Part shown: piece after piece, positions 1-64,000 of the stretch | How the letters are laid out: every line of letters begins with the position of its first letter | Numbering within the stretch: the first letter of the stretch is position 1 | Assembly (NCBI GenBank): GCA_958295945.1 | Contig: OY282386.1 | Coordinates: 3,900,204-3,964,203, forward strand | DNA from: Candidatus Poribacteria bacterium | Lineage (GTDB): Bacteria; Poribacteria; WGA-4E; WGA-3G | Direction of reading: 5' to 3' | Length of the DNA: 64,000 bases | Made by a program: the position numbers and the translations under genes | Notes under the pieces: generated by a model | The model's input: the letters and a program-made list of their open reading frames with translations, nothing else | Database searches by the model: none | What the model was told of the DNA's origin: nothing

Positions 1-1
1 T

Positions 2-820
2 GACAAGATCCTGACCAGTTGGAACGGCATCATGATCCGTGGTATGGCGATAGGATATCAATTAACTGGGAAATCTGAATACCTTACTGCATGTGAAAAA
101 TCTGCTGAATTTGTCCTAACAACACTCTCCCAAGATAATGGACTGCTTTTACGCACCTATCGTGCTGGCAAAAGTCACCTCAATGCATACCTTGAGGATT
201 ACTCTTATTTCATAGCAGGTTTGATCGCATTATACGAAGCAAGTTTTGAACCTAAATGGTTGACTGAAGCGGAACGTCTTGCCAACATTATGATTGACCA
301 ATTTGGTGATCCATCAAATGAGGGATTCTTCTTCACAGGGAAATCACACGAGACTCTCATCGTGCAATCAAAGTCTGCTTATGACGGTGCAACACCTTCT
401 GGGGCATCAATGGCAATTCATAGTCTTTTGCGGCTTGCCAAGCATTTGGACAAACCCGAATTTCATAACAAGGCAGTAGAGACGTTGAAACTCTATTTTC
501 ATCAGATGGATGTGATGCCATCAGGTTCTGGACAGTTGTTGTGTGAGTTAGCGTTTTTATTGTCTACACCGAAAGAGATAGTTATAATTGGTGAAAAAGA
601 AGGGACACAAACCAAAGCGATGTTGGATGCATTACACAACATTTACCTTCCCAATAGAGTTATCGCATTGAGTGATTCTAAAGACGGTAACACCTTGCCG
701 CTCCTCGTAAATAGGTCACAGATAGATAACACTGCCACCGCTTATGTGTGTGAAGATTATGTCTGCAAAACGCCGACAACCGATGTTGACGTATTCTTGC
801 AGTTATTATCAGTAGAATAA
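2..820 (+). CDS. YyaL/DUF255-like thioredoxin-domain protein, C-terminal fragment
   Basis: This is the last 272 codons of a gene that begins before the window; the frame is open from base 2. It starts with KILTSWNGIMIRG, which matches the conserved segment in the alpha/alpha barrel of YyaL/spermatogenesis-associated-protein-20 proteins (N-terminal thioredoxin-like DUF255, then a glycosidase-like toroid). The Y-LEDYSYFIAGLIALYEA stretch and the final GxxxxxxTxAMLDAL part also fit the family. The thioredoxin domain lies outside the window and cannot be checked. The family is widespread but has no settled biochemical role. Family assignment is fairly sure; function is unknown. Confidence 0.82.
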   Translation, partial: DKILTSWNGIMIRGMAIGYQLTGKSEYLTACEKSAEFVLTTLSQDNGLLLRTYRAGKSHLNAYLEDYSYFIAGLIALYEASFEPKWLTEAERLANIMIDQFGDPSNEGFFFTGKSHETLIVQSKSAYDGATPSGASMAIHSLLRLAKHLDKPEFHNKAVETLKLYFHQMDVMPSGSGQLLCELAFLLSTPKEIVIIGEKEGTQTKAMLDALHNIYLPNRVIALSDSKDGNTLPLLVNRSQIDNTATAYVCEDYVCKTPTTDVDVFLQLLSVE

Positions 821-904
821 GTGAATATAAATACAACTATCGTCAATAAAAGTAGACAATCTTATAAGATACATCTTGTTCGTAGGATATAGGGAGGAAA
901 AGAA

Positions 905-2170
905 TTGAAGTATATTACATGTTGCCAAGTATTTCTCATACTATTAGTTGGTTTTCTAATCGGATGTGGAGAAAGTGAAGAACGAGAACCGATTATCCCA
1001 GTCGTGACATTAGAATTCTTGGGTTACTCTGACACTGACAACGCACAGTTCTCAATAACTGTGAAGCCGAATACTCAAGAGTTGCCGGTATTGGTTGTAT
1101 TCACCTCAGAGGGAAAAGAACCTTTTCATGTTTGGAATGTTCACAAAAGGGGTCCAATAACACAGATTTTTTCGGTGCTACTTGATACCTCTGTCACTTG
1201 GGAAGCTTCTATTGTTGCATATTCAGAGGAAATAACAAAGGAGTATCCTTTGGGACTTTCAGGCATTTCCGTTGATGCTCTAAGCGAATATGTGTTAGGT
1301 GATGCTACACGAGTTACAACAACTCCGTTAGAAATATCTGTTGATAATGAGATTGTTATCCCTGAAGGTATGGTGTTGATTCCAGAAGGTGAATTTCAAA
1401 TGGGTGGAGATGATCCAGAAGCAGAAGATCGTGAAAAACCTGTGCATACAGTCTATGTAGATGCCTTTTATATAGATATACACGAGGTGACTGTTGGAGA
1501 GTATAGTAAGTTTGTCAGAGAAACAGACAGCAATCCGTTACCACCGTGGTCTAATGAACGGTCTCCTACGAGTGAACATCCAGCCGTAGGCATAAGTTGG
1601 CATAATGCGATGGCTTATGCGGTATGGGCAAATAAACGTTTGCCTACAGAAGCAGAATGGGAAAAGGCAGCACGTGGTGGATTAAATGACATGAAATATC
1701 CGTGGGGAAATACTGATCCAGATGGGACACAGTGTAATTATGCCGATAAGAATACTGTTGATCTCGTATGGAATTTTGACGGTGGCGAACAACGGATCAC
1801 TTGGGCAGATGAGGATGTTGATGATGGGTATAGATTCAACGCACCTGTCGGGAGTTTCCTACCGAACCCTTACGGCTTATACGACATGTCAGGCAATATA
1901 TGGGAATGGTGTCTTGATGAATACGATGAAGAATTCTATGCGAACTCTCCGCGTGAGAATCCGATATCAGGCATGGATATAGTTGATATAATAGATAAGT
2001 CATTGTCAATTACCACACCACGGACTATTCGAGGGGGTTCCTATGCATCGGCTTCATCTGAAATGCGTTCTGCACAACGGCATGGAGCTTACCCACGGAG
2101 AGAGTATAACAATGTCGGTTTCAGGTGTGTAAAACCTCTCAAAATAGAACTCAAAAAAGCCGGACAGTAA
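905..2170 (+). CDS. FGE-sulfatase (SUMF1)-domain lipoprotein without the catalytic cysteines
   Basis: The 421-aa protein starts with TTG, chosen because a strong AGGGAGGAAA Shine-Dalgarno sits just upstream and the N-terminus is a lipoprotein signal (lipobox LIGC, Cys21). Residues 22-150 form an uncharacterised linker domain. From about residue 153 to the end is a formylglycine-generating-enzyme fold: GMVLIPEGEFQMGG, RLPTEAEWEKAARGG, YPWGN, YDMSGNIWEWC and VGFRCVK. The family's active-site stretch after RGGSY reads ASASSEMRSAQRHG, lacking the Cys pair used for sulfatase maturation, so it is probably not a formylglycine-generating enzyme. It is likely a secreted, membrane-anchored binding or structural protein. 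A paralogue lies at 58113-59243. Confidence 0.85.
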   Translation: MKYITCCQVFLILLVGFLIGCGESEEREPIIPVVTLEFLGYSDTDNAQFSITVKPNTQELPVLVVFTSEGKEPFHVWNVHKRGPITQIFSVLLDTSVTWEASIVAYSEEITKEYPLGLSGISVDALSEYVLGDATRVTTTPLEISVDNEIVIPEGMVLIPEGEFQMGGDDPEAEDREKPVHTVYVDAFYIDIHEVTVGEYSKFVRETDSNPLPPWSNERSPTSEHPAVGISWHNAMAYAVWANKRLPTEAEWEKAARGGLNDMKYPWGNTDPDGTQCNYADKNTVDLVWNFDGGEQRITWADEDVDDGYRFNAPVGSFLPNPYGLYDMSGNIWEWCLDEYDEEFYANSPRENPISGMDIVDIIDKSLSITTPRTIRGGSYASASSEMRSAQRHGAYPRREYNNVGFRCVKPLKIELKKAGQ

Positions 2171-2193
2171 AGGGATGGTCGTAGGGTAGTGGT

Positions 2194-3588
2194 ATGAGTC
2201 TAATTGTGAAGTTGAAAGACATTGGTATCATAAAACAAGCAGAATTTTCACTGGGTGATTTGACAATCATCTGCGGTGAGAATAACACTGGTAAGACGTA
2301 TATTTCATACGCACTTTACGGATTTTTACACTCTTGGAACAACTTTTTTCAACTTCCCATTAGTGATGACCAAGTCAATAGTTTAATAGCAACAGGTTCC
2401 CTTGAGATTGAGACGGAACGAACAGCTGAACAAATACTTAAAGAAACATGTTCCAAATATTCTAAACATCTGAGTAATATTTTCGCAGCGAATGAAGAAT
2501 CATTTCAAAATAGTGAGTTCCATCTCTTCTCAGACAATTTTGGCAGTCAATCCAGACTACCCGGATTTAGAAGAAGTTTTCAAGGACATTTCATTTCCGC
2601 AAGTTTAAGGCGGAGAGGAGATGGTAAACTCAGTTTTACAGCCTGTATAGATAAGAAACCAGGAAGACAGGCTGACCAAGAGCTTGTAAGAGATGCTATA
2701 AAGTTTCGTATCGCCGAAGTTATATTTTTCGGAATTCTTCCTAAAACCTATATTTTTGCATCTGAACGGACTGGTACCACCATCTTCCGAAAAGAACTTG
2801 ATTATGCTCGAAGCCATTTACTTGATGAGATGGGGCATGCGGGAAGCAATAAAGATACACCTCAGTTGTTCTCCAAAGTGTACCGTCGTTATCCTGCTCC
2901 GATCAATGAGAATATTGACTATTCACGTCAACTTGATACTTTTGCTAAAAGTAAAAGTATCATCTCCAAAGAACATCCTGAAGTCTTGGAAGATTTAATA
3001 GATATTGTCGGTGGTGAATATGTTATAACAGAAAATGATCAACTCTATTTTATACCAAAAGGAACAAAGACGCAATTGACGATGGTTGAAAGTTCAAGTG
3101 CTGTCCGTTCATTATTGGATCTCGGTTTTTATTTACGCCACATTGCTGAAAAAGGGGATTTGCTCATGATAGACGAACCGGAACTAAGTCTACATCCAGA
3201 AAACCAACGTCGCATTGCCAGACTTTTCGCCAGACTCGTGAACATAGGAGTTAAAGTTTTCATCACGACACATAGTGATTACATTGTCAAAGAACTGAAT
3301 ACACTCATCATGCTCAACCATGACAAACCGCATCTAAAAGCAATTGCAGAAGAAAACGGGTATCAGCAAAGCGAGTTAATCAAAGCAGATCAAGTTAAAG
3401 TGTATGTGGCAGAAAAAGCGTTGTTGCCTTTGGAAGAAGGACAGAAAAAACGTAGAAGAGCACACACACTTGTACCTGCTGATATTGATTCCGAATTCGG
3501 TATTGAAGTCCGTAGTTTTGACAAGGCAATTGATGCAATGAATAAGATTCAACGAGATATTGTATGGGGTGTAAAGCAAGATAAGTGA
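2194..3588 (+). CDS. ABC-type AAA ATPase of the OLD/AAA_15 group (first of two ATPase/partner modules)
   Basis: The 464-aa ATPase has Walker A GENNTGKT at residues 28-35, a long coiled or helical insertion, a signature-like ESSSAVRSL before Walker B LLMIDEPELSLHP (about 322-334), and an H-loop FITTHSDYIVKELN. This layout is that of SMC/RecF/OLD-like ATPases found in defence and repair systems. No TOPRIM domain is evident after the ATPase core, and the tail (about 410-464) is unassigned. The stop codon overlaps the GTG start of the next gene in a GTGA, so the two are likely translationally coupled. The same layout recurs at 47219-48816. Substrate and role are unknown; a two-component immune or DNA-processing module is inference. 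Confidence 0.82.
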   Translation: MSLIVKLKDIGIIKQAEFSLGDLTIICGENNTGKTYISYALYGFLHSWNNFFQLPISDDQVNSLIATGSLEIETERTAEQILKETCSKYSKHLSNIFAANEESFQNSEFHLFSDNFGSQSRLPGFRRSFQGHFISASLRRRGDGKLSFTACIDKKPGRQADQELVRDAIKFRIAEVIFFGILPKTYIFASERTGTTIFRKELDYARSHLLDEMGHAGSNKDTPQLFSKVYRRYPAPINENIDYSRQLDTFAKSKSIISKEHPEVLEDLIDIVGGEYVITENDQLYFIPKGTKTQLTMVESSSAVRSLLDLGFYLRHIAEKGDLLMIDEPELSLHPENQRRIARLFARLVNIGVKVFITTHSDYIVKELNTLIMLNHDKPHLKAIAEENGYQQSELIKADQVKVYVAEKALLPLEEGQKKRRRAHTLVPADIDSEFGIEVRSFDKAIDAMNKIQRDIVWGVKQDK

Positions 3589-4142
3589 ACGATATAACTA
3601 TATTGCATGAAATGCTCAGTACCGGTGCTCAAGTTCCAATTCAGCAAACTGGTGGAAAGTTCTTTGTCATACTAAAAGACAAGCAAGCAAAAACAACCGT
3701 AGAAATCGCAGAAATTCCCCATGAATCAATAGTCATAAAAGCGGAAGTTTTTAAGCCTCCTAACATTTTCAAAGGTTCAAAGGGAGAACGTAGACGTGCA
3801 GATTTTGTCATAGTTTCTAACACAGAAACGGATAAGTGGATTATCTGTATTGAAACCCAAAAGGGAACTGGAAAAGACCGAGACCATGTTGAACAACAAT
3901 TAAGAGGGGCAGATTGCTTTATCGGTTATTGTAAATGTATAGGAAAGTCATTCTGGCAATCTACAAAATTTCTTGACGACTACCGATACCGATATGTAAG
4001 CATTGTTAATATTAACATTGACAAACAATCTACACGCGCCTACAAACCTACAAACCAGTCCGGCAAAATAGCACACGACAGTCCTGATACTTTTCGAGAA
4101 ATATTTGGACATCAAACTCTCTATTTCAATGAGTTGATCTAA
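3585..4142 (+). CDS. Small partner protein with a possible PD-(D/E)XK-like core
   Basis: The 185-aa protein starts with GTG inside the stop of the ATPase gene (GTGA overlap). I do not recognise a named family. Residues 71-95 read RADFVIV, a short turn, then IICIETQKG: an acidic residue (D73) on one strand followed 17 residues later by E90-T-Q92-K93. This resembles the D...E-x-K core of PD-(D/E)XK nucleases, with Gln in the Lys position, a substitution known in that superfamily. A following helix (HVEQQLRGADCFIGYC) would fit. The downstream partner at 48367-48816 has a comparable core. The nuclease assignment is a hypothesis; the coupling to the ATPase is visible directly. Confidence 0.7.
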   Translation: MNDITILHEMLSTGAQVPIQQTGGKFFVILKDKQAKTTVEIAEIPHESIVIKAEVFKPPNIFKGSKGERRRADFVIVSNTETDKWIICIETQKGTGKDRDHVEQQLRGADCFIGYCKCIGKSFWQSTKFLDDYRYRYVSIVNINIDKQSTRAYKPTNQSGKIAHDSPDTFREIFGHQTLYFNELI

Positions 4143-4148
4143 AACATG

Positions 4149-4958
4149 TCATGTCAACCTGATAACATCCTTCTTAACTATCCCTTTTGTGTGATTAATG
4201 TCTGCATGAGCAATCAACTCTAACGTCTCTGGTGCTAACCGTCCTCTCACCTCTGCAGGCAAACGACTCTCACCACGGTCTTGCGGTCTAAACCGCAAAA
4301 CAAGGAAGCAACGATATCGGTCTTTCGGTATCCAAGGGAGCGCGCCGTGGGTTAAGAGTTCTGAGATAATCACGATATCCCCTGCCTTCGGTGTGATATT
4401 TTCTACACCTGCGGGAAGATCTTCAACATCATCAATAGTTCCGTTGTTGAATATGTGTTCGGGACGATCATATTCAGCTTTGTGTGAACCGGGAACAACT
4501 AACAATCCACCATCACCTGGATACACATCTGTTAGATAAGGGAAAACGACAAAATCATCACAATAGATTTTACCATTTCGGTTTTCAAAACAGTTCTTGT
4601 CTCTTCCATAATCTTCACGCGCACAATGTAACCGCAATGCTTCTCCACCTTCCGGAACACCCACTCTGTCTGCTATCATTGTGCCACGAAACAACTGCGG
4701 TTTATTGTCAGTCAGTTCCTTAATGATAGACCAACTCGCAGGATGTAATGCAAGTGCTTCCAATGCTCTTGAGAAAGCGACTCCGTTTGGTAAGTGTTTT
4801 CCACTGGAGTCAAATCCCGCAGGCAGTTCATCAGGAGGCGTGTTGATGTAACTATCAGCCGCTTCCTGAGCTGCTTTTAATTCAACTCCTGTAATTGCAT
4901 TCTTAAGATGTAGAAATCCAGTAACGTCAAAAAGATATCGTTGTTCAGGTGTCATCAT
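4149..4958 (-). CDS. Phytanoyl-CoA dioxygenase (PhyH) family protein
   Basis: The reading frame opens at 5000, but MMTPEQRYLFDVTGFLHL (start 4958 or 4955) matches the usual N-terminus of this family, so the first 14 codons are probably not translated. The core contains FVVFPYLTDVYPGDGGLLVVPGSHK and a distal metal/2-oxoglutarate motif LLTHGALPW...RYRCFLVLRFRP. These place it among Fe(II)/2-oxoglutarate oxygenases of the PhyH type. The proximal HxD is less clear: LHCAREDYG is the best candidate. The substrate is unknown. It converges on the small partner gene with 6 bp between stops. A second PhyH gene lies at 20798. Confidence 0.85.
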   Translation of the reverse strand: MMTPEQRYLFDVTGFLHLKNAITGVELKAAQEAADSYINTPPDELPAGFDSSGKHLPNGVAFSRALEALALHPASWSIIKELTDNKPQLFRGTMIADRVGVPEGGEALRLHCAREDYGRDKNCFENRNGKIYCDDFVVFPYLTDVYPGDGGLLVVPGSHKAEYDRPEHIFNNGTIDDVEDLPAGVENITPKAGDIVIISELLTHGALPWIPKDRYRCFLVLRFRPQDRGESRLPAEVRGRLAPETLELIAHADINHTKGIVKKDVIRLT

Positions 4959-5247
4959 AATCTTACTCACAATTCGGGTTAATCTAAAGTAAATCAACAA
5001 GTAATGGAATCCGTTCTTCTTCTCTCACCCAACAATCTGCTTAATGGTAGTCAGTTAATATCTCATTATAGTCTTCTGCAGGTCGCAAGATATACTTTTG
5101 GTCTGTATCTGAAAGAATTAGATGAGGGGTATGCATAAGAAACCCAATCTCAAATAAGTATTAGAGTTAGTATGCACAATCCGCATGCCATCCTCAAGAT
5201 CAAAGCTGCACAATAGATTGCGTAACTACTAACTGGACAATTAAATA

Positions 5248-5910
5248 CTATATGGTCTTACGAAAAATACAGTGAATGTGTCCTGTCTTACCCCAACCAT
5301 CTGGGGTTAGTTCCATTCTACCGTACCGTTTCAAATGCAGCAACTCACCACCAGATTCACCTTTGGAAAACGAAACATGTATACCAGGGATTAATGCTCG
5401 TGAAAATGGTGTATCATTCTCCTCACGTTGGGCTGCCTCTCCGAACAGGAAACGATCTATCGGTTCCCCTTGACGACGGGAAAAGGTTATGATAGGATAA
5501 AGTTTCTCTACATAAAGAAGACTTTCAATATCGTAATCTCCTCCAACTTGTATACCTCTGCTATTCCCGCGGAAACCGTAGCGTGCATATTCATTGAAAA
5601 ACTCAAGAGTTAGGTTTTGACGGGCAGTCGCAGCAAGTGACACCTTAATTGCAAACTTCGGCTGCGGTATATCCCCTTCCTCAAATGTAAGACTTAAAAG
5701 TTGCCATTTACCTATCAACTGATCTCGAACTGCGTATTCATGCGTCTGTTTATCTTGATCACGTCGGATTTCTCCATAAGATTCAAGCAAATTCTCACGC
5801 TCTTTTTGTATGCTGGGAGTATTCTCAGAATTTTGAGTGTTCTGGGTTGTTTGACTAATACAACTACAGAAAATGAGAAGCAGTGCATTGAGAACTATTA
5901 ATGCTTTCAT
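5248..5910 (-). CDS. Hypothetical lipoprotein
   Basis: The 220-aa protein starts with ATG 8 nt after a GAGGAG Shine-Dalgarno. The N-terminus MKALIVLNALLLIFCSC looks like a lipoprotein signal with Cys17 as the likely acylation site (small residue before it), followed by a Gln/Asn/Thr-rich linker. The mature part begins around RDQLIGKWQLLSLTFEEGDIPQP, a beginning often seen in lipocalin-like or META-type beta-barrel proteins, and the rest is beta-rich. No catalytic motif is visible. It is followed, 8 bp away, by another lipoprotein gene upstream on the same strand (5919-6659), suggesting co-transcription. Function unknown. Confidence 0.7.
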   Translation of the reverse strand: MKALIVLNALLLIFCSCISQTTQNTQNSENTPSIQKERENLLESYGEIRRDQDKQTHEYAVRDQLIGKWQLLSLTFEEGDIPQPKFAIKVSLAATARQNLTLEFFNEYARYGFRGNSRGIQVGGDYDIESLLYVEKLYPIITFSRRQGEPIDRFLFGEAAQREENDTPFSRALIPGIHVSFSKGESGGELLHLKRYGRMELTPDGWGKTGHIHCIFRKTI

Positions 5911-5918
5911 AATCTCCT

Positions 5919-6659
5919 CTATTCTATGGTAATGCCAATGGTGTTAGATTCAAGCAAAGCTTTTCCTCTGCGTGATTTTGTCGGAAGATAAATGTCCTGT
6001 AAATCCTCTTTATATTTTTCTTGAATAAATTTAATCTGATCTTGTGTATAACCAATCGCTTCTTTCTTTACTTCTGGTGTAAACTGGGGGTTAGTGCTAT
6101 TCTGAATATCATATATCTCGCGCTCCAATTCAATAATTTGCGGGTGTTGATCCTGCATGAACTCATTGTATACCTCTAATTCAAGTGCAACTTTTACTGT
6201 GTACCTACCAGGAGTAAGTTTGTAATATTCATGCAGATTGTTCAATAGAACAGTCTGAGTTGTTCCTGCTTTCATATCAAAGCCTTGAACGCAACGGACG
6301 GATTTTCCATCCTTATAGAGTGTCTTGAGTGTGTTTCCAAGTGGGACCGTTTTTCTGCTCTTGACTGTTACACCGTTGCTATCTGTAACGATAAGTTGTC
6401 TGTAAGCGCGTTCCATAGCAACACTGGAAAACGGCACAAGCAGATCAAACTTTCCATTCTGGATTTGTAGTTCAAGCGGAATTGTATCTTGACCTGAATA
6501 GATTGTTTTTGGTGTCGAAAGTTCAAGAACAGCGAGCGCAGTAAGTGCTTCAGCAGAAGATGTTTCGGTCTCTATTGGTCGCATTCCTCTTTCCAGCGTT
6601 CCAAAACAACCAAATAAGCATACAATTAGAAATAAATTAAGTAGAATCAGATGTTTCAT
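5919..6659 (-). CDS. Hypothetical lipoprotein
   Basis: The frame extends to a TTG at 6674, but the ATG at 6659 is preceded at proper distance by GAGG and begins a clear lipoprotein signal, MKHLILLNLFLIVCLFGC with Cys18. The mature domain (about 45-170) is predicted beta-rich, with KTIYSGQDTIPLELQIQNG and LTPGRYTVKVALELEVYN, reminiscent of Ig-like or intermediate-conductance adhesion folds but not assignable to a family. The C-terminal third is charged and helical. It forms a probable two-gene unit with 5248-5910. Function unknown. Confidence 0.7.
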   Translation of the reverse strand: MKHLILLNLFLIVCLFGCFGTLERGMRPIETETSSAEALTALAVLELSTPKTIYSGQDTIPLELQIQNGKFDLLVPFSSVAMERAYRQLIVTDSNGVTVKSRKTVPLGNTLKTLYKDGKSVRCVQGFDMKAGTTQTVLLNNLHEYYKLTPGRYTVKVALELEVYNEFMQDQHPQIIELEREIYDIQNSTNPQFTPEVKKEAIGYTQDQIKFIQEKYKEDLQDIYLPTKSRRGKALLESNTIGITIE

Positions 6660-6685
6660 AACATATTTCCTCAAAAATGTTCTGT

Positions 6686-7777
6686 TTACAGTGGGTTAAG
6701 TGTGATACCTAATCCGGGACATGTTGAAAGTTCAATAAATCCGTCTGTTATTTGTTCAGGTGGGACAACAAGTGTGCTTCGCCAATCCACCTCTCCCCAC
6801 GCATATTCAAGGATACCGAAGTTCGGCACACTTGCCATACACTGCACACTCGCAGCAGTGGCAACAGGACCGCTCGGATTGTGCGGTGTTACCTTTACAT
6901 TCGTTGTTTCAGCAAGCGTCGCAATTTTCTTCAATCCCAACAACCCACCGACATGTTTCACATCCGGCAAGATATAGTCAACACGTCCGTGCTTCAGTAG
7001 TCTTCCAAAATCAGTCAGTGTACGAAGCCGTTCTCCCGTTGCAATCGGCATAGAGGTAGACATACTTACATGTGCAACAGCATCAAGGTCCTCCAACGGA
7101 ATAGGGTCTTCAATCCAAAACAGATTGAGATCATCCAACGCTTTTGCAGTTTGTATGATAAGACCAGGATTAAATCGGCTATGACAATCTACTAATAGAT
7201 CAATTTCCGACCCAATGGTTGCACGGACGGCGCGAATCCGTTCAATACCTTTTCGAATTGCAGATGCAATTGTGCCTTTGGATATATCAGAGACAGAAAC
7301 ACCATCAAAAGGAGCACATTTTATCGCTGTAAATCCATCTGAAACTGCTTTCTCAGCATTTCGTGAGAAACCTTGTGGACTCCGATCTTGCGTCGCGCGG
7401 TTTATATTCGCATATAGTCTAATACGGTTTCTGCATTTGCCACCTATGAGTTGATAACTCGGCACACCCAAAGCCTTTCCCGACAAGTCCCACATCGCAT
7501 GTTCAATTCCACTAATTGCGGTAAGATATGTATGACCTTCACTATCACGGAAGAAACGACTACGAAAAGACTCAAGATCAAACACACTCCATCCAGTGAG
7601 TGCAGACTCAAGATCTTGTATTATCTGTCCAACCTGCTTATCATCTCCACCGTGCGATGCCTCACCGATTCCAGTTGTGCCATCTTCCGCATGAAGTTTA
7701 ACCAAAAGCCAATTTCCACGATGGTTGACATGTACGATTTCTGTTTCTACAGATTTAATCTTTAAGGTGTGCATCAT
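6686..7777 (-). CDS. Mandelate racemase/muconate lactonizing enzyme family protein (enolase superfamily)
   Basis: The 363-aa length is typical. The N-terminal capping domain is followed by a barrel with AIKCAPFDG (a Lys near residue 153), metal-ligand regions LLVDCHSRF and FWIEDPIPLED, a third region PDVKHVGG, and VTPHNPSGPV at the end, where the His resembles the general acid/base of the galactonate/gluconate dehydratase branch. It probably dehydrates or epimerises an acid sugar; the substrate cannot be read from sequence. It lies 6 bp after the ThuA-like gene (7784-8431), so the two are likely one operon for sugar metabolism. Confidence 0.88.
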   Translation of the reverse strand: MMHTLKIKSVETEIVHVNHRGNWLLVKLHAEDGTTGIGEASHGGDDKQVGQIIQDLESALTGWSVFDLESFRSRFFRDSEGHTYLTAISGIEHAMWDLSGKALGVPSYQLIGGKCRNRIRLYANINRATQDRSPQGFSRNAEKAVSDGFTAIKCAPFDGVSVSDISKGTIASAIRKGIERIRAVRATIGSEIDLLVDCHSRFNPGLIIQTAKALDDLNLFWIEDPIPLEDLDAVAHVSMSTSMPIATGERLRTLTDFGRLLKHGRVDYILPDVKHVGGLLGLKKIATLAETTNVKVTPHNPSGPVATAASVQCMASVPNFGILEYAWGEVDWRSTLVVPPEQITDGFIELSTCPGLGITLNPL

Positions 7778-7783
7778 TCTAGT

Positions 7784-8431
7784 TTAGGATGTCGCTGCCC
7801 ATCTCACCGCTTGTGTAAGAAATCTCTGCATACCTAAGCGTTCAAAAGTGCCAGGTCCGTGTCCTAAAGTTGTATAAAAGACTTTACCTGCACCATAGGT
7901 CTTAACCCATGCCATTGGGTGTGCCTTGCCGAACCATTCCGCTGTTGCTAATACATGAAGGTTTGGTTCATGTGCAGAGATATAGATTTCATCTTCTACA
8001 TCAAAATCGGAAACGCCTTGGGTCGTAGGGTGTTCTGTGTCTTCTATATGCACAGTGAATGTAGAACCTGGTGGATGCCAATTCGAATGTCCACCGATGA
8101 GATCAACTGCACGACCACCAATCCACCAAGCGGTACCGTGTATTCCGACTAATCCTTTACCACCCTCCACAAACTGAAACAGGCCTTCTTCTTGTCCAGG
8201 GGTCAAATCTGGGACGCGTTTGGAAGTGCCATCCTCTTGACGTTCCGAACGGATGAAGCCTGTGCCAAAGACACACGCATCGTAGTTATCTAACTCATTG
8301 GATGCCAAAATATCCTTATCGTCGCTTAAAGTCGCAGATATTTCTGCATCCTCATCAAGAAAACTGTGTATAACACTCGCACTTGCATTGAAGCGATGGT
8401 TCTCACCAGATAGCACAAGTATTTTTGACAT
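7784..8431 (-). CDS. ThuA-like domain protein
   Basis: The 215-aa protein has the ThuA (trehalose utilisation) glutamine-amidotransferase-like fold: KILVLSGENHRFNA at the start, GLVGIHGTAWW in the middle, DEIYISAHEP, and the signature GKVFYTTLGHGPGTFERLGMQ followed by VRWAA at the end. The start ATG follows GGAGG. In other bacteria ThuA domains are linked to disaccharide use, but a direct reaction is not established. The gene is first in a two-gene unit with the enolase-superfamily enzyme downstream. Confidence 0.87.
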   Translation of the reverse strand: MSKILVLSGENHRFNASASVIHSFLDEDAEISATLSDDKDILASNELDNYDACVFGTGFIRSERQEDGTSKRVPDLTPGQEEGLFQFVEGGKGLVGIHGTAWWIGGRAVDLIGGHSNWHPPGSTFTVHIEDTEHPTTQGVSDFDVEDEIYISAHEPNLHVLATAEWFGKAHPMAWVKTYGAGKVFYTTLGHGPGTFERLGMQRFLTQAVRWAATS

Positions 8432-8579
8432 AATTGCCTCCGATAGAAAAGCTTAAGGTTGTTATCATGTGAAATAGATCAATGGGTTTATCTGTTAGGC
8501 ATCAGTTTAGTTGAAAACCGAAATTATGTCAACATGTCAATTAAACGCCGGGTGTGTAAAGTTTTTGTCACTATAAGCG

Positions 8580-8705
8580 TCAATTTAGCGTCCTTCCAGT
8601 GCCGTTAGGTTCGGTTAGGAAACCGCACCTAACCAGAACTATGAGAGTAGTATTTTTTGTGTAGTTTCTGACGGCAAATTCATTGTGTTTATCTTGCGAT
8701 TTCAT
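8580..8705 (-). CDS. Possible 41-aa small ORF inside the element
   Basis: This short frame starts with ATG at 8705, 6-7 nt after a strong AAGGAGA Shine-Dalgarno. It encodes MKSQDKHNEFAVRNYTKN and then runs into the hairpin repeat at 8605-8632, which supplies the codons for RCGFLTEPNGT. It may be the start of a gene whose 3' part has been replaced by the repeat, or not a gene at all. No domain is recognisable. Confidence 0.3.
   Translation of the reverse strand: MKSQDKHNEFAVRNYTKNTTLIVLVRCGFLTEPNGTGRTLN
8605..8632. repeat. GGTTTCCTAACC-type hairpin repeat
   Basis: TTAGGTTCGGTT and AACCGCACCTAA pair over 12 positions with a single mismatch around an AGGA loop. The reverse strand carries the GGTTTCCTAACC core that also occurs, with different outer stem bases, at 18146-18167 and in weaker form at 16536-16560. 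Confidence 0.6.
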
Positions 8706-9297
8706 GGTCTGTCTCCTTCTTGAAAAGTTACGAAACTGTAAGAAATCTCTTACAAACTGTAAGACGGGCAAATTGTCTATGCACGTAGTCACTGTATGGG
8801 TTTATAGGGCATAATTTGATGGCACTAAAATTTGAATTTTGCAAAACTGTAAGATTTTTCTGAGATGCTGAGATTTGTCCGTTATTTTTGTATAGAAATG
8901 TGTGATGAATTGCATGAATATGGTCTTTTATCTTCATAATAGTTTCCATTATTTTGCTCTTATAAATTTCTCAAAAATTGTTATATCATATATAACGTTC
9001 ATGTTAAAATAAATAATAAATATATATTAACACATAAATGGACTTATGTCAAGTTATTTTTTGGCAATGGACATATTTTTCATTGTTCAACACACATTTT
9101 TTAGGCCTGTAAGGACGATATGGTTATGAGCGCTGGTTAGTACAGACATATCGTCCCTAATGAAGATTAGGAAATAAATAGGGTAATTTGAGATCAAAGT
9201 CCAGCGCGCGGACAAAGCACCAAATCAAGAAATCGAGAAATCAACGGTATGAACGCGCTTAGACGAATACGCGTTTGGTATTCGCCATGATTCCCTG

Positions 9298-9358
9298 GGT
9301 CTCTGTGCCCCGCCATTCCTTGTCATGTAATGCAACGGGCGGGCACAGAGACCCGCCC
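9298..9358. repeat. Double hairpin repeat with TCTCTGTG loop
   Basis: Two hairpins face each other. The first (9298-9311) has GGG/CCC around TCTCTGTG. The second (9337-9358) is GGGCGGG, loop CACAGAGA, CCCGCCC, a perfect 7-bp stem. The unit ends in CCCTACAATT, matching other copies at 42262-42334, 45693-45762 and 59986-60060. Confidence 0.75.
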
Positions 9359-9418
9359 CTACAATTCATGGTGAGAAGTTAGTGACAAAATCTTTACACA
9401 CCCATTAACGCCTTCAGA

Positions 9419-10348
9419 TTAGACAATATCCCATAGACGCACCGTACCATCAGTACTACCACTCGCAAACTTTGTCCCATCAGGACTGAAAGCAACACTC
9501 TTCACAGCTTCAGTATGTCCATCTAAAGTCTTTTGATGTTGTCCTGTGTTAACATCCCACAAGCGAATCGTCTTGTCCTCACTACCACTGGCAAGAATTT
9601 GTCCATCTGGACTGAACGCTACACTCCAAACAACATCTGTATGACCAATAAATGATCTCAGTTCCTTTTTCGTGTCTGAATCCCACAATCGGATTGTCTT
9701 GTCCCAACTGCCACTTGCGAGTTTCCTCCCATCAGGACTGAACGCTACACAAAAAACCCAATTTGCGTGTCCTTCAAGTGTCGCGTACTTTTCACCCGTT
9801 GCAATATCCCATAGCCAGATGGTGTTGCCAGAATTCCCATTTGCTAACGTTTTGCCATCAGGACTAAAAACTACACTATAGATATTCTCTCCATTCTCAA
9901 TAAGAGTTTTCAGTATTTTTCCCGTCGCTACATCCCATAAGTAGATATTTCCATCTTCACTTCCACTCGCGAGAATCCTACCATCAACACTGAATGCAAC
10001 ATTGTTGACCCAATGCATATCTCCATGTGTCGGTCCCATCAATGTCTTGACGCGTTTTCTTGTAGAAACATCCCATAAATAAATTGTTTCAGGATAGTAC
10101 ATTCCACCAGCAATTGTCTTTCCATCCGGACTAAAAGCAACACTCCTCACTGCCTCATCGGCATACTCCTCAATATCCATTGAGTTTACGTTATTTTCAT
10201 GTGCTATAGAAATATCACAAAAACGAATCGTGTTGCACAGGTCAAATGCCAGTGTAGTACCGTCAGGACTGAACGCTACACTATATACGCCATCCTTGTC
10301 CCCTTCTATTGTGATGTGTGAAGTATACGGGTAGTCGTTGTTTTCCAT
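9419..10348 (-). CDS. WD40 repeat protein, single seven-blade propeller
   Basis: The 309-aa protein consists almost entirely of seven WD40 repeats, each with a SVAFSPDG-like strand and most ending in IRLWD or IYLWD. Seven repeats make one complete beta-propeller. There is no signal peptide and no attached kinase or peptidase domain, unlike many bacterial WD40 proteins, so it is probably a cytoplasmic protein-interaction scaffold. The right terminal repeat of the 854-bp element ends 15 bp from its stop codon. Upstream are two small genes on the same strand. Partners cannot be inferred. Confidence 0.88.
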   Translation of the reverse strand: MENNDYPYTSHITIEGDKDGVYSVAFSPDGTTLAFDLCNTIRFCDISIAHENNVNSMDIEEYADEAVRSVAFSPDGKTIAGGMYYPETIYLWDVSTRKRVKTLMGPTHGDMHWVNNVAFSVDGRILASGSEDGNIYLWDVATGKILKTLIENGENIYSVVFSPDGKTLANGNSGNTIWLWDIATGEKYATLEGHANWVFCVAFSPDGRKLASGSWDKTIRLWDSDTKKELRSFIGHTDVVWSVAFSPDGQILASGSEDKTIRLWDVNTGQHQKTLDGHTEAVKSVAFSPDGTKFASGSTDGTVRLWDIV

Positions 10349-10486
10349 AATGAAATTCCTTACTTTGAAACCAATTTAACAAAATTGGACATCTACATCC
10401 CCATGCTTTAGCTTGGGGATGTAGATGTCCCACAGGGCTTGATGTCTGGAGTCAATTAACCGTTCAATTAATTATAACGTTTGCCG

Positions 10487-10714
10487 TTACTTTTTATCAC
10501 TACTTGACGGTTTTTCTGTAGACGGTTTTTCTGAAGGAGATCTATCATTAATTGGTGATTGCGGCTCATTTTTAAGAGGAATTACACTAGTTGGATCTCT
10601 GTCAGGCTTGTCTGGGAACATTCCAGGAGGTATTGCTTTTCGACTTTGATTAAACTGATCACTAGAATTAGAACGATTGTTCGTTCTAGATTTGCCACGT
10701 TTTTCTTTATTCAT
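10487..10714 (-). CDS. Small hydrophilic protein, 75 aa
   Basis: A clear AAAAGGAGA Shine-Dalgarno precedes the ATG. The protein is rich in Ser, Pro, Lys, Asn and Arg, has no hydrophobic segment, and is likely disordered (RKAIPPGMFPDKPDRDPTS; SPSEKPSTEKPSSSDKK). No family is recognised. It follows the membrane-protein gene at 10730-11200 by 15 bp and is probably co-transcribed. The good ribosome-binding site is the main support. Confidence 0.55.
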   Translation of the reverse strand: MNKEKRGKSRTNNRSNSSDQFNQSRKAIPPGMFPDKPDRDPTSVIPLKNEPQSPINDRSPSEKPSTEKPSSSDKK

Positions 10715-10729
10715 TTATTTCTCCTTTTA

Positions 10730-11200
10730 TTATAACCCGATATTATTGGAATTTTTGATAATAAATATTACACCGCTAATTACTGCAAGCATGAAAAGTA
10801 TAACGGATGCATAGTTCAAAAATTGTGTTGCACCTAGTGAGAAATACTTTTTATTTCTGGCATTATCGTTATCTTCTATGTAATACTCCCTATTTATTTG
10901 CCTATATCTCTCTAAGGCTGTTAAAGCAAATATATACGATAGAAGCACTGAGATAATACAAAGACCGAATAAAACCCACACTACATAGATGATACCTGGT
11001 GATGAAATATTAGATCCGCTAGGAATATTTTTAACAAATGCAACTGATAAACCTAGTCCAGCAATAGATATTGTGATTAGAGTTCTATCCCTATTAACTG
11101 AGTTCATCATTTCTCTATCGGATATATCTTTTTCCATACGTAGATACATCTCGTAAAGTTTTGATTTTCTGGACTCTTGATGTTCTGTGTTTTCATTCAT
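10730..11200 (-). CDS. Membrane protein with two hydrophobic segments, 156 aa
   Basis: The frame opens at 11233, but that start overlaps the tRNA-like sequence; the ATG at 11200 (MNENTEHQESRKSK) is more plausible, although neither has a strong Shine-Dalgarno. Hydrophobic stretches lie around TLITISIAGLGLSVAFV, IIYVVWVLFGLCIISVLLSYIFA and FLNYASVILFMLAVISGVIFI, giving three or four membrane passes, with charged loops between. The pattern recalls small membrane proteins of the SLATT or DUF type used as effectors in some immune systems, but no motif proves this. It heads a small unit with 10487-10714. Confidence 0.6.
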   Translation of the reverse strand: MNENTEHQESRKSKLYEMYLRMEKDISDREMMNSVNRDRTLITISIAGLGLSVAFVKNIPSGSNISSPGIIYVVWVLFGLCIISVLLSYIFALTALERYRQINREYYIEDNDNARNKKYFSLGATQFLNYASVILFMLAVISGVIFIIKNSNNIGL

Positions 11201-11218
11201 AATTATATAGACATGATT

Positions 11219-11292
11219 GGGGATGTAACTCAATTAGGTAGATCATATGATTCCGAGTTAGACATTTGAGGGTTCAAACCCCTCCATCTCCA
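11219..11292 (+). tRNA. tRNA-like sequence, possible tRNA-Arg(CCG) or its relic
   Basis: The 74-nt segment folds as a cloverleaf by eye. The acceptor GGGGATG/CATCTCC gives seven pairs including one G-T. The T-arm GAGGG TTCAAAC CCCTC is perfect. The anticodon stem TATGA/TTAGA has one mismatch around loop TTCCGAG (anticodon CCG). The D-stem ACTC/GATC has only two good pairs, and no CCA is encoded. It may be a decayed tRNA, an integration scar, or an atypical functional tRNA. Confidence 0.4.
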
Positions 11293-11332
11293 TAATTTCA
11301 AACATGATACATAGTACAACGGTTATAACATG

Positions 11333-11376
11333 TATAGTACCATAGTACTCATGGTAACGTGTACTATGGTACTATA
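11333..11376. repeat. Perfect 16-bp inverted repeat (palindromic hairpin)
   Basis: TATAGTACCATAGTAC (11333-11348) and its exact complement (11361-11376) flank a 12-nt spacer. Outside them, AACATG and CATGTT extend the symmetry after a short bulge. No T-run follows, so it is not a standard terminator. The rest of 11293-11683 has no gene I can support. Confidence 0.7.
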
Positions 11377-11683
11377 ATTTCATGTTAAAGTCAAGGAAAT
11401 TTTAACCGTTGCACCGTCACGACGTGCGGCTTTGTGCTTGTGTACTCAATTTTGCACATGGCATGCCACTTCTGTTTCCACAGAACTTCCTCTCGACTTC
11501 TCCCTATCCCGACAATCTCTTTGCCGTGTGTCCATTTTTCGTTCCAATTGACATTTTACACGTTGTGTGGTACTATAATGACGTATTGTGATGATTGTGT
11601 GCGATTTACCAAACACTCGCATCCTACAACTCGACTATATTTCTGCTATACAGAATCCACACGCTTTAGCGTGTGGTGCAAGG

Positions 11684-13279
11684 TCAACTTTGTTGGGTTG
11701 AAGGGCGTTTTTGAACAACAGGAATAACATAACTACGAATCGTTAATCCATCCTCTGTTTTAGTTTCAGTAAGCGATGAAGGCATCTCACGATGATCAAA
11801 AACAACATAGTACCCCTCATCAGCTTGCTCTAAATTTAGATATGTCATCAATTGTTTTTTACCTGCCTGATACCGTTTCTCACCTTCCCATATCTTTGTC
11901 TCTACGATGTATTTTCGCGAATTGTGGAAAATGACCAGATCCATTCTCCCACGTCCGGTTTGCACTTCAAGATACATATTGCCGCGTGCTATGCTAACAA
12001 ACTGATCAAGATATGCATACAGTAGATCTTGACCGACAAACTCTTGTGGTGTGTCTGGCACTTGAAGTATCCTAAAACCCACGCGTGCAATGAAATCACG
12101 AAAATTGTCAAGAAGCCGCTCCAAGTCAATATATCCTTCTGATGTGAGATGATCCTCAAAATAGGTGTCTTCTGGGAAATAATCATTTTCAAGACCGTTA
12201 AACAAGGGTCTAAATGCTTGAAGGATACGATGTTGATAAATCGGATTGACAATCTCGCACATGCCATCAGTCCCTCTTGCAAGAACGCCGTATGTGGCAA
12301 GTTCGTTAATAATCTCATTGTCCAAGCTAAATCTCATGCCGCTTTCATACGAGGCAATTCTCATCAGATCCTTCTTAAACTGTGGATTTCTACGGATGTT
12401 AGTCAGCAAATGAGTTATATTAGTATTCTGCTCTTCAAGCATCTGTGTATGGGCAGTCAGAAAGTGTTCCATCCCAATTGTCTCAGTTCGTGGTATATCC
12501 ATCTCTTCCGTAAGTATCTGTCCAAACCGATTGACAAGGAAGGGTTGTCCCCCAGTCTGTTTATGTAGCATTTCAATGACTTCAGGTGCAAAGTGTTGTC
12601 CAGTCTCTTCAGTATACTGTGAAAAGAGTTCTGCTACTTGTTCATGTGTAAAGTTAGGTAGGTTGAAATCATCTTGTATATTGAACGGTGATATGGACCG
12701 ATCATAGTTTAACTGCATTATACTTTTGACACCAACGATACCAACGCTATGTGGACAATTGAGTTTATCAGAAAGATAGATATGACGAAGGGAATTAAGA
12801 AATCCGCTCACAGTATCTTGAGGTATTCCATCAAACTCGTCTATGATGAGAATGACTCTTTTGTTGTTTAAGAATTTCCCAAATTTACTGAAGAACCTTC
12901 TCATTGAAAAGGCAGTTGTAAGTTGAGTATCATCTAAGAACCTTGTTAGTGCCTCGGAAGGTATGATGCCACGTTGATCAAATATATTGTCTATTTCCTC
13001 ACGAAGGTCTTCATAAAGACTGCCATAAAAATCTGTCATAGATAGATCGGCATAAGTGTCAAAATTCAATTGGATAGGGAAGTAGTCTGATGCATTAAAT
13101 AGAAGTGAATTTAATGCTGATTTGAAAAATGTGGTTTTACCTGTCTGCCTCGGTGCGAACAGAACAATATATCTTCCATCTTTGATGCGGTTGATAAAAT
13201 CCGCTGTCTCCTCAGTACGTGAAACGACGTAATTCTTATCTGGATATACAGGACCACGTGTTTCAAAATATCTCATCAT
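11684..13279 (-). CDS. ATPase with C-terminal PD-(D/E)XK domain (AAA-ATPase-like/DUF1703 type)
   Basis: The 531-aa protein begins RYFETRGPVYPDKNYVVSR and has Walker A APRQTGKT (about 42-49), Walker B VILIIDEFDG (about 143-152), and an AAA-like domain with winged-helix-like region to about residue 380. The C-terminal domain contains MDLVIFHNSRKYIVETKIW, where D447 and E459-T-K461 form a canonical PD-(D/E)XK core. Such ATPase/nuclease fusions are common and often mobile, but their role is unknown; DNA processing or defence is plausible. It lies 78 bp from the end of the XPB-Bax1 operon on the same strand. Confidence 0.82.
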   Translation of the reverse strand: MMRYFETRGPVYPDKNYVVSRTEETADFINRIKDGRYIVLFAPRQTGKTTFFKSALNSLLFNASDYFPIQLNFDTYADLSMTDFYGSLYEDLREEIDNIFDQRGIIPSEALTRFLDDTQLTTAFSMRRFFSKFGKFLNNKRVILIIDEFDGIPQDTVSGFLNSLRHIYLSDKLNCPHSVGIVGVKSIMQLNYDRSISPFNIQDDFNLPNFTHEQVAELFSQYTEETGQHFAPEVIEMLHKQTGGQPFLVNRFGQILTEEMDIPRTETIGMEHFLTAHTQMLEEQNTNITHLLTNIRRNPQFKKDLMRIASYESGMRFSLDNEIINELATYGVLARGTDGMCEIVNPIYQHRILQAFRPLFNGLENDYFPEDTYFEDHLTSEGYIDLERLLDNFRDFIARVGFRILQVPDTPQEFVGQDLLYAYLDQFVSIARGNMYLEVQTGRGRMDLVIFHNSRKYIVETKIWEGEKRYQAGKKQLMTYLNLEQADEGYYVVFDHREMPSSLTETKTEDGLTIRSYVIPVVQKRPSTQQS

Positions 13280-13357
13280 GCTTTCCTTGTCATCAACATT
13301 CTTACATCAATTGTACCAGAATCTTATGGGTTTATCAAGATGGAATCTTATATCGGT

Positions 13358-14644
13358 TCAACTATCGCTATCAACAAATGAATTAAGAATAGGCAGCAAT
13401 GCATTCATTGTCGGGACATCACGGAAGGTAAAACCAAATTCTGTGAAGTATTCAGATATTTCCAGGGCATCAGCGATTATCGACTGTTTTTGTAAATCCT
13501 TTGAAACACCAAGAATTAGAGGTGTTTCTGTCTGATCTGCAAGTGTGTTCAACCGCGCAAGAAGGTGTCCTTGGTGCCACGGATGGAATAATTCTATCCA
13601 TACCTCTATTCCACTGATATGGATCAGTTGGTAGTCTGGAAAACAGTAGAAATCTCCCGGCAAAGGAAGAAACTGACTACCCGGATGAATTTGCCAGTCA
13701 TCAGTTTTGTTTCGGAGCATCTCCTGAAAAAGTTGAATATCTTCAGGAATATAGGCGAGAAACTGCTGTGAAATCGGTTTGATACCGCACGATTCATCAA
13801 GAAATAGCCGAGAACTTCTTTTGTTCCGAAACTGAATTTCTGCTGTGATTTCCCATTTCGGTTGATGTAATACTGCGACGAAGAAGTTAGCTAAATTCAT
13901 TCCGTACCGCTTCGTTTTGTAAAATAAGTTCAGCGGACCATCTACCGTAATTTGATAAAAGTCATTGTTTCCTACTTTCTCTTTCTGTTCTTGTAGGGAC
14001 AGGTCTCCGTGCCTGTCCACATGCCGTATTGTACATAAAAGTTGATTGAATCTGAGATATTTGAACAACTGACGAAGCTCAGCTGTCATTGAATCTGTGA
14101 GATTTAAGGTGAGAGAATTGCAATGGAGAAGCAATCCTTGCACTTGTGCAGTGTTATATCTGTGGAGTAGATGTTCTGCAGATAGTGTTCTAAATGACAA
14201 CACAGGTTGACAACTCGGTAGATCAGCATACAGTCTATCACCTAACACCCCTTTCTCTGATTGCGATTCGTCACCTGCAATCTGCAGTACTTTCTCCTGA
14301 TATTCCTCATAATCCGTAAACTGATCTTGTGAAAGTAGACGACTTGTCTCTATGAACAGATTTTGCCGAAACGCAATCAGTTCTTCGTTAGGTGCAGTAT
14401 CAAACTCCGTGCGATCTAACAACAGTTTCTCAAGTCCACGCTTGACTATTACAGGACCTGCTGTGCTATCAATAATATGCTTGCTGGTCTCCAATAGTGT
14501 TGCACGTTGCGTATTGGGAGATGCTTCAAAAACTGAGATTAACTGCTCGGAAACTGATAGCAAATTACTATCGGTAGGTTTCACAAATTGAGGATAGATT
14601 TGCCCTTCTCGGATTTTATATAGGAGTAGATCTTTGGTAAGCAT
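13358..14644 (-). CDS. Bax1-like nuclease (DUF790)
   Basis: The 428-aa protein begins MLTKDLLLYKIREGQIYPQFV and has VKRGLEKLLLDRTEF, matching DUF790/Bax1, the nuclease that binds XPB helicase in archaea and some bacteria. The nuclease-like C-terminal half includes IHISGIEVWIELFHPWH and LARLNTLADQTETPLILGVSKDL, fitting a restriction-endonuclease-like fold. The gene follows the XPB-like helicase by 29 bp, as in characterised pairs. A hairpin repeat (13997-14018) lies in-frame and encodes RHVDRHGDLSLQEQ. Role: incision partner in helicase-driven DNA repair, from family knowledge. Confidence 0.82.
   Translation of the reverse strand: MLTKDLLLYKIREGQIYPQFVKPTDSNLLSVSEQLISVFEASPNTQRATLLETSKHIIDSTAGPVIVKRGLEKLLLDRTEFDTAPNEELIAFRQNLFIETSRLLSQDQFTDYEEYQEKVLQIAGDESQSEKGVLGDRLYADLPSCQPVLSFRTLSAEHLLHRYNTAQVQGLLLHCNSLTLNLTDSMTAELRQLFKYLRFNQLLCTIRHVDRHGDLSLQEQKEKVGNNDFYQITVDGPLNLFYKTKRYGMNLANFFVAVLHQPKWEITAEIQFRNKRSSRLFLDESCGIKPISQQFLAYIPEDIQLFQEMLRNKTDDWQIHPGSQFLPLPGDFYCFPDYQLIHISGIEVWIELFHPWHQGHLLARLNTLADQTETPLILGVSKDLQKQSIIADALEISEYFTEFGFTFRDVPTMNALLPILNSFVDSDS
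13997..14018. repeat. TCTCCGTG-loop hairpin inside the bax1-like reading frame
   Basis: GGACAGG, loop TCTCCGTG, CCTGTCC make a perfect 7-bp stem, preceded by TTGTA as in intergenic copies. It lies in codons of the DUF790 gene without disrupting the frame. Confidence 0.75.
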
Positions 14645-14673
14645 AATAATTTGATGACATTAAGGTAGGACTA

Positions 14674-16050
14674 CTATTTCCGTTGATATGCATCGTGTTG
14701 CCTTCTACGTTTGTTGACAAACTGTTCTCCGGTCTTTTTTGATATAAGTTCGTAAAGCACCGCCTGCTTGCCTTCCCGTTTTCGTAAAATACGTCCCAAC
14801 CGCTGCACATGCTCTCGCACACTCCCACTACCTGATACGATGATGGCAACATTCGCTTCTGGCACATCTACACCTTCATTTAGGACTTTTGAAGTAACCA
14901 AAATAGAAAAAGTGCCATCGCGAAAACCGTTCAAAAATGTGTTTCGCTCTTTCAGTTTAGTTTGATGCGTCAACACAGGGAGGAAGAAACGTGTCCCGAT
15001 CTGATATGCAGTATCGTTATCCTGTGTAAAAATCAAAATCCGATCACCACGATGCCGTTGAATTAGTTTCCATACCCATTCCTGCTTTGCTGCGGATGCA
15101 AAACTTAGCTGCTTCTGTGTGAGATATGCTTTGAATGCAGCACGCCCTTCTTCAGATTGTGAGGATTTCCACAAGAATGTTTGCCAGCCGCGAGATGATC
15201 CCATATTGATCCTCGCTTTTTTAAGGAAGTTCAAATAAGTACGACGTGCTTCCTCATATTGAACCCGTTCCGTATCTTGCATATTCACTTCAATCGTGAC
15301 AACACGATAATCGGAAAGTGTTTTTCCGGAAAGTTCTTGCACTTGTGCTTCATAACAACACTCACCGACAAGTGCGTAAAGTCTACTCTCTTTGCCATCA
15401 ACGCGATCGGGGGTCGCAGTCAACCCCAAACGGAAAGGAGCAATACTACTTATTGCTGCATATTGATATTGGTCTCCAGGTAAATGGTGGCACTCATCAT
15501 AAATCGCTAATCCGAAACGATTACCGTAGTGAGGGGCATGCATCACAGCAGATTGATAGGTCGTGACAGTAAGATCTTGAAGTTCGTGCTGTCCACCACC
15601 ATAGAGTCCAATTTCTTGCTCAAAATGCTCTTTCAGCACTTCACACCATTGATGCATCAAATCTATTGTTGGGACGTGCACAAGGGTCGGACGTTGTGTA
15701 TCGGCAATGAGCAATATGGCGATGAAAGTTTTTCCCGCACCTGTTGGTAGACTGATAACACCGCGTTTACCGTTCGCATGCCACGCATCAATCGCTTCTG
15801 ATTGGTAAGGATAAGGTGACAACTGCTTTTGGTTAGTGAAGGATTTAACTGTGAATTGCCGTGCACTGTCCTCATAGGCAACATCGTGTGCGCGTAACTG
15901 CGAGATAATATGACGATAACGGTATGCAGGTGCGCGGAAGGTTAGTGTCCGTTCATCCCAGAGAATATCTGGCAACTCTGATTTAAGTGTATCTGGAACA
16001 TTTTGTAGAATGAGCGTGCCTTTGTCAAAGTCAATTTTTAATGTATCCAT
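14674..16050 (-). CDS. XPB-like superfamily 2 DNA helicase
   Basis: The 458-aa protein has a short N-terminal domain (1-75) as in archaeal/bacterial XPB, then helicase motifs: PYQSEAIDAW, Walker A LPTGAGKT (about 101-108), DECH box IYDECHHLPG (185-188), GLTATPDRVDG, ILIFTQDNDTA, LVTSKVLNEGVDVPEA and the arginine finger motif QRLGRILRKREGK. A thumb-like insert lies between the two RecA domains. XPB unwinds DNA at lesions and works with the Bax1 nuclease encoded directly downstream (29 bp). The gene starts an operon; the promoter is presumably within 16051-16150, where I see no strong motif. Confidence 0.87.
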   Translation of the reverse strand: MDTLKIDFDKGTLILQNVPDTLKSELPDILWDERTLTFRAPAYRYRHIISQLRAHDVAYEDSARQFTVKSFTNQKQLSPYPYQSEAIDAWHANGKRGVISLPTGAGKTFIAILLIADTQRPTLVHVPTIDLMHQWCEVLKEHFEQEIGLYGGGQHELQDLTVTTYQSAVMHAPHYGNRFGLAIYDECHHLPGDQYQYAAISSIAPFRLGLTATPDRVDGKESRLYALVGECCYEAQVQELSGKTLSDYRVVTIEVNMQDTERVQYEEARRTYLNFLKKARINMGSSRGWQTFLWKSSQSEEGRAAFKAYLTQKQLSFASAAKQEWVWKLIQRHRGDRILIFTQDNDTAYQIGTRFFLPVLTHQTKLKERNTFLNGFRDGTFSILVTSKVLNEGVDVPEANVAIIVSGSGSVREHVQRLGRILRKREGKQAVLYELISKKTGEQFVNKRRRQHDAYQRK

Positions 16051-16330
16051 CTCTCTTCACCTTCTGCCAAGAGCATTTGACATTGATTTGGATGGGATTA
16101 CCTAATAAGAAGATTATACGCGTCATTCAGTCAACATAATAACTAAAGAATACATTGTATCGTATCAAACATCATTCCCAGCGAGGCGACAGCTGTTTAG
16201 AACTCTATCATGTTGATACAGTGAGTGTTCCATCATACACAAAGTATGTTCTAAATAGATCTAATTTTGTCCAAAATATTGTAACAAGTATAACATTTCT
16301 CAGTAAATTTGTCATTGAAATTAGTAGAGA

Positions 16331-16405
16331 CACAGATGCTGTGTACAAACTTGAAAATTGCACCATAATGTGCAATATTAAACAAAACATGCACATTTAT
16401 GTGCA
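16331..16405. promoter_or_regulatory. Cluster of short palindromes, possible enhancer-binding sites
   Basis: Three inverted repeats lie 50-130 bp upstream of the sigma-54-like promoter: CACAG-ATG-CTGTG (16331-16343), ATTGCAC-CATAAT-GTGCAAT (16357-16376, perfect 7-bp arms), and TGCACAT-TT-ATGTGCA (16390-16405). The GCAC...GTGC form resembles sites of NtrC-family activators. The rest of 16051-16788 shows no gene I can support; a hairpin CACAAACT-GGC-AGTTTGTG lies at about 16618-16636. Confidence 0.45.
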
Positions 16406-16455
16406 GCAAGCTGCTATAGATGACACACAAATTCAGTGTGTTTGAAGTATTTCAA

Positions 16456-16472
16456 TGGCATAGAAATTGCTT
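16456..16472 (+). promoter_or_regulatory. Sigma-54-type (-24/-12) promoter
   Basis: TGGCATAGAAATTGCTT matches the TGGCA-N6-TTGCW consensus with exact spacing between GG and GC. The predicted start lies near 16482, leaving a leader of about 300 nt to the TPR gene at 16789. Upstream palindromes fit an activator-dependent promoter. Confidence 0.5.
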
Positions 16473-16788
16473 ATTCTTTGAAAGAGAATAGTATGTCAAA
16501 TTCCAATTAGGTGGTAACCTTAACTCATGACATTCCGCGCGGTTTACTAAACGCACCTAATACCATTTCTATAAATGTTTATTCCATTAACATTTGTTAA
16601 GAATGTCTTGAAGGACGGCACAAACTGGCAGTTTGTGGTACAAAAATGCGGCGTTTTCTATCAGAAATGGTATAACGTCCAAGGGCAAATACGTTTTACA
16701 TAACCCACATACACCCTTGACATGTTTACAAAGTCTTGCTAAAATTCATACTATTACACCGTATTTGAAAGACCAAAAGGAGAAATGG

Positions 16789-18120
16789 ATGAGAAAATTC
16801 ATAGTCATTGAAATATGTATCGTTATTGCCCTTGCTGTCGGTTTTTGGCTTGGTAGAATCACCACACCCTATAACGATTATTCACACTATTTAGAAAATG
16901 CCGATAAAGTATGGGTAAAAGCACAACAGTTGGACAGTCCACCGATATCGTTTGATGAACCCGATAAAAATAAACTGCGAAAAGTCCGAGCAGCATACCG
17001 AGAAGTGTTTGATAACTATCCCGATTCCCGCTGGGCTGACGATGCAATTTACGAGTTAGCATCACGCCTACCACGTACTGATGAGGAAGGATTCGCACTC
17101 TTTAGACGATTAATTCGCGACTACCCCGACAGTGAGTACACAGATGATGCAATGTATGCTATAGCCATAACCACCTATCGAATTGCAGAGGAATTAGGGA
17201 AAACAGGCACGCTTGAATCTCGCACCGCTTACTATGACAGAGCACTCTTCCTCTTCAATCAACTCATCGCAACCTATCCGGGCAGTATCCTTCAAGAAGA
17301 AGCACAATTATCTGCTGCAATGTGCTACTACGGTAGAGGCGATGTAAACATTGCCCAAAATCAACTTGACAATCTCAAATTGGAACTCCGCAGCCATCCT
17401 ATTATATATCGGATTATGTTCACACTCGGAAACATATACCTCGAACAGAAGGACTATGAGAACGCACAAATTGAATTCAGAAATGTTGTAGATTCTGGGG
17501 ACACAGAGCATGCACCGATTGCAAATTTCCGCCTGTCACAAGCATACTTTGGAGAAGGGCAAGCAATTGAAGTAGAAGCACAACTAAAAGAGGTTGAGGG
17601 TAAAGCCGAGGAAGCACAATCAAAATACGAGGATGCAGAAGCAAAATATAAACAAGCAATTACAGGATACCAAAACGTCATTGACTTATTTCCCGATACA
17701 CAGGTCGGCAAGGATGCACATTTCTACATCGGATGGGCTCTTGAGAAAACGAAAGATTATGATGAAGCCATCTCACGACTTGAATTCGCTATAGAGAATT
17801 ACCCAGAAAACGAAAACACAATTAATGCCAAGTACTACATCGGGCAATTAGCCTATGCAAACGACAATACTGACCGCGCCATTGAAATCTTTCAGGCATT
17901 CGCAGATGATCCAAACCATACTTATGACCATCGCCTTTCCGCACAATACCAAATCGGTGAAATATATGAAAATATGGAAAATATGGAAAAAGCAGCAGAA
18001 GCTTATGAAAAACTAATCACAGATTTTCCTGAACCGCATCAAAATGTGTCACACCCCTCACGCAGAATCACAGAAAATTTTGTCAACAAACTAAAATCAG
18101 AAAGTTTAGATAAAAATTAA
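16789..18120 (+). CDS. Membrane-anchored tetratricopeptide repeat protein
   Basis: The frame opens at 16633 but the ATG at 16789 has AAAAGGAGA at the right distance and starts a membrane anchor, MRKFIVIEICIVIALAVGFWLG. The 443-aa protein then carries many TPRs of the outer-membrane-assembly type, with repeated segments such as YPDSRWADDAIYELA, YPDSEYTDDAMYAIA and YPENENTINAKYYIGQLAY, plus a charged Glu/Ala/Lys-rich coiled stretch near 305-345. Such proteins act as scaffolds in envelope biogenesis. It stands alone, behind a putative sigma-54 promoter, which suggests conditional expression. Specific role unknown. Confidence 0.85.
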   Translation: MRKFIVIEICIVIALAVGFWLGRITTPYNDYSHYLENADKVWVKAQQLDSPPISFDEPDKNKLRKVRAAYREVFDNYPDSRWADDAIYELASRLPRTDEEGFALFRRLIRDYPDSEYTDDAMYAIAITTYRIAEELGKTGTLESRTAYYDRALFLFNQLIATYPGSILQEEAQLSAAMCYYGRGDVNIAQNQLDNLKLELRSHPIIYRIMFTLGNIYLEQKDYENAQIEFRNVVDSGDTEHAPIANFRLSQAYFGEGQAIEVEAQLKEVEGKAEEAQSKYEDAEAKYKQAITGYQNVIDLFPDTQVGKDAHFYIGWALEKTKDYDEAISRLEFAIENYPENENTINAKYYIGQLAYANDNTDRAIEIFQAFADDPNHTYDHRLSAQYQIGEIYENMENMEKAAEAYEKLITDFPEPHQNVSHPSRRITENFVNKLKSESLDKN

Positions 18121-18145
18121 TGTGAAGAATTTCTCATAAACGGTA

Positions 18146-18167
18146 GGCGAGGTTTCTTAACCTCGCC
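18146..18167. repeat. GGTTTCTTAACC hairpin repeat
   Basis: GGCGAGGTT and AACCTCGCC form a perfect 9-bp stem with a TCTT loop between the convergent TPR and PLP-enzyme genes. It could end transcription on either strand, but no T-run follows; it belongs to the same family as the hairpin at 8605-8632. Confidence 0.65.
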
Positions 18168-18240
18168 GATGCAACGAAGTAGGATTCCTGAGAAGAGTAA
18201 GGCTAAACTATTTTGTGGATATTCTGTAAGGTTCACCAAA

Positions 18241-19467
18241 TTACAACAGCGTCCCCAACGCCTGCTCAAGATCCGCAATAATATCCTCAACATTCTCCAA
18301 ACCTATTGAAAACCTAACCAACCCATCTGTAATGCCAGTCTGTTGACGAACCTCAATCGGCACAAGCAAATGCGTCGTTGATGCTGGATGACAGACTAAG
18401 GTACGCACATCACCTAAACTTACCGCCAATGTACAGATCTGCAGTCGGTTCACCAACTGTTCACCTGTTGCACGTCCACCTTTGAGTTCTATTGAAATCA
18501 TACCGCCAAAGCCGTTCATTTGACCTTCCGCAAGGGCATGCTGCGGATGACTCGGTAACCCCGGATAGCGAACCCACGCAACCGCAGGATGTTCCTCCAG
18601 ATACGCTGCGACACGTAAAGCGTTCTCACAGTGCTTTTCAAACCGTAACGGCAAAGTCGGAATACCGAGTAAGGTTAACCACGCATTGAACGGACTGATT
18701 ACTGCACCAAAGTTACGTAATGCACCTTTTTGTGCCTTGTCAATAAACCCCTTCTCTCCAACAATCACGCCAGCAATCACTGCCCCGTTTCCACTCAAGT
18801 ATTTTGTCATGCTGTGCAGCACTATGTCAATACCGAGTGGAATCGGTTGCTGTCCACAAGGTGTTGCAAATGTATTATCAATAATTGTAGTAATATTGTG
18901 TTCCTTAGCAATTTCAGCACAAGCAGCAAGGTCAACAAGTTTCAACAACGGATTCGTCGGACTTTCAAGATAGATGATCTTTGTATCTGGACGTATCGCA
19001 CTTTCGATCTTATTCGGATCCGTAGCATCCACAAAAGTCGTTTCAACACCCATCTGTGTCAGATCTTCGTTGAGCAGCTGAAACGTAGCAGAATAAAGAT
19101 TTTCCATTGCAACAACATGACCACCATCCGCTAAAGCAGTGAGTAGGGCAGTGCTAATTGCCCCCATACCTGATGCAGTTGCTAATGCGGCTTCTGCACC
19201 CTCAAGTGCTGCGATTTTCTGCTCCAACGCCTTCTGTGTCGGATTTCCCCATCGGGTATAGATATAACCGCTCTCCTCATCTATGCAGGCAGATGCACAT
19301 TCAGATGCTGATTGGAATTGGAACGTACTATTTTGATAAATCGGTGGAAGCAACGGAACACCCGTTTTTCCTGCCTGATGTTCCTGTGTCGCAGTTGGAA
19401 ACGTTGACAACGTCTCCCCAGCATGGATCGCTTCTGTGGCTTTTCCTTTATACTTTTTATTTTCCAC
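18241..19467 (-). CDS. Cys/Met metabolism PLP-dependent enzyme (methionine gamma-lyase/cystathionine gamma-lyase type)
   Basis: The 408-aa protein has the hallmarks of the trans-sulfuration group: PIYQNSTFQF, GYIYTRWGNPTQKALEQKIAALEG, ATASGMGAI, IIYLESPTNPLLKLVD, IIDNTFATP and the PLP-lysine motif VLHSMTKYLSGNG (Lys near residue 221). The order and lengths fit methionine gamma-lyase or cystathionine gamma-lyase; sequence alone does not separate them from O-acylhomoserine sulfhydrylases. The start overlaps the end of the MGMT gene by 11 nt, so the two are likely co-transcribed, although their roles are unrelated. Confidence 0.9.
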   Translation of the reverse strand: MENKKYKGKATEAIHAGETLSTFPTATQEHQAGKTGVPLLPPIYQNSTFQFQSASECASACIDEESGYIYTRWGNPTQKALEQKIAALEGAEAALATASGMGAISTALLTALADGGHVVAMENLYSATFQLLNEDLTQMGVETTFVDATDPNKIESAIRPDTKIIYLESPTNPLLKLVDLAACAEIAKEHNITTIIDNTFATPCGQQPIPLGIDIVLHSMTKYLSGNGAVIAGVIVGEKGFIDKAQKGALRNFGAVISPFNAWLTLLGIPTLPLRFEKHCENALRVAAYLEEHPAVAWVRYPGLPSHPQHALAEGQMNGFGGMISIELKGGRATGEQLVNRLQICTLAVSLGDVRTLVCHPASTTHLLVPIEVRQQTGITDGLVRFSIGLENVEDIIADLEQALGTLL

Positions 19468-20050
19468 TTAACCCCTCAACTGTATATCCCTCAAGTTTAA
19501 GCAATTGACGTTTTCGTTCAAGTCCACCACCATAACCACCTAACTTACCGTTGCTACCCACTACACGATGACACGGATTTATGATCGTAATAGGATTGCT
19601 GCCAGTGGCATTGCCTACAGCACGCACAGCCTTTGGTCTACCGATTTTCTCTGCTATCCATTTGTAACTCCGTACCTCACCATAAGGTATCTGATGAATA
19701 ACATCCCATACCGAATTCTGAAATTCTGTGCCGCCTTCTATCTCAACTGGAATCTCTTTGAAATCCACCGACTCACCAGCAAAATACGCATCCAATTTAA
19801 CACTTACCTGTTTCAGCAACCCGGTTTCTGCTGTCAATGATGGCTCAAAAAACGCAGAATCGTCACAGAATGATATACGTGAAATATGTTCTCCTACCTG
19901 AACTATGTCTATAAAACCAACTGGTGATTCGTACAGATAATTAGTCTGTCCAATTAATTGTTGAACTTCTTCTCTAACCGCTGCCTTTATTGATGGATCT
20001 ACAACCTTATCAATAATACTTGATAGTCTTCCAAGTGGTGACTTTTTCAT
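19457..20050 (-). CDS. ogt: Methylated-DNA-[protein]-cysteine S-methyltransferase
   Basis: The 197-aa protein carries the active-site motif IINPCHRVVGSNGKLGGYGGGLERK (Cys near residue 160) and the DNA-binding helix-turn-helix region YGEVRSYKWIAEKIGRPKAVRAVGNA. It removes O6-alkyl groups from guanine by irreversible transfer to the cysteine. The N-terminal 90 residues are the usual ribonuclease-H-like pseudo-domain. There is no Ada zinc domain. A GAGGT Shine-Dalgarno precedes the ATG. The symbol reflects the single-domain Ogt/MGMT type. Confidence 0.9.
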   Translation of the reverse strand: MKKSPLGRLSSIIDKVVDPSIKAAVREEVQQLIGQTNYLYESPVGFIDIVQVGEHISRISFCDDSAFFEPSLTAETGLLKQVSVKLDAYFAGESVDFKEIPVEIEGGTEFQNSVWDVIHQIPYGEVRSYKWIAEKIGRPKAVRAVGNATGSNPITIINPCHRVVGSNGKLGGYGGGLERKRQLLKLEGYTVEGLSGK

Positions 20051-20099
20051 TTTTTTATTTGACCTCTGTTGTGTTATAAGTTATGCTATACCGAAAACT

Positions 20100-20483
20100 A
20101 TGACTAAATTTGAAACTTCAGAACAACTTTTTACTTATATCAGTGAACTTTTTGAAGAAATTGCTACGTTACCAGAAGCACAGGAAGCTCTAAAAACGTT
20201 AACATTGTGTGTTCGTTTTCATTATACGATGCCCGACTGTGTGATGACGTTAACTGCAGCAAACGGTGAATACACTATCTCTCAAGATGTTTCCGTTGAT
20301 GTCACCCCCGATGTAGAACTTTCCATGACAGGAGATGTTGCACACAAATTTTGGGCAGGTGAACTCAATGTTATAGGAGCAATCACAACACGAGAAATCG
20401 GTATCGTAGGTTCACTCGGGAAAATTATGCGTCTCACACCGCTCATAAAGGTAGCAATCAGACATAACAAAGAACGTAACTAA
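20100..20483 (+). CDS. SCP2 sterol-binding-domain protein
   Basis: The 127-aa protein is close to the length of a stand-alone SCP2 domain. It shows VTLTAANGEYTIS-like strands, then DVELSMTGDVAHKFWAGELNVIGAITTREIGIVGSLGKIMRLTPLI, where the KFWAGELN and GSLGKIMRL segments are typical of bacterial SCP2 proteins. These bind hydrophobic ligands; the ligand here is unknown. It is transcribed divergently from the MGMT gene with only 49 bp between the starts, so promoters must overlap. Confidence 0.82.
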   Translation: MTKFETSEQLFTYISELFEEIATLPEAQEALKTLTLCVRFHYTMPDCVMTLTAANGEYTISQDVSVDVTPDVELSMTGDVAHKFWAGELNVIGAITTREIGIVGSLGKIMRLTPLIKVAIRHNKERN

Positions 20484-20585
20484 TTGTATATGCCTTATAT
20501 TACTATTACAAAAAACAACTTGCCCTTTAAGAAATCGATGGATCGTAGTCGCGCAATTTATTGCGCCTCTTACATTCTAATTCAA

Positions 20586-20717
20586 CAGGACTTACGCAGT
20601 TTCTCTTAAAGTCCCCTTGATAAGGGGGATTTAGGGGGTTAAAAAGACCAAAAACACTGAAATATTGCACTATTTAACCCCCCTACCCCCTTATCAAGGG
20701 GGAATGCGTAAGTCCTG
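20586..20717. mobile_element. 132-bp MITE-like inverted repeat element
   Basis: CAGGACTTACGCA (20586-20598) is exactly repeated in inverse at 20705-20717. Inside, a second long inverted repeat (CCCCTTGATAAGGGGG and its complement, with GGGGGTTAAA/TTTAACCCCC) makes nearly the whole element self-complementary. TTCAA flanks both sides and may be a 5-bp target duplication. No gene is encoded. Just upstream, 20549-20575 holds a GCGCAATTTATTGCGC hairpin also seen in altered form near 23079. Confidence 0.75.
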
Positions 20718-20797
20718 TTCAATAAGGAATTCATTTCTATAGAATTCGTATCATGCTTATTTTCCTTCTAATATGAACATACAAAAGGAGAAGTAGA

Positions 20798-21589
20798 ATG
20801 TCTACAGAAAACCTATCGGAAACTATCAATCCTTATGTCACACAATTGTGTGAAGAAGGATGGTGTGTTTTAGAAGATGTTATCCCCGCCGACGTTGTTG
20901 ATTCGGTCCGCCAAGAGGTAGATACCTCAGAAGCAGACTACGGTCAATTCAGCAAAGATAACGGCAGATGGGCACGCAATGTCATCAGTTTTATGCCACA
21001 TTTTGCTGAACATCTCGCGAATGAACGCCTCCTTGCTGTCCTACGCGAATTATTAGGACCGCAAGTGCGTATTTCCCAAACAGAGTATAAGACCCGTCCA
21101 CCACATTACAATCTGGTGCGTGCATATCACTCAGATTTCCCGTACGACCTAAACCAGAAATGGCACATCACACAACCTTTTCCATCGGCTGTTATCGGTA
21201 TCACAACACTCTGGATGCTCACAGATTTCACCACAGAAAACGGTGGCACATGGATCGTGCCAAAATCGCATGTTGACCTCCGAAATCCACGCGGTAAAGA
21301 GGATGGAATAGGTGACCGCAACCCCATTGAAGGCGAAATGCAAGCCGTTGGTAGGGCAGGCAGTGTCCTAATTATGGATAGCCGAATTTGGCATTCCAAC
21401 GCTGAAAATCCCAGTGATGGATGTCGCACAGCAGTTGTCGTCAGATATGCACCGTGGTGGTTAAACCTTGAACTCTTCGGTGTCAATACCGCAACAATAC
21501 CGGGTGAAACATTTGATAAGTTTCCAGATGATGTCAAACTACTTTTTGAACACCGTGCTGAAGATCGAGAACCAGAAGTATGGGTCTGA
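20798..21589 (+). CDS. Phytanoyl-CoA dioxygenase (PhyH) family protein
   Basis: The 263-aa protein follows an AAAGGAGAAG Shine-Dalgarno. The Fe(II) and 2-oxoglutarate sites are complete: RAYHSDFPY supplies HxD, LWMLTDFTTENGGTWIVPKSH is the core strand, and SRIWHSNAENPSDGCRTAVVVRYAPWW supplies the distal His and the 2-oxoglutarate Arg. It should hydroxylate an organic substrate of unknown identity. The downstream VOC-fold gene (21681) may be in the same unit, separated by a hairpin repeat. Confidence 0.9.
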   Translation: MSTENLSETINPYVTQLCEEGWCVLEDVIPADVVDSVRQEVDTSEADYGQFSKDNGRWARNVISFMPHFAEHLANERLLAVLRELLGPQVRISQTEYKTRPPHYNLVRAYHSDFPYDLNQKWHITQPFPSAVIGITTLWMLTDFTTENGGTWIVPKSHVDLRNPRGKEDGIGDRNPIEGEMQAVGRAGSVLIMDSRIWHSNAENPSDGCRTAVVVRYAPWWLNLELFGVNTATIPGETFDKFPDDVKLLFEHRAEDREPEVWV

Positions 21590-21611
21590 TTCACAATTTC
21601 ATGATTGTAGC

Positions 21612-21631
21612 GCAAGGTCTCCGTGCCTTGC
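21612..21631. repeat. TCTCCGTG-loop hairpin
   Basis: GCAAGG, loop TCTCCGTG, CCTTGC; preceded by TTGTAG. A single-hairpin copy between the PhyH and VOC genes with its own stem sequence. Confidence 0.7.
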
Positions 21632-21680
21632 ATAAATAGTTCTACTTACTAATTTAGATCAACGAAAGGGAGATTCTCTC

Positions 21681-22109
21681 ATGGCAACAACACTTGTACA
21701 CATCGGTGTCCGCACAACAAACTTAGAAAAGAGCATCCGTTTCTGGCGTGACGCACTCGGTTTAACAGTCGCTTCAACGAAAAACGGATGCTACGATCTA
21801 ACCGACGGTTATCACAACTTCCGTGTATTCCAACACAACGGTCCTGACCGTCCAAAACATATCGGCGGTATGTTAGACTATTTGCATATCGGTGTCCGTG
21901 TTCCTGATCTGCAAGAAGCAGCAAAACGATGTGAAGCCCTCGGATTTGAAATTACATGGGAAGGTTTAGATGGCACCAATCCTTACGACGCTAAATCCGA
22001 TGAATTACCATCTATCGCTTTCAAAGTTGAAGACCCAGATGGCATCGTCGTTGACATTACTGAACGAAACGACCAATGGCCTGGTGTTGACATAGAAAGC
22101 AAAGGTTAA
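21681..22109 (+). CDS. VOC (glyoxalase/dioxygenase) family protein
   Basis: The 142-aa protein has two betaalphabeta-betabeta modules: LVHIGVRTTNLEKSIRFWRDALGL and LHIGVRVPDLQEAAKRCEALGFEI, ending with KVEDPDGIVVDITE. His and Glu residues at the usual metal-ligand positions (H in LVHIGV and YLHIGV, E in DITE) fit a metal-dependent VOC enzyme. Reaction cannot be told (glyoxalase, epimerase, dioxygenase are all possible). AAAGGGAGATT precedes the start. Confidence 0.85.
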   Translation: MATTLVHIGVRTTNLEKSIRFWRDALGLTVASTKNGCYDLTDGYHNFRVFQHNGPDRPKHIGGMLDYLHIGVRVPDLQEAAKRCEALGFEITWEGLDGTNPYDAKSDELPSIAFKVEDPDGIVVDITERNDQWPGVDIESKG

Positions 22110-22125
22110 CCGTTAGTCCAAAAAG

Positions 22126-22147
22126 TGGCGCGGTCCCGCCCGCGCCA
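22126..22147. repeat. GC-rich hairpin between convergent genes
   Basis: TGGCGCGG, loop TCCCGC, CCGCGCCA: a perfect 8-bp stem between the VOC and metallopeptidase genes. It may act as a two-way terminator, though no T-run is present, or be a relative of the TCTCYGTG family. Confidence 0.6.
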
Positions 22148-22158
22148 TACACATCGTA

Positions 22159-22857
22159 CTAATCATCCCCACCCAAAAGACCAAAACGCGTCAGATAGTA
22201 AAGAAGTGTGAGTAAACTTGTTAAGGCTGCAGCAAGATACGTCAAAAAGGCAGCATTCAGTACTTTACTTGCATAACGACTCTCATCTGGTGAAAGCATA
22301 CCCGCTTCGTCCATGGCAACTCTGGCGCGCCGACTTGCATCCCACTCAACTGGTAACGTCACCAATGAAAACACCACCCCAACCGAAAACAAGCAGACAC
22401 CTAATAAAATCAGCGATCTATGCATGAAAAGGAATCCACCTATCATGACAAAATATGATAGATACGAGCTAATATTTGTCGCAGGTACAAGCGCACTACG
22501 TAAGTTCAGCATAGCATACCCCTGTGCATCTTGCATTGCATGGCCCGCTTCATGACATGCAACCCCAATCGCAGACAACGAATGGCTTGAATACACATCG
22601 TTTGACAACCGAAGCACCTTATGTCTGGGGTCATAATGGTCACTCAACCACCCACCCGTCTGTTCTATTTTGACATTACTAATTCCGCTTCTTTGCAGCA
22701 TCTGTGCAGCCGCTTGTGCGCCGGTCATACGATTCCGTGAACCGACTTTTGAATATTTAGAAAATGTGGATTTCGTCTTCCATGTCGCATACAGTGATAG
22801 GATAAGTCCAGGACCAATATAGACGAAATACATCGGGTCTATCCAACCAAATATCAC
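22159..22857 (-). CDS. YugP-like neutral zinc metallopeptidase (membrane)
   Basis: The frame opens at a TTG (22878), but GGAGGT lies 7 nt before the GTG at 22857, which makes that the likely start (232 aa). The protein has an N-terminal membrane segment (PMYFVYIGPGLILSLYA), a zinc-binding VACHEAGHAMQ, and two or three C-terminal membrane segments, the arrangement of the Zn_peptidase_2/YugP family. RMTGAQAAAQML and YDPRHKVLRLS are also family signatures. It probably acts in the membrane or envelope; substrate unknown. Confidence 0.88.
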   Translation of the reverse strand: MIFGWIDPMYFVYIGPGLILSLYATWKTKSTFSKYSKVGSRNRMTGAQAAAQMLQRSGISNVKIEQTGGWLSDHYDPRHKVLRLSNDVYSSHSLSAIGVACHEAGHAMQDAQGYAMLNLRSALVPATNISSYLSYFVMIGGFLFMHRSLILLGVCLFSVGVVFSLVTLPVEWDASRRARVAMDEAGMLSPDESRYASKVLNAAFLTYLAAALTSLLTLLYYLTRFGLLGGDD

Positions 22858-23010
22858 GATAAACACCTCCAAGTTCAATGTTTATATCTATAAATTATGT
22901 ATATTAAGTCTATCAAATTATACTGAAATTCAGCACAGATTTCAAATGATTCTCTGTACTGAGGGTATGTAAAGTTGTTGGCACGAACTTCTTTCATCCA
23001 TTGTAGCTCC

Positions 23011-23110
23011 AAATCAACGGTATGAATGCGCTTATGGCATTCCCCGGGTCTCCGTACCCGCCGAGTACCGCACGAGTATTCGCGCAATTCATTGTACCTC
23101 TCACATTCAT
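23011..23110. repeat. Composite intergenic repeat
   Basis: The segment AAATCAACGGTATGAATGCG near 23011 recurs at 9237 with one difference, and in both places is followed by a CGGG/CCCG or GGG/CCC hairpin with TCTCYGTR loop (here 23045-23060). It is followed at about 23079 by a decayed GCGCAATTCATTG hairpin. The remaining bases up to 23289 hold no gene I can support. Confidence 0.5.
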
Positions 23111-23289
23111 AGTCGCAGACACGCGCCGCGTGCCGTAGGCGCGCTTTTCAAGTGCGCAAGATTGTTTGAGTGGTTTCCACCCACGATTTATAGTTTGTAT
23201 CAAATGACCCATGAGTTATACTTTTAGTATGAGGTATACTAACGAGTAGATGTATTCGGATCCCCGTTAATCTATTCATGGAGGTCAAC

Positions 23290-24090
23290 ATGAATCGCAA
23301 AAAGGATACCGCCTACGGTATTAACCGGCTCGAATCCAAGAATGCCAGAGCCGCTATTATTCAGAAGATTTCATCAGACTTTAATCTAATGCCTATCGTT
23401 GCTGAAACCTACTATAAACAGATTTCTACGGACTTTGAACAACATACCGATGTGCGACTGACATCAGGACAAATCTGCTACGAGGCTGTCGCCGCTGAGG
23501 AACCCGCAGGTAAACACATCGCTTTAGCGAAAAAAATCTCCTGTCGGCTCACCCTCAATGACACAAACGCCGATCTTGAGGTCTTAGCGACTTATGGTCT
23601 CGCAGGTCTCAGACGACATCGGATCCTCCGATTGACCAAAGAAGCTTATGACCAAGATTCCTTACTGAGCTATGAGGATTTAGCTGTCCTATTAACCACC
23701 AGTCCTTCTACAGTCAAACGCGACATTCGCCAGTTGAAGCAAGAAGGATATTTCGTTATGACGCGCGGGACGAAACACGACATGGGCCCCGGCACTTCTC
23801 ATAAGACGCAGATCTTGGAGTTGTATTTCAAAGCTTATACCTTCACCGAAATCGAGCAAAAAACGAACCACAGCGAACGGGCTGTCTACCGATACTTGCG
23901 AGACTTCACACAAGTTGCTACGCTCCATCATCAAGGGTTCCCTAACGCACAGATACGTCTCATTTCCCATCTCTCTGATAGGCTAATCCGCGAGTATCTC
24001 TCGCTGTTCAAGGAATACCAACACACTGATCGCATGACCCAACTCCTTCACCCAGAACCTGAGGACACAAAAAAGGGGGACCTCTCATGA
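23290..24090 (+). CDS. DUF1670-family protein, first of a tandem pair
   Basis: The frame opens at 23278 but the GGAGGT inside its first codons is the Shine-Dalgarno for the ATG at 23290, giving 266 aa. The protein starts MNRKKDTAYGINRLESKNAR and contains SYEDLAVLLTTSPSTVKRDIRQL, a helix-turn-helix, and a second HTH-like TFTEIEQKTNHSERAVYRYLRDF. Conserved YFVMTRGTKHDMGPGTSHKTQILELYF marks DUF1670. These proteins occur with mobile DNA in several phyla, but their activity is unknown. The stop overlaps the next gene in ATGA. Confidence 0.75.
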   Translation: MNRKKDTAYGINRLESKNARAAIIQKISSDFNLMPIVAETYYKQISTDFEQHTDVRLTSGQICYEAVAAEEPAGKHIALAKKISCRLTLNDTNADLEVLATYGLAGLRRHRILRLTKEAYDQDSLLSYEDLAVLLTTSPSTVKRDIRQLKQEGYFVMTRGTKHDMGPGTSHKTQILELYFKAYTFTEIEQKTNHSERAVYRYLRDFTQVATLHHQGFPNAQIRLISHLSDRLIREYLSLFKEYQHTDRMTQLLHPEPEDTKKGDLS

Positions 24091-24971
24091 GCAAACCTCT
24101 AACACGCACGCAAATCAACGAGAAAAAATTCAGACGCATCAACGATAAGTCACTACGACAGTTGCTTATCCATCGCTTTCTCAATGACTACGGGTATGAC
24201 AAAGGCGAAGTCACTGCCACCGCCATTGTTGATGATATTCTCAAGACTGTTGAGGACTATTTCGTCATTACCCTCCCCTTGGAGAAACTCGCCACCGGTG
24301 ATCAACTCCCAGATGAGCGTTTACTCAGTTATGGACAACTTGTTTGGATGGCCGTTCCTATTGATGAACATCCAGAAAGAGGGAAGTCCATCGTCAAAAC
24401 TCGCATGAAACCCATCATCCTAACCTACCTCGCTACTGAGGATATTGAATCTTTTCGAAACGGATTTACCTCCCGACAACTGCGAATCAATCGCTTAGTC
24501 CGCTGGTGTCATCAAGCTTATGACCAAGGTGCCTTATTGACACAACTCGATTTAGCTGTCTTGTTGAACGTCTGTGATGCTGTTGTCTGTGATTATGTCA
24601 ATGAATGGCAAAAAACCACTGGCGACATCTTGCCCACTCGGGGCAACATCCATGATTTATCGGGTGCTATTACCCACAAGAAAGAGATCATCACACTCTA
24701 TCTTCAAGGACATCTCACTCCCAGAATCGCCGCAAAAACCAAACACTCTAAGGAGGCAGTTGACCGATACATTCGCGATTATGAGAGCGTCAAAGTCGTT
24801 CGCAACGCAACCGCAGATATGGATACAATCTCACAGATTACACGACTTTCTAAACGCGTTATCACTCAATATCTTGACCTTATTCCACAGCATCAACTTC
24901 AAGCTATGGATGCAAACCTTACCAATTCATCTTCAAACGATGAAACAATAGACCAAGGAGAAACACAATGA
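24087..24971 (+). CDS. DUF1670-family protein, second of a tandem pair
   Basis: This 294-aa protein is a diverged paralogue of the previous one, starting at ATG in an ATGA overlap. It shares the layout: QAYDQGALLTQLDLAVLLNVCDAVVCDYV (first HTH), LPTRGNIHDLSGAITHKKEIITLYLQ, and IAAKTKHSKEAVDRYIRDYE (second HTH). The two proteins could form a heteromeric DNA-binding complex. The stop again overlaps a following ATG. Activity unknown. Confidence 0.75.
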   Translation: MSKPLTRTQINEKKFRRINDKSLRQLLIHRFLNDYGYDKGEVTATAIVDDILKTVEDYFVITLPLEKLATGDQLPDERLLSYGQLVWMAVPIDEHPERGKSIVKTRMKPIILTYLATEDIESFRNGFTSRQLRINRLVRWCHQAYDQGALLTQLDLAVLLNVCDAVVCDYVNEWQKTTGDILPTRGNIHDLSGAITHKKEIITLYLQGHLTPRIAAKTKHSKEAVDRYIRDYESVKVVRNATADMDTISQITRLSKRVITQYLDLIPQHQLQAMDANLTNSSSNDETIDQGETQ

Positions 24972-25087
24972 TACCCGAACTCCCTGTGCCAAACGAACTT
25001 CATTCAGCAAAACCGGATAGTTTCCTTGAAAATAGGGTTGATAATCACTACCCGATTTGCTATACTTTAAGACACGTTTATCGCTAA
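24968..25087 (+). pseudogene. Truncated third gene of the DUF1670 operon
   Basis: An ATG overlapping the second DUF1670 stop (ATGA) opens a 39-aa frame, MIPELPVPNELHSAKPDSF and on. After about 29 codons another frame (from about 25057) continues with protein-like composition, TRLSLTASFLEENASDPN and TMVAKLINISIP, to about 25180, as if a frameshift had broken a longer gene. The family cannot be named. Confidence 0.4.
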
Positions 25088-25198
25088 CCGCATCATTTCT
25101 TGAAGAAAATGCTAGCGATCCCAACTCAACCCACTCATTAACGATGGTTGCGAAGCTAATAAACATCAGCATTCCAGCTATCCTATGGTCATTTGATA

Positions 25199-28120
25199 CT
25201 ATTTCCGTATCAACATCTTACGCGTCGCAGAAAAATCGCCTGCGGTCAACGTATAGAAATACAGACCACTCGCGACAGGTTCACCGACAGCGTTTCTGCC
25301 ATCCCAATATGCAGCACGACTCCGAGACTGATACATCCCCGCAGTCTGATGCCCTAATGCTAACGTGCGGACAACTTGTCCATCAACCGCATAGATCGTC
25401 AGCGTCACCTCTGCAGATTTGGATAACTGATAAGGTATCCACGTCTCCGGGTTGAACGGGTTCGGATAGTTCGCAAGCAGTGCGGTTTCTACGGGTGTGA
25501 ACAGTGCTAAGAGTCGTTCTACAACAGCAATACCACGTTGGTAGGTGCGAGAGGTGTTTCCCAATGCACGAGCCTCCGTGAGCCATCCTTGGAGTTGGGC
25601 TTTCGTGAAATGTGAGCGCACCTGCGCGCGGGCAGCGGGTGCGGCGGCTGCAGCTGCTTCATCTATCGCCGCTGCGACCAAGATGAGATCGTCCACGTCG
25701 ACAATTTCATCGCCGTTGACATCCGCAGCATTGGTGCCGGTTTTCCCATACTGCAGTCCGACATAAGCCAAATCTTGAACATCCACAACACCATCACGGT
25801 TCACATCCTCTTTTACTATCGTGGGTTCTTCTGTCCGATTCACAAGAGAACTCATAGCGATAGCTATACCTGTTAGACCGCCTAATCCTGTGACGAGGTC
25901 TTCAACGTTTGAGCCATCCAAGTTCGCACGTTGGATTTTATCTGTGTCAGAATCAGTCCAATACATCTTACCACCCGCAACATCTAACGCTATGCCTTTT
26001 GGAGAACCTAATCCTGTGACGAGGTCTTCCACATTAGAACCATCCAAGTTTGCACGCTGGATTTTATCTGATCTACGATAACTATAAATCCAATACATCT
26101 TGCCACCTTCAACATCTAATGCTATACCCGACATATTACTCCCTGAAGCTAATTGTTCTATGTTTGAGCCATCCAAGTTTGCACGCTGGATTTTATCCGA
26201 GCGAAAGCTTGAATCATGAAGAGTCCAATACATCTTACCACCTGCCACATCTAATGCTATATCCTGTGGAATACCCCATCGTGGAATCATTTGTATGACG
26301 AGGTTTTCAAGATTTGAGCCATCCAAGTTCGCACGCTGGATTTTTTGTGAACCAGCATCTGTCCAATACATCTTGCCACCTTCAACATCTAACGCTATGC
26401 CCTCTGGACTACGCAATCCTGTGACGAGGTCTTCAACATTTGATCCGTCGAAGTTCGCACGTTGGATTTTATTTGAGTCAAAATCTGTCCAATACATCTT
26501 GCCACTTACAACATCTAACGCTATATTCCTTGGGCTCTCTAATCCTGTGACAAGGTCTTTAACGTTTGATACTTCCAAGTTCGCCATATCCAAGTTCGCA
26601 CGTTGGATTTTCTCTGTGACAGTATCTGTCCAAAAGATAGTTAGTACGTCTTCGTTACTATTTGCGGTGACAGGTATTTCTGTTGTGACTTCCCCATTGT
26701 GGTTTGCTATTGCCTTTGATGTGAGGGTAAAGGTCAGAGCGGTATCACGGATAAAGTCAGTGCCATCATAACCAAGTTCAACCTGTATCCTTCGATCGCT
26801 GAGGCGTTGCACTGTAGCGGTGTCTACCGTTACGCCATCAATGCCTGTTACCGTTACGGCATCTCTGATTGTGGAGATGTCCTGTTCAAAAGCAGCAGCA
26901 GTAAGGATCAGCGTGACAGTGCTTCCATTCAGCGTCGCTTCTGTCAGCGGAGATACCACCGAAGCAGAAACAACTTCTTTAGTAGCACCGACAGATATTT
27001 CAGTGGTGAATGCGTCTCCCGTGTAGTTTGCTAAGGCACCTGATGCGACACTGAAAGTGAGCATAGCGGTCTCGTCAAAGTCTGTTCCATCAAAGTTAAG
27101 TTCAACTGTTAATTCTGTATCACTGAGGCGTTTAACTGTAGCAGCGTCTATCGTTACGCCTTTGATCCCAGACACCATCACAGCATTTCTAATTTTAGAA
27201 AGATTCTGCTCGTAAATCAGATCTGTAAGAATTAGTGATATACTGCCCACATTCAGCGTAGATTCTGTCAACGGAGACACCACCGAAGCAGAAACACTTT
27301 CTTTACCAGCAGTGACAGGTATCTCTGTGGTGAAGTCATCGTCCGTGTAGTTTGCTATGGCACCTGATGCCACGGTGAAGAATAGTGTCGCATCCATATC
27401 AAAGTCAGTGCGATCAAAATTAAGTCCAACAGTTATCTCTCTATCACTGAGCCGTTGCACTGTATCAATGTCTATCGTCACGCCATCAATACCTGTTACC
27501 GTCACGGCATTTATGATCGTGGCAACGTCCGCCTCGTAAGCACCCCAACTTAATGTCAATGTGACCACACCACCATCCAAAGTCAACTCTATCAACGAAG
27601 GTGTAGCGGATGCAAATACACCTTTATAAGGGATGACTGGAACTTCTGCGCTAAGTGCGGGGCCGTCATAGTTTTCGATTGCATCTTCGGTAACAGTGAA
27701 GGTGAGCCTGGAATCGGTATCAAAGTCACCTTCAAATTCAAGCACAATCTTCACCGTATTATCGTCCACCCTATGCACCGTTTCTATCCTTCTGGTGCGT
27801 TTTCTGGGCCAGTTGGTATAACAGAAAAACACATCACACCAACTCTCAATTGACGTATACTCTTCGGTGTATCCTTTGCGAAAACTGACACCTTCAATGC
27901 CCGAAACTGTTAGGGCATTTTCAATATTCTGCTCGCTCTCAATCCATGTCTGCCCTATCAGTTTCAATGTCACACTTTGCCCATCCAATTCTGCCTCTGT
28001 TAATGGCTGTTCTGTTTCTACTTGCAATTCAACAGCAGGCGCATCCTGTGCAAAAGCGTGCTGTCCACCTATGATCGTTATGAGCACGAGGAGTGTGAGT
28101 GTTATGTAATATCGTTTCAT
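25199..28120 (-). CDS. Secreted repeat protein: Ig-like repeats, YWTD propeller, dockerin, C-terminal sorting tail
   Basis: The 973-aa protein has a signal peptide (MKRYYITLTLLVLITIIGG, cleavage near AFAQ). About residues 25-460 are four or more beta-sandwich repeats of some 108 aa (SPLTEATLNGSTVTLILT, VTVTGIDGVTVDTATVQRLS). Residues 495-755 hold YWTD-type repeats (GKMYWTDAGSQKIQRANLDGSN). Then come dockerin-type calcium motifs (DVNRDGVVDVQDLAYVGLQ; DVNGDEIVDVDDLIL), and a final NYPNPFNPETWIPYQLSKSA domain ending RKMLIRK, a T9SS/FlgD-Ig-like tail. It is likely exported and surface-bound. AAGGAGAT precedes the start. It is paralogous to 30466-33309. Confidence 0.85.
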   Translation of the reverse strand: MKRYYITLTLLVLITIIGGQHAFAQDAPAVELQVETEQPLTEAELDGQSVTLKLIGQTWIESEQNIENALTVSGIEGVSFRKGYTEEYTSIESWCDVFFCYTNWPRKRTRRIETVHRVDDNTVKIVLEFEGDFDTDSRLTFTVTEDAIENYDGPALSAEVPVIPYKGVFASATPSLIELTLDGGVVTLTLSWGAYEADVATIINAVTVTGIDGVTIDIDTVQRLSDREITVGLNFDRTDFDMDATLFFTVASGAIANYTDDDFTTEIPVTAGKESVSASVVSPLTESTLNVGSISLILTDLIYEQNLSKIRNAVMVSGIKGVTIDAATVKRLSDTELTVELNFDGTDFDETAMLTFSVASGALANYTGDAFTTEISVGATKEVVSASVVSPLTEATLNGSTVTLILTAAAFEQDISTIRDAVTVTGIDGVTVDTATVQRLSDRRIQVELGYDGTDFIRDTALTFTLTSKAIANHNGEVTTEIPVTANSNEDVLTIFWTDTVTEKIQRANLDMANLEVSNVKDLVTGLESPRNIALDVVSGKMYWTDFDSNKIQRANFDGSNVEDLVTGLRSPEGIALDVEGGKMYWTDAGSQKIQRANLDGSNLENLVIQMIPRWGIPQDIALDVAGGKMYWTLHDSSFRSDKIQRANLDGSNIEQLASGSNMSGIALDVEGGKMYWIYSYRRSDKIQRANLDGSNVEDLVTGLGSPKGIALDVAGGKMYWTDSDTDKIQRANLDGSNVEDLVTGLGGLTGIAIAMSSLVNRTEEPTIVKEDVNRDGVVDVQDLAYVGLQYGKTGTNAADVNGDEIVDVDDLILVAAAIDEAAAAAAPAARAQVRSHFTKAQLQGWLTEARALGNTSRTYQRGIAVVERLLALFTPVETALLANYPNPFNPETWIPYQLSKSAEVTLTIYAVDGQVVRTLALGHQTAGMYQSRSRAAYWDGRNAVGEPVASGLYFYTLTAGDFSATRKMLIRK

Positions 28121-28134
28121 GCGTTATCTCCTTT

Positions 28135-30381
28135 TTAGAATGTTGGAGTGCTTTTGAGATCACTCCATGTTGTGATAAGTTTACCGGTCGCAGAGACCAG
28201 TCCTCTCAACCGAACGGTCGCGAGCTGTTCGCGAACACCCGCATGAGAGACATCTTCTATACGATAATAGTAGACAGTGTTCGGCTTTGCAGTGGTATCC
28301 GTCCACGTATATTCAGAACGTTCGCTTGTCGTGCCTGAGCCTTGGATCATTGTCGGATTGGCGACTTTGAATTCACCATCTTTGGTTTCACTGCGGTAGA
28401 TATAAAAGCCTGCGTTGTCAAGTTCAGATTCAGTTGTCCATTTGAGAAGAACACCCGCACCGGTCTGTTCTGCTCGGAAATGGGATAGCGTGACAGGCAA
28501 CGGTGTATCATCATCCTTGAGATATATTTTCATATCTGGATTCTTTCGCAAAAGTTCAAGAAGTGGTTTTCTGTTCTTAATAGGGTTATCTACAAGATAC
28601 AGTTCCTGTAGATTTGTTAATCTTGCGAGTCGAGACACATCCGCGATCGTGTTATATGAAAGATCCAGCGTTGTCAGGTTCGTGAGGCTTGCCATCGGAG
28701 ATATATCAGAGATGGTGTTCAGATAAATATCCAGCGTTGTCAGGTTCGTCAGATTTGCCAATGGTCGGACATCGCTAATTTGGTTGGCAGCCAGATATAA
28801 TTCTCCTAACGCTGTTAAGCCTGTGAGAGGTGTAAGATCAGTAATTCGGTTCCCACCAAGTTTTAACGCAATTAAATTCGTCAATTCCGCAAGCGGTGTA
28901 ATGTCTGAAATATTATTGTCTCTCAGACTTAAGTAATGTAAATGGGTCAATCCAGCGAGTGGACGGAGAGTGACATCGCTAATTTGATTGAACGAAAGAT
29001 CGAGAGACCGTAATTGTGTTAATCCAGCGAGTGGACTGACATCGCTAATTTGATTGTCCGAAAGATTGAGAGCCCGTAATTGTGTTAATTCTGCAAGCGG
29101 ACGAACATCACTAATTTTGCTTTTGACAATCTCTAACTGTGTCAATCGTTTTAATCCTGCGAGCGGTGTGAGATCAACAATCTGGTTATCCCACATATAC
29201 ACATTCTTTAGATTGGTTGCGTATTGAAGTCCAGTGAGATCGGTGATACCGCTTGTTTCGGCAGACGGGTTTATATGTAGAGTTACCAATCCCAACATAT
29301 CCAGTTTTGTGATGGGACTTTCAAGGGCTAAACCGAGTTCTTTTCTCAGCACCGCTGCTAATGTCGCATCGGGCACCGATATAGGTTCAGAGTCCGGCAC
29401 TAAGGAAATAATATCAATCGGAAACGGCTGGAAAATGAAGTTACCATGTTCATCAATAACCTGAATGCCTACATGATTATTTGCGGGTGTTAATTCTGTG
29501 AGGAATTCTACTGTCGTGTTATTTCCATTTAAGGATTGACAATCAAGCAATACATAACCCACCGTGGGTTGATTCAGTGAAAACGCCAGGAGTTGTGCTT
29601 GATGGAGTCTTGCGGAATGCGTTATCTCAAATCGGAGACGGATCGTACTGGGTGAAGATACAAAGGACGGTTGCAGCATGCGAACCCTTGGAACTTGGTC
29701 AAAGGTGTTATGGGTCGCGTTAAAGTAGCGATGGGCATCCAAGAATTCGGCAGCACAGAACGACAATCGGTCTATGGATTCCTCTGGTCCGTAAGACATC
29801 ATGTAGCGATCATCACGGAAATCATGGGGCAATCCAAAGGCGTGTCCGAGTTCATGGGCAATCGTATTAAAGGCTCTGAGATGCAAACGCTCTGGTGCCA
29901 GGTGAAAGTCTGACAGCGTAACGTTTGCAACTCCCCTAAACGAATCATCAGGGAACGCATTACCACCGACTTGACCTCCTAAAAACGCAGTATCGGCACC
30001 CTCAATAAAAACAAGATAAACGAAATGCTCGGACATGTCAAAATGTTCCTCAATTTCTTCATGAGCTTTGTTAATCTCCCTATCATCGTAGTGAGCAGTG
30101 GGGGACTTTCCTTTTACATAGTGCCTAACGGGTTCTCCAAGTGTATCTGTTTCAAGTCTAAAAGTTTTTCTACCAAACCCGTGCCGTTCCATCTGATCCG
30201 CGTAAAATTGCTGAACATCTGCTACCAGCACATCTAACTTTGCCTTTATCGCTTGTGAGGGTTCACGGTCGTTTGGGTGAAAGTATATCTGACGCACAAC
30301 AAATTCTTGTGCGAAACTATTTGGCACAAACCCAAATATAACAAAAGTGAGGAGTGTGAGTGAATATAATGTTGTTTTCAT
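28135..30381 (-). CDS. Secreted metzincin-type metalloprotease with leucine-rich repeats
   Basis: The ATG at 30381 (AAGGAG upstream) is preferred to the frame's first start at 30438 because it begins a signal peptide, MKTTLYSLTLLTFVIFGF. Residues 25-240 are a peptidase domain with AHELGHAFGLPHD (HExxHxxGxxHD zinc site) and a following MMSYG Met-turn, typical of metzincins. About 335-600 is a run of internalin-like leucine-rich repeats (LTNLTTLDLSYNTIADVS). The C-terminal 120 residues are a fibronectin-like domain (SELDNAGFYIYRSE). It lies between two paralogous surface proteins, all on one strand. It probably degrades or binds external proteins. Confidence 0.83.
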   Translation of the reverse strand: MKTTLYSLTLLTFVIFGFVPNSFAQEFVVRQIYFHPNDREPSQAIKAKLDVLVADVQQFYADQMERHGFGRKTFRLETDTLGEPVRHYVKGKSPTAHYDDREINKAHEEIEEHFDMSEHFVYLVFIEGADTAFLGGQVGGNAFPDDSFRGVANVTLSDFHLAPERLHLRAFNTIAHELGHAFGLPHDFRDDRYMMSYGPEESIDRLSFCAAEFLDAHRYFNATHNTFDQVPRVRMLQPSFVSSPSTIRLRFEITHSARLHQAQLLAFSLNQPTVGYVLLDCQSLNGNNTTVEFLTELTPANNHVGIQVIDEHGNFIFQPFPIDIISLVPDSEPISVPDATLAAVLRKELGLALESPITKLDMLGLVTLHINPSAETSGITDLTGLQYATNLKNVYMWDNQIVDLTPLAGLKRLTQLEIVKSKISDVRPLAELTQLRALNLSDNQISDVSPLAGLTQLRSLDLSFNQISDVTLRPLAGLTHLHYLSLRDNNISDITPLAELTNLIALKLGGNRITDLTPLTGLTALGELYLAANQISDVRPLANLTNLTTLDIYLNTISDISPMASLTNLTTLDLSYNTIADVSRLARLTNLQELYLVDNPIKNRKPLLELLRKNPDMKIYLKDDDTPLPVTLSHFRAEQTGAGVLLKWTTESELDNAGFYIYRSETKDGEFKVANPTMIQGSGTTSERSEYTWTDTTAKPNTVYYYRIEDVSHAGVREQLATVRLRGLVSATGKLITTWSDLKSTPTF

Positions 30382-30465
30382 GTGTTGATACTCCTTATTT
30401 TTGGAAGGGCATGCTTCTATGCAAAAGTGTAGAAGCACAGAAGCACGCCTGATATTTGCAATTAC

Positions 30466-33309
30466 CTACTTGCGAATTAACATCTTACGCGTCGCAGAAA
30501 AATCGCCTGCGGTCAACGTATAGAAATACAGACCACTCGCGACAGGTTCACCGACAGCGTTTCTGCCATCCCAATATGCAGCACGACTTCGAGACTGATA
30601 CATCCCCGCAGTCTGATGCCCTAATGCTAACGTGCGGACAACTTGTCCATCTATTGCATAGATCGTCAGCGTCACCTCTGCAGATTTCGATAACTGATAC
30701 GGTATCCATGTTTCGGGATTGAACGGGTTCGGATAGTTTGCAAGCAGTACCGTTTCTACGGGTGTGAACAGTGCCAAGAGTTGCTCTACAACAGCAATAC
30801 CTCGCTGGTAGGTGCGAGAAGTCCTTCCCGATGCGCGTGCCTCCGTGAGCCATTCTTGAAGTTGTGCTTTCGTGAAATGTGAGCGCACCTGCGCGCGAGC
30901 AGCGGGCGCGGCGGCTGCAGCATTATCTACTGCGGCTGCAACCAAGATGAAATCGTCCACGTCAACAACTTCATCTCCGTTGACATCCGCAGCATTGGTG
31001 CCGGTTTTCCCATACTGCAGTCCGACATAAGCCAAATCTTGGACATCCACAACACCATCACGGTTCACATCCTCTTTTGCTATCGTGGGTTCTTCTGTTG
31101 TCGGATTAACAAGAGAACTCATTGCGATAGCTATGCCGCTTGGACCGTCTAATCCTTGTGTGACGAGGTCTTCAATGTTGGAGCCATCCAAGTTCGCACG
31201 TTGGATTTTATCCGTACGCCTCCAATGAATCCCCCAACCATCCGTATTATCAATCCAATACATCTTGCCACCCGCCATATCTAACGCTATGCCTCTTGGA
31301 ATATCTAATCCTTGTGTGACGAGGTCTTCGATGTTGGAGCCGTCCAAGTTCGCACGCTGGATTTTATCTGTGCGCCAATCTGTCCAATACATCTTACCAC
31401 CCGCCATATCTAACGCTATGCCTCTTGGACCGTCTAATCCTTGTGTGACGAGGTCTTCCACATCGGATCCATCGAAGTTCGCACGTTGGATTTTATCCGT
31501 GCCAGAATCTGTCCAATACATCTTGCCACCCGCTACATCTAACGCTATGCCGCTTGGAATATCTAATCCTTGTGTGACGAGGTCTTCAATGTTGGAGCCA
31601 TCCAAGTTCGCACGTTGGATTTTATCCGTACGCCTCCAATGAATCCCCCAACCATCCGTATTATCAATCCAATACATCTTGCCACCCGCTACATCTAACG
31701 CTATGCCGCTTGGAATATCTAATCCTTGTGTGACGAGGTCTTCGATGTTGGAGCCGTCCAAGTTCGCACGTTGGATTTTATCTGTGCGCCAATCTGTCCA
31801 ATACATCTTACCACCCGCCATATCTAACGCTATGCCGCTTGGACCTTCTAATCCTTGTGTGACGAGGTCTTCCACATCTGAAGGGTCTAAATTTGAACGA
31901 ATCGCCTGCTCCACGGTCGCACGTTGGATTTTATTCGTGCCATAATCTGTCCAAAAGATAGTCAGCAGATCTTCACCTTTACTGGCAGTGACAGGGACTT
32001 CTGCGGTCAACGCGGTGCTTTTATAGTCTGTGATCGCGCCAGCGGCAATGCTGAAGATCAGATCGGTATCACTAAACAAGTCAGTATTATCAAAATTCAG
32101 TTCAACCGTTATCTTTCTATCACTAAGGCGCTGCACTGTAGCGGTGTCTATCGTTACGCCATCAATGCCTGTTACCGTCACGGCATCTCTGATTGTGGAG
32201 ATGTCCTGCTCGTAAGTTACAGCTGTCAGTGTCAGTGTGACCACACTTTCATCCAAAGTCGCCTCTGTCAACGGAGACACCACCGAAGCAGCAAGTGTTT
32301 CTTTACGGGCAGCAACGGATATTTCAGTGGTGAATGCGTCCCCTGTGTAGTTTACTAAGGCACCTGATGCGACACTGAAGGTGAGCGTAGCAGTCTTGTC
32401 AAAGTCCGTCTCATCAAAATTGAGTTCAACCGTTACTTCTGTCCCACTGAGGCGTTTGACTGTAGCGGTGTCTATCGTTACGCCATCAATGCCTGTTACC
32501 GTCACGGCATCTCTGATTGTGGAGATGCCTTGTTCAAAAGCAGCACCGGTAAGGAGCAGCGTGACAATGCTCCCATCCAAAGTCGCTTCTGTCAACGGAG
32601 ACACCACCGATGCAGAAACACTTTTTATAACAGCACCGACAGATATTTCAGTGGTGAATGCGTCCCCTGTGTAGTTTACTAAGGCACCTGATGCGACACT
32701 GAAGGTGAGCGTAGCAGTCTTGTCAAAGTCCGTCTCATCAAAATTGAGTTCAACCGTTACTTCTGTATCGCTGAGGCGTTTGACTGTAGCGGTGTCTACC
32801 GTTACGCCATCAATGCCTGTTACCGTCACGGCATCTCTGACTTTGGAGATGTCCTGCTCATAGATCAGACCCGTCAGTGTCAGTGTGACCACGCCCTCGT
32901 CCAAAGTTGTCTCTGTCAACGGAGGTGTAGCGGATGCAGATACACTTGTCGGTTCAGGATCAGGTTGTGGGTCAGGATCAGGTTGCGGTGGTGCGGTGTC
33001 ACCCGCGAGTTCTATTATTCTCCGTCCGCCGCCCTCGCTGTGCTCTGTAACAAGCGTGTAACGCCTCCCATTGATGTTTGAATTCCTGATAATCAGATTT
33101 CCGCCAGCAGTGATGAACAAGAAACGCGCCCTTCCCGCATCATCAACAGAAAATTCATCATCTGTGCCCGGATACGTACAACTCTCTCCGGGCTGAATAA
33201 CATCACCGACTTCACAGGTGCCGCCCGGTGCTGATTCAGATAAAGTTGTTATTGAACACAGAAGACTGAAAAGAATGAAATAGAATGTAACGTGTTTTAG
33301 TGTTTTCAT
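30466..33309 (-). CDS. Secreted repeat protein, paralogue of 25199-28120
   Basis: The 947-aa protein has a signal peptide (MKTLKHVTFYFILFSLLCSI), an N-terminal domain (about 28-105) with two cysteines, a Pro/Asp-rich linker (PPQPDPDPQPDPEP), three 108-aa beta-sandwich repeats, YWTD repeats including a tandemly duplicated block (31211-31880), dockerin calcium motifs and the NYPNPFNP sorting-type tail ending RKMLIRK. Its last 110 codons are almost identical at DNA level to those of 25199-28120, showing a recent duplication or gene conversion. A GAGGTGA precedes the ATG. Export and calcium binding are inferred; ligand unknown. Confidence 0.85.
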   Translation of the reverse strand: MKTLKHVTFYFILFSLLCSITTLSESAPGGTCEVGDVIQPGESCTYPGTDDEFSVDDAGRARFLFITAGGNLIIRNSNINGRRYTLVTEHSEGGGRRIIELAGDTAPPQPDPDPQPDPEPTSVSASATPPLTETTLDEGVVTLTLTGLIYEQDISKVRDAVTVTGIDGVTVDTATVKRLSDTEVTVELNFDETDFDKTATLTFSVASGALVNYTGDAFTTEISVGAVIKSVSASVVSPLTEATLDGSIVTLLLTGAAFEQGISTIRDAVTVTGIDGVTIDTATVKRLSGTEVTVELNFDETDFDKTATLTFSVASGALVNYTGDAFTTEISVAARKETLAASVVSPLTEATLDESVVTLTLTAVTYEQDISTIRDAVTVTGIDGVTIDTATVQRLSDRKITVELNFDNTDLFSDTDLIFSIAAGAITDYKSTALTAEVPVTASKGEDLLTIFWTDYGTNKIQRATVEQAIRSNLDPSDVEDLVTQGLEGPSGIALDMAGGKMYWTDWRTDKIQRANLDGSNIEDLVTQGLDIPSGIALDVAGGKMYWIDNTDGWGIHWRRTDKIQRANLDGSNIEDLVTQGLDIPSGIALDVAGGKMYWTDSGTDKIQRANFDGSDVEDLVTQGLDGPRGIALDMAGGKMYWTDWRTDKIQRANLDGSNIEDLVTQGLDIPRGIALDMAGGKMYWIDNTDGWGIHWRRTDKIQRANLDGSNIEDLVTQGLDGPSGIAIAMSSLVNPTTEEPTIAKEDVNRDGVVDVQDLAYVGLQYGKTGTNAADVNGDEVVDVDDFILVAAAVDNAAAAAPAARAQVRSHFTKAQLQEWLTEARASGRTSRTYQRGIAVVEQLLALFTPVETVLLANYPNPFNPETWIPYQLSKSAEVTLTIYAIDGQVVRTLALGHQTAGMYQSRSRAAYWDGRNAVGEPVASGLYFYTLTAGDFSATRKMLIRK
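31211..31880. repeat. Long tandem repeat within the YWTD region
   Basis: A block of about 250 bp starting at 31211 is nearly repeated starting at 31625, a period of 414 bp (138 codons). It encodes the stretch with WGIHWRRTDKIQRANLDG twice. Outside it the 108-aa Ig-like repeat recurs at DNA level with a 324-bp period (about 32318 and 32642). Confidence 0.8.
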
Positions 33310-33356
33310 AAGTCACCTCATTTTTTATGTTAACCTAAGTTGCTACCTATAAATTG

Positions 33357-33793
33357 ACGTGAGTTCGGAAATAAAGTTCGAGTTTGTGGTATTTAGAGAA
33401 CCCTTTTGATATAATGAAATCATTATCCAATACAAAAGGAGTTCTCTGATGTTTATCATATCACTTTTCTGTCCTATTGACAATTTTTTTAATATCTATA
33501 AAAAATATAAAGCATCTCAACAATTGCCCACGGATCGCCCCTTTGAAACGCGAGGCCGTCCACGCACTCTACATCCCAGTGAGGTGATGACGATCCTTAT
33601 CCTTTTTCATCAAAGCGATTATCGAACCTTATACGCGACATAGAAGTTTTATCAACTTCCAAGTGAATATGGTGGCTGCCTTAATCGCTTATACCTATTT
33701 GGAGAAGAAACCCTCGTTGAACTTGCCGGAATGCAAACGGATTCCGACAGCAACGCTTTCTTTAGAACACTAAATCTTTTTCCGAACTCACGT
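33357..33793. mobile_element. Decayed IS982-type element with both terminal repeats
   Basis: ACGTGAGTTCGGAAA (33357-33371) is inverted exactly at 33779-33793. The 437-bp interior is an internally deleted transposase gene, so the element can no longer move by itself. No flanking target duplication is evident. Confidence 0.65.
33449..33775 (+). pseudogene. IS982-family transposase remnant
   Basis: ATG at 33449 opens a 64-codon frame with SEVMTILILFHQSDYRT, the N-terminal hallmark of IS982 transposases, then a TAG at 33641-33643. The same frame continues beyond the stop with LPSEYGGCLNRL, FGEETLVELAGMQTDSD and FFRTLNLFPNSR, reaching the right terminal repeat. The catalytic part is missing. The family is named from this N-terminal motif and the terminal-repeat style. 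Confidence 0.6.
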
Positions 33794-33818
33794 TACACAC
33801 CCATAGTCTACAATTAAT

Positions 33819-33847
33819 TTGTATCTTATACAACAATCTGTTATACT
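33819..33847 (+). promoter_or_regulatory. Sigma-70-like promoter for the yebC-ruv cluster
   Basis: TTGTAT and TATACT are separated by exactly 17 bp and lie 98 bp before the yebC start, just outside the IS982 remnant. The -10 box matches 5 of 6 consensus bases; the -35 box is weak. Confidence 0.4.
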
Positions 33848-33944
33848 ATTTATAGGTGTTGGTGATACAATTCATACAGAATATTAAAGTTGCTAATACA
33901 TAGATTACTGTTTTGAAACAATAATGATAAGAAAGGAATAGATT

Positions 33945-34691
33945 ATGTCAGGACACTCTAAATGGTCAACAATAAAACATAAGAAAGCTGCGATTGATGC
34001 CAAACGCGGAAAACTTTTTTCAAAGTTAGTTAAAGAGATTACTGCTGCTGTCCGAATAGGTGGCGGTGATGTTGATACCAATCCACGACTACGAACAGCA
34101 ATTGCTACCGCAAAGTCAAGCAATGTGCCAAATGATAACATAGAAAAGGCTATACTACGTGGCACAGGTGAACTTGAAGGAGCGGCTATTGAAGAAGTCG
34201 TTTATGAGGGATATGGTCCTAGTGGTGTTGCTTTGATTATTGAAGTGATTACGGATAATAAGAATCGAGCAGTAGCAGAAATTCGCCATGTACTAGGTAA
34301 GTTTGACGGCAGTATCGGGGAACGCGGTTGTGTTTCATGGGGTTTTGATAAATGTGGTCTCATTGTCGTTGATGCTGAAAGCATTGATGAAGAGGAACTG
34401 TTTTTAGTTGCAGCAGATGCAGGTGCAGATGATTTGAATGAAATGGAAACAGCTTTTGAAATTATAACTCCTTTTGAAGAATTTGATAAAGTTGTCACGG
34501 CTATCCAATCCACTGAAGCGAACATACAGTTAGCTGAAATAAGCATGATTCCGCAAAATACTGTAAAACTTGAAGGCAAACAAGCAGAAAAAATGCTTAG
34601 ATTGATGGAAAACCTTGACGAACTTGATGATGTTCAGAAAGTATACGCGAACTTCGACATTCCTGACGACATACTTGAGGCCGCAGCATAG
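33945..34691 (+). CDS. yebC: YebC/PmpR family protein
   Basis: The 248-aa protein begins MSGHSKWSTIKHKKAAIDAKRGKLFSKLVKEI, the unmistakable YebC N-terminus, and has KSSNVPNDNIEKAILRGTGE and the typical middle and C-terminal domains. YebC-family proteins bind DNA as regulators or associate with ribosomes. AAGAAAGGA lies before the ATG. It leads a conserved order yebC-ruvC-ruvA-ruvB that is common in bacteria. Confidence 0.95.
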   Translation: MSGHSKWSTIKHKKAAIDAKRGKLFSKLVKEITAAVRIGGGDVDTNPRLRTAIATAKSSNVPNDNIEKAILRGTGELEGAAIEEVVYEGYGPSGVALIIEVITDNKNRAVAEIRHVLGKFDGSIGERGCVSWGFDKCGLIVVDAESIDEEELFLVAADAGADDLNEMETAFEIITPFEEFDKVVTAIQSTEANIQLAEISMIPQNTVKLEGKQAEKMLRLMENLDELDDVQKVYANFDIPDDILEAAA

Positions 34692-34709
34692 GAATAGGTA
34701 TGGTAGTTA

Positions 34710-35207
34710 ATGAAAATTCTTGGGATTGACCCTGGCATTGCAAACACCGGTTTTGGAATCGTCCATTCAAACACTACACGCAACCAATTAATGCAGTATG
34801 GGAATATAGTAACTGATTCAAAAACAGCATCAGAATTACGATTAAAACAAATATATGACAAGGTGATAAATCTAATTAATGAGTTTGAGGTCGAGGAAGT
34901 AGTTCTTGAGGATGTTTTCTTCAGTAAACAGGTGAAAACGGCATTCATCCTTGGTGAAGCAAAAGGGATAATTAAGTTAGCCGCTGCGAATAGTGCCATA
35001 CCAGTGACGACATATACACCCTTACAAGTGAAAACTTCCGTAACAGGATACGGAAAAGCACCAAAAGCACAAGTTCAAAAGATGGTTCAGATGTTGTTAA
35101 AACTAAAAGAACTACCAAAACCAGACCATGCTGCGGATGCGCTTGCACTCACTATATGCCACGCTCGTTCCTATAAACTCAACAAAATTCGTGAAAAATT
35201 CAATTAA
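34710..35207 (+). CDS. ruvC: Crossover junction endodeoxyribonuclease RuvC
   Basis: The 165-aa protein begins MKILGIDPGIANTGFGIV (catalytic Asp7), has VEEVVLEDVFFSKQVKTAFILGEAKG with the second acidic residue, and ends with PKPDHAADALALTICHA containing the last acidic pair. RuvC cuts Holliday junctions as a dimer with RuvAB. It is 18 bp after yebC. All four acidic catalytic positions appear present. Confidence 0.95.
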   Translation: MKILGIDPGIANTGFGIVHSNTTRNQLMQYGNIVTDSKTASELRLKQIYDKVINLINEFEVEEVVLEDVFFSKQVKTAFILGEAKGIIKLAAANSAIPVTTYTPLQVKTSVTGYGKAPKAQVQKMVQMLLKLKELPKPDHAADALALTICHARSYKLNKIREKFN

Positions 35208-35260
35208 TTACTCAATAGTATTATCCTTCTCTCCAATTAACTGAAAGGAAACACATCTGC

Positions 35261-35857
35261 ATGATTGCTCATATAAAAGGAACACTTGAATATAAAGATT
35301 CAAATGTGGTAGTTGTAGATGTAAACGGTGTTGGCTATTCCATTGAAGTAACAGAACGAACACTCAACGAATTACCTGCAATCGGTGAACCTGTTACTTT
35401 TTATACACACTATACGCAGAATCGTGAAAATGTAATTAAAATATACGGTTTCACTTCAAGAGATACTCTGAAGATCTTTGAATTGGCAATCACTGTGAAT
35501 AAAGTTGGACCTACTTTAGCACAAAATATAGTTAGCAGACTATCTCCAGCCCAATTTCAACAAGCCGTTCTTAAAGAAAATATCCCAATCCTAAGACGTG
35601 TCCCTCGGCTGAGTGATGAAATTGCAAAACTGATTATCATGAAACTGAAAAAGAAAATCACAAATATAAAATTAGAGGAAAAAGTTGATTTAGGTGGCGT
35701 GACTTCAACCCATCAAGCTGTCATTAATGTGTTGTTAAACCTCAATGCTTCCGACCTTGAAGCAGAACAGGCTTTAGAAAAGGCAATAGAGTCTCTCGGT
35801 GATTCTGCTGACCGTGATGCACTCGTAAAAGAAGCACTGCGTTATATCAGAAATTGA
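35261..35857 (+). CDS. ruvA: Holliday junction DNA-binding protein RuvA, with degenerate helix-hairpin-helix motifs
   Basis: The 198-aa length and MIAHIKGTLEYKDSNVVVVDVNGVGYSIEV N-terminal OB-fold are standard, as is the position between ruvC and ruvB. AAAGGAAA precedes the ATG. The first HhH reads NKVGPTLAQNIV instead of the usual NGVGPKxALxIL, and the second reads RVPRLSDEIAKLI instead of the usual PGIGKKTAERL, so the glycines that contact DNA are partly lost. The acidic-pin region and C-terminal RuvB-binding domain (VINVLLNLNASDLEAEQAL) are recognisable. Confidence 0.92.
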   Translation: MIAHIKGTLEYKDSNVVVVDVNGVGYSIEVTERTLNELPAIGEPVTFYTHYTQNRENVIKIYGFTSRDTLKIFELAITVNKVGPTLAQNIVSRLSPAQFQQAVLKENIPILRRVPRLSDEIAKLIIMKLKKKITNIKLEEKVDLGGVTSTHQAVINVLLNLNASDLEAEQALEKAIESLGDSADRDALVKEALRYIRN

Positions 35858-35941
35858 ACTCAAAAACTACAAATGAATTATGAAATACTTTCTAAATAAT
35901 TCTCCTATTACATAATAACAAACTGAAACTGAGCCTAATTC

Positions 35942-36985
35942 ATGGATGACAAATACGATGTTCACGATAATACTGAAGATGAATTTGGATATAGTCTACG
36001 TCCAGAAACATTAGATGAATTTATTGGACAGGATAAAGCAAAAAAGCAGATACGTCTTCACATAGAGGCAGTAAAAACCAGACGTAAAGAAAAAGGTAAA
36101 AGTGTCGCAAAAAGTAAAGACAATGTTTTGGAGCATGTCCTCCTCGTAAGTCCTCCAGGTCTTGGTAAAACTACGCTCGCAAAAATAATAGCAAATGAAT
36201 TTGGCACTAATTTCAAACAGGCTATCGGTACTGTCATGGAACAACTTGATCTCGCTTCAACATTAACAAATCTTGAAGAAGGTGACATTCTTTTTATTGA
36301 CGAAATCCACAGAATGAAGGCTACAACTCAAGAGTCATTGTACCCTGTACTTGAAGATTTTGTCTTAGATCTGTCTATCGGTCAAGGTCCCGGTTCAGAT
36401 ATTGTACAAGTTCCAATAGAACCGTTTACTTTGGTCGGGGCAACAACTCGTGAAGGGTTACTTACAGGCCCATTTCGCGACAGACTTGGCATACATATTC
36501 ACCTTGACTACTACACGCCAGAAGATATACAGCAAGCCATCCGTATCAACAGCGTAAAACTCAATATAAAAACTGAGGAAGATGCAGAGTATGAATTAGC
36601 AAAACGGGCTCGGGGTACAATGCGGGTAGCAAATAAACTGCTTGCCAATGTTAGAGATTTTGCACAGGTTCACAGTAATGGGATTCTAACACATGAAGTT
36701 GCTTTAGAAGCTTTGGAATTTTTTGGTATTGATGAAAAAGGGTTAAACAAACAGGATTACGCATACTTCCGCGCACTTATTGATACATTCAGTGGACGCG
36801 CAGGATTAAAAGCACTTTCTGTTGCTCTCAGTGAAGATGGACGTACAATCTCTGAAGTATATGAACCATACTATATTAAAGAAGGATTTCTTAAACTCAC
36901 ATCGAGTGGACGGGTCGCAACAGAAGGGGCTTATGAGTACTTCGGATATCCAACAAGCAACCAACCTTCATTATTTGATATATAA
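35942..36985 (+). CDS. ruvB: Holliday junction branch-migration ATPase RuvB
   Basis: The 347-aa protein has LRPETLDEFIGQ, Walker A PPGLGKTT, Walker B ILFIDEIHRM, sensor 1 GATTREGLLTGPFRDRLGI and C-terminal SSGRVATEGAYEYFGY. The loop before Walker A (TRRKEKGKSVAKSKDNVLEHVLL) is about a dozen residues longer than usual. RuvB is the hexameric motor of branch migration. The start ATG follows ruvA by 84 bp with little Shine-Dalgarno. Confidence 0.95.
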   Translation: MDDKYDVHDNTEDEFGYSLRPETLDEFIGQDKAKKQIRLHIEAVKTRRKEKGKSVAKSKDNVLEHVLLVSPPGLGKTTLAKIIANEFGTNFKQAIGTVMEQLDLASTLTNLEEGDILFIDEIHRMKATTQESLYPVLEDFVLDLSIGQGPGSDIVQVPIEPFTLVGATTREGLLTGPFRDRLGIHIHLDYYTPEDIQQAIRINSVKLNIKTEEDAEYELAKRARGTMRVANKLLANVRDFAQVHSNGILTHEVALEALEFFGIDEKGLNKQDYAYFRALIDTFSGRAGLKALSVALSEDGRTISEVYEPYYIKEGFLKLTSSGRVATEGAYEYFGYPTSNQPSLFDI

Positions 36986-37027
36986 TTGGTCATAAACCAA
37001 CACAACTTGAACTGAAAACCGACTTAT

Positions 37028-38056
37028 ATGAAACTGACAGACTTCAATTACGAACTTCCACAGGAACGAATAGCACAAGAACCACTACAAGATAGGGACG
37101 CATCAAAACTTATGGTGATTGACCGAGGCACTCGCGAAATACACCATACAACTTTTTCAGAAATAGGAGAATACCTACCAAAACCATCACTCCTCGTCTT
37201 AAACAACACAAAGGTTATTCCAGCAAGGTTAATTGGAAGAAAAAGTAAAACTGGAGGAAAAATAGAACTCCTTCTCATTCAGGAAAAAGAAAAAGACAAA
37301 TGGGAAGTACTCGCAAAACCGCGCAAGAGTTTGCAAGTCGGGACACAGATGGAATTTGGCGATGGTGTTCTAAATGCAGAAGTTCTCGCAAAACCTGAAG
37401 ATGGTAATTGCACAGTACAGTTTACTTACGATGGCATATTTACAACGATACTTTCCGATGTGGGTATTATGCCATTGCCACCATATATTCGTCGTTCTCC
37501 AAATGATGAAGATAAGGTCCGATATCAATCAGTGTATGCTGAGAAAGAAGGTGCAATTGCAGCACCGACTGCAGGTCTGCACTTTTCACCTGAATTATTA
37601 GGGGAGTTGAAAGATAACGGTTTTGATATTGCATTGTTAACGTTGCATGTTGGCATTGGCACTTTCCAACCAGTAAAAGTTGGGAATATCCAGAACCACA
37701 AAATGCATGCCGAGTATATACATCTCGGTGAGAAAGAAGCAACACAAATCCGTAAGGCACGTCAAACTCGCACAAGAATCGTCTCTATCGGCACAACTGT
37801 TGTACGAGCACTTGAAACTGCTGGAAAGGATGGAATTGTCAAACCGTTCTGTGGGTATAGTGATCTATTTATATACCCCGGTTACCACTTTAATGTTGTA
37901 GATGTGTTAGTAACAAATTTCCATCTACCCAAATCAACTTTACTCATGTTAGTCAGTGCCTTTGCTGATATTGAACTAATTCAAGATGCATACTATGAAG
38001 CACTAATTCATGATTACCGCTTTTATAGCTATGGCGATGCCATGCTTATTCTATGA
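37028..38056 (+). CDS. queA: S-adenosylmethionine:tRNA ribosyltransferase-isomerase
   Basis: The 342-aa protein has FNYELPQERIAQEPLQDRDASKLMV, VLNNTKVIPARL, GAIAAPTAGLHFSPELL, LTLHVGIGTFQPV and LVTNFHLPKSTLLMLVSAFA, all signatures of QueA. It makes epoxyqueuosine in tRNA from 7-aminomethyl-7-deazaguanine and the ribosyl group of SAM. It sits 43 bp after ruvB and before yajC; queA-yajC is a common order. Confidence 0.95.
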   Translation: MKLTDFNYELPQERIAQEPLQDRDASKLMVIDRGTREIHHTTFSEIGEYLPKPSLLVLNNTKVIPARLIGRKSKTGGKIELLLIQEKEKDKWEVLAKPRKSLQVGTQMEFGDGVLNAEVLAKPEDGNCTVQFTYDGIFTTILSDVGIMPLPPYIRRSPNDEDKVRYQSVYAEKEGAIAAPTAGLHFSPELLGELKDNGFDIALLTLHVGIGTFQPVKVGNIQNHKMHAEYIHLGEKEATQIRKARQTRTRIVSIGTTVVRALETAGKDGIVKPFCGYSDLFIYPGYHFNVVDVLVTNFHLPKSTLLMLVSAFADIELIQDAYYEALIHDYRFYSYGDAMLIL

Positions 38057-38080
38057 CAAATAAGGAGAAATGATTTTAAG

Positions 38081-38383
38081 ATGGAAGGTCTAACAAGTAT
38101 ACTTTTTATGGTTGTTCCGATGATTCTCATTTTGTATTTTCTGATGTTTCGTCCGGAGCAAAATAGACGGAAAAAACATCAGGCAATGCTTGAGAATCTT
38201 ACAAAAGGGGATGAAATAGTAACCAACGGTGGGTTACACGGCAAAATACTTGGGATTACAAATGATAAGAAGGTTGTACTTATCTCGGTTGGGGAAGTGA
38301 ACAATCAGGAAGTAAAAGTTCAAATATCACTAAGTGCTGTCGCATTCCTAAAAAAAGGTGGAGAACTCATTGAAGGTGAATAG
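38081..38383 (+). CDS. yajC: Preprotein translocase subunit YajC
   Basis: The 100-aa protein has one membrane segment (ILFMVVPMILILYFLMFRPEQNRRKKHQ) and the conserved soluble domain LTKGDEIVTNGGLHGKILGI. It is an accessory component of the Sec-SecDF translocon. AAGGAGAA lies before the start (with an earlier in-frame-free ATG 17 nt upstream). It ends 17 bp inside the convergent gene 38367-39011. Confidence 0.93.
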   Translation: MEGLTSILFMVVPMILILYFLMFRPEQNRRKKHQAMLENLTKGDEIVTNGGLHGKILGITNDKKVVLISVGEVNNQEVKVQISLSAVAFLKKGGELIEGE

Positions 38384-39011
38384 ATTGGAAAACTGTTAGT
38401 TCGTAGATTTCACCTTCAAATTCTAACAATCGCGCACGAGTCTGTTCTGCAATACCAAGTAAATCATTGTGATGCATTACGACTCGTGTTGATTTATTTT
38501 TAGAATCATCCATATTTACAGTTGCGGTTCCTTTTTCCTCAAGAAATCTATAGAAACAGAATCCTTCTCCAATCCATTCAGTTTCAAACTCATTTTCACA
38601 AATACATAGTTTGTAGTTTGTATCTGTCCGATTTTCACCAGCATCTAATATCACTGCAGCAGAATCTGTATGTGAAGGTGTTTTACAAAACGCTATTTCA
38701 ACTCTTTTTGAGGTAGTGATGACTTCATAAGTCGTGCGGTGTGGAATAAAGGCTAAACACGCCTCACCATCAAAGACATCTTTGCGTTTGCCTAAAACAC
38801 CATTAGCCTTATTCCCGTTATGACCGACAAGAAGTCTACATTCTCCCTCTAAGGCAATCAGGGCAACTTCACAATCATCAGAATGGTCAAAATAGGTCGA
38901 ATTAGGAGAGAGGTTAAGGATGCCGAAGTGAAGATTCTTTATGCCAGACTCACCAGGGGCAATAAGATGAGTATATCCCAGAGTTGGTGTATAATGTTTA
39001 GATACTGACAT
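38367..39011 (-). CDS. IolB/KduI-like isomerase domain protein, C-terminally divergent
   Basis: ATG at 39011 is preferred over the TTG at 39020. Residues 10-140 (GYTHLIAPGESGIKNLHFGILNLSPNSTY, LVGHNGNKANGVLGKRKDVFDGEACLAFIPHRTTYEV) match the N-terminal half of 5-deoxy-glucuronate isomerase (IolB) and KduI cupins. The last 75 residues do not follow that family well and the protein is shorter than IolB (about 270 aa). It may act on an inositol- or uronate-derived sugar. Its start overlaps the maf end by 14 nt and its end overlaps yajC. Confidence 0.65.
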   Translation of the reverse strand: MSVSKHYTPTLGYTHLIAPGESGIKNLHFGILNLSPNSTYFDHSDDCEVALIALEGECRLLVGHNGNKANGVLGKRKDVFDGEACLAFIPHRTTYEVITTSKRVEIAFCKTPSHTDSAAVILDAGENRTDTNYKLCICENEFETEWIGEGFCFYRFLEEKGTATVNMDDSKNKSTRVVMHHNDLLGIAEQTRARLLEFEGEIYELTVFQSIHLQ

Positions 39012-39594
39012 CTGGAACAAAATCCGCTATTTGCTCAACAAGACTTGCTAACGGTAGTCCAACCACATTGAAATAGCAACCCTCAATCCGTTTGACAAAT
39101 GCTGCACCACGTCCTTGGATACCGTAAGCACCTGCTTTATCACTTGCTTCACCGCTATTGATATAATATAGTATCTCATCTTTAGAGATTTTTCTAAAAT
39201 ACACCTTTGTAACTTCCGACCATGTTATCTCTCTGTTTTCTTTCAGATTGATAAGAGAAACACCGGTAACAACTTTATGGCATTTATTGCTAAGTCTTGT
39301 TAACATTTGCAGAGCGTGTTTATTATTTTGTGGTTTCCCAAGCAGTTCTTTTTCAAACGATACAAGTGTGTCTGCACCAATAACTATCCCTTCAGTATAC
39401 CGTTTACCAACGTCCTTAGCCTTTAATGAAGCCAGTTGTTGCGTAACTACTTCTGGGGAAACATCATTTGGTGGTATAGGTTCTTGTATATTACTTGGAT
39501 ATACCTCAAATGTCAATCCGATTTGAGATAATAAGGTAGCACGGCGCGGTGATGCTGATGCCAAAATTAGACGTGGGATCTTGAGAAATGGCAT
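38998..39594 (-). CDS. maf: Maf family nucleotide pyrophosphatase
   Basis: The 198-aa protein starts with PRLILASASPRRATLLSQIGL and has VIGADTLVSFEKELLGKP, GKAGAYGIQGRGAAFVKRIEG-like KAGAYGIQGRGAAFV and IEGCYFNVVGLPL. These are the standard Maf motifs for a dTTP/UTP or modified-nucleotide pyrophosphatase. It overlaps the IolB-like gene and follows 39602-39880 by 7 bp, so all three are probably one unit. Confidence 0.92.
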   Translation of the reverse strand: MPFLKIPRLILASASPRRATLLSQIGLTFEVYPSNIQEPIPPNDVSPEVVTQQLASLKAKDVGKRYTEGIVIGADTLVSFEKELLGKPQNNKHALQMLTRLSNKCHKVVTGVSLINLKENREITWSEVTKVYFRKISKDEILYYINSGEASDKAGAYGIQGRGAAFVKRIEGCYFNVVGLPLASLVEQIADFVPDVSI

Positions 39595-39601
39595 AGAAAT
39601 G

Positions 39602-39880
39602 TTACTTCAAACAATACCACTGATCACTGTTTTTAGATTGAATCTCTAATAACTTGGCAGCGATTAATTCCGATATCCCAGTATCAATATCTGTTTTGGA
39701 TAACCCGATTTTACCGAGGATTTCATCTCTATTTGGTGTGAGGAACCATTCCGGCTTATCCTGAGCATCAGTTTGACTGCGAAAAACTTCAAAAGCAACA
39801 TAGAGCCGCATCGCCTTCGCGGACAGACCGACAAGCGGATTGATATTTGAGTAAAAGTCTACGGATTTATTTTGCATCAT
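39602..39880 (-). CDS. Hypothetical winged-helix-like protein, 92 aa
   Basis: The frame opens at 39934, but TGAGGAC lies just before the ATG at 39880, which is the likely start (MMQNKSVDFYSNINPLVGLSAKAM). The rest, AFEVFRSQTDAQDKPEWFLTPNRDEILGKIGLSKTDIDTGISELIAAKLLEIQ, has the helix-turn-helix-wing pattern of a small DNA-binding protein, but no family is recognised. It is the first gene of the maf unit. Confidence 0.6.
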   Translation of the reverse strand: MMQNKSVDFYSNINPLVGLSAKAMRLYVAFEVFRSQTDAQDKPEWFLTPNRDEILGKIGLSKTDIDTGISELIAAKLLEIQSKNSDQWYCLK

Positions 39881-40043
39881 TTTGTCCTCAATTTTGTATA
39901 TATTATGACGGTCATGGAATATAACGCAATACACAGAATTTCGGTTACAATATAATGTATATTAAGTAGCACTTGCAACTATTAACGAAATAATATATGA
40001 TAAGATTGAGAGATGATTAAAAAAATAGACTTGGAGTCCATGT

Positions 40044-40550
40044 ATGCGGAACAACCTATTTGTACCCAACAAAATGCCTTATGCAAAAGGAAAGAACAGA
40101 CCTGATGTACAGTGTATCCTATGTGCAATCGTAGAAAAAGATGAGAAAGTTGAACGGCTTGAAGTTCACAGAACAGAACTCTTTACAATCTCACTAAATC
40201 TATATCCGTATAGTCCAGGACACCTTATGATTTTTCCCAATCGGCATATAGTTGATGCTCGTGAATTAAACGCAGAAGAAGTCCATGATCAACACCAACT
40301 TCAATGTCTCAGTTTTGAAGTTTTGACGCAGGCATACCAACCAAAAGGTTTCAATGTAGGATACAATATGGGTGAATCCTCTGGTGCAAGTATTGCACAT
40401 CTTCACATGCATGTTGTGCCACGATATCCACGTGAATTAGGATTCATGGATGTAATTGGAGGTGCAAGAATCATCATTGAAGACCCGAATGCAACTCAGG
40501 AAAAACTCTTTGAATTATTCCAAGAGTTTACAGATAAAACGAAGACATAA
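40044..40550 (+). CDS. HIT-domain hydrolase/transferase
   Basis: The 168-aa protein has CILCAIVEKDEKVERLEVHRTE at the start (Cys pair of a zinc-type HIT), LYPYSPGHLMIFPNRHI and the active-site triad GASIAHLHMHVVPRY (HxHxH). It belongs to the Ap4A phosphorylase-like/HIT branch acting on nucleotide-phosphate bonds. No strong Shine-Dalgarno is visible before the ATG. The precise substrate is unknown. Confidence 0.88.
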   Translation: MRNNLFVPNKMPYAKGKNRPDVQCILCAIVEKDEKVERLEVHRTELFTISLNLYPYSPGHLMIFPNRHIVDARELNAEEVHDQHQLQCLSFEVLTQAYQPKGFNVGYNMGESSGASIAHLHMHVVPRYPRELGFMDVIGGARIIIEDPNATQEKLFELFQEFTDKTKT

Positions 40551-40601
40551 GAATTCAACTTGTAATCATCTCACCATCAATCCTAATTCTAAATGGATAT
40601 T

Positions 40602-40781
40602 CTATTCAATTTTTGAAGTGTTTGAATCCTGTTCCTTTCTATAGTTTTGTCGTGCAAGCCATTCCATTGAATCGGCAAGTTTTTCGTGTGCGCGCATTGC
40701 GCGCCATCCGATAACAATCCCAAATATAACCCCAAACAATCCAGTTAGCAATGTTAAACTTGTTAGTGATTCAGGTCCCAT
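40602..40781 (-). CDS. Small single-pass membrane protein, 59 aa
   Basis: ATG at 40781 lies 7 nt after a near-perfect AGGAGG. The protein is MGPESLTSLTLLTGLFGVIF and GIVIGWRAMRAHEKLADSM, giving one membrane helix (about 8-25) with a basic, then charged amphipathic C-terminus. No family is recognised. It could be a small regulator or membrane-associated subunit. The excellent ribosome-binding site and codon-like composition support it; the flanks (40551-40601 and 40782-40909) hold nothing else. Confidence 0.6.
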   Translation of the reverse strand: MGPESLTSLTLLTGLFGVIFGIVIGWRAMRAHEKLADSMEWLARQNYRKEQDSNTSKIE

Positions 40782-40909
40782 ACCTCTTCCTCCTATTTTG
40801 AGAAATCTAGTTGTGTAAGATAAGTTGGAATTTTACATTAAATTAGTATTCACACTCTGAAACGATATAATTCATTGAACGATGACAACATCAATAAATA
40901 TTATCATTT

Positions 40910-42010
40910 TCATACAGGAGCAAAGGGTTCAAGGGATAGAGATGGTTTCCTAGAAATGAGCAATTCCGCAATCAGTTTTCCAGTAATCGGTGCAAGCAAA
41001 ATACCGTTTTTGTAATGACCCGATGCCAAGACAACATTCTCGTAACCTGGAAGATAGCCGAGACACGGACCACTTCTGTAATATGGACGTAAACCTGTCC
41101 ACGTTTGTACGAATTTACTCTCAGCAAGTTCAGGTGCGATTACAACCGCCGCATCTATCATCTGTTTTACACCTTCAAGAGTTGGTGTTTTGTCATAACC
41201 TACATGCTCCACAGTTGCACCCAATAGGATCTTCCCATCAGTCCGTGGCACAATATAGATGCCAAGTCCATCTATTGTCCGTTGAAATATAGGGGGCATT
41301 GTTTCCAATAAGACAATCTGACCTTTCGCAGGAGAAACAGAAATTGGACATTCAAGCATCGAAGTCAATTGTCCTGACCAACAACCTGCAGCAATAACAA
41401 AGTTATTAGCATGAATGGTCTCACTATTAACAATCACCCTTACAACACGTTCATTTTCTCGGACAAAACCTGTTACAGCATTACCTAAAACAAATCTTGC
41501 GCCGTTTTTAGATGCTCCCTTCGCAAGAGCAGTAACCATTTTTGGATTACGCACATGTCCATCTTCAGGAAATAGCACTGCTCCAGCGATACTCTTTGAA
41601 ACTGCAGGTTCTAATTGCCATGTCTGTTCTGGAGTCAAAACTTCAGCAGTAAATCCTCGATTGACTCTTCTTTCTGCTAATCCAACTAAACCCAATGCTT
41701 CTGTTTCATCAAAGTAAACAGAGAGAGTTCCTGAACGGATTAATTCAATGTCAATATCGGTTTTATCCTTAATCTCAGATGCTAAATTAGGATACATTGC
41801 TAGACTGGCACGACACAATTCTGGATAAGGTTCGTGCGTGGATGCGTGAGAAGTGAGTATACCTGCACCCGCCCAAGAGGCTTCAGTACCAACGCGTGAT
41901 GCCTTCTCAATTACTATGACAGATACATTCTGCTTAGATAGTTCATAAGCAATTGCACAACCGATTATACCACCACCGATTATGACAACATCAGCATTTT
42001 TAGAGTTCAA
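40910..42010 (-). CDS. thiO: FAD-dependent glycine oxidase-like protein
   Basis: The 366-aa protein begins DVVIIGGGIIGCAIAYELSKQNVSVIVIEK (Rossmann FAD-binding), with GTEASWAGAGILTSH, DGHVRNPKMVTAL, NFVIAAGCWSGQL, DGLGIYIVPRTDGKILLGATVEHVGYD and GLRPYYRSGPCLGYLPGYENVVLASGHYKNGILLAP, all matching ThiO. It would oxidise glycine to iminoglycine for thiamin thiazole synthesis. No other thi gene is nearby, so a general D-amino-acid oxidase role remains possible. Confidence 0.85.
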   Translation of the reverse strand: MNSKNADVVIIGGGIIGCAIAYELSKQNVSVIVIEKASRVGTEASWAGAGILTSHASTHEPYPELCRASLAMYPNLASEIKDKTDIDIELIRSGTLSVYFDETEALGLVGLAERRVNRGFTAEVLTPEQTWQLEPAVSKSIAGAVLFPEDGHVRNPKMVTALAKGASKNGARFVLGNAVTGFVRENERVVRVIVNSETIHANNFVIAAGCWSGQLTSMLECPISVSPAKGQIVLLETMPPIFQRTIDGLGIYIVPRTDGKILLGATVEHVGYDKTPTLEGVKQMIDAAVVIAPELAESKFVQTWTGLRPYYRSGPCLGYLPGYENVVLASGHYKNGILLAPITGKLIAELLISRKPSLSLEPFAPV

Positions 42011-42145
42011 ATATATGCTCCATCTATTTAGTCCGGTGTATTCATTTTTACAAGGGCTTATCTTTCATGATAACAGACATAGTATGACTTTTCACGCCAT
42101 ATTACTATACTTCAGCAAGAAAACACTACTCTTTTCAGTTGAAAA

Positions 42146-42226
42146 ATGAAAAGAAGAAAAACTTGCCACTTGTTAGATATGTTAGCAGAAATTCCTGACC
42201 AACGCAACAGTAAAGGAAAACGGGGG
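42146..42226 (+). pseudogene. ISAs1 transposase remnant, N-terminal fragment
   Basis: ATG at 42146 begins MKRRKTCHLLDMLAEIPDQR and continues NSKGKRG, closely matching the first residues of the ISAs1 transposase encoded at 42395-43558 (RHLLDRLAEIQDPRNEKGKRH). The similarity stops abruptly at GGGTGTGTAAAG, the end of another repeat. It is therefore a fragment of a second, unrelated insertion. Confidence 0.65.
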
Positions 42227-42334
42227 TGTGTAAAGATTTTGTTACTAACTTCTCACCAACCATTGTAGGGGCGGGTCTCTGTGCCCCGCAATTGTTGGGA
42301 GGAGAGATTGCGGGCACGGAGATCCCACCTACAA
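42224..42334. repeat. Solo copy of the 854-bp element's end with a double hairpin
   Basis: GGGTGTGTAAAGATTTTGT, ACTAACTTCTCACCA and ATTGTAGGGGCGGGTCTC repeat the right end of the element at 9403-9298 (read in reverse). A second hairpin (GCGGGCACGGAGATCCC) and the inverse terminus CCTACAAT follow, so 42262-42334 is a mirrored unit bounded by ATTGTAGG and CCTACAAT. Confidence 0.65.
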
Positions 42335-42379
42335 TGAATTATGTGGTCAATGCCAAAAACTATACGCTTTCTGATAAGG

Positions 42380-43695
42380 CAGGGTTATTTAGTTTTAAAA
42401 ACACTCAGTTATCAATTTAACTGCGAGTAAAGGTTTTGAAGCATAATATCTTATCTTGTCAGCAATACGTGTAACGCCATCAAATCTCAGGACTGCTAAA
42501 GCTGCATTTCGCAAAGCAGCCATAGTTTGTGGAATAGCCCCCGTTCGGACAGATGATGCGTCTTCTCCAAGTTGCGTCCCGCGCATCCAATGCGACTTGT
42601 TCTCTATTGACCAATGCCCACGGTGTAGTTCAAGTAAGCGTTCGGCAGAGGCTTCTTCAGGTGTCAGACTTGTCCTACCATAGTTGACTTTGGTTGTTTC
42701 TTCTCCTGTATTTGGGTTTTTGCGAATATAACGATATTGAATTACCTGTTCTGTGCCTGGCCAGTCCAGATATTCGTTGAGACTTGAGCTTGCTTTCAAA
42801 CACCTTGTCTCAAGTCTCCCATGTGATTTTTCACAAGTCTGGTGATTGTCCATAGGGTCTCCCAATAGAGGATGTGTCGCATTCTCAGAAAGCGTGTCCG
42901 GAACGTCTTGAAAGAGTTTTTGGATCTCATCATAAAGGTCCGGGGGGTTCTTTTTGACAGGGAGCATATAATCTCCATTACCCTCTATGATGGCGTGGCA
43001 GAAAGTTTTCTGTGTCAAAAGTGCGTCTGTTGTGATGACTGGACCACTCACATCAAAGTTCTTAAGGATCTCTGTTGAGATCGGTATTTCGTTGGTTTTG
43101 TCGCTGACACCTTGTTGTGTCAGTGTAACCCCTAACTCATGAGAAACAACGGAGAGTAAATGGCTTATTGTCGCACCACTTTTCTTGCTGGCACGCATCG
43201 TTGGACCGTCTATAGCGACTGTGTCAAGACACCCTTCTAAATCAGGTTGACTTGGACAAACGTCTTCTACCCAGTTTGTCCAAGTCTTTTCAACAGCATC
43301 CGCATCTAAAACTTTTAGCACATTATGTCCCGTTGCGGCACAAGGTGATGTCTTGTGTGTCCAACCGAGTGCTTGGACGAGGACAGGTTGTGACCGTGCC
43401 CAAGTTGCAGTGGAGGTATATCCTTTATGTCCAGACATAAGACCAATAATGATAAGTCCGAGGATTGAGTTCAACGGGTGTCGTTTTCCTTTTTCGTTGC
43501 GCGGGTCTTGGATTTCTGCTAATCTATCTAACAAGTGTCGAGAGTTTTTCTCTGGCATTTTTCACCTCAAAGGTCCAGTTTTTTAAGGTGAAGTCCAGCA
43601 GATATAGCGTGAAAGATCACGCTATATCCGCATTACCAAAAATATTAACGCTTGTGATAAGAAACGACTAAAATACCTAAAACTAAATAACCCTG
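42380..43695 (-). mobile_element. ISAs1-family insertion sequence, 1316 bp
   Basis: CAGGGTTATTTAGTTTTA (42380-42397) is inverted exactly at 43678-43695, and the enclosed transposase fills the element. I see no clear target duplication. The right end abuts the AlkB-like pseudogene and the left end follows the double-hairpin repeat. Confidence 0.8.
42395..43558 (-). CDS. ISAs1-family transposase
   Basis: The 387-aa protein begins MPEKNSRHLLDRLAEIQDPRNEKGKR and has GLMSGHKGYTS, the first DDE Asp in DTVAIDGPTMRASKKSG, the second in ITTDALLTQKTF, and the Glu in HRGHWSIENKSHWMRG, plus QLGEDASSVRTG. The order and spacing are those of complete ISAs1 transposases. It appears intact, so the element may be active. 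The C-terminus overlaps the left terminal repeat by three bases. Confidence 0.92.
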   Translation of the reverse strand: MPEKNSRHLLDRLAEIQDPRNEKGKRHPLNSILGLIIIGLMSGHKGYTSTATWARSQPVLVQALGWTHKTSPCAATGHNVLKVLDADAVEKTWTNWVEDVCPSQPDLEGCLDTVAIDGPTMRASKKSGATISHLLSVVSHELGVTLTQQGVSDKTNEIPISTEILKNFDVSGPVITTDALLTQKTFCHAIIEGNGDYMLPVKKNPPDLYDEIQKLFQDVPDTLSENATHPLLGDPMDNHQTCEKSHGRLETRCLKASSSLNEYLDWPGTEQVIQYRYIRKNPNTGEETTKVNYGRTSLTPEEASAERLLELHRGHWSIENKSHWMRGTQLGEDASSVRTGAIPQTMAALRNAALAVLRFDGVTRIADKIRYYASKPLLAVKLITECF

Positions 43696-43920
43696 ATAAT
43701 TACTTTTCTAAACGTTAATGATACACGCCGTTCACGTTTATATTTCTTACCTTCCCAAGGATCTGATTTTCTTGGAGCAATGCCATGTAACTACTTATCC
43801 CTTGCATCATCACACAAAACAACAAGACTCCTTGGTGCCAACCAGACCGGTATCTTTTGTGTTTTATCATTCTTGTTTGTAAAATCCATTATACAACCCG
43901 GATCCTAAACTTAATAAGCA
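43696..43920 (-). pseudogene. AlkB-like 2-oxoglutarate oxygenase, broken C-terminal fragment
   Basis: On the minus strand the frames read LLSLGSG, then after a one-base shift CIMDFTNKNDK, PVWLAPRSLVVLCDDARDK, an in-frame TAG where a Trp is usual, then LHGIAPRKSDPWEG and KRERRVSLTFRK. This is the end of an AlkB-type dealkylase, with the distal His and the RxRRxSLTFR 2-oxoglutarate motif. A frameshift, a stop codon and loss of the N-terminal half mark it as dead. The ISAs1 element is inserted at its 3' end. Confidence 0.7.
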
Positions 43921-44114
43921 ATTTGAAATCATGGCACACTTTCATGAACTAAACCCAAAAGAACCTTCATCATTACAGATATTCGACAACTTCTAAGAAT
44001 ATATGTTAAAACAAAATAAACTTGTGTGTGTGCCCACAATTAACTGGACATATAGCAAATCCCATGCTATGTTAAGCACTATATATCTGACAATCATTAC
44101 ACATAGGAGAAAAT

Positions 44115-45671
44115 ATGGCTAACGAAAACTTCACCTCTAAAGTTCCGCATTATACGTTCGCGGAAACGTTGGAAGAACAGGAAGAACAGTTAAAGACCAA
44201 TCCATTGATGATACGGTTAAACGAATATCGGAAAACTTACGAAGGTGATCCGCATCGTCCTATTTACCACTACATCAATCCAGAAGCGATGCTCAATGAT
44301 CCGAATGGATTATGTTTTTGGCAGGGACGTTGGCATCTTTTCTATCAGGCATATCCACCGGAAGACACGCGTCAACACTGGGGACATGCAATTAGTGATG
44401 ACCTTATCCACTGGCGCGACCTACCTTATGCAATCTATCCGAATCCAGAGAGATGTTGTTTTTCTGGTTCTACGTTTGTTGAAGAGGACCGCGTGATTGC
44501 AATGTATCATGGCACAGTAGTCGGCAACATGGTTGCTGTGTCAAGCGACCCGCTTCTTTTGAATTGGGAGAAGGTATCTGGTAAAGCAGTGATACCCTCA
44601 AGACATGCTGATGGCACAGCTCCTGTCTATCGTGTGTTTGATCCATGCATCTGGAAAAAAGATGACATGTATTATTCGCTATCCGGTGGAATACTACCAC
44701 ACGGTCCTGCTGGTAAACCGGTGCGTGCCAATTTCCTACTCCGTTCTGCTGATTTGGCAAATTGGGTTTATCTGCATCCATTTGTTGAAGACGATCAATT
44801 TACATTGGTCGGTGATGATGGAGCATGTCCTTATTTCTGGCCTATCGGCGACAAACATATCCTCCTATTTTTCAGTCACATGAGTGGTGGACAATATCTA
44901 CTCGGTGATTACGACAAGGCACGGGATAAGTTCGTTGTAACAGGAGGTGCAAAAAACAACTTCGGGGCTGCATCTCCCGCTGGTGTCCATGCACCTTCCG
45001 CGACACCTGATGGTAAAGGTGGCGTCATCGTCATCTATAACATGAATCCCGCGAAACCGACGAAGGGCTGGAATCAGATTATGACGTTACCACGACGGTT
45101 GACGCTTCTCTCAAGAGATGAAATCGGTGTTGAACCTGCTGGAGATATTGAATCGCTAAGGTCTGACCATCAGCATGTTGATTCGATGGCACTCCCTGCG
45201 AATCAGGAAGTTGTATTAGATAACATCAACGGCAATGCGATGGAATTGGAACTGGAAATAGACACGAAGGGTTCACCGATGGTAGAGTTGAACGTGCTAC
45301 GTTCACCGCAGAAAGAGGAATTCACCCGTATTGCATTCTTCAGAGAACGTGGTATGCGAAATCATAACTCAGAAAGAAATGTTCGCGAAAGTCTGCTAAC
45401 GATAGATTCATCATATTCGTCAATTGCACCAGATGTGCGTTCGCGTGCACCTGAAACTGGCGGTCTGTCTATTTTAGGAGACGAAACGCTCAAACTGCGA
45501 GTATTCATTGACAAGAGTGTCGTTGAGGTGTTCGCTAATGGCAGACAGTGTGTTGCAATGCGTGTTTATCCTGACAAGGAAGACAGTGTTGGCATATCTT
45601 TGCGTTCTCAAGGGCAGGACAGTCAACTTGTATCATTAGATGCTTGGCAGATGAAGAATATCTATACGTAG
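44115..45671 (+). CDS. Glycoside hydrolase family 32-like protein with altered acid/base site
   Basis: The 518-aa protein has HYINPEAMLNDPNGLCFWQGRWHLFYQAYP (the NDPNG nucleophile motif, D62), WGHAISDDLIHW, FSGSTFV, RVFDPCIWKKDD (stabiliser Asp) and a C-terminal beta-sandwich with LKLRVFIDKSVVEVFANGRQC. In the place of the family's EC(P) acid/base motif stands DDGACPYFWPI (about 233-243), with Ala where Glu is expected. It may be inactive, use another acid, or act on unusual fructosides. A TAGGAGAAAA Shine-Dalgarno precedes ATG. Confidence 0.82.
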   Translation: MANENFTSKVPHYTFAETLEEQEEQLKTNPLMIRLNEYRKTYEGDPHRPIYHYINPEAMLNDPNGLCFWQGRWHLFYQAYPPEDTRQHWGHAISDDLIHWRDLPYAIYPNPERCCFSGSTFVEEDRVIAMYHGTVVGNMVAVSSDPLLLNWEKVSGKAVIPSRHADGTAPVYRVFDPCIWKKDDMYYSLSGGILPHGPAGKPVRANFLLRSADLANWVYLHPFVEDDQFTLVGDDGACPYFWPIGDKHILLFFSHMSGGQYLLGDYDKARDKFVVTGGAKNNFGAASPAGVHAPSATPDGKGGVIVIYNMNPAKPTKGWNQIMTLPRRLTLLSRDEIGVEPAGDIESLRSDHQHVDSMALPANQEVVLDNINGNAMELELEIDTKGSPMVELNVLRSPQKEEFTRIAFFRERGMRNHNSERNVRESLLTIDSSYSSIAPDVRSRAPETGGLSILGDETLKLRVFIDKSVVEVFANGRQCVAMRVYPDKEDSVGISLRSQGQDSQLVSLDAWQMKNIYT

Positions 45672-45692
45672 AACGCATCAAAAATCTCATGT

Positions 45693-45759
45693 TAGGGGAG
45701 GTCTCCGTGCCTCCCCTATCTCATAAACGGAAATAACGGATGGGCACAGAGACCCATCC
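45693..45759. repeat. Double TCTCYGTG hairpin unit
   Basis: TAGGGGAGG, loop TCTCCGTG, CCTCCCCTA (45693-45718, 9-bp stem) is followed in inverse orientation by GGATGGG, loop CACAGAGA, CCCATCC (45738-45759). The unit ends CCCTAC. It follows the GH32-like gene; the rest of 45672-45913 holds no gene. Confidence 0.75.
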
Positions 45760-45913
45760 CTACGAGGGTGTTGCATTTCTGAAGGTATTGCTTAAAACTT
45801 TTATGAGATAAACTTTTCTAGTTTGTAGGGATTGAAAAACCACATTTTTTCACTACAGTAGGTCTTTAATATGTCAGATACATAGGTAAAACCTAATTTA
45901 GAATAGGTGTCCC

Positions 45914-47191
45914 ATGAAGATTCCACAAAAACGTAACAACAATACCAATTGTGTTTTAGTCAAACCATTGGGAATCTACCTGATGTTTTCTTTATCTATC
46001 TTCTTTGCAGGCTGTGGCACCTATTATCCCTTTCAACATACTGAGACGAAACAAACGGTCTACATACCCGAACCTGTTCCACCTCCGACAACTGTCCGAG
46101 AAGCATTTGAACTTGACCCTTTTTACCAACAATGGATTGATGTAGGAGGTTTACCTGTTATAGCGTCTGCGAGGGTAAATCCTTATGCATTAAAAGAGGC
46201 AGCCTGGCTTATTAGACAAATGCTTCAACACCGTGAGGATATACTACTTGCCCTTGTGAAAAACGGTTTGCGTTTTGTTGTGATTGCACACAACGAAAAA
46301 ATAACACAAATTCCTGAATACGATTACCTAAGACCAAAATTCTATTGGGATTTACGGGCACGAGGCTTAGGTGCGAGACCTCCAATTTTTATAGCGAGTT
46401 GTGGCGAGGAAAACCTGCTGAATTATCAAGGAGACCCTTATAAGTCTAATAGTATTTTGATTCACGAATTCAGTCATGCAATTCACCTGATAGGATTGAA
46501 AAGTGTTGATCCAAGTTTTGACAAACGACTCAAGCAGGCATTTATTTCTGCAAGGCAAAATGGGTTATGGAAAAGATTATATGCTATTACAAACGAAGAA
46601 GAGTACTGGGCTGAAGGCACACAATTTTGGTTTAACACAGGAAAGAATCATCATGTCAAAACTCGTAAACATTTGAAAACGTATGATCCACTACTCGCTG
46701 CATTGCTTGCTGAAGTCTATGGTGACACTAACTGGCGATACGTACCTGTAACAACACGGACTGGTCTACCTCATTTACATGGCTATAATCCGAGGAAATC
46801 GCAAAAATTTGAATGGCGGTCATTTAAACGAAAATTTTCAGAGTTAAATAAACAATTGCTAAACTCGTATAGCGATGGAGGTGGCAAATGGGTAGACTTA
46901 AAGAAGATTGAGCTGAATAAGAAACAGAAATTAAAATCGGATGTAAACAATTCTGAAACAGAAATCATATTCGTGAATCGCACTCATTCTGACATTGTAT
47001 ACTATTGGATAGATTATGATGGGAACGAGAGATATTATAGTCGTGTTGCCCCCAATTATCATATACCTCAAACCACCCATGTTGGACATTATTGGATAGT
47101 CAGAGATTTGAATGGGAATAATCTGGCATTATTTCAAGCAAACAAGAAAACAGGTCGGGCTTTTGTAACTATAAAGGCTCAGAGAAAGTAG
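45914..47191 (+). CDS. Lipoprotein zinc metallopeptidase with C-terminal VHL-beta-like domain
   Basis: The 425-aa protein has a lipoprotein signal (IYLMFSLSIFFAGC). Residues about 70-330 hold LIHEFSHAIH (H184, E185, H188) and, 46 residues later, EEEYWAEGTQFWF, whose Glu would be the third zinc ligand of a gluzincin. The last 78 residues read EIIFVNRTHSDIVYYWIDYDG, RYYSRVAPNYHIPQTTHVGHYWIVRDLNG: the NR...W..dG...Y.....T..GH.W..rd pattern of the VHL beta domain. It would be anchored in the envelope facing outside. The substrate is unknown; the VHL-like domain may bind a hydroxylated or other ligand. Confidence 0.75.
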   Translation: MKIPQKRNNNTNCVLVKPLGIYLMFSLSIFFAGCGTYYPFQHTETKQTVYIPEPVPPPTTVREAFELDPFYQQWIDVGGLPVIASARVNPYALKEAAWLIRQMLQHREDILLALVKNGLRFVVIAHNEKITQIPEYDYLRPKFYWDLRARGLGARPPIFIASCGEENLLNYQGDPYKSNSILIHEFSHAIHLIGLKSVDPSFDKRLKQAFISARQNGLWKRLYAITNEEEYWAEGTQFWFNTGKNHHVKTRKHLKTYDPLLAALLAEVYGDTNWRYVPVTTRTGLPHLHGYNPRKSQKFEWRSFKRKFSELNKQLLNSYSDGGGKWVDLKKIELNKKQKLKSDVNNSETEIIFVNRTHSDIVYYWIDYDGNERYYSRVAPNYHIPQTTHVGHYWIVRDLNGNNLALFQANKKTGRAFVTIKAQRK

Positions 47192-47218
47192 TATTTACAT
47201 ACAAGGAGTTATTAAACT

Positions 47219-48370
47219 ATGAAACGACTGACACTAACTACATTAGGGCAAATTGCAACAGCAGATATTGCGTTTGGAGACTTGACGGTGTTTGTCGGTG
47301 AACAAGCAAGCGGAAAGAGTATACTGTTACAACTCATAAAGTTGATTTCGGATGGAGGTGGAATTACGCAAACCCTTAGAAAACACGGTTTTGATTGGCA
47401 AAAAAATAGCAATAAGTTTTTATCCCTCTATTTTGGTGAAGGAATGGAGGGAATATGGAAAGAGAATGAGACTACAGTCACTTATGATAGAACAGATTTT
47501 ACACCTCAGAAAGTGCTATTAAAAAGAAAAAAAGAAGAAAGTGTTTTTCTCATACCTGCCCATCGTGTAGTTACATTAAAAGATGGATGGCCGCGCGCGT
47601 TTACTGATTATGGCACAAGTGATCCTTATGTCGTTAAGGAGTTCAGTGAACAATTACGGCTCTTGATGGAGGCAGGATTAGGTTCTGGTGAGAGACCTAT
47701 CTTTCCACAAGAAGGTCGTATGAATAAAACAATACGGGATGCAATTGGAAGAAGTATCTTTGGGAAAGCAGAGGTGAGATTGGATAGGTCTGGTCTGCGT
47801 AAACGGATTGTATTAGATGTAGAAGGAACACAACTACCGTTTATGGTGTGGTCTACAGGTCAGAGAGAATTCGCTCCTCTTTTACTGGGATTGTACTGGT
47901 TAATGCCTTCAGGAAATACACAAAAGAAAAATAACATCAACTGGGTTGTAATTGAAGAACCAGAAATGGGATTACATCCTCAAGCGATCTCGGCACTTCT
48001 TCTGATGTTCTTAGAACTATTAAGACGAGGTTATAATGTCATTGTTTCCACCCATTCACCCCAAATTTTGGAACTTGTTTGGGCAATTCAATTCATCGCA
48101 AAATCAAAAGACGCACCAGCACGTTTAAGACAATTGCTGGGTTTGAAAGCAAATGCCTTTTCTTATGACCTTACAGAGACAGTCATAAGCAAAAAAACAT
48201 ACAAAACATATTATTTTTCTCGTCAGCATAATGCTGTTACTGTCAAAGATATTTCTACATTAGATGCTGAGGATATGGATGAGGCAGTATCAGATTGGGG
48301 AGGACTAACAGCGTTCAGCACCAAAGCTTCTGAAGTAGTTTCTGATGCTATGGGGAGGACAGACCTGTGA
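47219..48370 (+). CDS. ABC-type AAA ATPase (second ATPase/partner module)
   Basis: The 383-aa protein has Walker A GEQASGKS (27-34), a signature WSTGQREFAPLLLGLYWL (W211), Walker B NWVVIEEPEMGLHPQ (about 240-254) and H-loop VIVSTHSPQILEL. The arrangement is that of a RecF/OLD-like ATPase without a TOPRIM domain. An ATTAAACT leader with AAGGAG precedes the ATG. The stop overlaps the next GTG start in GTGA, exactly as in 2194-3588. It is shorter than the first module's ATPase and not closely alike outside the motifs. Role unknown; association with defence is inference. Confidence 0.82.
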   Translation: MKRLTLTTLGQIATADIAFGDLTVFVGEQASGKSILLQLIKLISDGGGITQTLRKHGFDWQKNSNKFLSLYFGEGMEGIWKENETTVTYDRTDFTPQKVLLKRKKEESVFLIPAHRVVTLKDGWPRAFTDYGTSDPYVVKEFSEQLRLLMEAGLGSGERPIFPQEGRMNKTIRDAIGRSIFGKAEVRLDRSGLRKRIVLDVEGTQLPFMVWSTGQREFAPLLLGLYWLMPSGNTQKKNNINWVVIEEPEMGLHPQAISALLLMFLELLRRGYNVIVSTHSPQILELVWAIQFIAKSKDAPARLRQLLGLKANAFSYDLTETVISKKTYKTYYFSRQHNAVTVKDISTLDAEDMDEAVSDWGGLTAFSTKASEVVSDAMGRTDL

Positions 48371-48816
48371 ATTTTAAGGAATCTGTTCAGAAAACACCAA
48401 AAATCGTCAATTATCTACAAGCTGGACTACAAGCATTGGGTGGAAATAGTAGTAAAATAATAGTGAACACAACCCGTGATTTGAAAGGAAGCGTTGATAT
48501 AGATATCTGTCTCAAAAACGATTATCCAAATTCACCTCGTTGGGACTATGTATTTGGGTATAAGGACAAGGTTTTTTATGTTGAAATACATCAAGGTAAA
48601 ACCAGTGAAGTAGATAGCATCATTTTAAAGTTCAATTGGTTGAAACAGTGGCTTAAGTCTTCAGCAAACAATCTTGAACAATTAATGGATAGAAGTTTCT
48701 ATCACTGGATCTCCACAAAAGGAACTGCGTCAATTGCAAAAGGGAGTAGACACCGTAGGAGGCTAGATCAAAAGGGAATCAGTGGTCCAAGTGCTGTATT
48801 GCGAATTGACCGTTGA
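48367..48816 (+). CDS. Small partner protein with a possible PD-(D/E)XK-like core
   Basis: The 149-aa protein starts with GTG in a GTGA overlap with the ATPase. The central part reads RWDYVFGYKDKVFYVEIHQGKTSEVD: D60 on one strand, 13 residues later E73-I-H75-Q76-G-K78. This parallels D73...E90-T-Q92-K-G in the partner at 3585-4142, and both follow with a helix. An E-x-H/Q-x-x-K arrangement could be a variant nuclease site; this is a hypothesis. A highly basic SRHRRRLDQKG near the C-terminus could contact nucleic acid. Confidence 0.7.
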   Translation: MNFKESVQKTPKIVNYLQAGLQALGGNSSKIIVNTTRDLKGSVDIDICLKNDYPNSPRWDYVFGYKDKVFYVEIHQGKTSEVDSIILKFNWLKQWLKSSANNLEQLMDRSFYHWISTKGTASIAKGSRHRRRLDQKGISGPSAVLRIDR

Positions 48817-48879
48817 TACCGTCTCATGACTTTGTTATCTGCTTCTTTAGAATTTTCCTCATTCTGTTGGGTACGCATA

Positions 48880-49515
48880 ATGAACAAACCATTTGAAAAA
48901 GTCACAGCATTTATCACACAGGAAAGAAATGGGGTAAAAATGCTACTTGTATTTAAGCACCCCACTGCAGGCATTCAAATCCCCGCAGGTTCTGTTGAAG
49001 TAGATGAAGATATTGAGACTGCAGCCATACGCGAAACTTATGAAGAGACAGGTCTACAGGATGTAAAAATTGAAAAATATCTCGGTTGTTTTGAAAATGA
49101 GTTAGAACAACACCAACGGATTCTCACGAATACAACCAAAGTCTATATCAAACCCGATCTGGCTGCAGTTCCATACAAAGACAAACTCACAAGAGGACTC
49201 ACTGTCGATTACCATTCAATCCAAGAAGATTTCACACATATTTCATCCATTGAATATGTGTATGATAAATATTTCAAACCCACACATATTAACCATAACA
49301 TAACAGGATGGGTGCTGAATGAGAACTTAAGTGCTCAGAAGAAACGACATTTTTTCCATCTATCCACACAAGAGAAAACAGAGGATGCATGGGAATTGAA
49401 GAGTGATTTAGAACACATTTTCAGATCTTATTGGACACCACTTTCACCGAAACCTAAAATCATATCACCCCAAGACAAGTGGTTGGATTTTGTTTATGAG
49501 AAATTACTAACTTAG
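48880..49515 (+). CDS. NUDIX hydrolase
   Basis: The frame opens at 48826, but the ATG at 48880 begins MNKPFEKVTAFITQERNGVK, close to the NUDIX start, and is the preferred start although neither has a good Shine-Dalgarno. The NUDIX box is PAGSVEVDEDIETAAIRETYEETG, complete with REXXEE. The rest (212 aa total) is longer than a minimal NUDIX domain, with a C-terminal helical tail. Substrate unknown. It follows the second ATPase pair by 63 bp. Confidence 0.85.
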   Translation: MNKPFEKVTAFITQERNGVKMLLVFKHPTAGIQIPAGSVEVDEDIETAAIRETYEETGLQDVKIEKYLGCFENELEQHQRILTNTTKVYIKPDLAAVPYKDKLTRGLTVDYHSIQEDFTHISSIEYVYDKYFKPTHINHNITGWVLNENLSAQKKRHFFHLSTQEKTEDAWELKSDLEHIFRSYWTPLSPKPKIISPQDKWLDFVYEKLLT

Positions 49516-49572
49516 TTTAGTAAATACTACAAAACTCGTTTTAGAACACGAGATTACTATTAGGAGAAATAG

Positions 49573-50673
49573 ATGTCAACATATCGTGCAGGTGTAATCG
49601 GGTTAGGACGGATGGGGAGCACTTTTGACGACGAAATAACGCAAGGAGGGTCGCTCTTTCTGCCATACTGTCATGCGCCGAGTTATGATGCATCCCCGAA
49701 AACAGAATTAGTCGCTGGTGCTGATCTACATGCTGAACAAGCCGAAATCTTCGGTGAACGTTGGGGACTCAGTTCAGAACATATCTATAGCGATTATCGC
49801 GAGATGTTAGAGAAGGAAAATCTTGATCTGGTCAGTGTTTGTACGACAGCACGGGTTCGCTCAACAATCGTGCAAGATGTGGCACGTGCGGGTGTCAAAG
49901 GTATATGGGCAGAAAAACCGATTTCACTCAGTCTTGCAGAAGCGGATGAGATGTTAGATGTCTGCAATGAAAACGGTGTAGTCGTAGCAATCAATTGTGC
50001 CAGACGTTGGAATCCTTTCTTTAGCGAGGCGAGAAAACTCATTGACGAAGGTGAAATTGGCAATGTGCTGCAGGTTACAGTCTATGCTCAATGTGGTCTA
50101 TCACATAACGGCAGCCATGCAATTGATATTCTACGCTATATGGCAGGTGGCAATGTGGAGTGGGTTTTCGGTGAGATGCAATCAGACGAAGCTGCCGCAG
50201 GTGAAAACGACCTGGCGGGTAACGGCTATCTCGTGTTTGATAACGGTGTCCGTGCATATCTGCGTAGCACATCGTGTGGTGCAGCACCTTGGGAGGTAGA
50301 TGTTATCGGTTCTGGTGGCCGTATCCGCTCAATCAACAATGCTGAAAAGTTTGAGATGATTCGTGTGCTTCCCGGTGGACGACGTGGACGTGGTGTTCCT
50401 GCAACATGTCCGTTTCCGTCCCCTGTTCGGATGCAAGGGATGGGATTAACCATTGTTGACGACATCATTAACGCGATTGAGAATGGTGGTTCACCAAAAT
50501 GTTCTGGAGAAGATGGACGTGCTGCGCTTGAGATTGCTATTGCTCTGCGTGAGTCGCATCGGCGCGGTGGTGTTAAGGTGGAACTGCCGATTGAAGATCG
50601 GAGTCTGCGTATCCTTTCGTCCGAGATTCGCGGTGATGACACACCTGCACGGGTTAGACGGATGCGGGGATGA
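49573..50673 (+). CDS. Gfo/Idh/MocA family oxidoreductase
   Basis: The 366-aa protein has the NAD(P)-binding VIGLGRMGSTF at the start, VSVCTTARVRSTIV, and the family's GIWAEKPISLSLAEADEM with the catalytic-site Lys, followed by the C-terminal beta-sheet domain (GGNVEWVFGEM, GENDLAGNGYLVFDNG, SGGRIRSINN). It oxidises or reduces a sugar-like substrate that cannot be named. TTAGGAGAAA precedes ATG. It is transcribed alone, 57 bp after the NUDIX gene; 50674-50916 has no gene. Confidence 0.9.
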   Translation: MSTYRAGVIGLGRMGSTFDDEITQGGSLFLPYCHAPSYDASPKTELVAGADLHAEQAEIFGERWGLSSEHIYSDYREMLEKENLDLVSVCTTARVRSTIVQDVARAGVKGIWAEKPISLSLAEADEMLDVCNENGVVVAINCARRWNPFFSEARKLIDEGEIGNVLQVTVYAQCGLSHNGSHAIDILRYMAGGNVEWVFGEMQSDEAAAGENDLAGNGYLVFDNGVRAYLRSTSCGAAPWEVDVIGSGGRIRSINNAEKFEMIRVLPGGRRGRGVPATCPFPSPVRMQGMGLTIVDDIINAIENGGSPKCSGEDGRAALEIAIALRESHRRGGVKVELPIEDRSLRILSSEIRGDDTPARVRRMRG

Positions 50674-50916
50674 TATAGGAGAAGGATAACATTTCTATTA
50701 CATTGCGAGAATAAACTAGAAAGTATTAAAGTACATTCAGGTATAACTCATTTTTCACTTGAAGAAAAGAGAGTAATACGATATACTAAAATTATGTCTT
50801 ACTTTTTATGCTTATAATCAAATGTGTGGAAAATTCTCAGAAAAGCATAATGGTATGATTATACGCTTATATCAATAGTTGTTCGTACACAGATATGTCG
50901 TAGCTGACAATTTGAC

Positions 50917-53900
50917 TTGTTTTACCTATTTGCTTGCGTAATCTTATTAATTATGGGGATTGTATTTAGAATGGCAAAACGAATCCAATCAATTCAACAG
51001 AAGGTTCCTATTGGCAGTCAAGTCACATTTACGCTTAAAACTGACGAAAAAGTCTCAGGTATTCTTACAGAGATTGCACTTGAACATATTACCCTAGAGG
51101 TGGGAAATCGTCAAAAAACGATTTTTGAGGAAGCAATCTTGATGTTTGACGTTCAGGATCAGGACAATGAAGTTGAAACAATTAACTCAACAGATGCTAA
51201 CCTAGAACCAACCGAACCCGTCGCAAAGCAGGCTGAAGTATCGGAGTCTCTAGATACTAACATAGAACCAACCGAACCTGTCCCAAAGCAAATTGAATTA
51301 TCAGAGTCTGTAAATGCAAATACAGAATCATCAGAACCCGTTTCAGAACAGGTTAAAGCGTCTAACACAACAGATGCTAGCATACAAGAAATTGATTCAA
51401 GTTTAGATCTTGTTGAGATGCCCGATCCAACAGATACTAACACAGAAAAAATAGCACTTGTTGATTCTGAAAAACAAGCTTCTGAACAACTTGATGAAAT
51501 TGAAAAACGGTTTAAAAGCGAAATTGAAAATGCTAAAATTGAATTGGAATCGCCAGATTTTGCCTTTCCTGCAGATGAATTGAAAGGTTGGCAAAATACA
51601 GGGATCGCTGGTAAATGGTTACAAATCAAGAATAAGTATGAGAACGCTCAAAGAATCAATGAATTAAGTACTAAATTTGGTAGAATTCAACCCCTTCTTA
51701 CAGAAATCAAATCTTTAGCTAGACGTTTCCCAAATTCCCCATCACTAAAACGAGTTACTGCCTATTTTTACGCTGTTTCAGATGATTGGCAAGAGGCAAT
51801 TCAGATCTATCAAGAGATAGCGATTACTTCAGACGACTCTACTAATTGGTTCAATGTTGCAGTATCAGCGTTGAATCTGAATAAAGAAGAACTCGCTTGT
51901 TATAGTTTGGAAAAATACTTCAAAGGCGTTTCTGTAATTGATAGGCCTAATGCATGGTTTATTTATGTCAATCTCGTAGAGAAATTTAACAATCTTTCTG
52001 CCTTCCGTGAACAGTGTACAAAAGACGAGAATGATGTTGATAAAAATGCAATTGAAGTCTTATTGGATGCTGCCATATATCTGTTTAAAAAGAAGATCAC
52101 CACAGAATTAGCAACAGAAATTGTTATGAGACGTATAAAAGGCGAACCAGTAGTATCTCTGCTAAAAGAAGTGTGTCAAAAGCTCGGTGGACAATCCACT
52201 GAATCTTACCGTCAGGCTGTGTCCACATTCATGACCGAGATGATTGCCTCAGAAAAGAAAACACATCCACTAACTCTTGAACATCCTGAACACTCTGGTC
52301 CCGTGAGAAAGAGTGTTGATCATATAACATCACAAAAACAGGATGTACAAACTCAAAACGAGGATCCTTATGCAAGTGCAAAACGTGCTGATGTATTAGA
52401 AAAAGACCTTGAGAAAGCAGAACGCCTTTATAGAGAATGTATTGAACGAAATATCCGATATGAAAGTGTTATTAAAGATTTGGCAATGGTACTCGTTCGG
52501 TTAAGGAAACCAGAGGAAGCAGTGGAGTTACTAGAAAAGAATCGTCAAAAAGTTAAAAATAAACAAGCTTTAGATAATGTGCTACATGTTGTTTATTCCG
52601 CTGCAGCTCAGTATAAAAAAGCAATTGACTTACTTAACAATGCTCTCAAGCAAGCACAGGACCAGGATCGAAAATTGTATATTCGTATGCAAATCGCGAG
52701 TAATTATATTAAGTTGGAAGACTATGTAAATGCCGAAAACGAATTACGTCAGGTACTAAGATTATGGACAAACAATATTACCGTAATAAGACATCTTGCC
52801 TTTTGCCTATCAAAACAGAATCGTTATGATGAAGCAAAGCAGATTTTGAATAAAATTCAGAGTACGTCATCTGATGCGAAAACCATAGGACTATTAGAAG
52901 CGATTGAAAGAGCACAGAGGACAGGTAAATTTACCCTTGATGAAGATACCATCATTGAGATTGAAACTGTTCTTTCATATCTTTCAGGTGAATTAAGCAA
53001 CTTTGCACAATTTTTCCTGGATCGTTGTGCGTTTGACGGTGTTTCGCCTGATCGGGTGAGTGAGGAGAAATACACTGGTTCTGAAAAAGATTTTCGGTAT
53101 GATATAGGAAGACTTGAAGAGATTGCTAAACAATTAGGTACTAGACGGCCACGCGATCGAAGTAGTTATTATCTTTCAGCTGCAAGAATCTATTTTGATC
53201 TAGAGGGAAATCACAATTTGTTCTATCGATATCTCTGTCGTAGTTTTGCCTCAAGGGGCGATGCTGCCGTGAGTGAAAATAAACATTTGGATACTGTTCG
53301 AGAATGGTATTGTGGGGCATTAGCTGCTTATGATGGAGACAAGACACATCGTAAAGGAAAAGGGGATGAGCAAGATGCAGTTAATTCCCTTGTCAGATAT
53401 CTGTATTCAACATTAGGACATGCCCATATTGATCTTACTCCGAACACCCGAACTTTCAACAAAGTAGTGAGAGATGTAATTGTCAATCATCCTGATAAGA
53501 AAAAAGTTTTTGATTTCATTGCGTATCTTGTTTTACACAGTCGGTTTGCCGCTGACAGAGTTTTGCACCGTCTATATGATAATGAAAGTCTACGGACGAT
53601 GGCTATTGATTATTTAAAAGGTATGGGTATAGAAGTATCTAATGTAATGGGACAACTCGTTGATTTTGTGCGTCCATGGAATGAATTGCGAAATAAGAAA
53701 TCTAATACAGCTCAGAACACGTCAGACAAATTGCGGTTATTGAACAACTTTGATCTTACTACATCATGGTTAGAAGATAACATTAGATTCGCAGAAGACA
53801 TTCGCTCAGGTTTGTTCTTTGAATTAGATCAACAACGAGTTGGAGAGTTGCAGAGGATCCTTGAAAGTTCATTGGAACTTTGCAAACAAGTGACATTTGA

Positions 53901-55632
53901 GGAACGGGAACGTCTGTGCATTCAACTTGGTAATCATTGTCAAACTCTGTGCCGAGAAATAGAAGAAAGCCCGACCAAAGTATCTGTAGAAGATGTTTAT
54001 CCTATTACCGAAGCAATCCAGGAGAAGGTAAATACATATCTTAACGAACTTTACGAAACTTCAAAACCTCAATTGACACTGAGACTACCAGTAGAATCTT
54101 ACGTTCCTGACAATGACCAGAAAATTGAAGTTCAGATTGTGTTAGAGAATGAGAGAGGACGGAGTCCGGCTGAGTCATTGGAGTTAATCGTTCAGAGAGA
54201 CGAAGCTTTTTTTGCAGTTACAGAACCAAATATAAAACAAAATGAATCTTTACGTGGAGGCGAGTCATCAATTCTAACTGTACCCTTACGTGTAACTCCT
54301 GACGCTTTACAATCACAAACATTTTCTCTATCCCTTTCTGCTCAGTATCACACTCGTAAAGAAGAACAAGTACAAACTCCAGTTGAGAATCTTTCCATTC
54401 GCCTTTATTTAGAAGATGAATTTGAGAAAATTGAAAACCCGTATGCGCGTTTTGCTGAAGGTGGTGTTGTTGGCGATGCAAAGATGTTCTTCGGGCGTGA
54501 AGAGTTAATCCAAAATATCGCTCAGGCTATCCGAGAATCTCGCAAGCAGAGCAAGTCTATCATGGTATTTGGGCAAAAACGATCTGGAAAATCTTCGGTT
54601 TTATATCATCTAAAGAAGTCACTCGAAAAAGATAGAGAGTTCCTTATACTTGATTTGGGAAACATGTCGACCCTTCTGGATCAAGAGGCTCAGACCTCAC
54701 TCTTGCATCAATTTCTCAATGGTATTTTGAAATCACTTGAACGTGGGATTCAGCAAAAACAACGTAAGGGTTCAAACCCCCTTGAACTTGCTATTCCTGG
54801 TAAAGAATTCTACGATGATCCCGCGCCTCTGCAACTTTTTGAAGATACCTTTGTAAGACTACAAGATTTGACTGATAATCAAACAGGGCATGAAGATTGG
54901 CGTGGCATAATGGCTGTTCTCCTGATAGATGAATTTCAATATATCTATGATCCTATCATTGAAGGCAAAATTCCCGATTCGTTCATGAAAAATTGGAAAG
55001 CCTTGCTGCAGGCAAACTATTTTAGTGCTGTGTTAGTAGGACAAGATGTGATGCAGAAGTTTAAACTACGATTTCCTAATGAGTTTGGAACAATGCAGGA
55101 TGAGCGAGTCACCTATCTCAAGGAGGAAGATGCACGTAGACTTATTGATGAACCAATACGCATTGGAGGAAGAGAAGGCGACAGCCGTTATCGGGAACAA
55201 GCAATAGATCGAATTTTAGATCTTACTGCGGGAAGTCCATTCTATATTCAAATTATTTGTAACCGTCTCGTTGACTATATGAATGTTAAACATGCTGGAC
55301 TGGCAACAGAGGCAGATGTAGAACAAGTCAAAAATGAACTCATACACGACGTAAATGCCCTTGGTTTAGATAAATTTGATAATCTCATCAATTCGGGAGA
55401 TACATCACCAGATGCTATTTCAGATGAAGATGCGATAAAAGTCCTGAAAGCCATTGCTGACAATAGTAATAAGACAGATCCTTGTCATCGCGATAAAATC
55501 GTTTGTGAAACCAATTTACCAATTGATACAATTCTGGACGATCTTGTGAATCGGGATGTTGTTAAACGCCGCGATCAATCTTATCAAATTCAAGTTGGGC
55601 TCTTTAAAGAATGGCTTGATGTGAACGGATAA
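50917..55632 (+). CDS. Large TPR/NTPase protein (STAND-like), 1571 aa
   Basis: The start is uncertain: TTG at 50917 gives a membrane anchor (FYLFACVILLIMGIVF), but ATG at 50953 or 50971 is possible. A small beta domain follows (IGSQVTFTLKTDEKVSGILTEIALEHITLEV, Sm- or SH3-like), then a tandem EPTEPVAKQ-like acidic linker, an array of TPR-type repeats (about 230-640), a helical middle region, a beta domain, and near residue 1190 an NTPase with YARFAEGG, FFGREELI, Walker A FGQKRSGKSS (about 1216-1225) and Walker B LLIDEFQYIYD. The following gene is another NTPase. The form is typical of STAND-type signalling proteins. Confidence 0.75.
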   Translation: MFYLFACVILLIMGIVFRMAKRIQSIQQKVPIGSQVTFTLKTDEKVSGILTEIALEHITLEVGNRQKTIFEEAILMFDVQDQDNEVETINSTDANLEPTEPVAKQAEVSESLDTNIEPTEPVPKQIELSESVNANTESSEPVSEQVKASNTTDASIQEIDSSLDLVEMPDPTDTNTEKIALVDSEKQASEQLDEIEKRFKSEIENAKIELESPDFAFPADELKGWQNTGIAGKWLQIKNKYENAQRINELSTKFGRIQPLLTEIKSLARRFPNSPSLKRVTAYFYAVSDDWQEAIQIYQEIAITSDDSTNWFNVAVSALNLNKEELACYSLEKYFKGVSVIDRPNAWFIYVNLVEKFNNLSAFREQCTKDENDVDKNAIEVLLDAAIYLFKKKITTELATEIVMRRIKGEPVVSLLKEVCQKLGGQSTESYRQAVSTFMTEMIASEKKTHPLTLEHPEHSGPVRKSVDHITSQKQDVQTQNEDPYASAKRADVLEKDLEKAERLYRECIERNIRYESVIKDLAMVLVRLRKPEEAVELLEKNRQKVKNKQALDNVLHVVYSAAAQYKKAIDLLNNALKQAQDQDRKLYIRMQIASNYIKLEDYVNAENELRQVLRLWTNNITVIRHLAFCLSKQNRYDEAKQILNKIQSTSSDAKTIGLLEAIERAQRTGKFTLDEDTIIEIETVLSYLSGELSNFAQFFLDRCAFDGVSPDRVSEEKYTGSEKDFRYDIGRLEEIAKQLGTRRPRDRSSYYLSAARIYFDLEGNHNLFYRYLCRSFASRGDAAVSENKHLDTVREWYCGALAAYDGDKTHRKGKGDEQDAVNSLVRYLYSTLGHAHIDLTPNTRTFNKVVRDVIVNHPDKKKVFDFIAYLVLHSRFAADRVLHRLYDNESLRTMAIDYLKGMGIEVSNVMGQLVDFVRPWNELRNKKSNTAQNTSDKLRLLNNFDLTTSWLEDNIRFAEDIRSGLFFELDQQRVGELQRILESSLELCKQVTFEERERLCIQLGNHCQTLCREIEESPTKVSVEDVYPITEAIQEKVNTYLNELYETSKPQLTLRLPVESYVPDNDQKIEVQIVLENERGRSPAESLELIVQRDEAFFAVTEPNIKQNESLRGGESSILTVPLRVTPDALQSQTFSLSLSAQYHTRKEEQVQTPVENLSIRLYLEDEFEKIENPYARFAEGGVVGDAKMFFGREELIQNIAQAIRESRKQSKSIMVFGQKRSGKSSVLYHLKKSLEKDREFLILDLGNMSTLLDQEAQTSLLHQFLNGILKSLERGIQQKQRKGSNPLELAIPGKEFYDDPAPLQLFEDTFVRLQDLTDNQTGHEDWRGIMAVLLIDEFQYIYDPIIEGKIPDSFMKNWKALLQANYFSAVLVGQDVMQKFKLRFPNEFGTMQDERVTYLKEEDARRLIDEPIRIGGREGDSRYREQAIDRILDLTAGSPFYIQIICNRLVDYMNVKHAGLATEADVEQVKNELIHDVNALGLDKFDNLINSGDTSPDAISDEDAIKVLKAIADNSNKTDPCHRDKIVCETNLPIDTILDDLVNRDVVKRRDQSYQIQVGLFKEWLDVNG

Positions 55633-55644
55633 AAGGAAAGAAGC

Positions 55645-57141
55645 ATGAATCCATTTGCTAACTACGGTAGAATCGTCCATGGTACCCGTTTCATTGGACG
55701 TGAGGCAATTGTGGACAATATTGAAAACAGAATTATTCATCCTGATGATCCAGGGAATCTTGTTATCATTGGGATGCATCGTATTGGAAAAAGCAGTCTG
55801 GCGCGCAAGGCAATTATTGAACAGAAAGATAACCTAACCATGAAAGGGGTTCTACCGATTTGGATGGGGGTTGCTTCATACGACCTGCCTTCGGATTTTT
55901 TCCACGCTCTTGTAAAGAGATGTGTTCGAGAAATGACGCGGTTAAATTGGTTATCAGACACGGTTCAAGACTTAGCTGACAATGCATTGGCAACTGAAGA
56001 TTCATGGAATGAAATTAAAGACTTTTTTACAGAAGTTAGAGAAATCGGGTATCAGATGCTCCTTATTCTTGATGAATTTGATCACGCGCGACATCTCTTC
56101 AAGGGAAACACAGCCTTTCAACGTTTACGTGAACTTGCTGATTATCCAGATTACGGGTTTTCCTTGGTTCTAACATCTCGTCGAAGTATTAGAGATATTG
56201 AGCGTCTAGCTGGATCAACCTCTCCGTTTCATAACATTTTCCAAGTGCAACGTTTGGGAATGTTTAATGATGATGACTTAGAGATCTACTTTTCCCGATT
56301 TTCAGATATTGGAATGTCAATTTCTGATGAACACAAAAAACGTGTATTGTTCTATTGTGGAGCTCACCCTTATCTGCTTGAAATGTTAGGTTGGGAAATC
56401 GTTGAGAGGTATCATCAAAATCAAGAACAAGAGATTGATGTTGATAAAGCCGTTGATAGTATTCTGCATTCTATCTTTGGTCATTATGACGATATGATTC
56501 GGTTACTGCGGGAGGAAGAAACCATCAATAAACTGATCCAGATTCTGTTTGGTCCTGTCATTGATGTTAAACCAACTGATGTGACTGAACTTGAAAATTA
56601 CGGTCTGATTAGATCAACCGACAATGCCCCTTATGTTGCTTACTCAGAACACTTTCACGATTACCTTAAACTGCATGAGCGTGCAACAGAATTTGCTGAT
56701 GATTTACATGCAATTTGGAATAAAACTGAGAACGCACTCCGCGAGGTAATTACAACAACCATGTCAGGTGCGTATGGAGATGATTGGATTAAAGAGCTAG
56801 AGAAAACGCGTCCTAACCTGAAGCAAATTTTCGAGAATTGTCGCCAAGCACAGAAAAAAGAAGAAAAGTCATTTTCAGATCGAGCATCACAAAATCTGAT
56901 TGATTTTACCTATCCAGCAGACTTGTTTAGGGTGGTTCTTGCTAAAGGGATATGGGATCAGCATTTTCAGTCAATTTTCGGTGAATATACGAGTTACTGG
57001 GATGAGCGCGGTAAATTTCTTGCGAAATGTAGAACTCCTTTAGGACACAATCGTGACAACATCCTTAGAACTGACCAACGCAAAACATTTGAAGCATACT
57101 GTGATGAAATTCTGGGAGTATTGTCTGATTATATAGAATAA
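55645..57141 (+). CDS. NTPase with AAA/STAND-like domain, 498 aa
   Basis: The protein begins MNPFANYGRIVHGTRFIGREAIVDNIENRI, has Walker A GMHRIGKSSLA (about 43-53), Walker B MLLILDEFDHARH (about 138-150), an arginine-rich sensor (VLTSRRSIRDIERLAGSTSPF) and a winged-helix region ending in a helical C-terminus. It resembles the NTPase of the upstream gene, 12 bp away, and both begin NPFANYG/NPYARFA. They may work together. AAAGGAAAGAAGC lies before the ATG. Role unknown; a regulatory or defence pair is inference. Confidence 0.78.
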   Translation: MNPFANYGRIVHGTRFIGREAIVDNIENRIIHPDDPGNLVIIGMHRIGKSSLARKAIIEQKDNLTMKGVLPIWMGVASYDLPSDFFHALVKRCVREMTRLNWLSDTVQDLADNALATEDSWNEIKDFFTEVREIGYQMLLILDEFDHARHLFKGNTAFQRLRELADYPDYGFSLVLTSRRSIRDIERLAGSTSPFHNIFQVQRLGMFNDDDLEIYFSRFSDIGMSISDEHKKRVLFYCGAHPYLLEMLGWEIVERYHQNQEQEIDVDKAVDSILHSIFGHYDDMIRLLREEETINKLIQILFGPVIDVKPTDVTELENYGLIRSTDNAPYVAYSEHFHDYLKLHERATEFADDLHAIWNKTENALREVITTTMSGAYGDDWIKELEKTRPNLKQIFENCRQAQKKEEKSFSDRASQNLIDFTYPADLFRVVLAKGIWDQHFQSIFGEYTSYWDERGKFLAKCRTPLGHNRDNILRTDQRKTFEAYCDEILGVLSDYIE

Positions 57142-57158
57142 AACATCCCAAAAACCGC

Positions 57159-58103
57159 ATGCCACAAAACACTGCATTCATCTACCATCCAGACTACCTT
57201 AACCACGACACAGGTTATGGACATCCTGAACGTCCCGACCGACTCAGAGCAAGCCTCGCAGCACTCAAACAAAGTGATGTTTGGGAGCAACTCCACCACA
57301 TTGACCCACAACCCGCAACTGCTGAACAGATTGCTTACGCACATAATTCTGGCTATAGCGAACATATCCGGCAATCCTGTGAGTCAGAAATCCCATTGAC
57401 CTACGACACACCTGTTGGATATGAATCCTACGATATTGCCTTGCTTTCAACTGGCGGTGTGCTGTGTGCAGCAGAGGCAGTAGCGACTAACAAGGTGAAA
57501 AATGCCTTTGCTATGGTGCGTCCTCCGGGACATCACGCTACACCAGGACAAAGCATGGGTTTCTGTCTTTTCAACAACGTAGCCGTTACTGCACGTTATC
57601 TACAACGAGAGCATGGTGTAGGTAGGGTTGCTATTGTGGATTGGGATGTTCATCATGGCAACGGAACACAGGATATATTTTATGAAGACGAGTCTGTTTT
57701 CTTCTTCTCAATCCATCAATCTCCCCTATACCCCGGCACTGGTTCACGATATGAACAGGGGAGTGGAAAAGCACGCGGCACCACACTAAACGTCCCGATA
57801 CCACGTGATACTGGAGATGACGAATATATCAGAGTCTTTGAGGATGTTCTTATTCCAGCATTACAAGACTTTTCGCCAGAGTTTATCCTTATCTCTGCAG
57901 GATTTGATGCGCACTACCTTGATCCGCTTGCTAATATTTACATAACTGCAGAGGGATTTGCTACGTTGACCGGTTTGGTAATGGATGTTGCAGAGGAGAC
58001 TGCATCTGGCAACGTCGTTTCTACATTAGAGGGTGGTTATAGTTTGGAAGGTCTCTCCGAATCTGTTGTATCACATGTTGAACGTTTGAGCTGCTCTACA
58101 TAG
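57159..58103 (+). CDS. Histone deacetylase superfamily protein
   Basis: The 314-aa protein has GYGHPERPDRLRASLAAL, MVRPPGHHATPGQSMGFCLFNNVA, VAIVDWDVHHGNGTQDIFYED, FFFSIHQSPLYPGTG and FILISAGFDAHYLDPLA, with the zinc ligands and paired His intact. It deacetylates an amide, such as polyamine, acetoin or lysine, as AcuC/HdaH family members do. No Shine-Dalgarno is clear. It is convergent with the FGE-like lipoprotein gene. Confidence 0.92.
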   Translation: MPQNTAFIYHPDYLNHDTGYGHPERPDRLRASLAALKQSDVWEQLHHIDPQPATAEQIAYAHNSGYSEHIRQSCESEIPLTYDTPVGYESYDIALLSTGGVLCAAEAVATNKVKNAFAMVRPPGHHATPGQSMGFCLFNNVAVTARYLQREHGVGRVAIVDWDVHHGNGTQDIFYEDESVFFFSIHQSPLYPGTGSRYEQGSGKARGTTLNVPIPRDTGDDEYIRVFEDVLIPALQDFSPEFILISAGFDAHYLDPLANIYITAEGFATLTGLVMDVAEETASGNVVSTLEGGYSLEGLSESVVSHVERLSCST

Positions 58104-58112
58104 TATTGCTAA

Positions 58113-59243
58113 CTACTCAATGTCTTTCGCACAACGAAACCCGAGCGCACCAATACCCGCAAAATCAGGACTGGTACCATGCCTATTCGATGCACGTAAC
58201 CATTCAGGATTACCGTTCCATCCACTACCTCGTAGGACACGATTAGTTACTATATTCTCAAAATCATTAACAATATTTTCAACATTATTATCAACCGCAA
58301 CAGGATTCTCACGAGGTGAGTTTGCATAGAAGTCACTCAGATAAGCGTCAAGACACCACTCCCATACGTTTCCTGCCATGTCATATACACCATAATCGTT
58401 CGGAGGATAATCACCTACAGGTGTTGTATGTCCAAGTCTTTTACCGTAGTTGGCTCTTTTCGCGGTAATATCATTTCCCCACGGATATTTCTTCCCTTTT
58501 AGTCCTCCGCGTGCAGCCTTCTCCCATTCAGCTTCTGTCGGCAGACGTTTGTCTACCCAAACAGCATAAGCCATCGCTGCATACCAACTCACGAATCGCA
58601 CTGGATGATCACCTTGGTCGTTAGGATAGTTGTTTCCTTGCCAGTCAAAAAGGTAATTATCGTCGGCAAATCTTTCATCAACTTGGTTTTTTTGCCAAGC
58701 TGGATTCGCAAGGACAAAATCCTTGAATTCTGCATTCGTCACTTCGTTCTCATCAATAAAGAAAGCATCAAGAAAAACGGTATGCACGGGTTGTTCGTCG
58801 TTATCTGCATCTCCATCATCACTTCCCATTTCAAATTCACCTTCAGGTATAAGCACCATGCCATCAGGAGCAATAGGTTCTGGGTCAGGTTCTATTTCTG
58901 GTTCAATTGGGACCTGTTCTGGTGTGCCAATGGTGTAAGTTAAATCACGGTCTCCACCATCCCATGTAATTGTGAGTTTTAGTTGTCCTTTTGGGAACGG
59001 TCCCTTTATGGTAACCGTAGTGCCAGAAATAATAGCAGTTCCTATATTCACTTGGACACTGCCGGGATATCTATCAAAAGTTACAGTGATTGTGCTGTTT
59101 TCTTCAAGTGTGGAACCAGGGGATGGATTTGCACGGAGCAAAAGCGCACTATCATCGTCTTCAACACGTTCACCACATCCAACTATGTTAATTGAAAACA
59201 TAATTACTATCACCGATGCATATATTCTTAGCAAAGTTTTCAT
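58113..59243 (-). CDS. FGE-sulfatase (SUMF1)-domain lipoprotein, second copy
   Basis: The open frame starts at 59327, but ATG at 59243 has AGGTGAAAC upstream and begins MKTLLRIYASVIVIMFSINIVGC, a lipoprotein signal with Cys23. A beta domain (to about 130) and a Pro/Glu-rich linker (PIEPEIEPDPEPIAP) precede the FGE fold: GMVLIPEGEFEMGSDD, RLPTEAEWEKAARGGLKG, YPWGNDI, YDMAGNVWEWC and LGFRCAKD. After RVLRGSGWNGNPEWLRASNRHG no Cys is present, so it is not a sulfatase activator. It lies 22 bp from the ubiE-like gene. Confidence 0.86.
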   Translation of the reverse strand: MKTLLRIYASVIVIMFSINIVGCGERVEDDDSALLLRANPSPGSTLEENSTITVTFDRYPGSVQVNIGTAIISGTTVTIKGPFPKGQLKLTITWDGGDRDLTYTIGTPEQVPIEPEIEPDPEPIAPDGMVLIPEGEFEMGSDDGDADNDEQPVHTVFLDAFFIDENEVTNAEFKDFVLANPAWQKNQVDERFADDNYLFDWQGNNYPNDQGDHPVRFVSWYAAMAYAVWVDKRLPTEAEWEKAARGGLKGKKYPWGNDITAKRANYGKRLGHTTPVGDYPPNDYGVYDMAGNVWEWCLDAYLSDFYANSPRENPVAVDNNVENIVNDFENIVTNRVLRGSGWNGNPEWLRASNRHGTSPDFAGIGALGFRCAKDIE

Positions 59244-59265
59244 TGTTTCACCTATACAGACAAAT

Positions 59266-59967
59266 TTACGCTTTTTTACCCACATGAATAGCAACAATAC
59301 CCAACGTCTTTCGATAATATTCAACATCTGTCAGTCCGCACTGCTCCATTATCTGTTTCAATGCATCACAATTTGGAAACTGCATGACAGAACGCGGAAG
59401 ATAACCGTAGGCATCATCCTTGTTGCATGAGATGCAATTGCCAAGGAACGGCAAAATCTTCGTGAAATAGAAATAGTAAAGTCCACGAAACACCGGATTG
59501 ACAGGTTGTGTGAACTCCAGAATTGCTATTCTACCCCCAGGAACAGCAACTCGCGTCATCTCTTTAATGCCCAATTCAAGATCAGATACGTTCCGAATAC
59601 CAAAACCAACTGAAACAATGTCAAAAGTATTGTCCGAAAATGGGAGGGTTAGGGTATCAGCCTCAATTGGAATGAAGGCGTGTTGTCTATTCTGTCGTTC
59701 TACCTTCTGCTTCCCGACAACCAACATTTCATAGCAAAAGTCCGATCCGATAACAGAACCACCCGCCTCAAGCATATCTACATACGCAAGGGCAAGTTCA
59801 CCTGTCCCTGTGCATACGTCAAGCACCTTACTTGTTGGGGTCACACTACTTGCTTTGACAGTCTCTCTACGCCAACCACGGTCAAACCGTAGACTTAGTA
59901 GTGAGTTAAGAAAGTCATAATGCCGTGCTATCGCAGAAAATAACTTCTTGATACGGTGTGCCTGCAT
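59266..59967 (-). CDS. ubiE: UbiE/MenG-like methyltransferase
   Basis: The frame extends to 60054 only because it reads through the double hairpin repeat; the ATG at 59967 (MQAHRIKKLFSAIARHYDFLNSLLSL) matches the family's start, giving 233 aa. Signatures are HYDFLNSLLSLRFDRGWR, VLDVCTGTGELALAY (SAM site), VSVGFGIRNVSDLELGIKEMTRV and GGRIAILEFTQP. It methylates demethylmenaquinone or a related quinone ring. It is separated from pheT by about 150 bp holding the repeat. Confidence 0.9.
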   Translation of the reverse strand: MQAHRIKKLFSAIARHYDFLNSLLSLRFDRGWRRETVKASSVTPTSKVLDVCTGTGELALAYVDMLEAGGSVIGSDFCYEMLVVGKQKVERQNRQHAFIPIEADTLTLPFSDNTFDIVSVGFGIRNVSDLELGIKEMTRVAVPGGRIAILEFTQPVNPVFRGLYYFYFTKILPFLGNCISCNKDDAYGYLPRSVMQFPNCDALKQIMEQCGLTDVEYYRKTLGIVAIHVGKKA

Positions 59968-59990
59968 TATCCACGCTATTTCCAATTGTA

Positions 59991-60056
59991 GGACGGGGTC
60001 TCTGTGCCCGCCAATCTTGATGGACCGAAACAACGGATGGGCACAGAGACCCATCC
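59991..60056. repeat. Double TCTCYGTG hairpin unit
   Basis: GTAGGACGGGGTCTCTGTG, then CCCGCC (59988-60012, imperfect stem) is followed in inverse orientation by GGATGGG, loop CACAGAGA, CCCATCC (60035-60056). The second hairpin and its flanks are nearly identical to 45738-45759. It lies in the leader of ubiE, replacing the real upstream codons. Confidence 0.75.
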
Positions 60057-60119
60057 CTACAGTATGAGTGAGTGTTGAATGAAGTAAAACCTAACATAGT
60101 TAGATTTGTGAGATACGAT

Positions 60120-62516
60120 CTACATTCTTAACTCTGCACCGAGTTCTTGATTAAGCCGTTTAACGACTTTGTCATGGAGGTCATTGACTTCCTTATCTGT
60201 CAAGGTCTCGGTGGCAGAATGATACGTTAGTGTATAAGCGAGACTTTTCTTGCCTTCCTGCACCTGATCACCAACATATACATCAAACAATCGCACCGAT
60301 TCCACCAAATCTCCGCCAGTGGAATAGATAATATCAATCGGCAAATCTGATGGCATATCCTGATCTACAACAATCGCAAGGTCACGCAAAACACTGGGAT
60401 AGACAGGAATCGGTTCAAATCGTTTGGAGAAATCTGCTACGGCTGCCAGTTTCTCAAGGTCAAGTTCAAAGAGATATGCCTTGTAAGGAAGTTCGTAATT
60501 ATCAAGCACCTCTGGATGTGCTTCACCAAGAATCCCGATGCGTTGATCTCCCAACAACACTTCAGCATTACGTCCTGGATGGAATGTTGACGCATCAGTC
60601 TTCGCAAATGTCCAATCCATAACACCACACGTCTCAAGTGCTCCCTCAACAATCCCTTTGATGTCAAAGAAATCTGGTGATTGATGCGGATTTCCGTAAA
60701 CTCCACCCCCTATTTCACCTGCAAGAATGCCAGCAATGCGTGCCGGTTCGTTACCATTCAAAAACACAGTGGACAATTCAAAGAGTGCGATGTTGTCTAT
60801 CTGATGATTATGGTTGTGCTGAGCATTTTCAAGTAGACTTGGCAAAAGTGTCGTCCGTAGAATTGACATCTCTGGACTCAACGGATTTTGTAGTTTCAAT
60901 GCATCACGTAGTGGATTGTCCCCGGCTAATCGTATTTTGTCAAAGCAGTTCGGGTGGCAGAAACTATAGTTTATCGCTTCCATCATACCCGAACCGAGTA
61001 AATAATGCTTTATGCGTCTACGGACTTCATCTAAAGTGTTAGTCGTCGGTATGGGTATATCACCTTTTGGCAGTGATGTAGGGATGTTGTCATACCCGTG
61101 TACACGCGCAATCTCCTCAATCAGATCAATCTCACGGGTAATGTCTCTACGGAATGTCGGTACTGTGACCTGATAGATGTTATCTTGTTGTTGTAAAGTG
61201 TCTACACCAAACCCTAAACGACTTAAAATCTGTCTAATTTCATCTGCTTCAAGTTCTGTTCCTAATATGAAGTTGACGCGTTTAGGACGAAGGTGAATCT
61301 GTAAAAGTTCACATTTTCCCGGATAGACATCAATAATTCCTTCACATACTGTGCCACCTGTCAACTCTACAATAAGCTGGGTTGCGCGATCAATAGCAGG
61401 AATAACTGTCTCTGGATCCACTCCACGTTCAAATCTATATGATGCCTCTGTGTTTAAACCCAAGGCTTTTGCGGTAGCACGAACACTTGAAGGATCGAAA
61501 TTAGCACTTTCCAGCAGCACATCACGGGTTGTGCCAGTGATTTCGGTTTCATATCCTCCCATTATGCCAGCAAGAGCAACAGGTTTTGTTGCATCAGCTA
61601 TCACTAACATGTCAGGTGTGAGTTTGCGTTCCTCTTCATCAAGGGTTGTGATCTGTTCACCCGCTGCTGCCCGACGCACAACAATGCGCTTTTCTCCCAG
61701 TTTGTTGTAATCAAATGCATGTAAAGGTTGACCATACTCCATCAAGACAAAGTTTGTAACATCCACGATATTATTGATAACACCAATACCGACAGACTCA
61801 AGTCGTTGTTTTAACCAATCCGGTGATTCCCCTATTTTCACGCCACGGATCACACGCGCTGCATAACGGGGACAGAGATCAGATGCATCAATAGTCACAG
61901 AAGTAATTTCACGAATATCAGAGTCATCTTCCTGTAAATTCACATCAGGCAATTTTATTTCATTACCTGTTTCTGCGCGAATCTCGCGAGCGACACCGAT
62001 TAAACTCAAGCAATCGGGACGGTTCGGGGTTATTTCCAGTTCAAAGATTGTATCATCTAAACCCAAGGCATCGGTAAACCCAATACCGATGGGAATATCA
62101 GAGGATAATTCCATCAGTCCTGTAGCATCATCAGAGATTCCCAACTCCTTCTCTGAACAAAGCATCCCGTGCGATTCTTCACCGCGTAGTTTAGTGCGTT
62201 TTATTGAGATACCAATGGGTAAATCTGTGCCTATTGTTGCGACAGGTGCAAACATTCCCTCACGTGCATTCGGTGCGCCACAAACTATCTGGAGTGCGTC
62301 TTCTTCACCAATATCCACCTGACAAAGCACCAATTTATCGGCATTCGGATGAGGTCTAATAGAATTCACTTTTCCAACAACGACACCTTTTAATGCAGTG
62401 CCAAGTTCTTTGATGGATTCTACTTCAATTCCTAACATCGTTAGTCTATCCGCGAGTTCTATTGCAGAAAATTCAAAGTCTATATATGTTTTCAGCCAAT
62501 TTAATGTTACGTTCAA
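60120..62516 (-). CDS. pheT: Phenylalanine-tRNA ligase beta subunit
   Basis: The 798-aa protein is full length. The N-terminus MNVTLNWLKTYIDFEFSAIELADRLTMLGIEVESI, a tRNA-binding OB domain (VGKVNSIRPHPNADKLVLCQVDIG), B3/B4 editing region (RYAARVIRGVKIGESPDWLK, LVLMEYGQPLHAFD), B5 and catalytic-like core (ASYRFERGVDP, RVHGYDNIPTSLP) and C-terminal anticodon-binding FDX-ACB domain (YPSVLRDLAIVVD) are all present. With PheS it charges tRNA-Phe. It follows pheS by 72 bp. Confidence 0.96.
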   Translation of the reverse strand: MNVTLNWLKTYIDFEFSAIELADRLTMLGIEVESIKELGTALKGVVVGKVNSIRPHPNADKLVLCQVDIGEEDALQIVCGAPNAREGMFAPVATIGTDLPIGISIKRTKLRGEESHGMLCSEKELGISDDATGLMELSSDIPIGIGFTDALGLDDTIFELEITPNRPDCLSLIGVAREIRAETGNEIKLPDVNLQEDDSDIREITSVTIDASDLCPRYAARVIRGVKIGESPDWLKQRLESVGIGVINNIVDVTNFVLMEYGQPLHAFDYNKLGEKRIVVRRAAAGEQITTLDEEERKLTPDMLVIADATKPVALAGIMGGYETEITGTTRDVLLESANFDPSSVRATAKALGLNTEASYRFERGVDPETVIPAIDRATQLIVELTGGTVCEGIIDVYPGKCELLQIHLRPKRVNFILGTELEADEIRQILSRLGFGVDTLQQQDNIYQVTVPTFRRDITREIDLIEEIARVHGYDNIPTSLPKGDIPIPTTNTLDEVRRRIKHYLLGSGMMEAINYSFCHPNCFDKIRLAGDNPLRDALKLQNPLSPEMSILRTTLLPSLLENAQHNHNHQIDNIALFELSTVFLNGNEPARIAGILAGEIGGGVYGNPHQSPDFFDIKGIVEGALETCGVMDWTFAKTDASTFHPGRNAEVLLGDQRIGILGEAHPEVLDNYELPYKAYLFELDLEKLAAVADFSKRFEPIPVYPSVLRDLAIVVDQDMPSDLPIDIIYSTGGDLVESVRLFDVYVGDQVQEGKKSLAYTLTYHSATETLTDKEVNDLHDKVVKRLNQELGAELRM

Positions 62517-62588
62517 TTTCTGAGTCCTTCGTTAATTATAACACGGAAATCAGGGTTACAACCCCTTTCATAAAAAGTCTACTGTCCA

Positions 62589-63605
62589 CTAAAACTGTCT
62601 TAAGAATCGAAGATCGTTTTCATAAAATGTGCGGATGTCTGGAATCCGAAACTGAAGATTGGCGATACGTTCTACCCCCATCCCGAAGGCGAATCCAGTA
62701 ACTTCTTCTAGATCATAGTTGACAGCACGGAACACCTCTGGGTCAACCGCACCTGCCCCTAAAATCTCAATCCATCCCGTGTGTCCACAACTACGACACC
62801 CTTTACCTTGGCACACTGTGCAGGTAATATCTGCCTCTGCACTCGGTTCAGTGAACGGAAAAAAATGTGGACGGAAACGCATCCGCGTCTGATCACCAAA
62901 CATCTGTCTGGCAAAAGACACTAACACTCCCTTCAATTCACTGAAAGTGACGTGTTTATCCACAAGCAGCCCTTCCACCTGGTGAAACATAGGTGTATGC
63001 GATACATCGTAATCCACACGATATGCTTTGCCGGGAACTATGATACGAACCGGCGGTTTCTGGTTTTCCATTGCACGAATTTGAACAGGCGATGTATGCG
63101 TCCGTAACAAATGTCCATCTGTCAGATAGAATGTATCATGCAGATCGCGTGCAGGATGGTCGGGTGGTGTATTGAGTGCATCAAAATTGTAATGTTCGGT
63201 TTCAACTTCTGGTCCCGTCACCACTTGAAACCCCATTTGTGTGAAAATCGATTCAATCCGTTCTAATGTCTGCATCACAGGGTGTGCTTTCCCGTAAGCA
63301 GGTTTTCGTCCGGGAAGTGTAATATCAACTGATTCTGTTATGAGTTGCTGTTCTTGATGTTTGCAATCCAGTGCATTCTTCGTTGCTTCAAAAGCATCCG
63401 TTAATGAAGCACGCACCTCATTCGCGAGTTTTCCAATAACAGGACGTTCATCTTTAGAAAGTTGTCCCATGCCCTTCATAACATCTGTCAACTTTCCTCT
63501 GCGTCCAAAATATTCAATTCTCAGCGATTCAAGTGCCTCTGCAGTTTTCACATCTTTTAATGCTTCCTGTGCTGCGACTTGAATCGCTTCTAATTCTGCT
63601 TTCAT
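62589..63605 (-). CDS. pheS: Phenylalanine-tRNA ligase alpha subunit
   Basis: The 338-aa protein has an N-terminal coiled coil (about 1-85), class II motifs (HPVMQTLERIESIFTQMGFQ, THTSPVQIRAM, YRVDYDVSHTPMFHQVEGL), a phenylalanine-binding core and the motif 3 stretch FGMGVERIANLQFRIPDIR. It carries the aminoacylation site of the PheST heterotetramer. Its expression is likely controlled by the T-box leader just upstream. Confidence 0.96.
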   Translation of the reverse strand: MKAELEAIQVAAQEALKDVKTAEALESLRIEYFGRRGKLTDVMKGMGQLSKDERPVIGKLANEVRASLTDAFEATKNALDCKHQEQQLITESVDITLPGRKPAYGKAHPVMQTLERIESIFTQMGFQVVTGPEVETEHYNFDALNTPPDHPARDLHDTFYLTDGHLLRTHTSPVQIRAMENQKPPVRIIVPGKAYRVDYDVSHTPMFHQVEGLLVDKHVTFSELKGVLVSFARQMFGDQTRMRFRPHFFPFTEPSAEADITCTVCQGKGCRSCGHTGWIEILGAGAVDPEVFRAVNYDLEEVTGFAFGMGVERIANLQFRIPDIRTFYENDLRFLRQF

Positions 63606-63639
63606 AAATGCCTTATAAAAAGATTATGCCTGTCACACT

Positions 63640-63865
63640 GTCCCTCTATCTCAAGTTCTGCTTGAGATACTTATGGGGACGAAAGCGACAAGCATCTACT
63701 TCCGCGGTACCACCCCGCTTGACAGACTGTTAAATCTGTCCGCTTCATTTCTTTGTCAATTGGCTCCAAGATGAATTTCAGTAGTTGTCTCAAAACCGCG
63801 CTTCCAGCCGATGGCACGGTATCTCTGCTTGAGATGTCTCAACGACCTACTTTGTCTCTTCACTA
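63640..63865 (-). promoter_or_regulatory. T-box riboswitch controlling pheS-pheT
   Basis: Read on the minus strand, the conserved T-box AGCGGGGTGGTACCGCGG lies at 63721-63704. Upstream, a stem I region beginning near 63865 contains AGTGAAGAGA and, at 63775-63773, TTC (Phe codon) followed by ATCTTGGAG, as in specifier loops. Downstream, GTCCCC...TATCTCAAG-CAGAA-CTTGAGATA...GGGAC (about 63685-63630) forms a long hairpin. Uncharged tRNA-Phe would stabilise the antiterminator and raise expression. No long U-run follows the hairpin, so the mode (termination or translation) is open. Confidence 0.85.
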
Positions 63866-63903
63866 CCGTTCAATATCGTTATAGTTAATGTGTTTGATTG
63901 AAC

Positions 63904-64000
63904 CTATCCCTTTGCGAGGGTGGCAAGTTGTTCAAATCCTGATGCATCATTTACTGCGATGTCAGCGAGGACTTTTCTATCTAATTCCACACCTGCTGTC
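63904..64000 (-). CDS. rplT: 50S ribosomal protein L20, C-terminal end
   Basis: The last 32 codons of a gene that begins outside the window read [20 protein letters not shown] and end [10 protein letters not shown], matching the C-terminus of L20 ([14 protein letters not shown]). The position before the T-box and pheST is the usual infC-rpmI-rplT-pheST order. Confidence 0.9.

What the first reader, a model, noticed from the sequence alone, without database searches (positions are those of the whole stretch)
2194..4142. Overlapping ATPase and small ExQ-core protein: an unnamed two-gene module
An OLD/RecF-like ATPase lacking a TOPRIM domain is overlapped by 4 nt (GTGA) by a 185-aa protein whose only recognisable motif is D73...E90-T-Q92-K93, compatible with a variant PD-(D/E)XK nuclease. 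Known two-gene ATPase systems (Gabija, PARIS, Septu) use other partners: UvrD-like helicase, DUF4435 and HNH proteins. That this is a separate defence or DNA-processing module is inference.
Basis: partly seen in the sequence, partly recalled or inferred. Interest (0 to 1): 0.72.

Follow-up and report, generated by a model that had tools for sequence, protein, structure and literature searches.

The report
PDC-M47 ATPase–nuclease anti-phage gene pair
In a Candidatus Poribacteria genome two overlapping genes encode an OLD/RecF-like ATPase and a small PD-(D/E)XK-type nuclease; they belong to an already catalogued candidate anti-virus system (PDC-M47, sister of the tested system PD-T4-4), and related genomes show that the nuclease and the last part of the ATPase are swapped together like a cartridge.

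Summary
Observation confirmed: ATPase A (2194-3588, 464 aa) and protein B (3585-4142, 185 aa) overlap by GTGA. "Unnamed" is wrong: both match PADLOC's candidate system PDC-M47 end to end (A 6e-185, B 4.5e-58). Its sister PD-T4-4 is experimentally defensive, and V. cholerae WonAB has the same make-up. The nuclease guess holds: over 81 homologues D73 and E90 are invariant and position 92 is K in 52, Q in 28, T in 1; K93 is not conserved. The B model (pLDDT 89) has the element order of a PD-(D/E)XK core, and 40 of 50 listed structural matches are such nucleases, all at low Z. A is directly upstream of B in 80 of 80 loci across many phyla; two pairs sit inside Type III R-M operons; distant pairs ride small plasmids and prophages. 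New here: in Poribacteria the pair comes and goes at one fixed slot, and the last ~44 residues of A travel with B while the rest of A follows the chromosome. Most likely mechanism: an ATPase sensor activates a nuclease that aborts infection; trigger and target (RNA or DNA) unknown. Ordinary in kind, with one testable twist.

The parts
2194..3588 (+). gene A: OLD-type ABC ATPase, 464 aa, PDC-M47A
   Evidence: PDC-M47A 6e-185, residues 5-459; model closest to PtuA/SMC/Rad50/UvrA heads
3585..4142 (+). gene B: PD-(D/E)XK-like nuclease, 185 aa, GTG start, PDC-M47B
   Evidence: PDC-M47B 4.5e-58, residues 1-185; model pLDDT 89; fold matches
3585..3588 (+). GTGA stop/start overlap (translational coupling inferred)
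   Evidence: spacing -4 to +20 nt in 79 of 80 other loci
2275..2298 (+). Walker A of A, GENNTGKT, residues 28-35
   Evidence: sequence; conserved
2314..2793 (+). hypervariable insert of A, residues 41-200 (sensor region by inference)
   Evidence: entropy profile
3160..3177 (+). Walker B of A, LLMIDE, residues 323-328 (D327, E328)
   Evidence: sequence; D327 is N in the B-less relative G043
3271..3273 (+). H-loop His360 of A
   Evidence: sequence; invariant
3454..3585 (+). C-terminal extension of A, residues 421-464, co-inherited with B
   Evidence: Mantel r with B 0.83/0.76, with flank gene -0.04/0.18
3801..3803 (+). B Asp73, catalytic-motif Asp in RADF
   Evidence: 81/81
3852..3860 (+). B Glu90-Thr91-Gln92, the (D/E)xK position (K in most relatives)
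   Evidence: E 81/81; position 92 K52/Q28/T1
3897..3899 (+). B Gln105, invariant Gln of the following helix
   Evidence: 81/81; aligned Gln invariant in PD-T4-4-type partners
905..2170 (+). flanking FGE-sulfatase-like gene: part of the slot in some genomes, not of the system
4149..5000 (-). PhyH family dioxygenase, conserved right border of the slot

Best explanation
A two-gene anti-phage module of the PDC-M47/PD-T4-4 type. Protein A is an OLD-type ABC ATPase (presumably a dimer) whose variable insert (residues about 41-200) senses infection; its C-terminal extension (about 421-464) holds protein B. B is a PD-(D/E)XK nuclease with D73, E90 and Q/K92 as metal site. On infection A, using ATP, unleashes B, and B cuts nucleic acid so that the infection is aborted. 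Shown: gene pair, family, motif, element order of the fold, strict pairing, co-inheritance of the A tail with B, fixed slot with gain and loss. Inferred: A as sensor, tail-B docking, nuclease activity, abortive outcome (by analogy with WonAB). Unknown: the trigger, and whether the target is tRNA/rRNA or DNA.
For: PADLOC profiles PDC-M47A and PDC-M47B cover both proteins end to end. PD-T4-4A 9e-146; B versus PD-T4-4-type partners by profile-profile comparison prob 97.6-98.0, E 2.9e-12 to 1.5e-13, with the D, (D/E)xK and Q columns superposed. A directly upstream of B in 80/80 loci found by B alone. D73/E90 invariant, K/Q92; model pLDDT 89 with the PD-(D/E)XK element order and 40 of 50 listed structural matches being such nucleases. 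A model nearest PtuA, SMC, Rad50 heads, Z about 15. Distant pairs on 4-kb Col plasmids and beside a phage CI repressor; two pairs inside Type III R-M operons. Fixed slot with empty sites and remnants. Tail of A tracks B and not the chromosome. Literature: PD-T4-4 protects E. coli (PMC9519451); WonAB needs ATPase and nuclease residues, and WonB stops translation (PMC12137116).
Against: No experiment on PDC-M47 itself was found, and another PADLOC PDC-M candidate tested in its host showed no activity (PMC12409345). Structural Z scores for B are low (best 5.3). In most hosts, the window included, the neighbours are metabolic genes, not a defence island. The tail-B linkage could reflect adjacency in recombination tracts rather than contact. 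WonB sequences were not compared here.
Confidence: 0.72

Rival explanations
1. Restriction-like rather than suicidal: A recognises invading DNA (ends, structures) and B cuts that DNA directly; the host survives.
For: Fold neighbours of B are mostly DNases and those of A are SMC, Rad50 and UvrA heads that handle DNA; two pairs lie between mod and res of Type III R-M operons.
Against: The nearest characterised relative in architecture, WonB, leaves genomic DNA intact and stops translation (PMC12137116); the fold cannot tell an RNA from a DNA substrate.
Confidence: 0.2
2. Plain toxin-antitoxin pair: A only sequesters B.
For: Overlapping genes and a small second protein; A retained without B in G043 would fit loss of a toxin.
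Against: In G043 A has lost its Walker B Asp (D327N), as expected for decay; for WonAB the authors showed that WonA with intact ATPase is needed for WonB toxicity (PMC12137116).
Confidence: 0.05
3. Housekeeping DNA repair or processing pair.
For: ATPase of the RecF/Rad50 fold class plus nuclease; stays at one chromosomal slot with metabolic neighbours in Poribacteria.
Against: Present in only 37 of 85 genomes of the phylum, absent from close relatives with an empty or emptied slot; distant relatives ride plasmids and prophages.
Confidence: 0.03

Closest known systems
PDC-M47 (PADLOC-DB candidate two-gene system, PDC-M47A + PDC-M47B)
   Same: Both proteins match the profiles over their whole length, same order and adjacency.
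   Different: Nothing that I could test; many relatives have ExK where this one has ExQ. PADLOC lists it as a candidate.
PD-T4-4 (Vassallo et al. 2022, PMC9519451; validated in E. coli)
   Same: Homologous ATPase over its full length (9e-146); homologous nuclease by profile comparison with the same D, (D/E)xK and Q columns.
   Different: B matches PD-T4-4_B profiles only weakly and locally (1.6e-4); the ATPase fits PDC-M47A better (6e-185).
WonAB (V. cholerae, PMC12137116) and 'OLD-ABC ATPase + novel REase' (Krishnan et al. 2020, as cited there)
   Same: OLD-type ABC ATPase without TOPRIM plus PD-(D/E)xK nuclease; C-terminal extension of the ATPase predicted to hold the nuclease; the authors state similarity to PD-T4-4.
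   Different: Sequences not compared here; WonB is smaller (16.1 kDa against 185 aa).
Septu (PtuA/PtuB) and retron PtuAB
   Same: Closest solved ATPase fold, Z about 15; two-gene ATPase-nuclease logic.
   Different: Their partner is an HNH protein; here PD-(D/E)XK.
Gabija and PARIS
   Same: OLD-type ATPase.
   Different: Gabija: TOPRIM in the ATPase plus UvrD-like helicase; PARIS: TOPRIM/DUF4435 partner. Neither is present here.

Membership tests
PDC-M47 | ATPase matching PDC-M47A over its full length | tested here: met
   PDLC04664 E 6.1e-185, residues 5-459 of 464, profile 3-459/461
PDC-M47 | partner matching PDC-M47B over its full length | tested here: met
   PDLC04668 E 4.5e-58, residues 1-185, profile 1-183/186
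PDC-M47 | A and B adjacent, same strand | tested here: met
   4-nt overlap in the window; A directly upstream in 80/80 loci
PDC-M47 | anti-phage activity | not testable with these tools
   no experiment found in the held papers
PD-T4-4 | ATPase matching PD-T4-4_A | tested here: met
   9.1e-146 full length, but PDC-M47A scores higher
PD-T4-4 | partner matching PD-T4-4_B end to end | tested here: not met
   only 1.6e-4 over residues 66-119; homologous by profile comparison, so sister, not member
PD-(D/E)XK nuclease superfamily | motif D ... (D/E)-x-K on consecutive strands, followed by a helix | tested here: met
   D73 and E90 81/81, position 92 K52/Q28/T1; D73 before strand 74-79, E90 at the end of strand 84-91 and residue 92 just after it, helix 99-123
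PD-(D/E)XK nuclease superfamily | core fold matches solved members | tested here: inconclusive
   40 of 50 listed entries are such nucleases (Can2, Card1, HamA, BsmI, FokI, NucS, Hjc, Shedu, McrC, Cap4), but best Z 5.3 (128 aligned, 4.4 A) and Foldseek E 0.027
PD-(D/E)XK nuclease superfamily | metal-dependent nuclease activity | not testable with these tools
   needs purified protein
WonAB | sequence homology of both proteins to WonA and WonB | not tested
   V. cholerae sequences deliberately not fetched; architecture and PD-T4-4 similarity taken from PMC12137116
Gabija | TOPRIM-bearing ATPase plus UvrD-like helicase | tested here: not met
   protein ends at 464 aa, GajA profiles match the ATPase core only; partner is not a helicase
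PARIS | TOPRIM/DUF4435 partner AriB | tested here: not met
   B has no AriB or DUF4435 match; it matches PDC-M47B
Septu | HNH partner PtuB | tested here: not met
   no HNH match in PADLOC or Pfam; motif is D...ExK

The most novel reading that the evidence does not exclude
In this family the last ~44 residues of the ATPase plus the whole nuclease form one exchangeable effector cassette: recombination with a break inside gene A replaces the nuclease allele and its docking tail together on a resident ATPase body that stays with the chromosome, so a single locus cycles through effectors (perhaps to escape phage inhibitors) without changing its sensor.
Probability: 0.45. Interest if true: 0.55.

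Novelty: new member of a known kind. Interest (0 to 1): 0.42.

Why it matters
It moves the finding from 'unnamed module' to a named candidate with a validated sister, shows that the family motif is canonical D...ExK with ExQ as a local variant, and documents strict pairing over many phyla. The co-inheritance of the ATPase tail with the nuclease gives independent, evolutionary support for the docking mode that others only predicted for WonAB, and makes a simple chimera experiment possible: swap tail plus nuclease between relatives and see whether phage range or toxicity follows the body or the cassette.

Tried and rejected
Pfam and NCBIfam have no family for B; phmmer against solved structures gave only spurious-looking caspase hits for B. 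Scans of viral contigs with B alone or the B alignment found no relative, although A-like relatives with divergent partners are there. Foldseek against viral models gave nothing significant. Defence-island test: among 130 neighbour genes of 36 non-poribacterial loci only a few are R-M genes and most are metabolic, so general defence-island clustering is not shown; no matched background set was run. K93 as a catalytic residue was rejected. An A-B complex model was not made (the tool takes single chains, and the two genes are in different frames). The apparent in-frame A-B fusion in L062 is a decayed copy: the A end runs into B without a stop and B ends after about 60 residues. Krishnan et al. 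2020 is not held. WonAB of V. cholerae was named and not fetched.

Full report
OBSERVATION. A carries Walker A GENNTGKT, Walker B LLMIDE and an H-loop His, and belongs to AAA_15/AAA_21 in Pfam; B has no Pfam or NCBIfam match.

IDENTITY. PADLOC-DB names both. A matches PDC-M47A at 6.1e-185 over residues 5-459 and PD-T4-4_A at 9.1e-146; B matches PDC-M47B at 4.5e-58 over all 185 residues and PD-T4-4_B only at 1.6e-4. So it is a member of the candidate system PDC-M47, sister to PD-T4-4, which protects E. coli (PMC9519451; a review table lists PD-T4-4 with PD-(D/E)XK and P-loop domains). No held paper mentions PDC-M47. 'PDC' stands for phage defence candidate; another such candidate tested in its host showed no activity, so the label is not proof.

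THE NUCLEASE. I collected relatives in the phylum (37 of 85 genomes) and in the species genome collection (87 loci, 80 kept: Poribacteria, Caldilineaceae, Latescibacterota, Cyanobacteria, Nitrosomonas/Gallionella, other Gammaproteobacteria, Desulfobacterota, Gemmatimonadota, Binatia). Over 81 sequences D73, E90, R71, A72, Q105 and G108 are invariant; position 92 is K in 52, Q in 28 and T in 1; K93 is free to vary. ExQ is therefore a variant of an ExK family. The AlphaFold2 model (50 rows, pLDDT 89, pTM 0.87) runs helix 3-10, strands 25-32, 37-42, 48-52, 74-79, 84-91, helix 99-123, strand 134-141: D73 opens one strand and E90 closes the next, before a long helix, as in PD-(D/E)XK enzymes. Foldseek is weak (FokI nuclease domain, E 0.027); the second look lists 40 PD-(D/E)XK nucleases in 50 rows (my count from the titles), among them Can2, Card1, HamA, BsmI, NucS, FokI, Shedu, Hjc, McrC and Cap4, but at Z 5.3 or less. 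Low Z alone would be inconclusive; motif, element order and the uniform company together make the assignment likely.

THE PAIR. In 80 of 80 loci found through B alone, A is directly upstream on the same strand, 79 with spacing from -4 to +20 nt and one with a broken A. More distant A relatives (28-34% identity) lie on 4-kb Col plasmids of E. coli and Klebsiella, in a Vibrio phage beside its CI repressor, in Bernardetia and in IMG/VR contigs. Of 18 partner genes read next to distant A genes, 17 have D ... [DE]-x-K (the exception follows a broken A; four further loci showed no partner within my search range); in 12 divergent partners D, K and Q are invariant, and profile comparison with our B family gives prob 98.0, E 1.5e-13 (four-sequence version 97.6, 2.9e-12). 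PADLOC calls the E. coli, Klebsiella, phage and Bernardetia pairs PD-T4-4 and the Annamia plasmid pair PDC-M47.

THE ATPASE. The model (pLDDT 80, low at 193-231) is nearest PtuA of Septu and of retrons, then SMC, Rad50 and UvrA heads, Z about 13-15. It has no TOPRIM domain. Residues 41-200 are the most variable part and 301-380 the most conserved.

SETTING. In the window's family the pair often sits between a YyaL-like thioredoxin-domain gene (its 3' end is window 32-820), in some genomes an FGE-sulfatase gene, and an opposing PhyH gene. Eighteen genomes without an intact pair have the two border genes near each other, in G037 only 46 bp apart; others hold an FGE or PhyH paralogue, and two hold scraps of A (54 aligned residues at 74%, 30 at 93%). 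The pair is thus gained and lost at one slot. G043 keeps A without B, and its A has Asn for the Walker B Asp327. Both genes are under purifying selection, dN/dS 0.04-0.31. In Nitrosomonas (L098) and a groundwater gammaproteobacterium (L099) A-B lies inside a Type III R-M operon, mod - A - B - res, with res starting right after B; a related mod (L084), HsdM with a Schlafen-domain gene (L079), or an N6 methylase (L151) lie near three others. Most other settings are metabolic.

A NEW POINT: TAIL AND NUCLEASE TRAVEL TOGETHER. A and B trees of the phylum disagree: A clade {L028, L037, L040} (97*) carries B of both main classes. In 13 systems with the YyaL border gene, A residues 1-40, 41-200 and 201-300 follow YyaL (Mantel r 0.59, 0.64, 0.71; p 0.001 or less) but not B (r -0.01 to 0.11); A 421-440 and 441-464 follow B (r 0.83, 0.76; p below 0.001) but not YyaL (-0.04, 0.18); B does not follow YyaL (0.06, p 0.24). 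In 29 systems a sliding window shows the same step (0.01-0.21 for every window ending by residue 420, 0.66 for 405-464). Nucleotide identities show it both ways: L030/L042 A 82-96% up to residue 420, tail 76%, B 56-68%; L048/L051 A 75-85%, B 95%. Outside Poribacteria the partial correlation of tail with B, given the core, is 0.48. The simplest reading is exchange of B plus the end of A by recombination inside gene A. Because the two are neighbours, tract length alone could cause linkage; that the break lies inside A and not at the gene border suggests that tail and nuclease must match. Most genomes are metagenome-assembled, so single cases could be chimeras, but the pattern spans many assemblies. 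It agrees with the published AlphaFold3 prediction that WonB sits on the dimerised C-terminal extensions of WonA (PMC12137116).

MECHANISM. For WonAB, ATPase and nuclease residues are required, WonB is toxic only with active WonA, genomic DNA stays intact and translation stops, so the authors suspect tRNA or rRNA (PMC12137116). A survey of BREX loci reports OLD-ABC ATPases paired with PD-(D/E)XK and other nucleases in many taxa and reads them as backup suicidal effectors (PMC12839542). I therefore favour: A senses infection, ATP turnover frees or activates B, B cuts nucleic acid and infection aborts. The trigger, the substrate and the abortive outcome are inferred by analogy.

VERDICT. A real and functional-looking member of a catalogued kind. 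The exchange of the tail-nuclease cassette is the part that I have not seen described and that can be tested.

Noticed in passing
own genome G000: L152:7841-9779(+), L153:6584-8333(-), L154:7056-9051(+): Three more OLD-type ATPase genes, each overlapped by a 162-189 aa partner with a P(I/L)ELK...QL motif; the ATPases resemble PD-T4-4_A only at 1e-35 to 1e-39 and the partners match no PADLOC or Pfam family. Possibly a related, uncatalogued ATPase-nuclease subfamily.
   Followed up: partly
own genome G000: L155:6054-7900(-): A fourth pair: NsnB-like ATPase (6e-57) with an overlapping 182-aa partner without any family match and no clear nuclease motif.
   Followed up: partly
L098:3973-11242 and L099:3900-11239: The A-B pair is embedded between mod and res of a Type III restriction-modification operon in two different proteobacteria; res begins a few bases after B.
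   Followed up: yes
L150:3623-5026 (G043): A kept in the same slot without B, with the Walker B Asp changed to Asn: a decaying remnant.
   Followed up: yes
L151:4149-8059 (G009): Distant A (39%) with a 199-aa partner (CDYLL...ELKK) and an N6 DNA methylase next to it.
   Followed up: partly
L168:3104-3496: Small DUF559/Vsr-like ORF in the slot between YyaL and PhyH in a genome without the pair (family guessed from the sequence, not tested).
   Followed up: no
L163, L164, L165, L166, L167, L170, L172, L173 slot regions: Where the pair is missing, the slot usually holds a PhyH-like paralogue of about 291 aa beside the border PhyH gene.
   Followed up: no

Follow-up and report, generated by a model that had tools for sequence, protein, structure and literature searches.

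A Candidatus Poribacteria metallopeptidase with a C-terminal von Hippel-Lindau beta domain and a hydroxyproline-type pocket

The von Hippel-Lindau protein (VHL) is the animal hydroxyproline reader central to oxygen sensing. Its hydroxyproline site in human VHL is made of Trp88, Tyr98, His110, Ser111, His115 and Trp117, as given in passages of PMC9528729 and PMC6650433, and Ser111 together with His115 bonds the 4-hydroxyl group of hydroxyproline, according to a passage of the former. Bacterial VHL domains as such are already known from Pfam matches and from one paper, the available portion of which (PMC9002001) treats a VHL-domain hypothetical protein of Litorilituus sediminis as a possible tumour suppressor, with neither a protease context nor a pocket analysis in that portion. 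On the protease side, the closest described enzymes are the exported Pro-Pro endopeptidases PPEP-1, PPEP-2 and PPEP-3. The zinc ligands of PPEP-3 are His153, His157 and Glu197, with Glu154 as the base and Tyr190 as the catalytic tyrosine (excerpted from PMC12828418). A literature search combining VHL with Poribacteria, bacterial peptidases or homologues, most subscription journals lying outside its coverage, returned no report of a VHL-protease, and a search joining Pro-Pro endopeptidase and lethal factor returned none. The VHL fusion with a PPEP fold, the conservation of its pocket and the recurrence of VHL on peptidases, all described below, therefore appear unreported.

The protein studied here has 425 aa and is encoded in a 64,000-nucleotide stretch, hereafter the window, of a contig from Candidatus Poribacteria, a group of sponge symbionts (Table 1). 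An initial annotation had read it as a metallopeptidase with an export signal, a HEFSH...EEYWAEG zinc peptidase and a VHL-beta-like C-terminal domain. All three parts are borne out: a hydrophobic stretch ends in FAGC, both zinc peptidase motifs are present as described (the second as NEEEYWAEG at residues 227-235), and the VHL domain on a bacterial metallopeptidase is confirmed by the open reading frame, a profile match and the modelled fold. That annotation overlooked the PPEP fold of the protease and the presence of VHL domains on bacterial S9 peptidases.

Table 1. Positions in the window of the gene and of the parts of its product
Feature	Position	Strand	Remark
Whole gene	45914..47191	+	ATG start, 425 aa; predicted exported metallopeptidase with C-terminal VHL beta domain
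Signal-like N-terminus with lipobox-like FAGC	45914..46015	+	Cys34 at 46013-46015
Proline-rich segment IPEPVPPPTTVRE after the anchor	46064..46102	+	PP common in homologues
Zinc metallopeptidase domain, Pro-Pro endopeptidase / lethal-factor catalytic fold	46085..46726	+	About residues 58-271
HEFSH zinc-binding motif (H184, E185, H188; residues 184-188)	46463..46477	+	Invariant H, E, H
Tyr223, predicted catalytic tyrosine	46580..46582	+	7 residues before the zinc Glu, cf. PPEP-1, PPEP-3
Glu230, predicted third zinc ligand	46601..46603	+	54/54 short homologues
VHL beta domain	46922..47182	+	About residues 337-423; profile, phmmer, model folds
Trp365 = human VHL Trp88	47006..47008	+	Alignment
Tyr375 = human VHL Tyr98	47036..47038	+	Alignment
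Thr388 = human VHL Ser111	47075..47077	+	Alignment
His392 = human VHL His115	47087..47089	+	Alignment
Trp394 = human VHL Trp117	47093..47095	+	Alignment

The Pfam VHL profile (PF01847) significantly matches residues 343-403 (E-value = 3.9e-8, 33.7 bits against a curated cut-off of 21), and phmmer finds human VHL among the PDB sequences (E-value = 8.7e-5, residues 340-402). A search of NCBIfam with the protein gave no match. AlphaFold models were built for the whole protein from 6 sequences (mean pLDDT 62.2, weak at residues 142-176) and for the domain alone from 5 sequences (mean pLDDT 70.6). With the whole model, VHL ranks first in Foldseek (E-value = 2.2e-6), and the domain within it reaches a VIA-align Z of up to 10.1 to VHL. 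The domain-only model superposes on human VHL with a Z of 11.7 and 2.3 Å over 87 residues at 22% identity, recovering the VHL beta fold foreseen in the initial annotation, and all 50 entries listed for it are VHL complexes. The domain thus shares with the human and metazoan VHL beta domains (PF01847; e.g. 1LM8, 4AWJ) the seven-stranded fold and the residues Trp88, Tyr98, His115 and Trp117. It differs from human VHL in having threonine at the positions of Ser111 and His110, in its fusion to a predicted exported protease, and in lacking the Elongin C-binding alpha domain of the pVHL E3 substrate receptor, which is missing because residue 425, the last of the protein, comes immediately after the beta domain.

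In a search of 97 genomes the protein found matches in 59, comprising 52 of the 57 genomes listed in its own family and 7 of the 40 listed outside it, some of these matches being single-domain. These matches, a protein of 81% identity in the Candidatus Poribacteria MAG JAJECK and the recovery of the VHL fold in two models together exclude a chance match. A subset of the matches from this search, 54 short homologues and 22 long poribacterial paralogues, was aligned. The long paralogues have open frames of 588-1262 aa (L029, L060-L072, L083-L086, L108-L110), and some of them carry, by eye, WD40-like, leucine-rich, dockerin-like or C-terminal sorting-type regions. Four orthologues (L079-L082) have no VHL domain and stop right after the peptidase. 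With PF01847 itself, matches above the cut-off were obtained in 40 of 84 genomes of the Poribacteria phylum, in 63 of 291 genomes of a second phylum (that of genome G086), in 2 of 40 of a third group (that of G094), in none of the 4 genomes of a small fourth group (that of G088), and in 0 of the 14 control genomes included in each search.

Most of the VHL domains examined outside Poribacteria are joined to another type of peptidase. Among 30 VHL loci from the second phylum, a subset of all matches to which these shares apply, 27 also match an S9/DPP-IV-type peptidase (in L129 and L131 the S9 match is partial) and three match the metallopeptidase described here (L124, L133, L142); both loci of the third group match S9. 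In a Poribacteria S9 protein, L077, the DPPIV_N, Peptidase_S9 and VHL profiles all score above the Pfam cut-off. The carriers of this architecture are L075-L078, L152, L153 and 27 of L120-L149; VHL precedes the S9 match in most rows and follows it in L146 and L148. Like the 425-aa protein, bacterial proteins such as L077 are peptidases with a pocket-bearing VHL domain, but their catalytic domain is serine-type and unrelated, so that the pocket-bearing domain is found with two peptidase families that have no relation to each other. Not every S9 peptidase is specific for proline.

The peptidase domain belongs firmly to the group formed by the PPEPs and lethal factor, the latter not known as a Pro-Pro enzyme. 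In VIA-align, the closest folds to the modelled domain are PPEP-3, -2 and -1 (Z 10.2-11.3, 3.3-3.7 Å over 160-184 residues, 15-21% identity), the best being PPEP-3 with a Z of 11.3 and 3.5 Å over 173 residues; the lethal-factor catalytic domain comes next (Z 9.7-10.2, 4.2-4.4 Å). A profile made from 25 homologues gave an E-value of 2.1e-6 for PPEP-3 and of about 1e-5 each for PPEP-1 and lethal factor. With lethal factor close behind at Z 10.2, the fold does not single out PPEP, and the preference for PPEP is slight. Lethal-factor-like ATLF peptidases (PF07737) share the catalytic fold and HExxH plus glutamate, but the 425-aa protein scores 19.2 bits with this family, below the cut-off of 27.4; no other toxin domain was matched in Pfam. 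The PPEP-3 zinc ligands, base and catalytic tyrosine have counterparts in H184, H188 and E230, E185, and Y223, respectively, and the Tyr and Glu stand seven residues apart, as they do in PPEP-1 and PPEP-3. None of the five varies among the 54 short homologues, and E185 and Y223 are each kept in 20 of the 22 long paralogues. The protein resembles PPEP-1, -2 and -3 in catalytic fold, HExxH, zinc glutamate, tyrosine spacing and its predicted export. The differences are the additional VHL domain and that Pro-Pro cleavage is here predicted from fold and catalytic residues.

Alignment with human VHL places W365, Y375, T387, T388, H392 and W394 at the hydroxyproline site. Relative to the core five residues of the human protein there is one conservative change, Ser111 to threonine, and His110 is likewise replaced by threonine. 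The initial annotation had proposed to look for conserved Trp, Tyr, His and Ser equivalents. These residues are indeed conserved: Trp88, His115 and Trp117 occur together with Thr or Ser at position 111 in 54/54 short homologues. Ser111 itself is a threonine here, and Tyr98 is present in 37/54, so that all five core positions are kept in 37/54. Sixteen of the 17 sequences missing Tyr98 at its column form a transporter-linked paralogue clade with a tyrosine one column earlier in 16/16, and the remaining one has histidine. Position 111 is threonine in 52/54 short homologues and in 28 of 31 S9 rows, and His110 is found in 42/54 short homologues. All five core pocket positions are kept in 31/31 S9-type rows, Thr/Ser111 with His115 thus being present throughout, and in 3/3 metallopeptidase rows from the other phylum.

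The long poribacterial paralogues present a different picture. None of the 22 has the full pocket (Trp88 in 5, His115 in 0), and yet Asn78 (21/22), Trp117 (18/22) and Asp121 (22/22) are still there. The persistence of the domain in these paralogues means that the fold alone does not force the pocket, and at the level of sequence they serve as a natural control in which the domain survives without it; their pocketless domain has possibly acquired a new ligand. In a comparison with random sets of five of 54 columns, which ignores the relatedness of the rows, the pocket columns stood out as more conserved in two groups, the S9 one (0 of 100,000 draws) and the short one (P = 0.003), but not in the long group (P = 0.72). 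As rows L047 and L050 are copies that overlap L076 and L077, the final pocket counts and this test leave them out; the first pocket alignment still had them inside a no-peptidase group of 7. A further frame of 940 aa, L074, combines by eye a leucine-rich-repeat-like region with a VHL domain and has no match to this peptidase; it keeps Trp88, Tyr98, His115 and Trp117, with alanine at position 111.

Trees were computed from 77 rows and 64 columns, with 18 of the 54 short rows. A first AU test rejected a single clade of the 18 short poribacterial and the three other-phylum metallopeptidase rows (p = 0.013), in a grouping without the long paralogues, whose branches fall among those of the short sequences. 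Under a fairer grouping one clade was not rejected (p = 0.315, or 0.368 without L142), and the case for independent fusions of VHL with the metallopeptidase fell away, one and two fusion events being indistinguishable. Human VHL was placed on the S9 side of the tree, on a long branch of unsure position.

The putative lipobox, FAGC at residues 31-34 after the hydrophobic stretch, is read from the sequence by pattern alone and has Phe at -3, a less usual residue there. When the lipobox is defined loosely, 6/54 short homologues carry it, and these correspond to the near clade of the 425-aa protein. A crude rule for export based on a hydrophobic start, applied after excluding three S9 rows without N-terminal sequence, picks out 42/54 short, 19/22 long, 18/28 S9 and 3/3 other-phylum sequences, and 0/87 shuffled ones; it misses the signal of the 425-aa protein itself because the hydrophobic core there starts late. 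In the proline-rich N-terminal segment, PP occurs in 50/54 short and 21/22 long homologues. The VHL-less orthologues still have the segment, with PP in 3/4.

Directly downstream of the gene lie two PADLOC candidates, PDC-M56A (47219-48370, E-value = 3e-158), an AAA gene, and PDC-M56B (48367-48816, 1.7e-49), followed by a NUDIX gene and then an oxidoreductase gene; upstream is a GH32 gene. In JAJECK, too, AAA, NUDIX and oxidoreductase genes come after the homologue. At 22/54 short loci and at the loci of the four VHL-less orthologues, a PDC-M56A-like AAA gene of the same strand follows within about 1.6 kb, and in those of the latter that were read a NUDIX gene stands between the peptidase and the AAA gene. 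The same genome has a second short copy (L002 382-2807, about 759 kb), and in L002 and its clade an amino-acid ABC transporter binding-protein gene comes next at 16/16 loci. Neither neighbour is found at 16/54 short loci, a few of them with little downstream sequence. Farther along the window, positions 50917-55632 hold a 1571-aa ORF with, by eye, TPR-like and ATPase-like regions.

Both domains, an intact catalytic set and an intact VHL-type pocket were found computationally, as were export-like starts in many homologues. We tentatively propose, with confidence a little short of even, that the protein is a surface zinc endopeptidase of the PPEP/lethal-factor fold in which the VHL beta domain acts as a (hydroxy)proline substrate-docking module. 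The enzyme would be located outside the cell, probably lipid-anchored. Judged from the aligned residues, the VHL pocket would bind either 4-hydroxyproline or a turn resembling proline on extracellular proteins of foreign origin, and the domain would hold the chain while the zinc site cut close by, at bonds that are probably proline-rich; we infer both the binding of hydroxyproline and the cleavage of Pro-Pro. A self-made hydroxylated target was considered and set aside, the same genome having no match at E 0.01 to the PF13640 oxygenase family or to the collagen repeat (PF01391). This makes a foreign hydroxylated target more likely, and removes these two families only. If the host is a sponge, its collagen-type proteins may be targets; algal hydroxyproline-rich glycoproteins are another candidate. 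Passages of a survey of sponge MAGs report no collagenase genes, and mention, among the targets of enriched sugar hydrolases, the sugars that algal extensins carry on hydroxyproline (PMC8163846). The cleavage might serve peptide nutrition, which the transporter gene beside the L002 clade fits, or matrix remodelling. A link to hydroxyproline catabolism received no support, the hydroxyproline 2-epimerase family PF05544 being found in 1/84 genomes of the phylum and not in this one. Counting against the docking proposal are the threonine at 111, T387 in place of His110, the loss of Tyr98 in 17/54, the VHL-less L079-L082, the rarity of PF05544, a lethal factor that scores almost as well as PPEP, S9 peptidases that include members without proline specificity, and mean pLDDT values of 62.2 and 70.6 for the two models.

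Some of the same observations would suit a docking module whose pocket reads another ligand, be it a turn of unmodified proline, the end of a chain or the hydroxyl of a sugar; the enzyme would then be a general surface protease for proline-rich chains. The Thr for Ser111 in 52/54 short and 28/31 S9 rows and the failure to find PF05544 in 83/84 phylum genomes point this way, and PPEPs handle unmodified proline, as part of PMC12828418 describes. However, the two positions that bond the 4-hydroxyl group are Thr/Ser and His in 54/54 short and 31/31 S9 rows, which would be superfluous for unmodified proline, and we consider this ligand rather unlikely. It is improbable that the VHL domain serves the enzyme itself, as a stabilising cap or as a lid on the proline-rich segment by the anchor that controls activity or self-release. 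Such a role would suit the PP of that segment in 50/54 short homologues and the long paralogues, which keep VHL without the pocket and hence have some other use for it. Yet PP is equally common in those pocketless paralogues (21/22), so that the segment does not track the pocket and was rejected as an intramolecular ligand; the VHL-less orthologues also keep the segment (PP 3/4), and VHL is found on the unrelated S9 enzymes.

The neighbouring genes raise the question of whether the peptidase gene is part of the adjoining candidate phage-defence cluster and works with it, given that the next two genes match PDC-M56A and PDC-M56B and that the AAA gene recurs near the peptidase (22/54 short loci and the four VHL-less orthologues). 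This is very improbable: the peptidase looks exported, but the AAA protein starts, by eye, without a hydrophobic stretch; one paralogue clade lies beside a transporter gene instead (16/16), and 16/54 short loci have neither neighbour. Scarcely credible, finally, is mimicry of the host VHL in the HIF-VHL oxygen-sensing pathway. The domain does resemble human VHL, and one survey credits a sponge with VHL and HIF components (PMC9618697), the same source also citing earlier work that did not find HIF in sponge. However, the protein looks exported and anchored, the Elongin C-recruiting alpha domain is missing, and the same domain is carried by S9 peptidases in other phyla.

Returning to the docking proposal, a wider reading, in which our doubt outweighs our belief, is that bacteria possess hydroxyproline-reading proteases, a VHL-type reader having been joined to two exported peptidase families that are unrelated to each other and best known for members acting at proline. 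In animal oxygen sensing, VHL would then represent one role of a reader with another, possibly earlier, role in bacterial protein degradation. If exported bacterial proteases do carry an intact pocket, hydroxyproline recognition would not be confined to animals, and there would be a concrete candidate for the means by which sponge symbionts could attack hydroxyproline-rich proteins. A simple test becomes available, the comparison of hydroxyproline and proline peptides for binding, and bacterial VHL domains could supply hydroxyproline-specific binding modules as tools.

Relatives were also sought among mobile elements. None was found in viral contigs, and the plasmid search gave two matching records, from Nostoc and Calothrix. 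On the plasmid of Nostoc sp. C057 (L150 2854-3216), the VHL domain stands alone in an exported-looking protein of 120 aa with the pocket present, and its gene adjoins an integrase gene.
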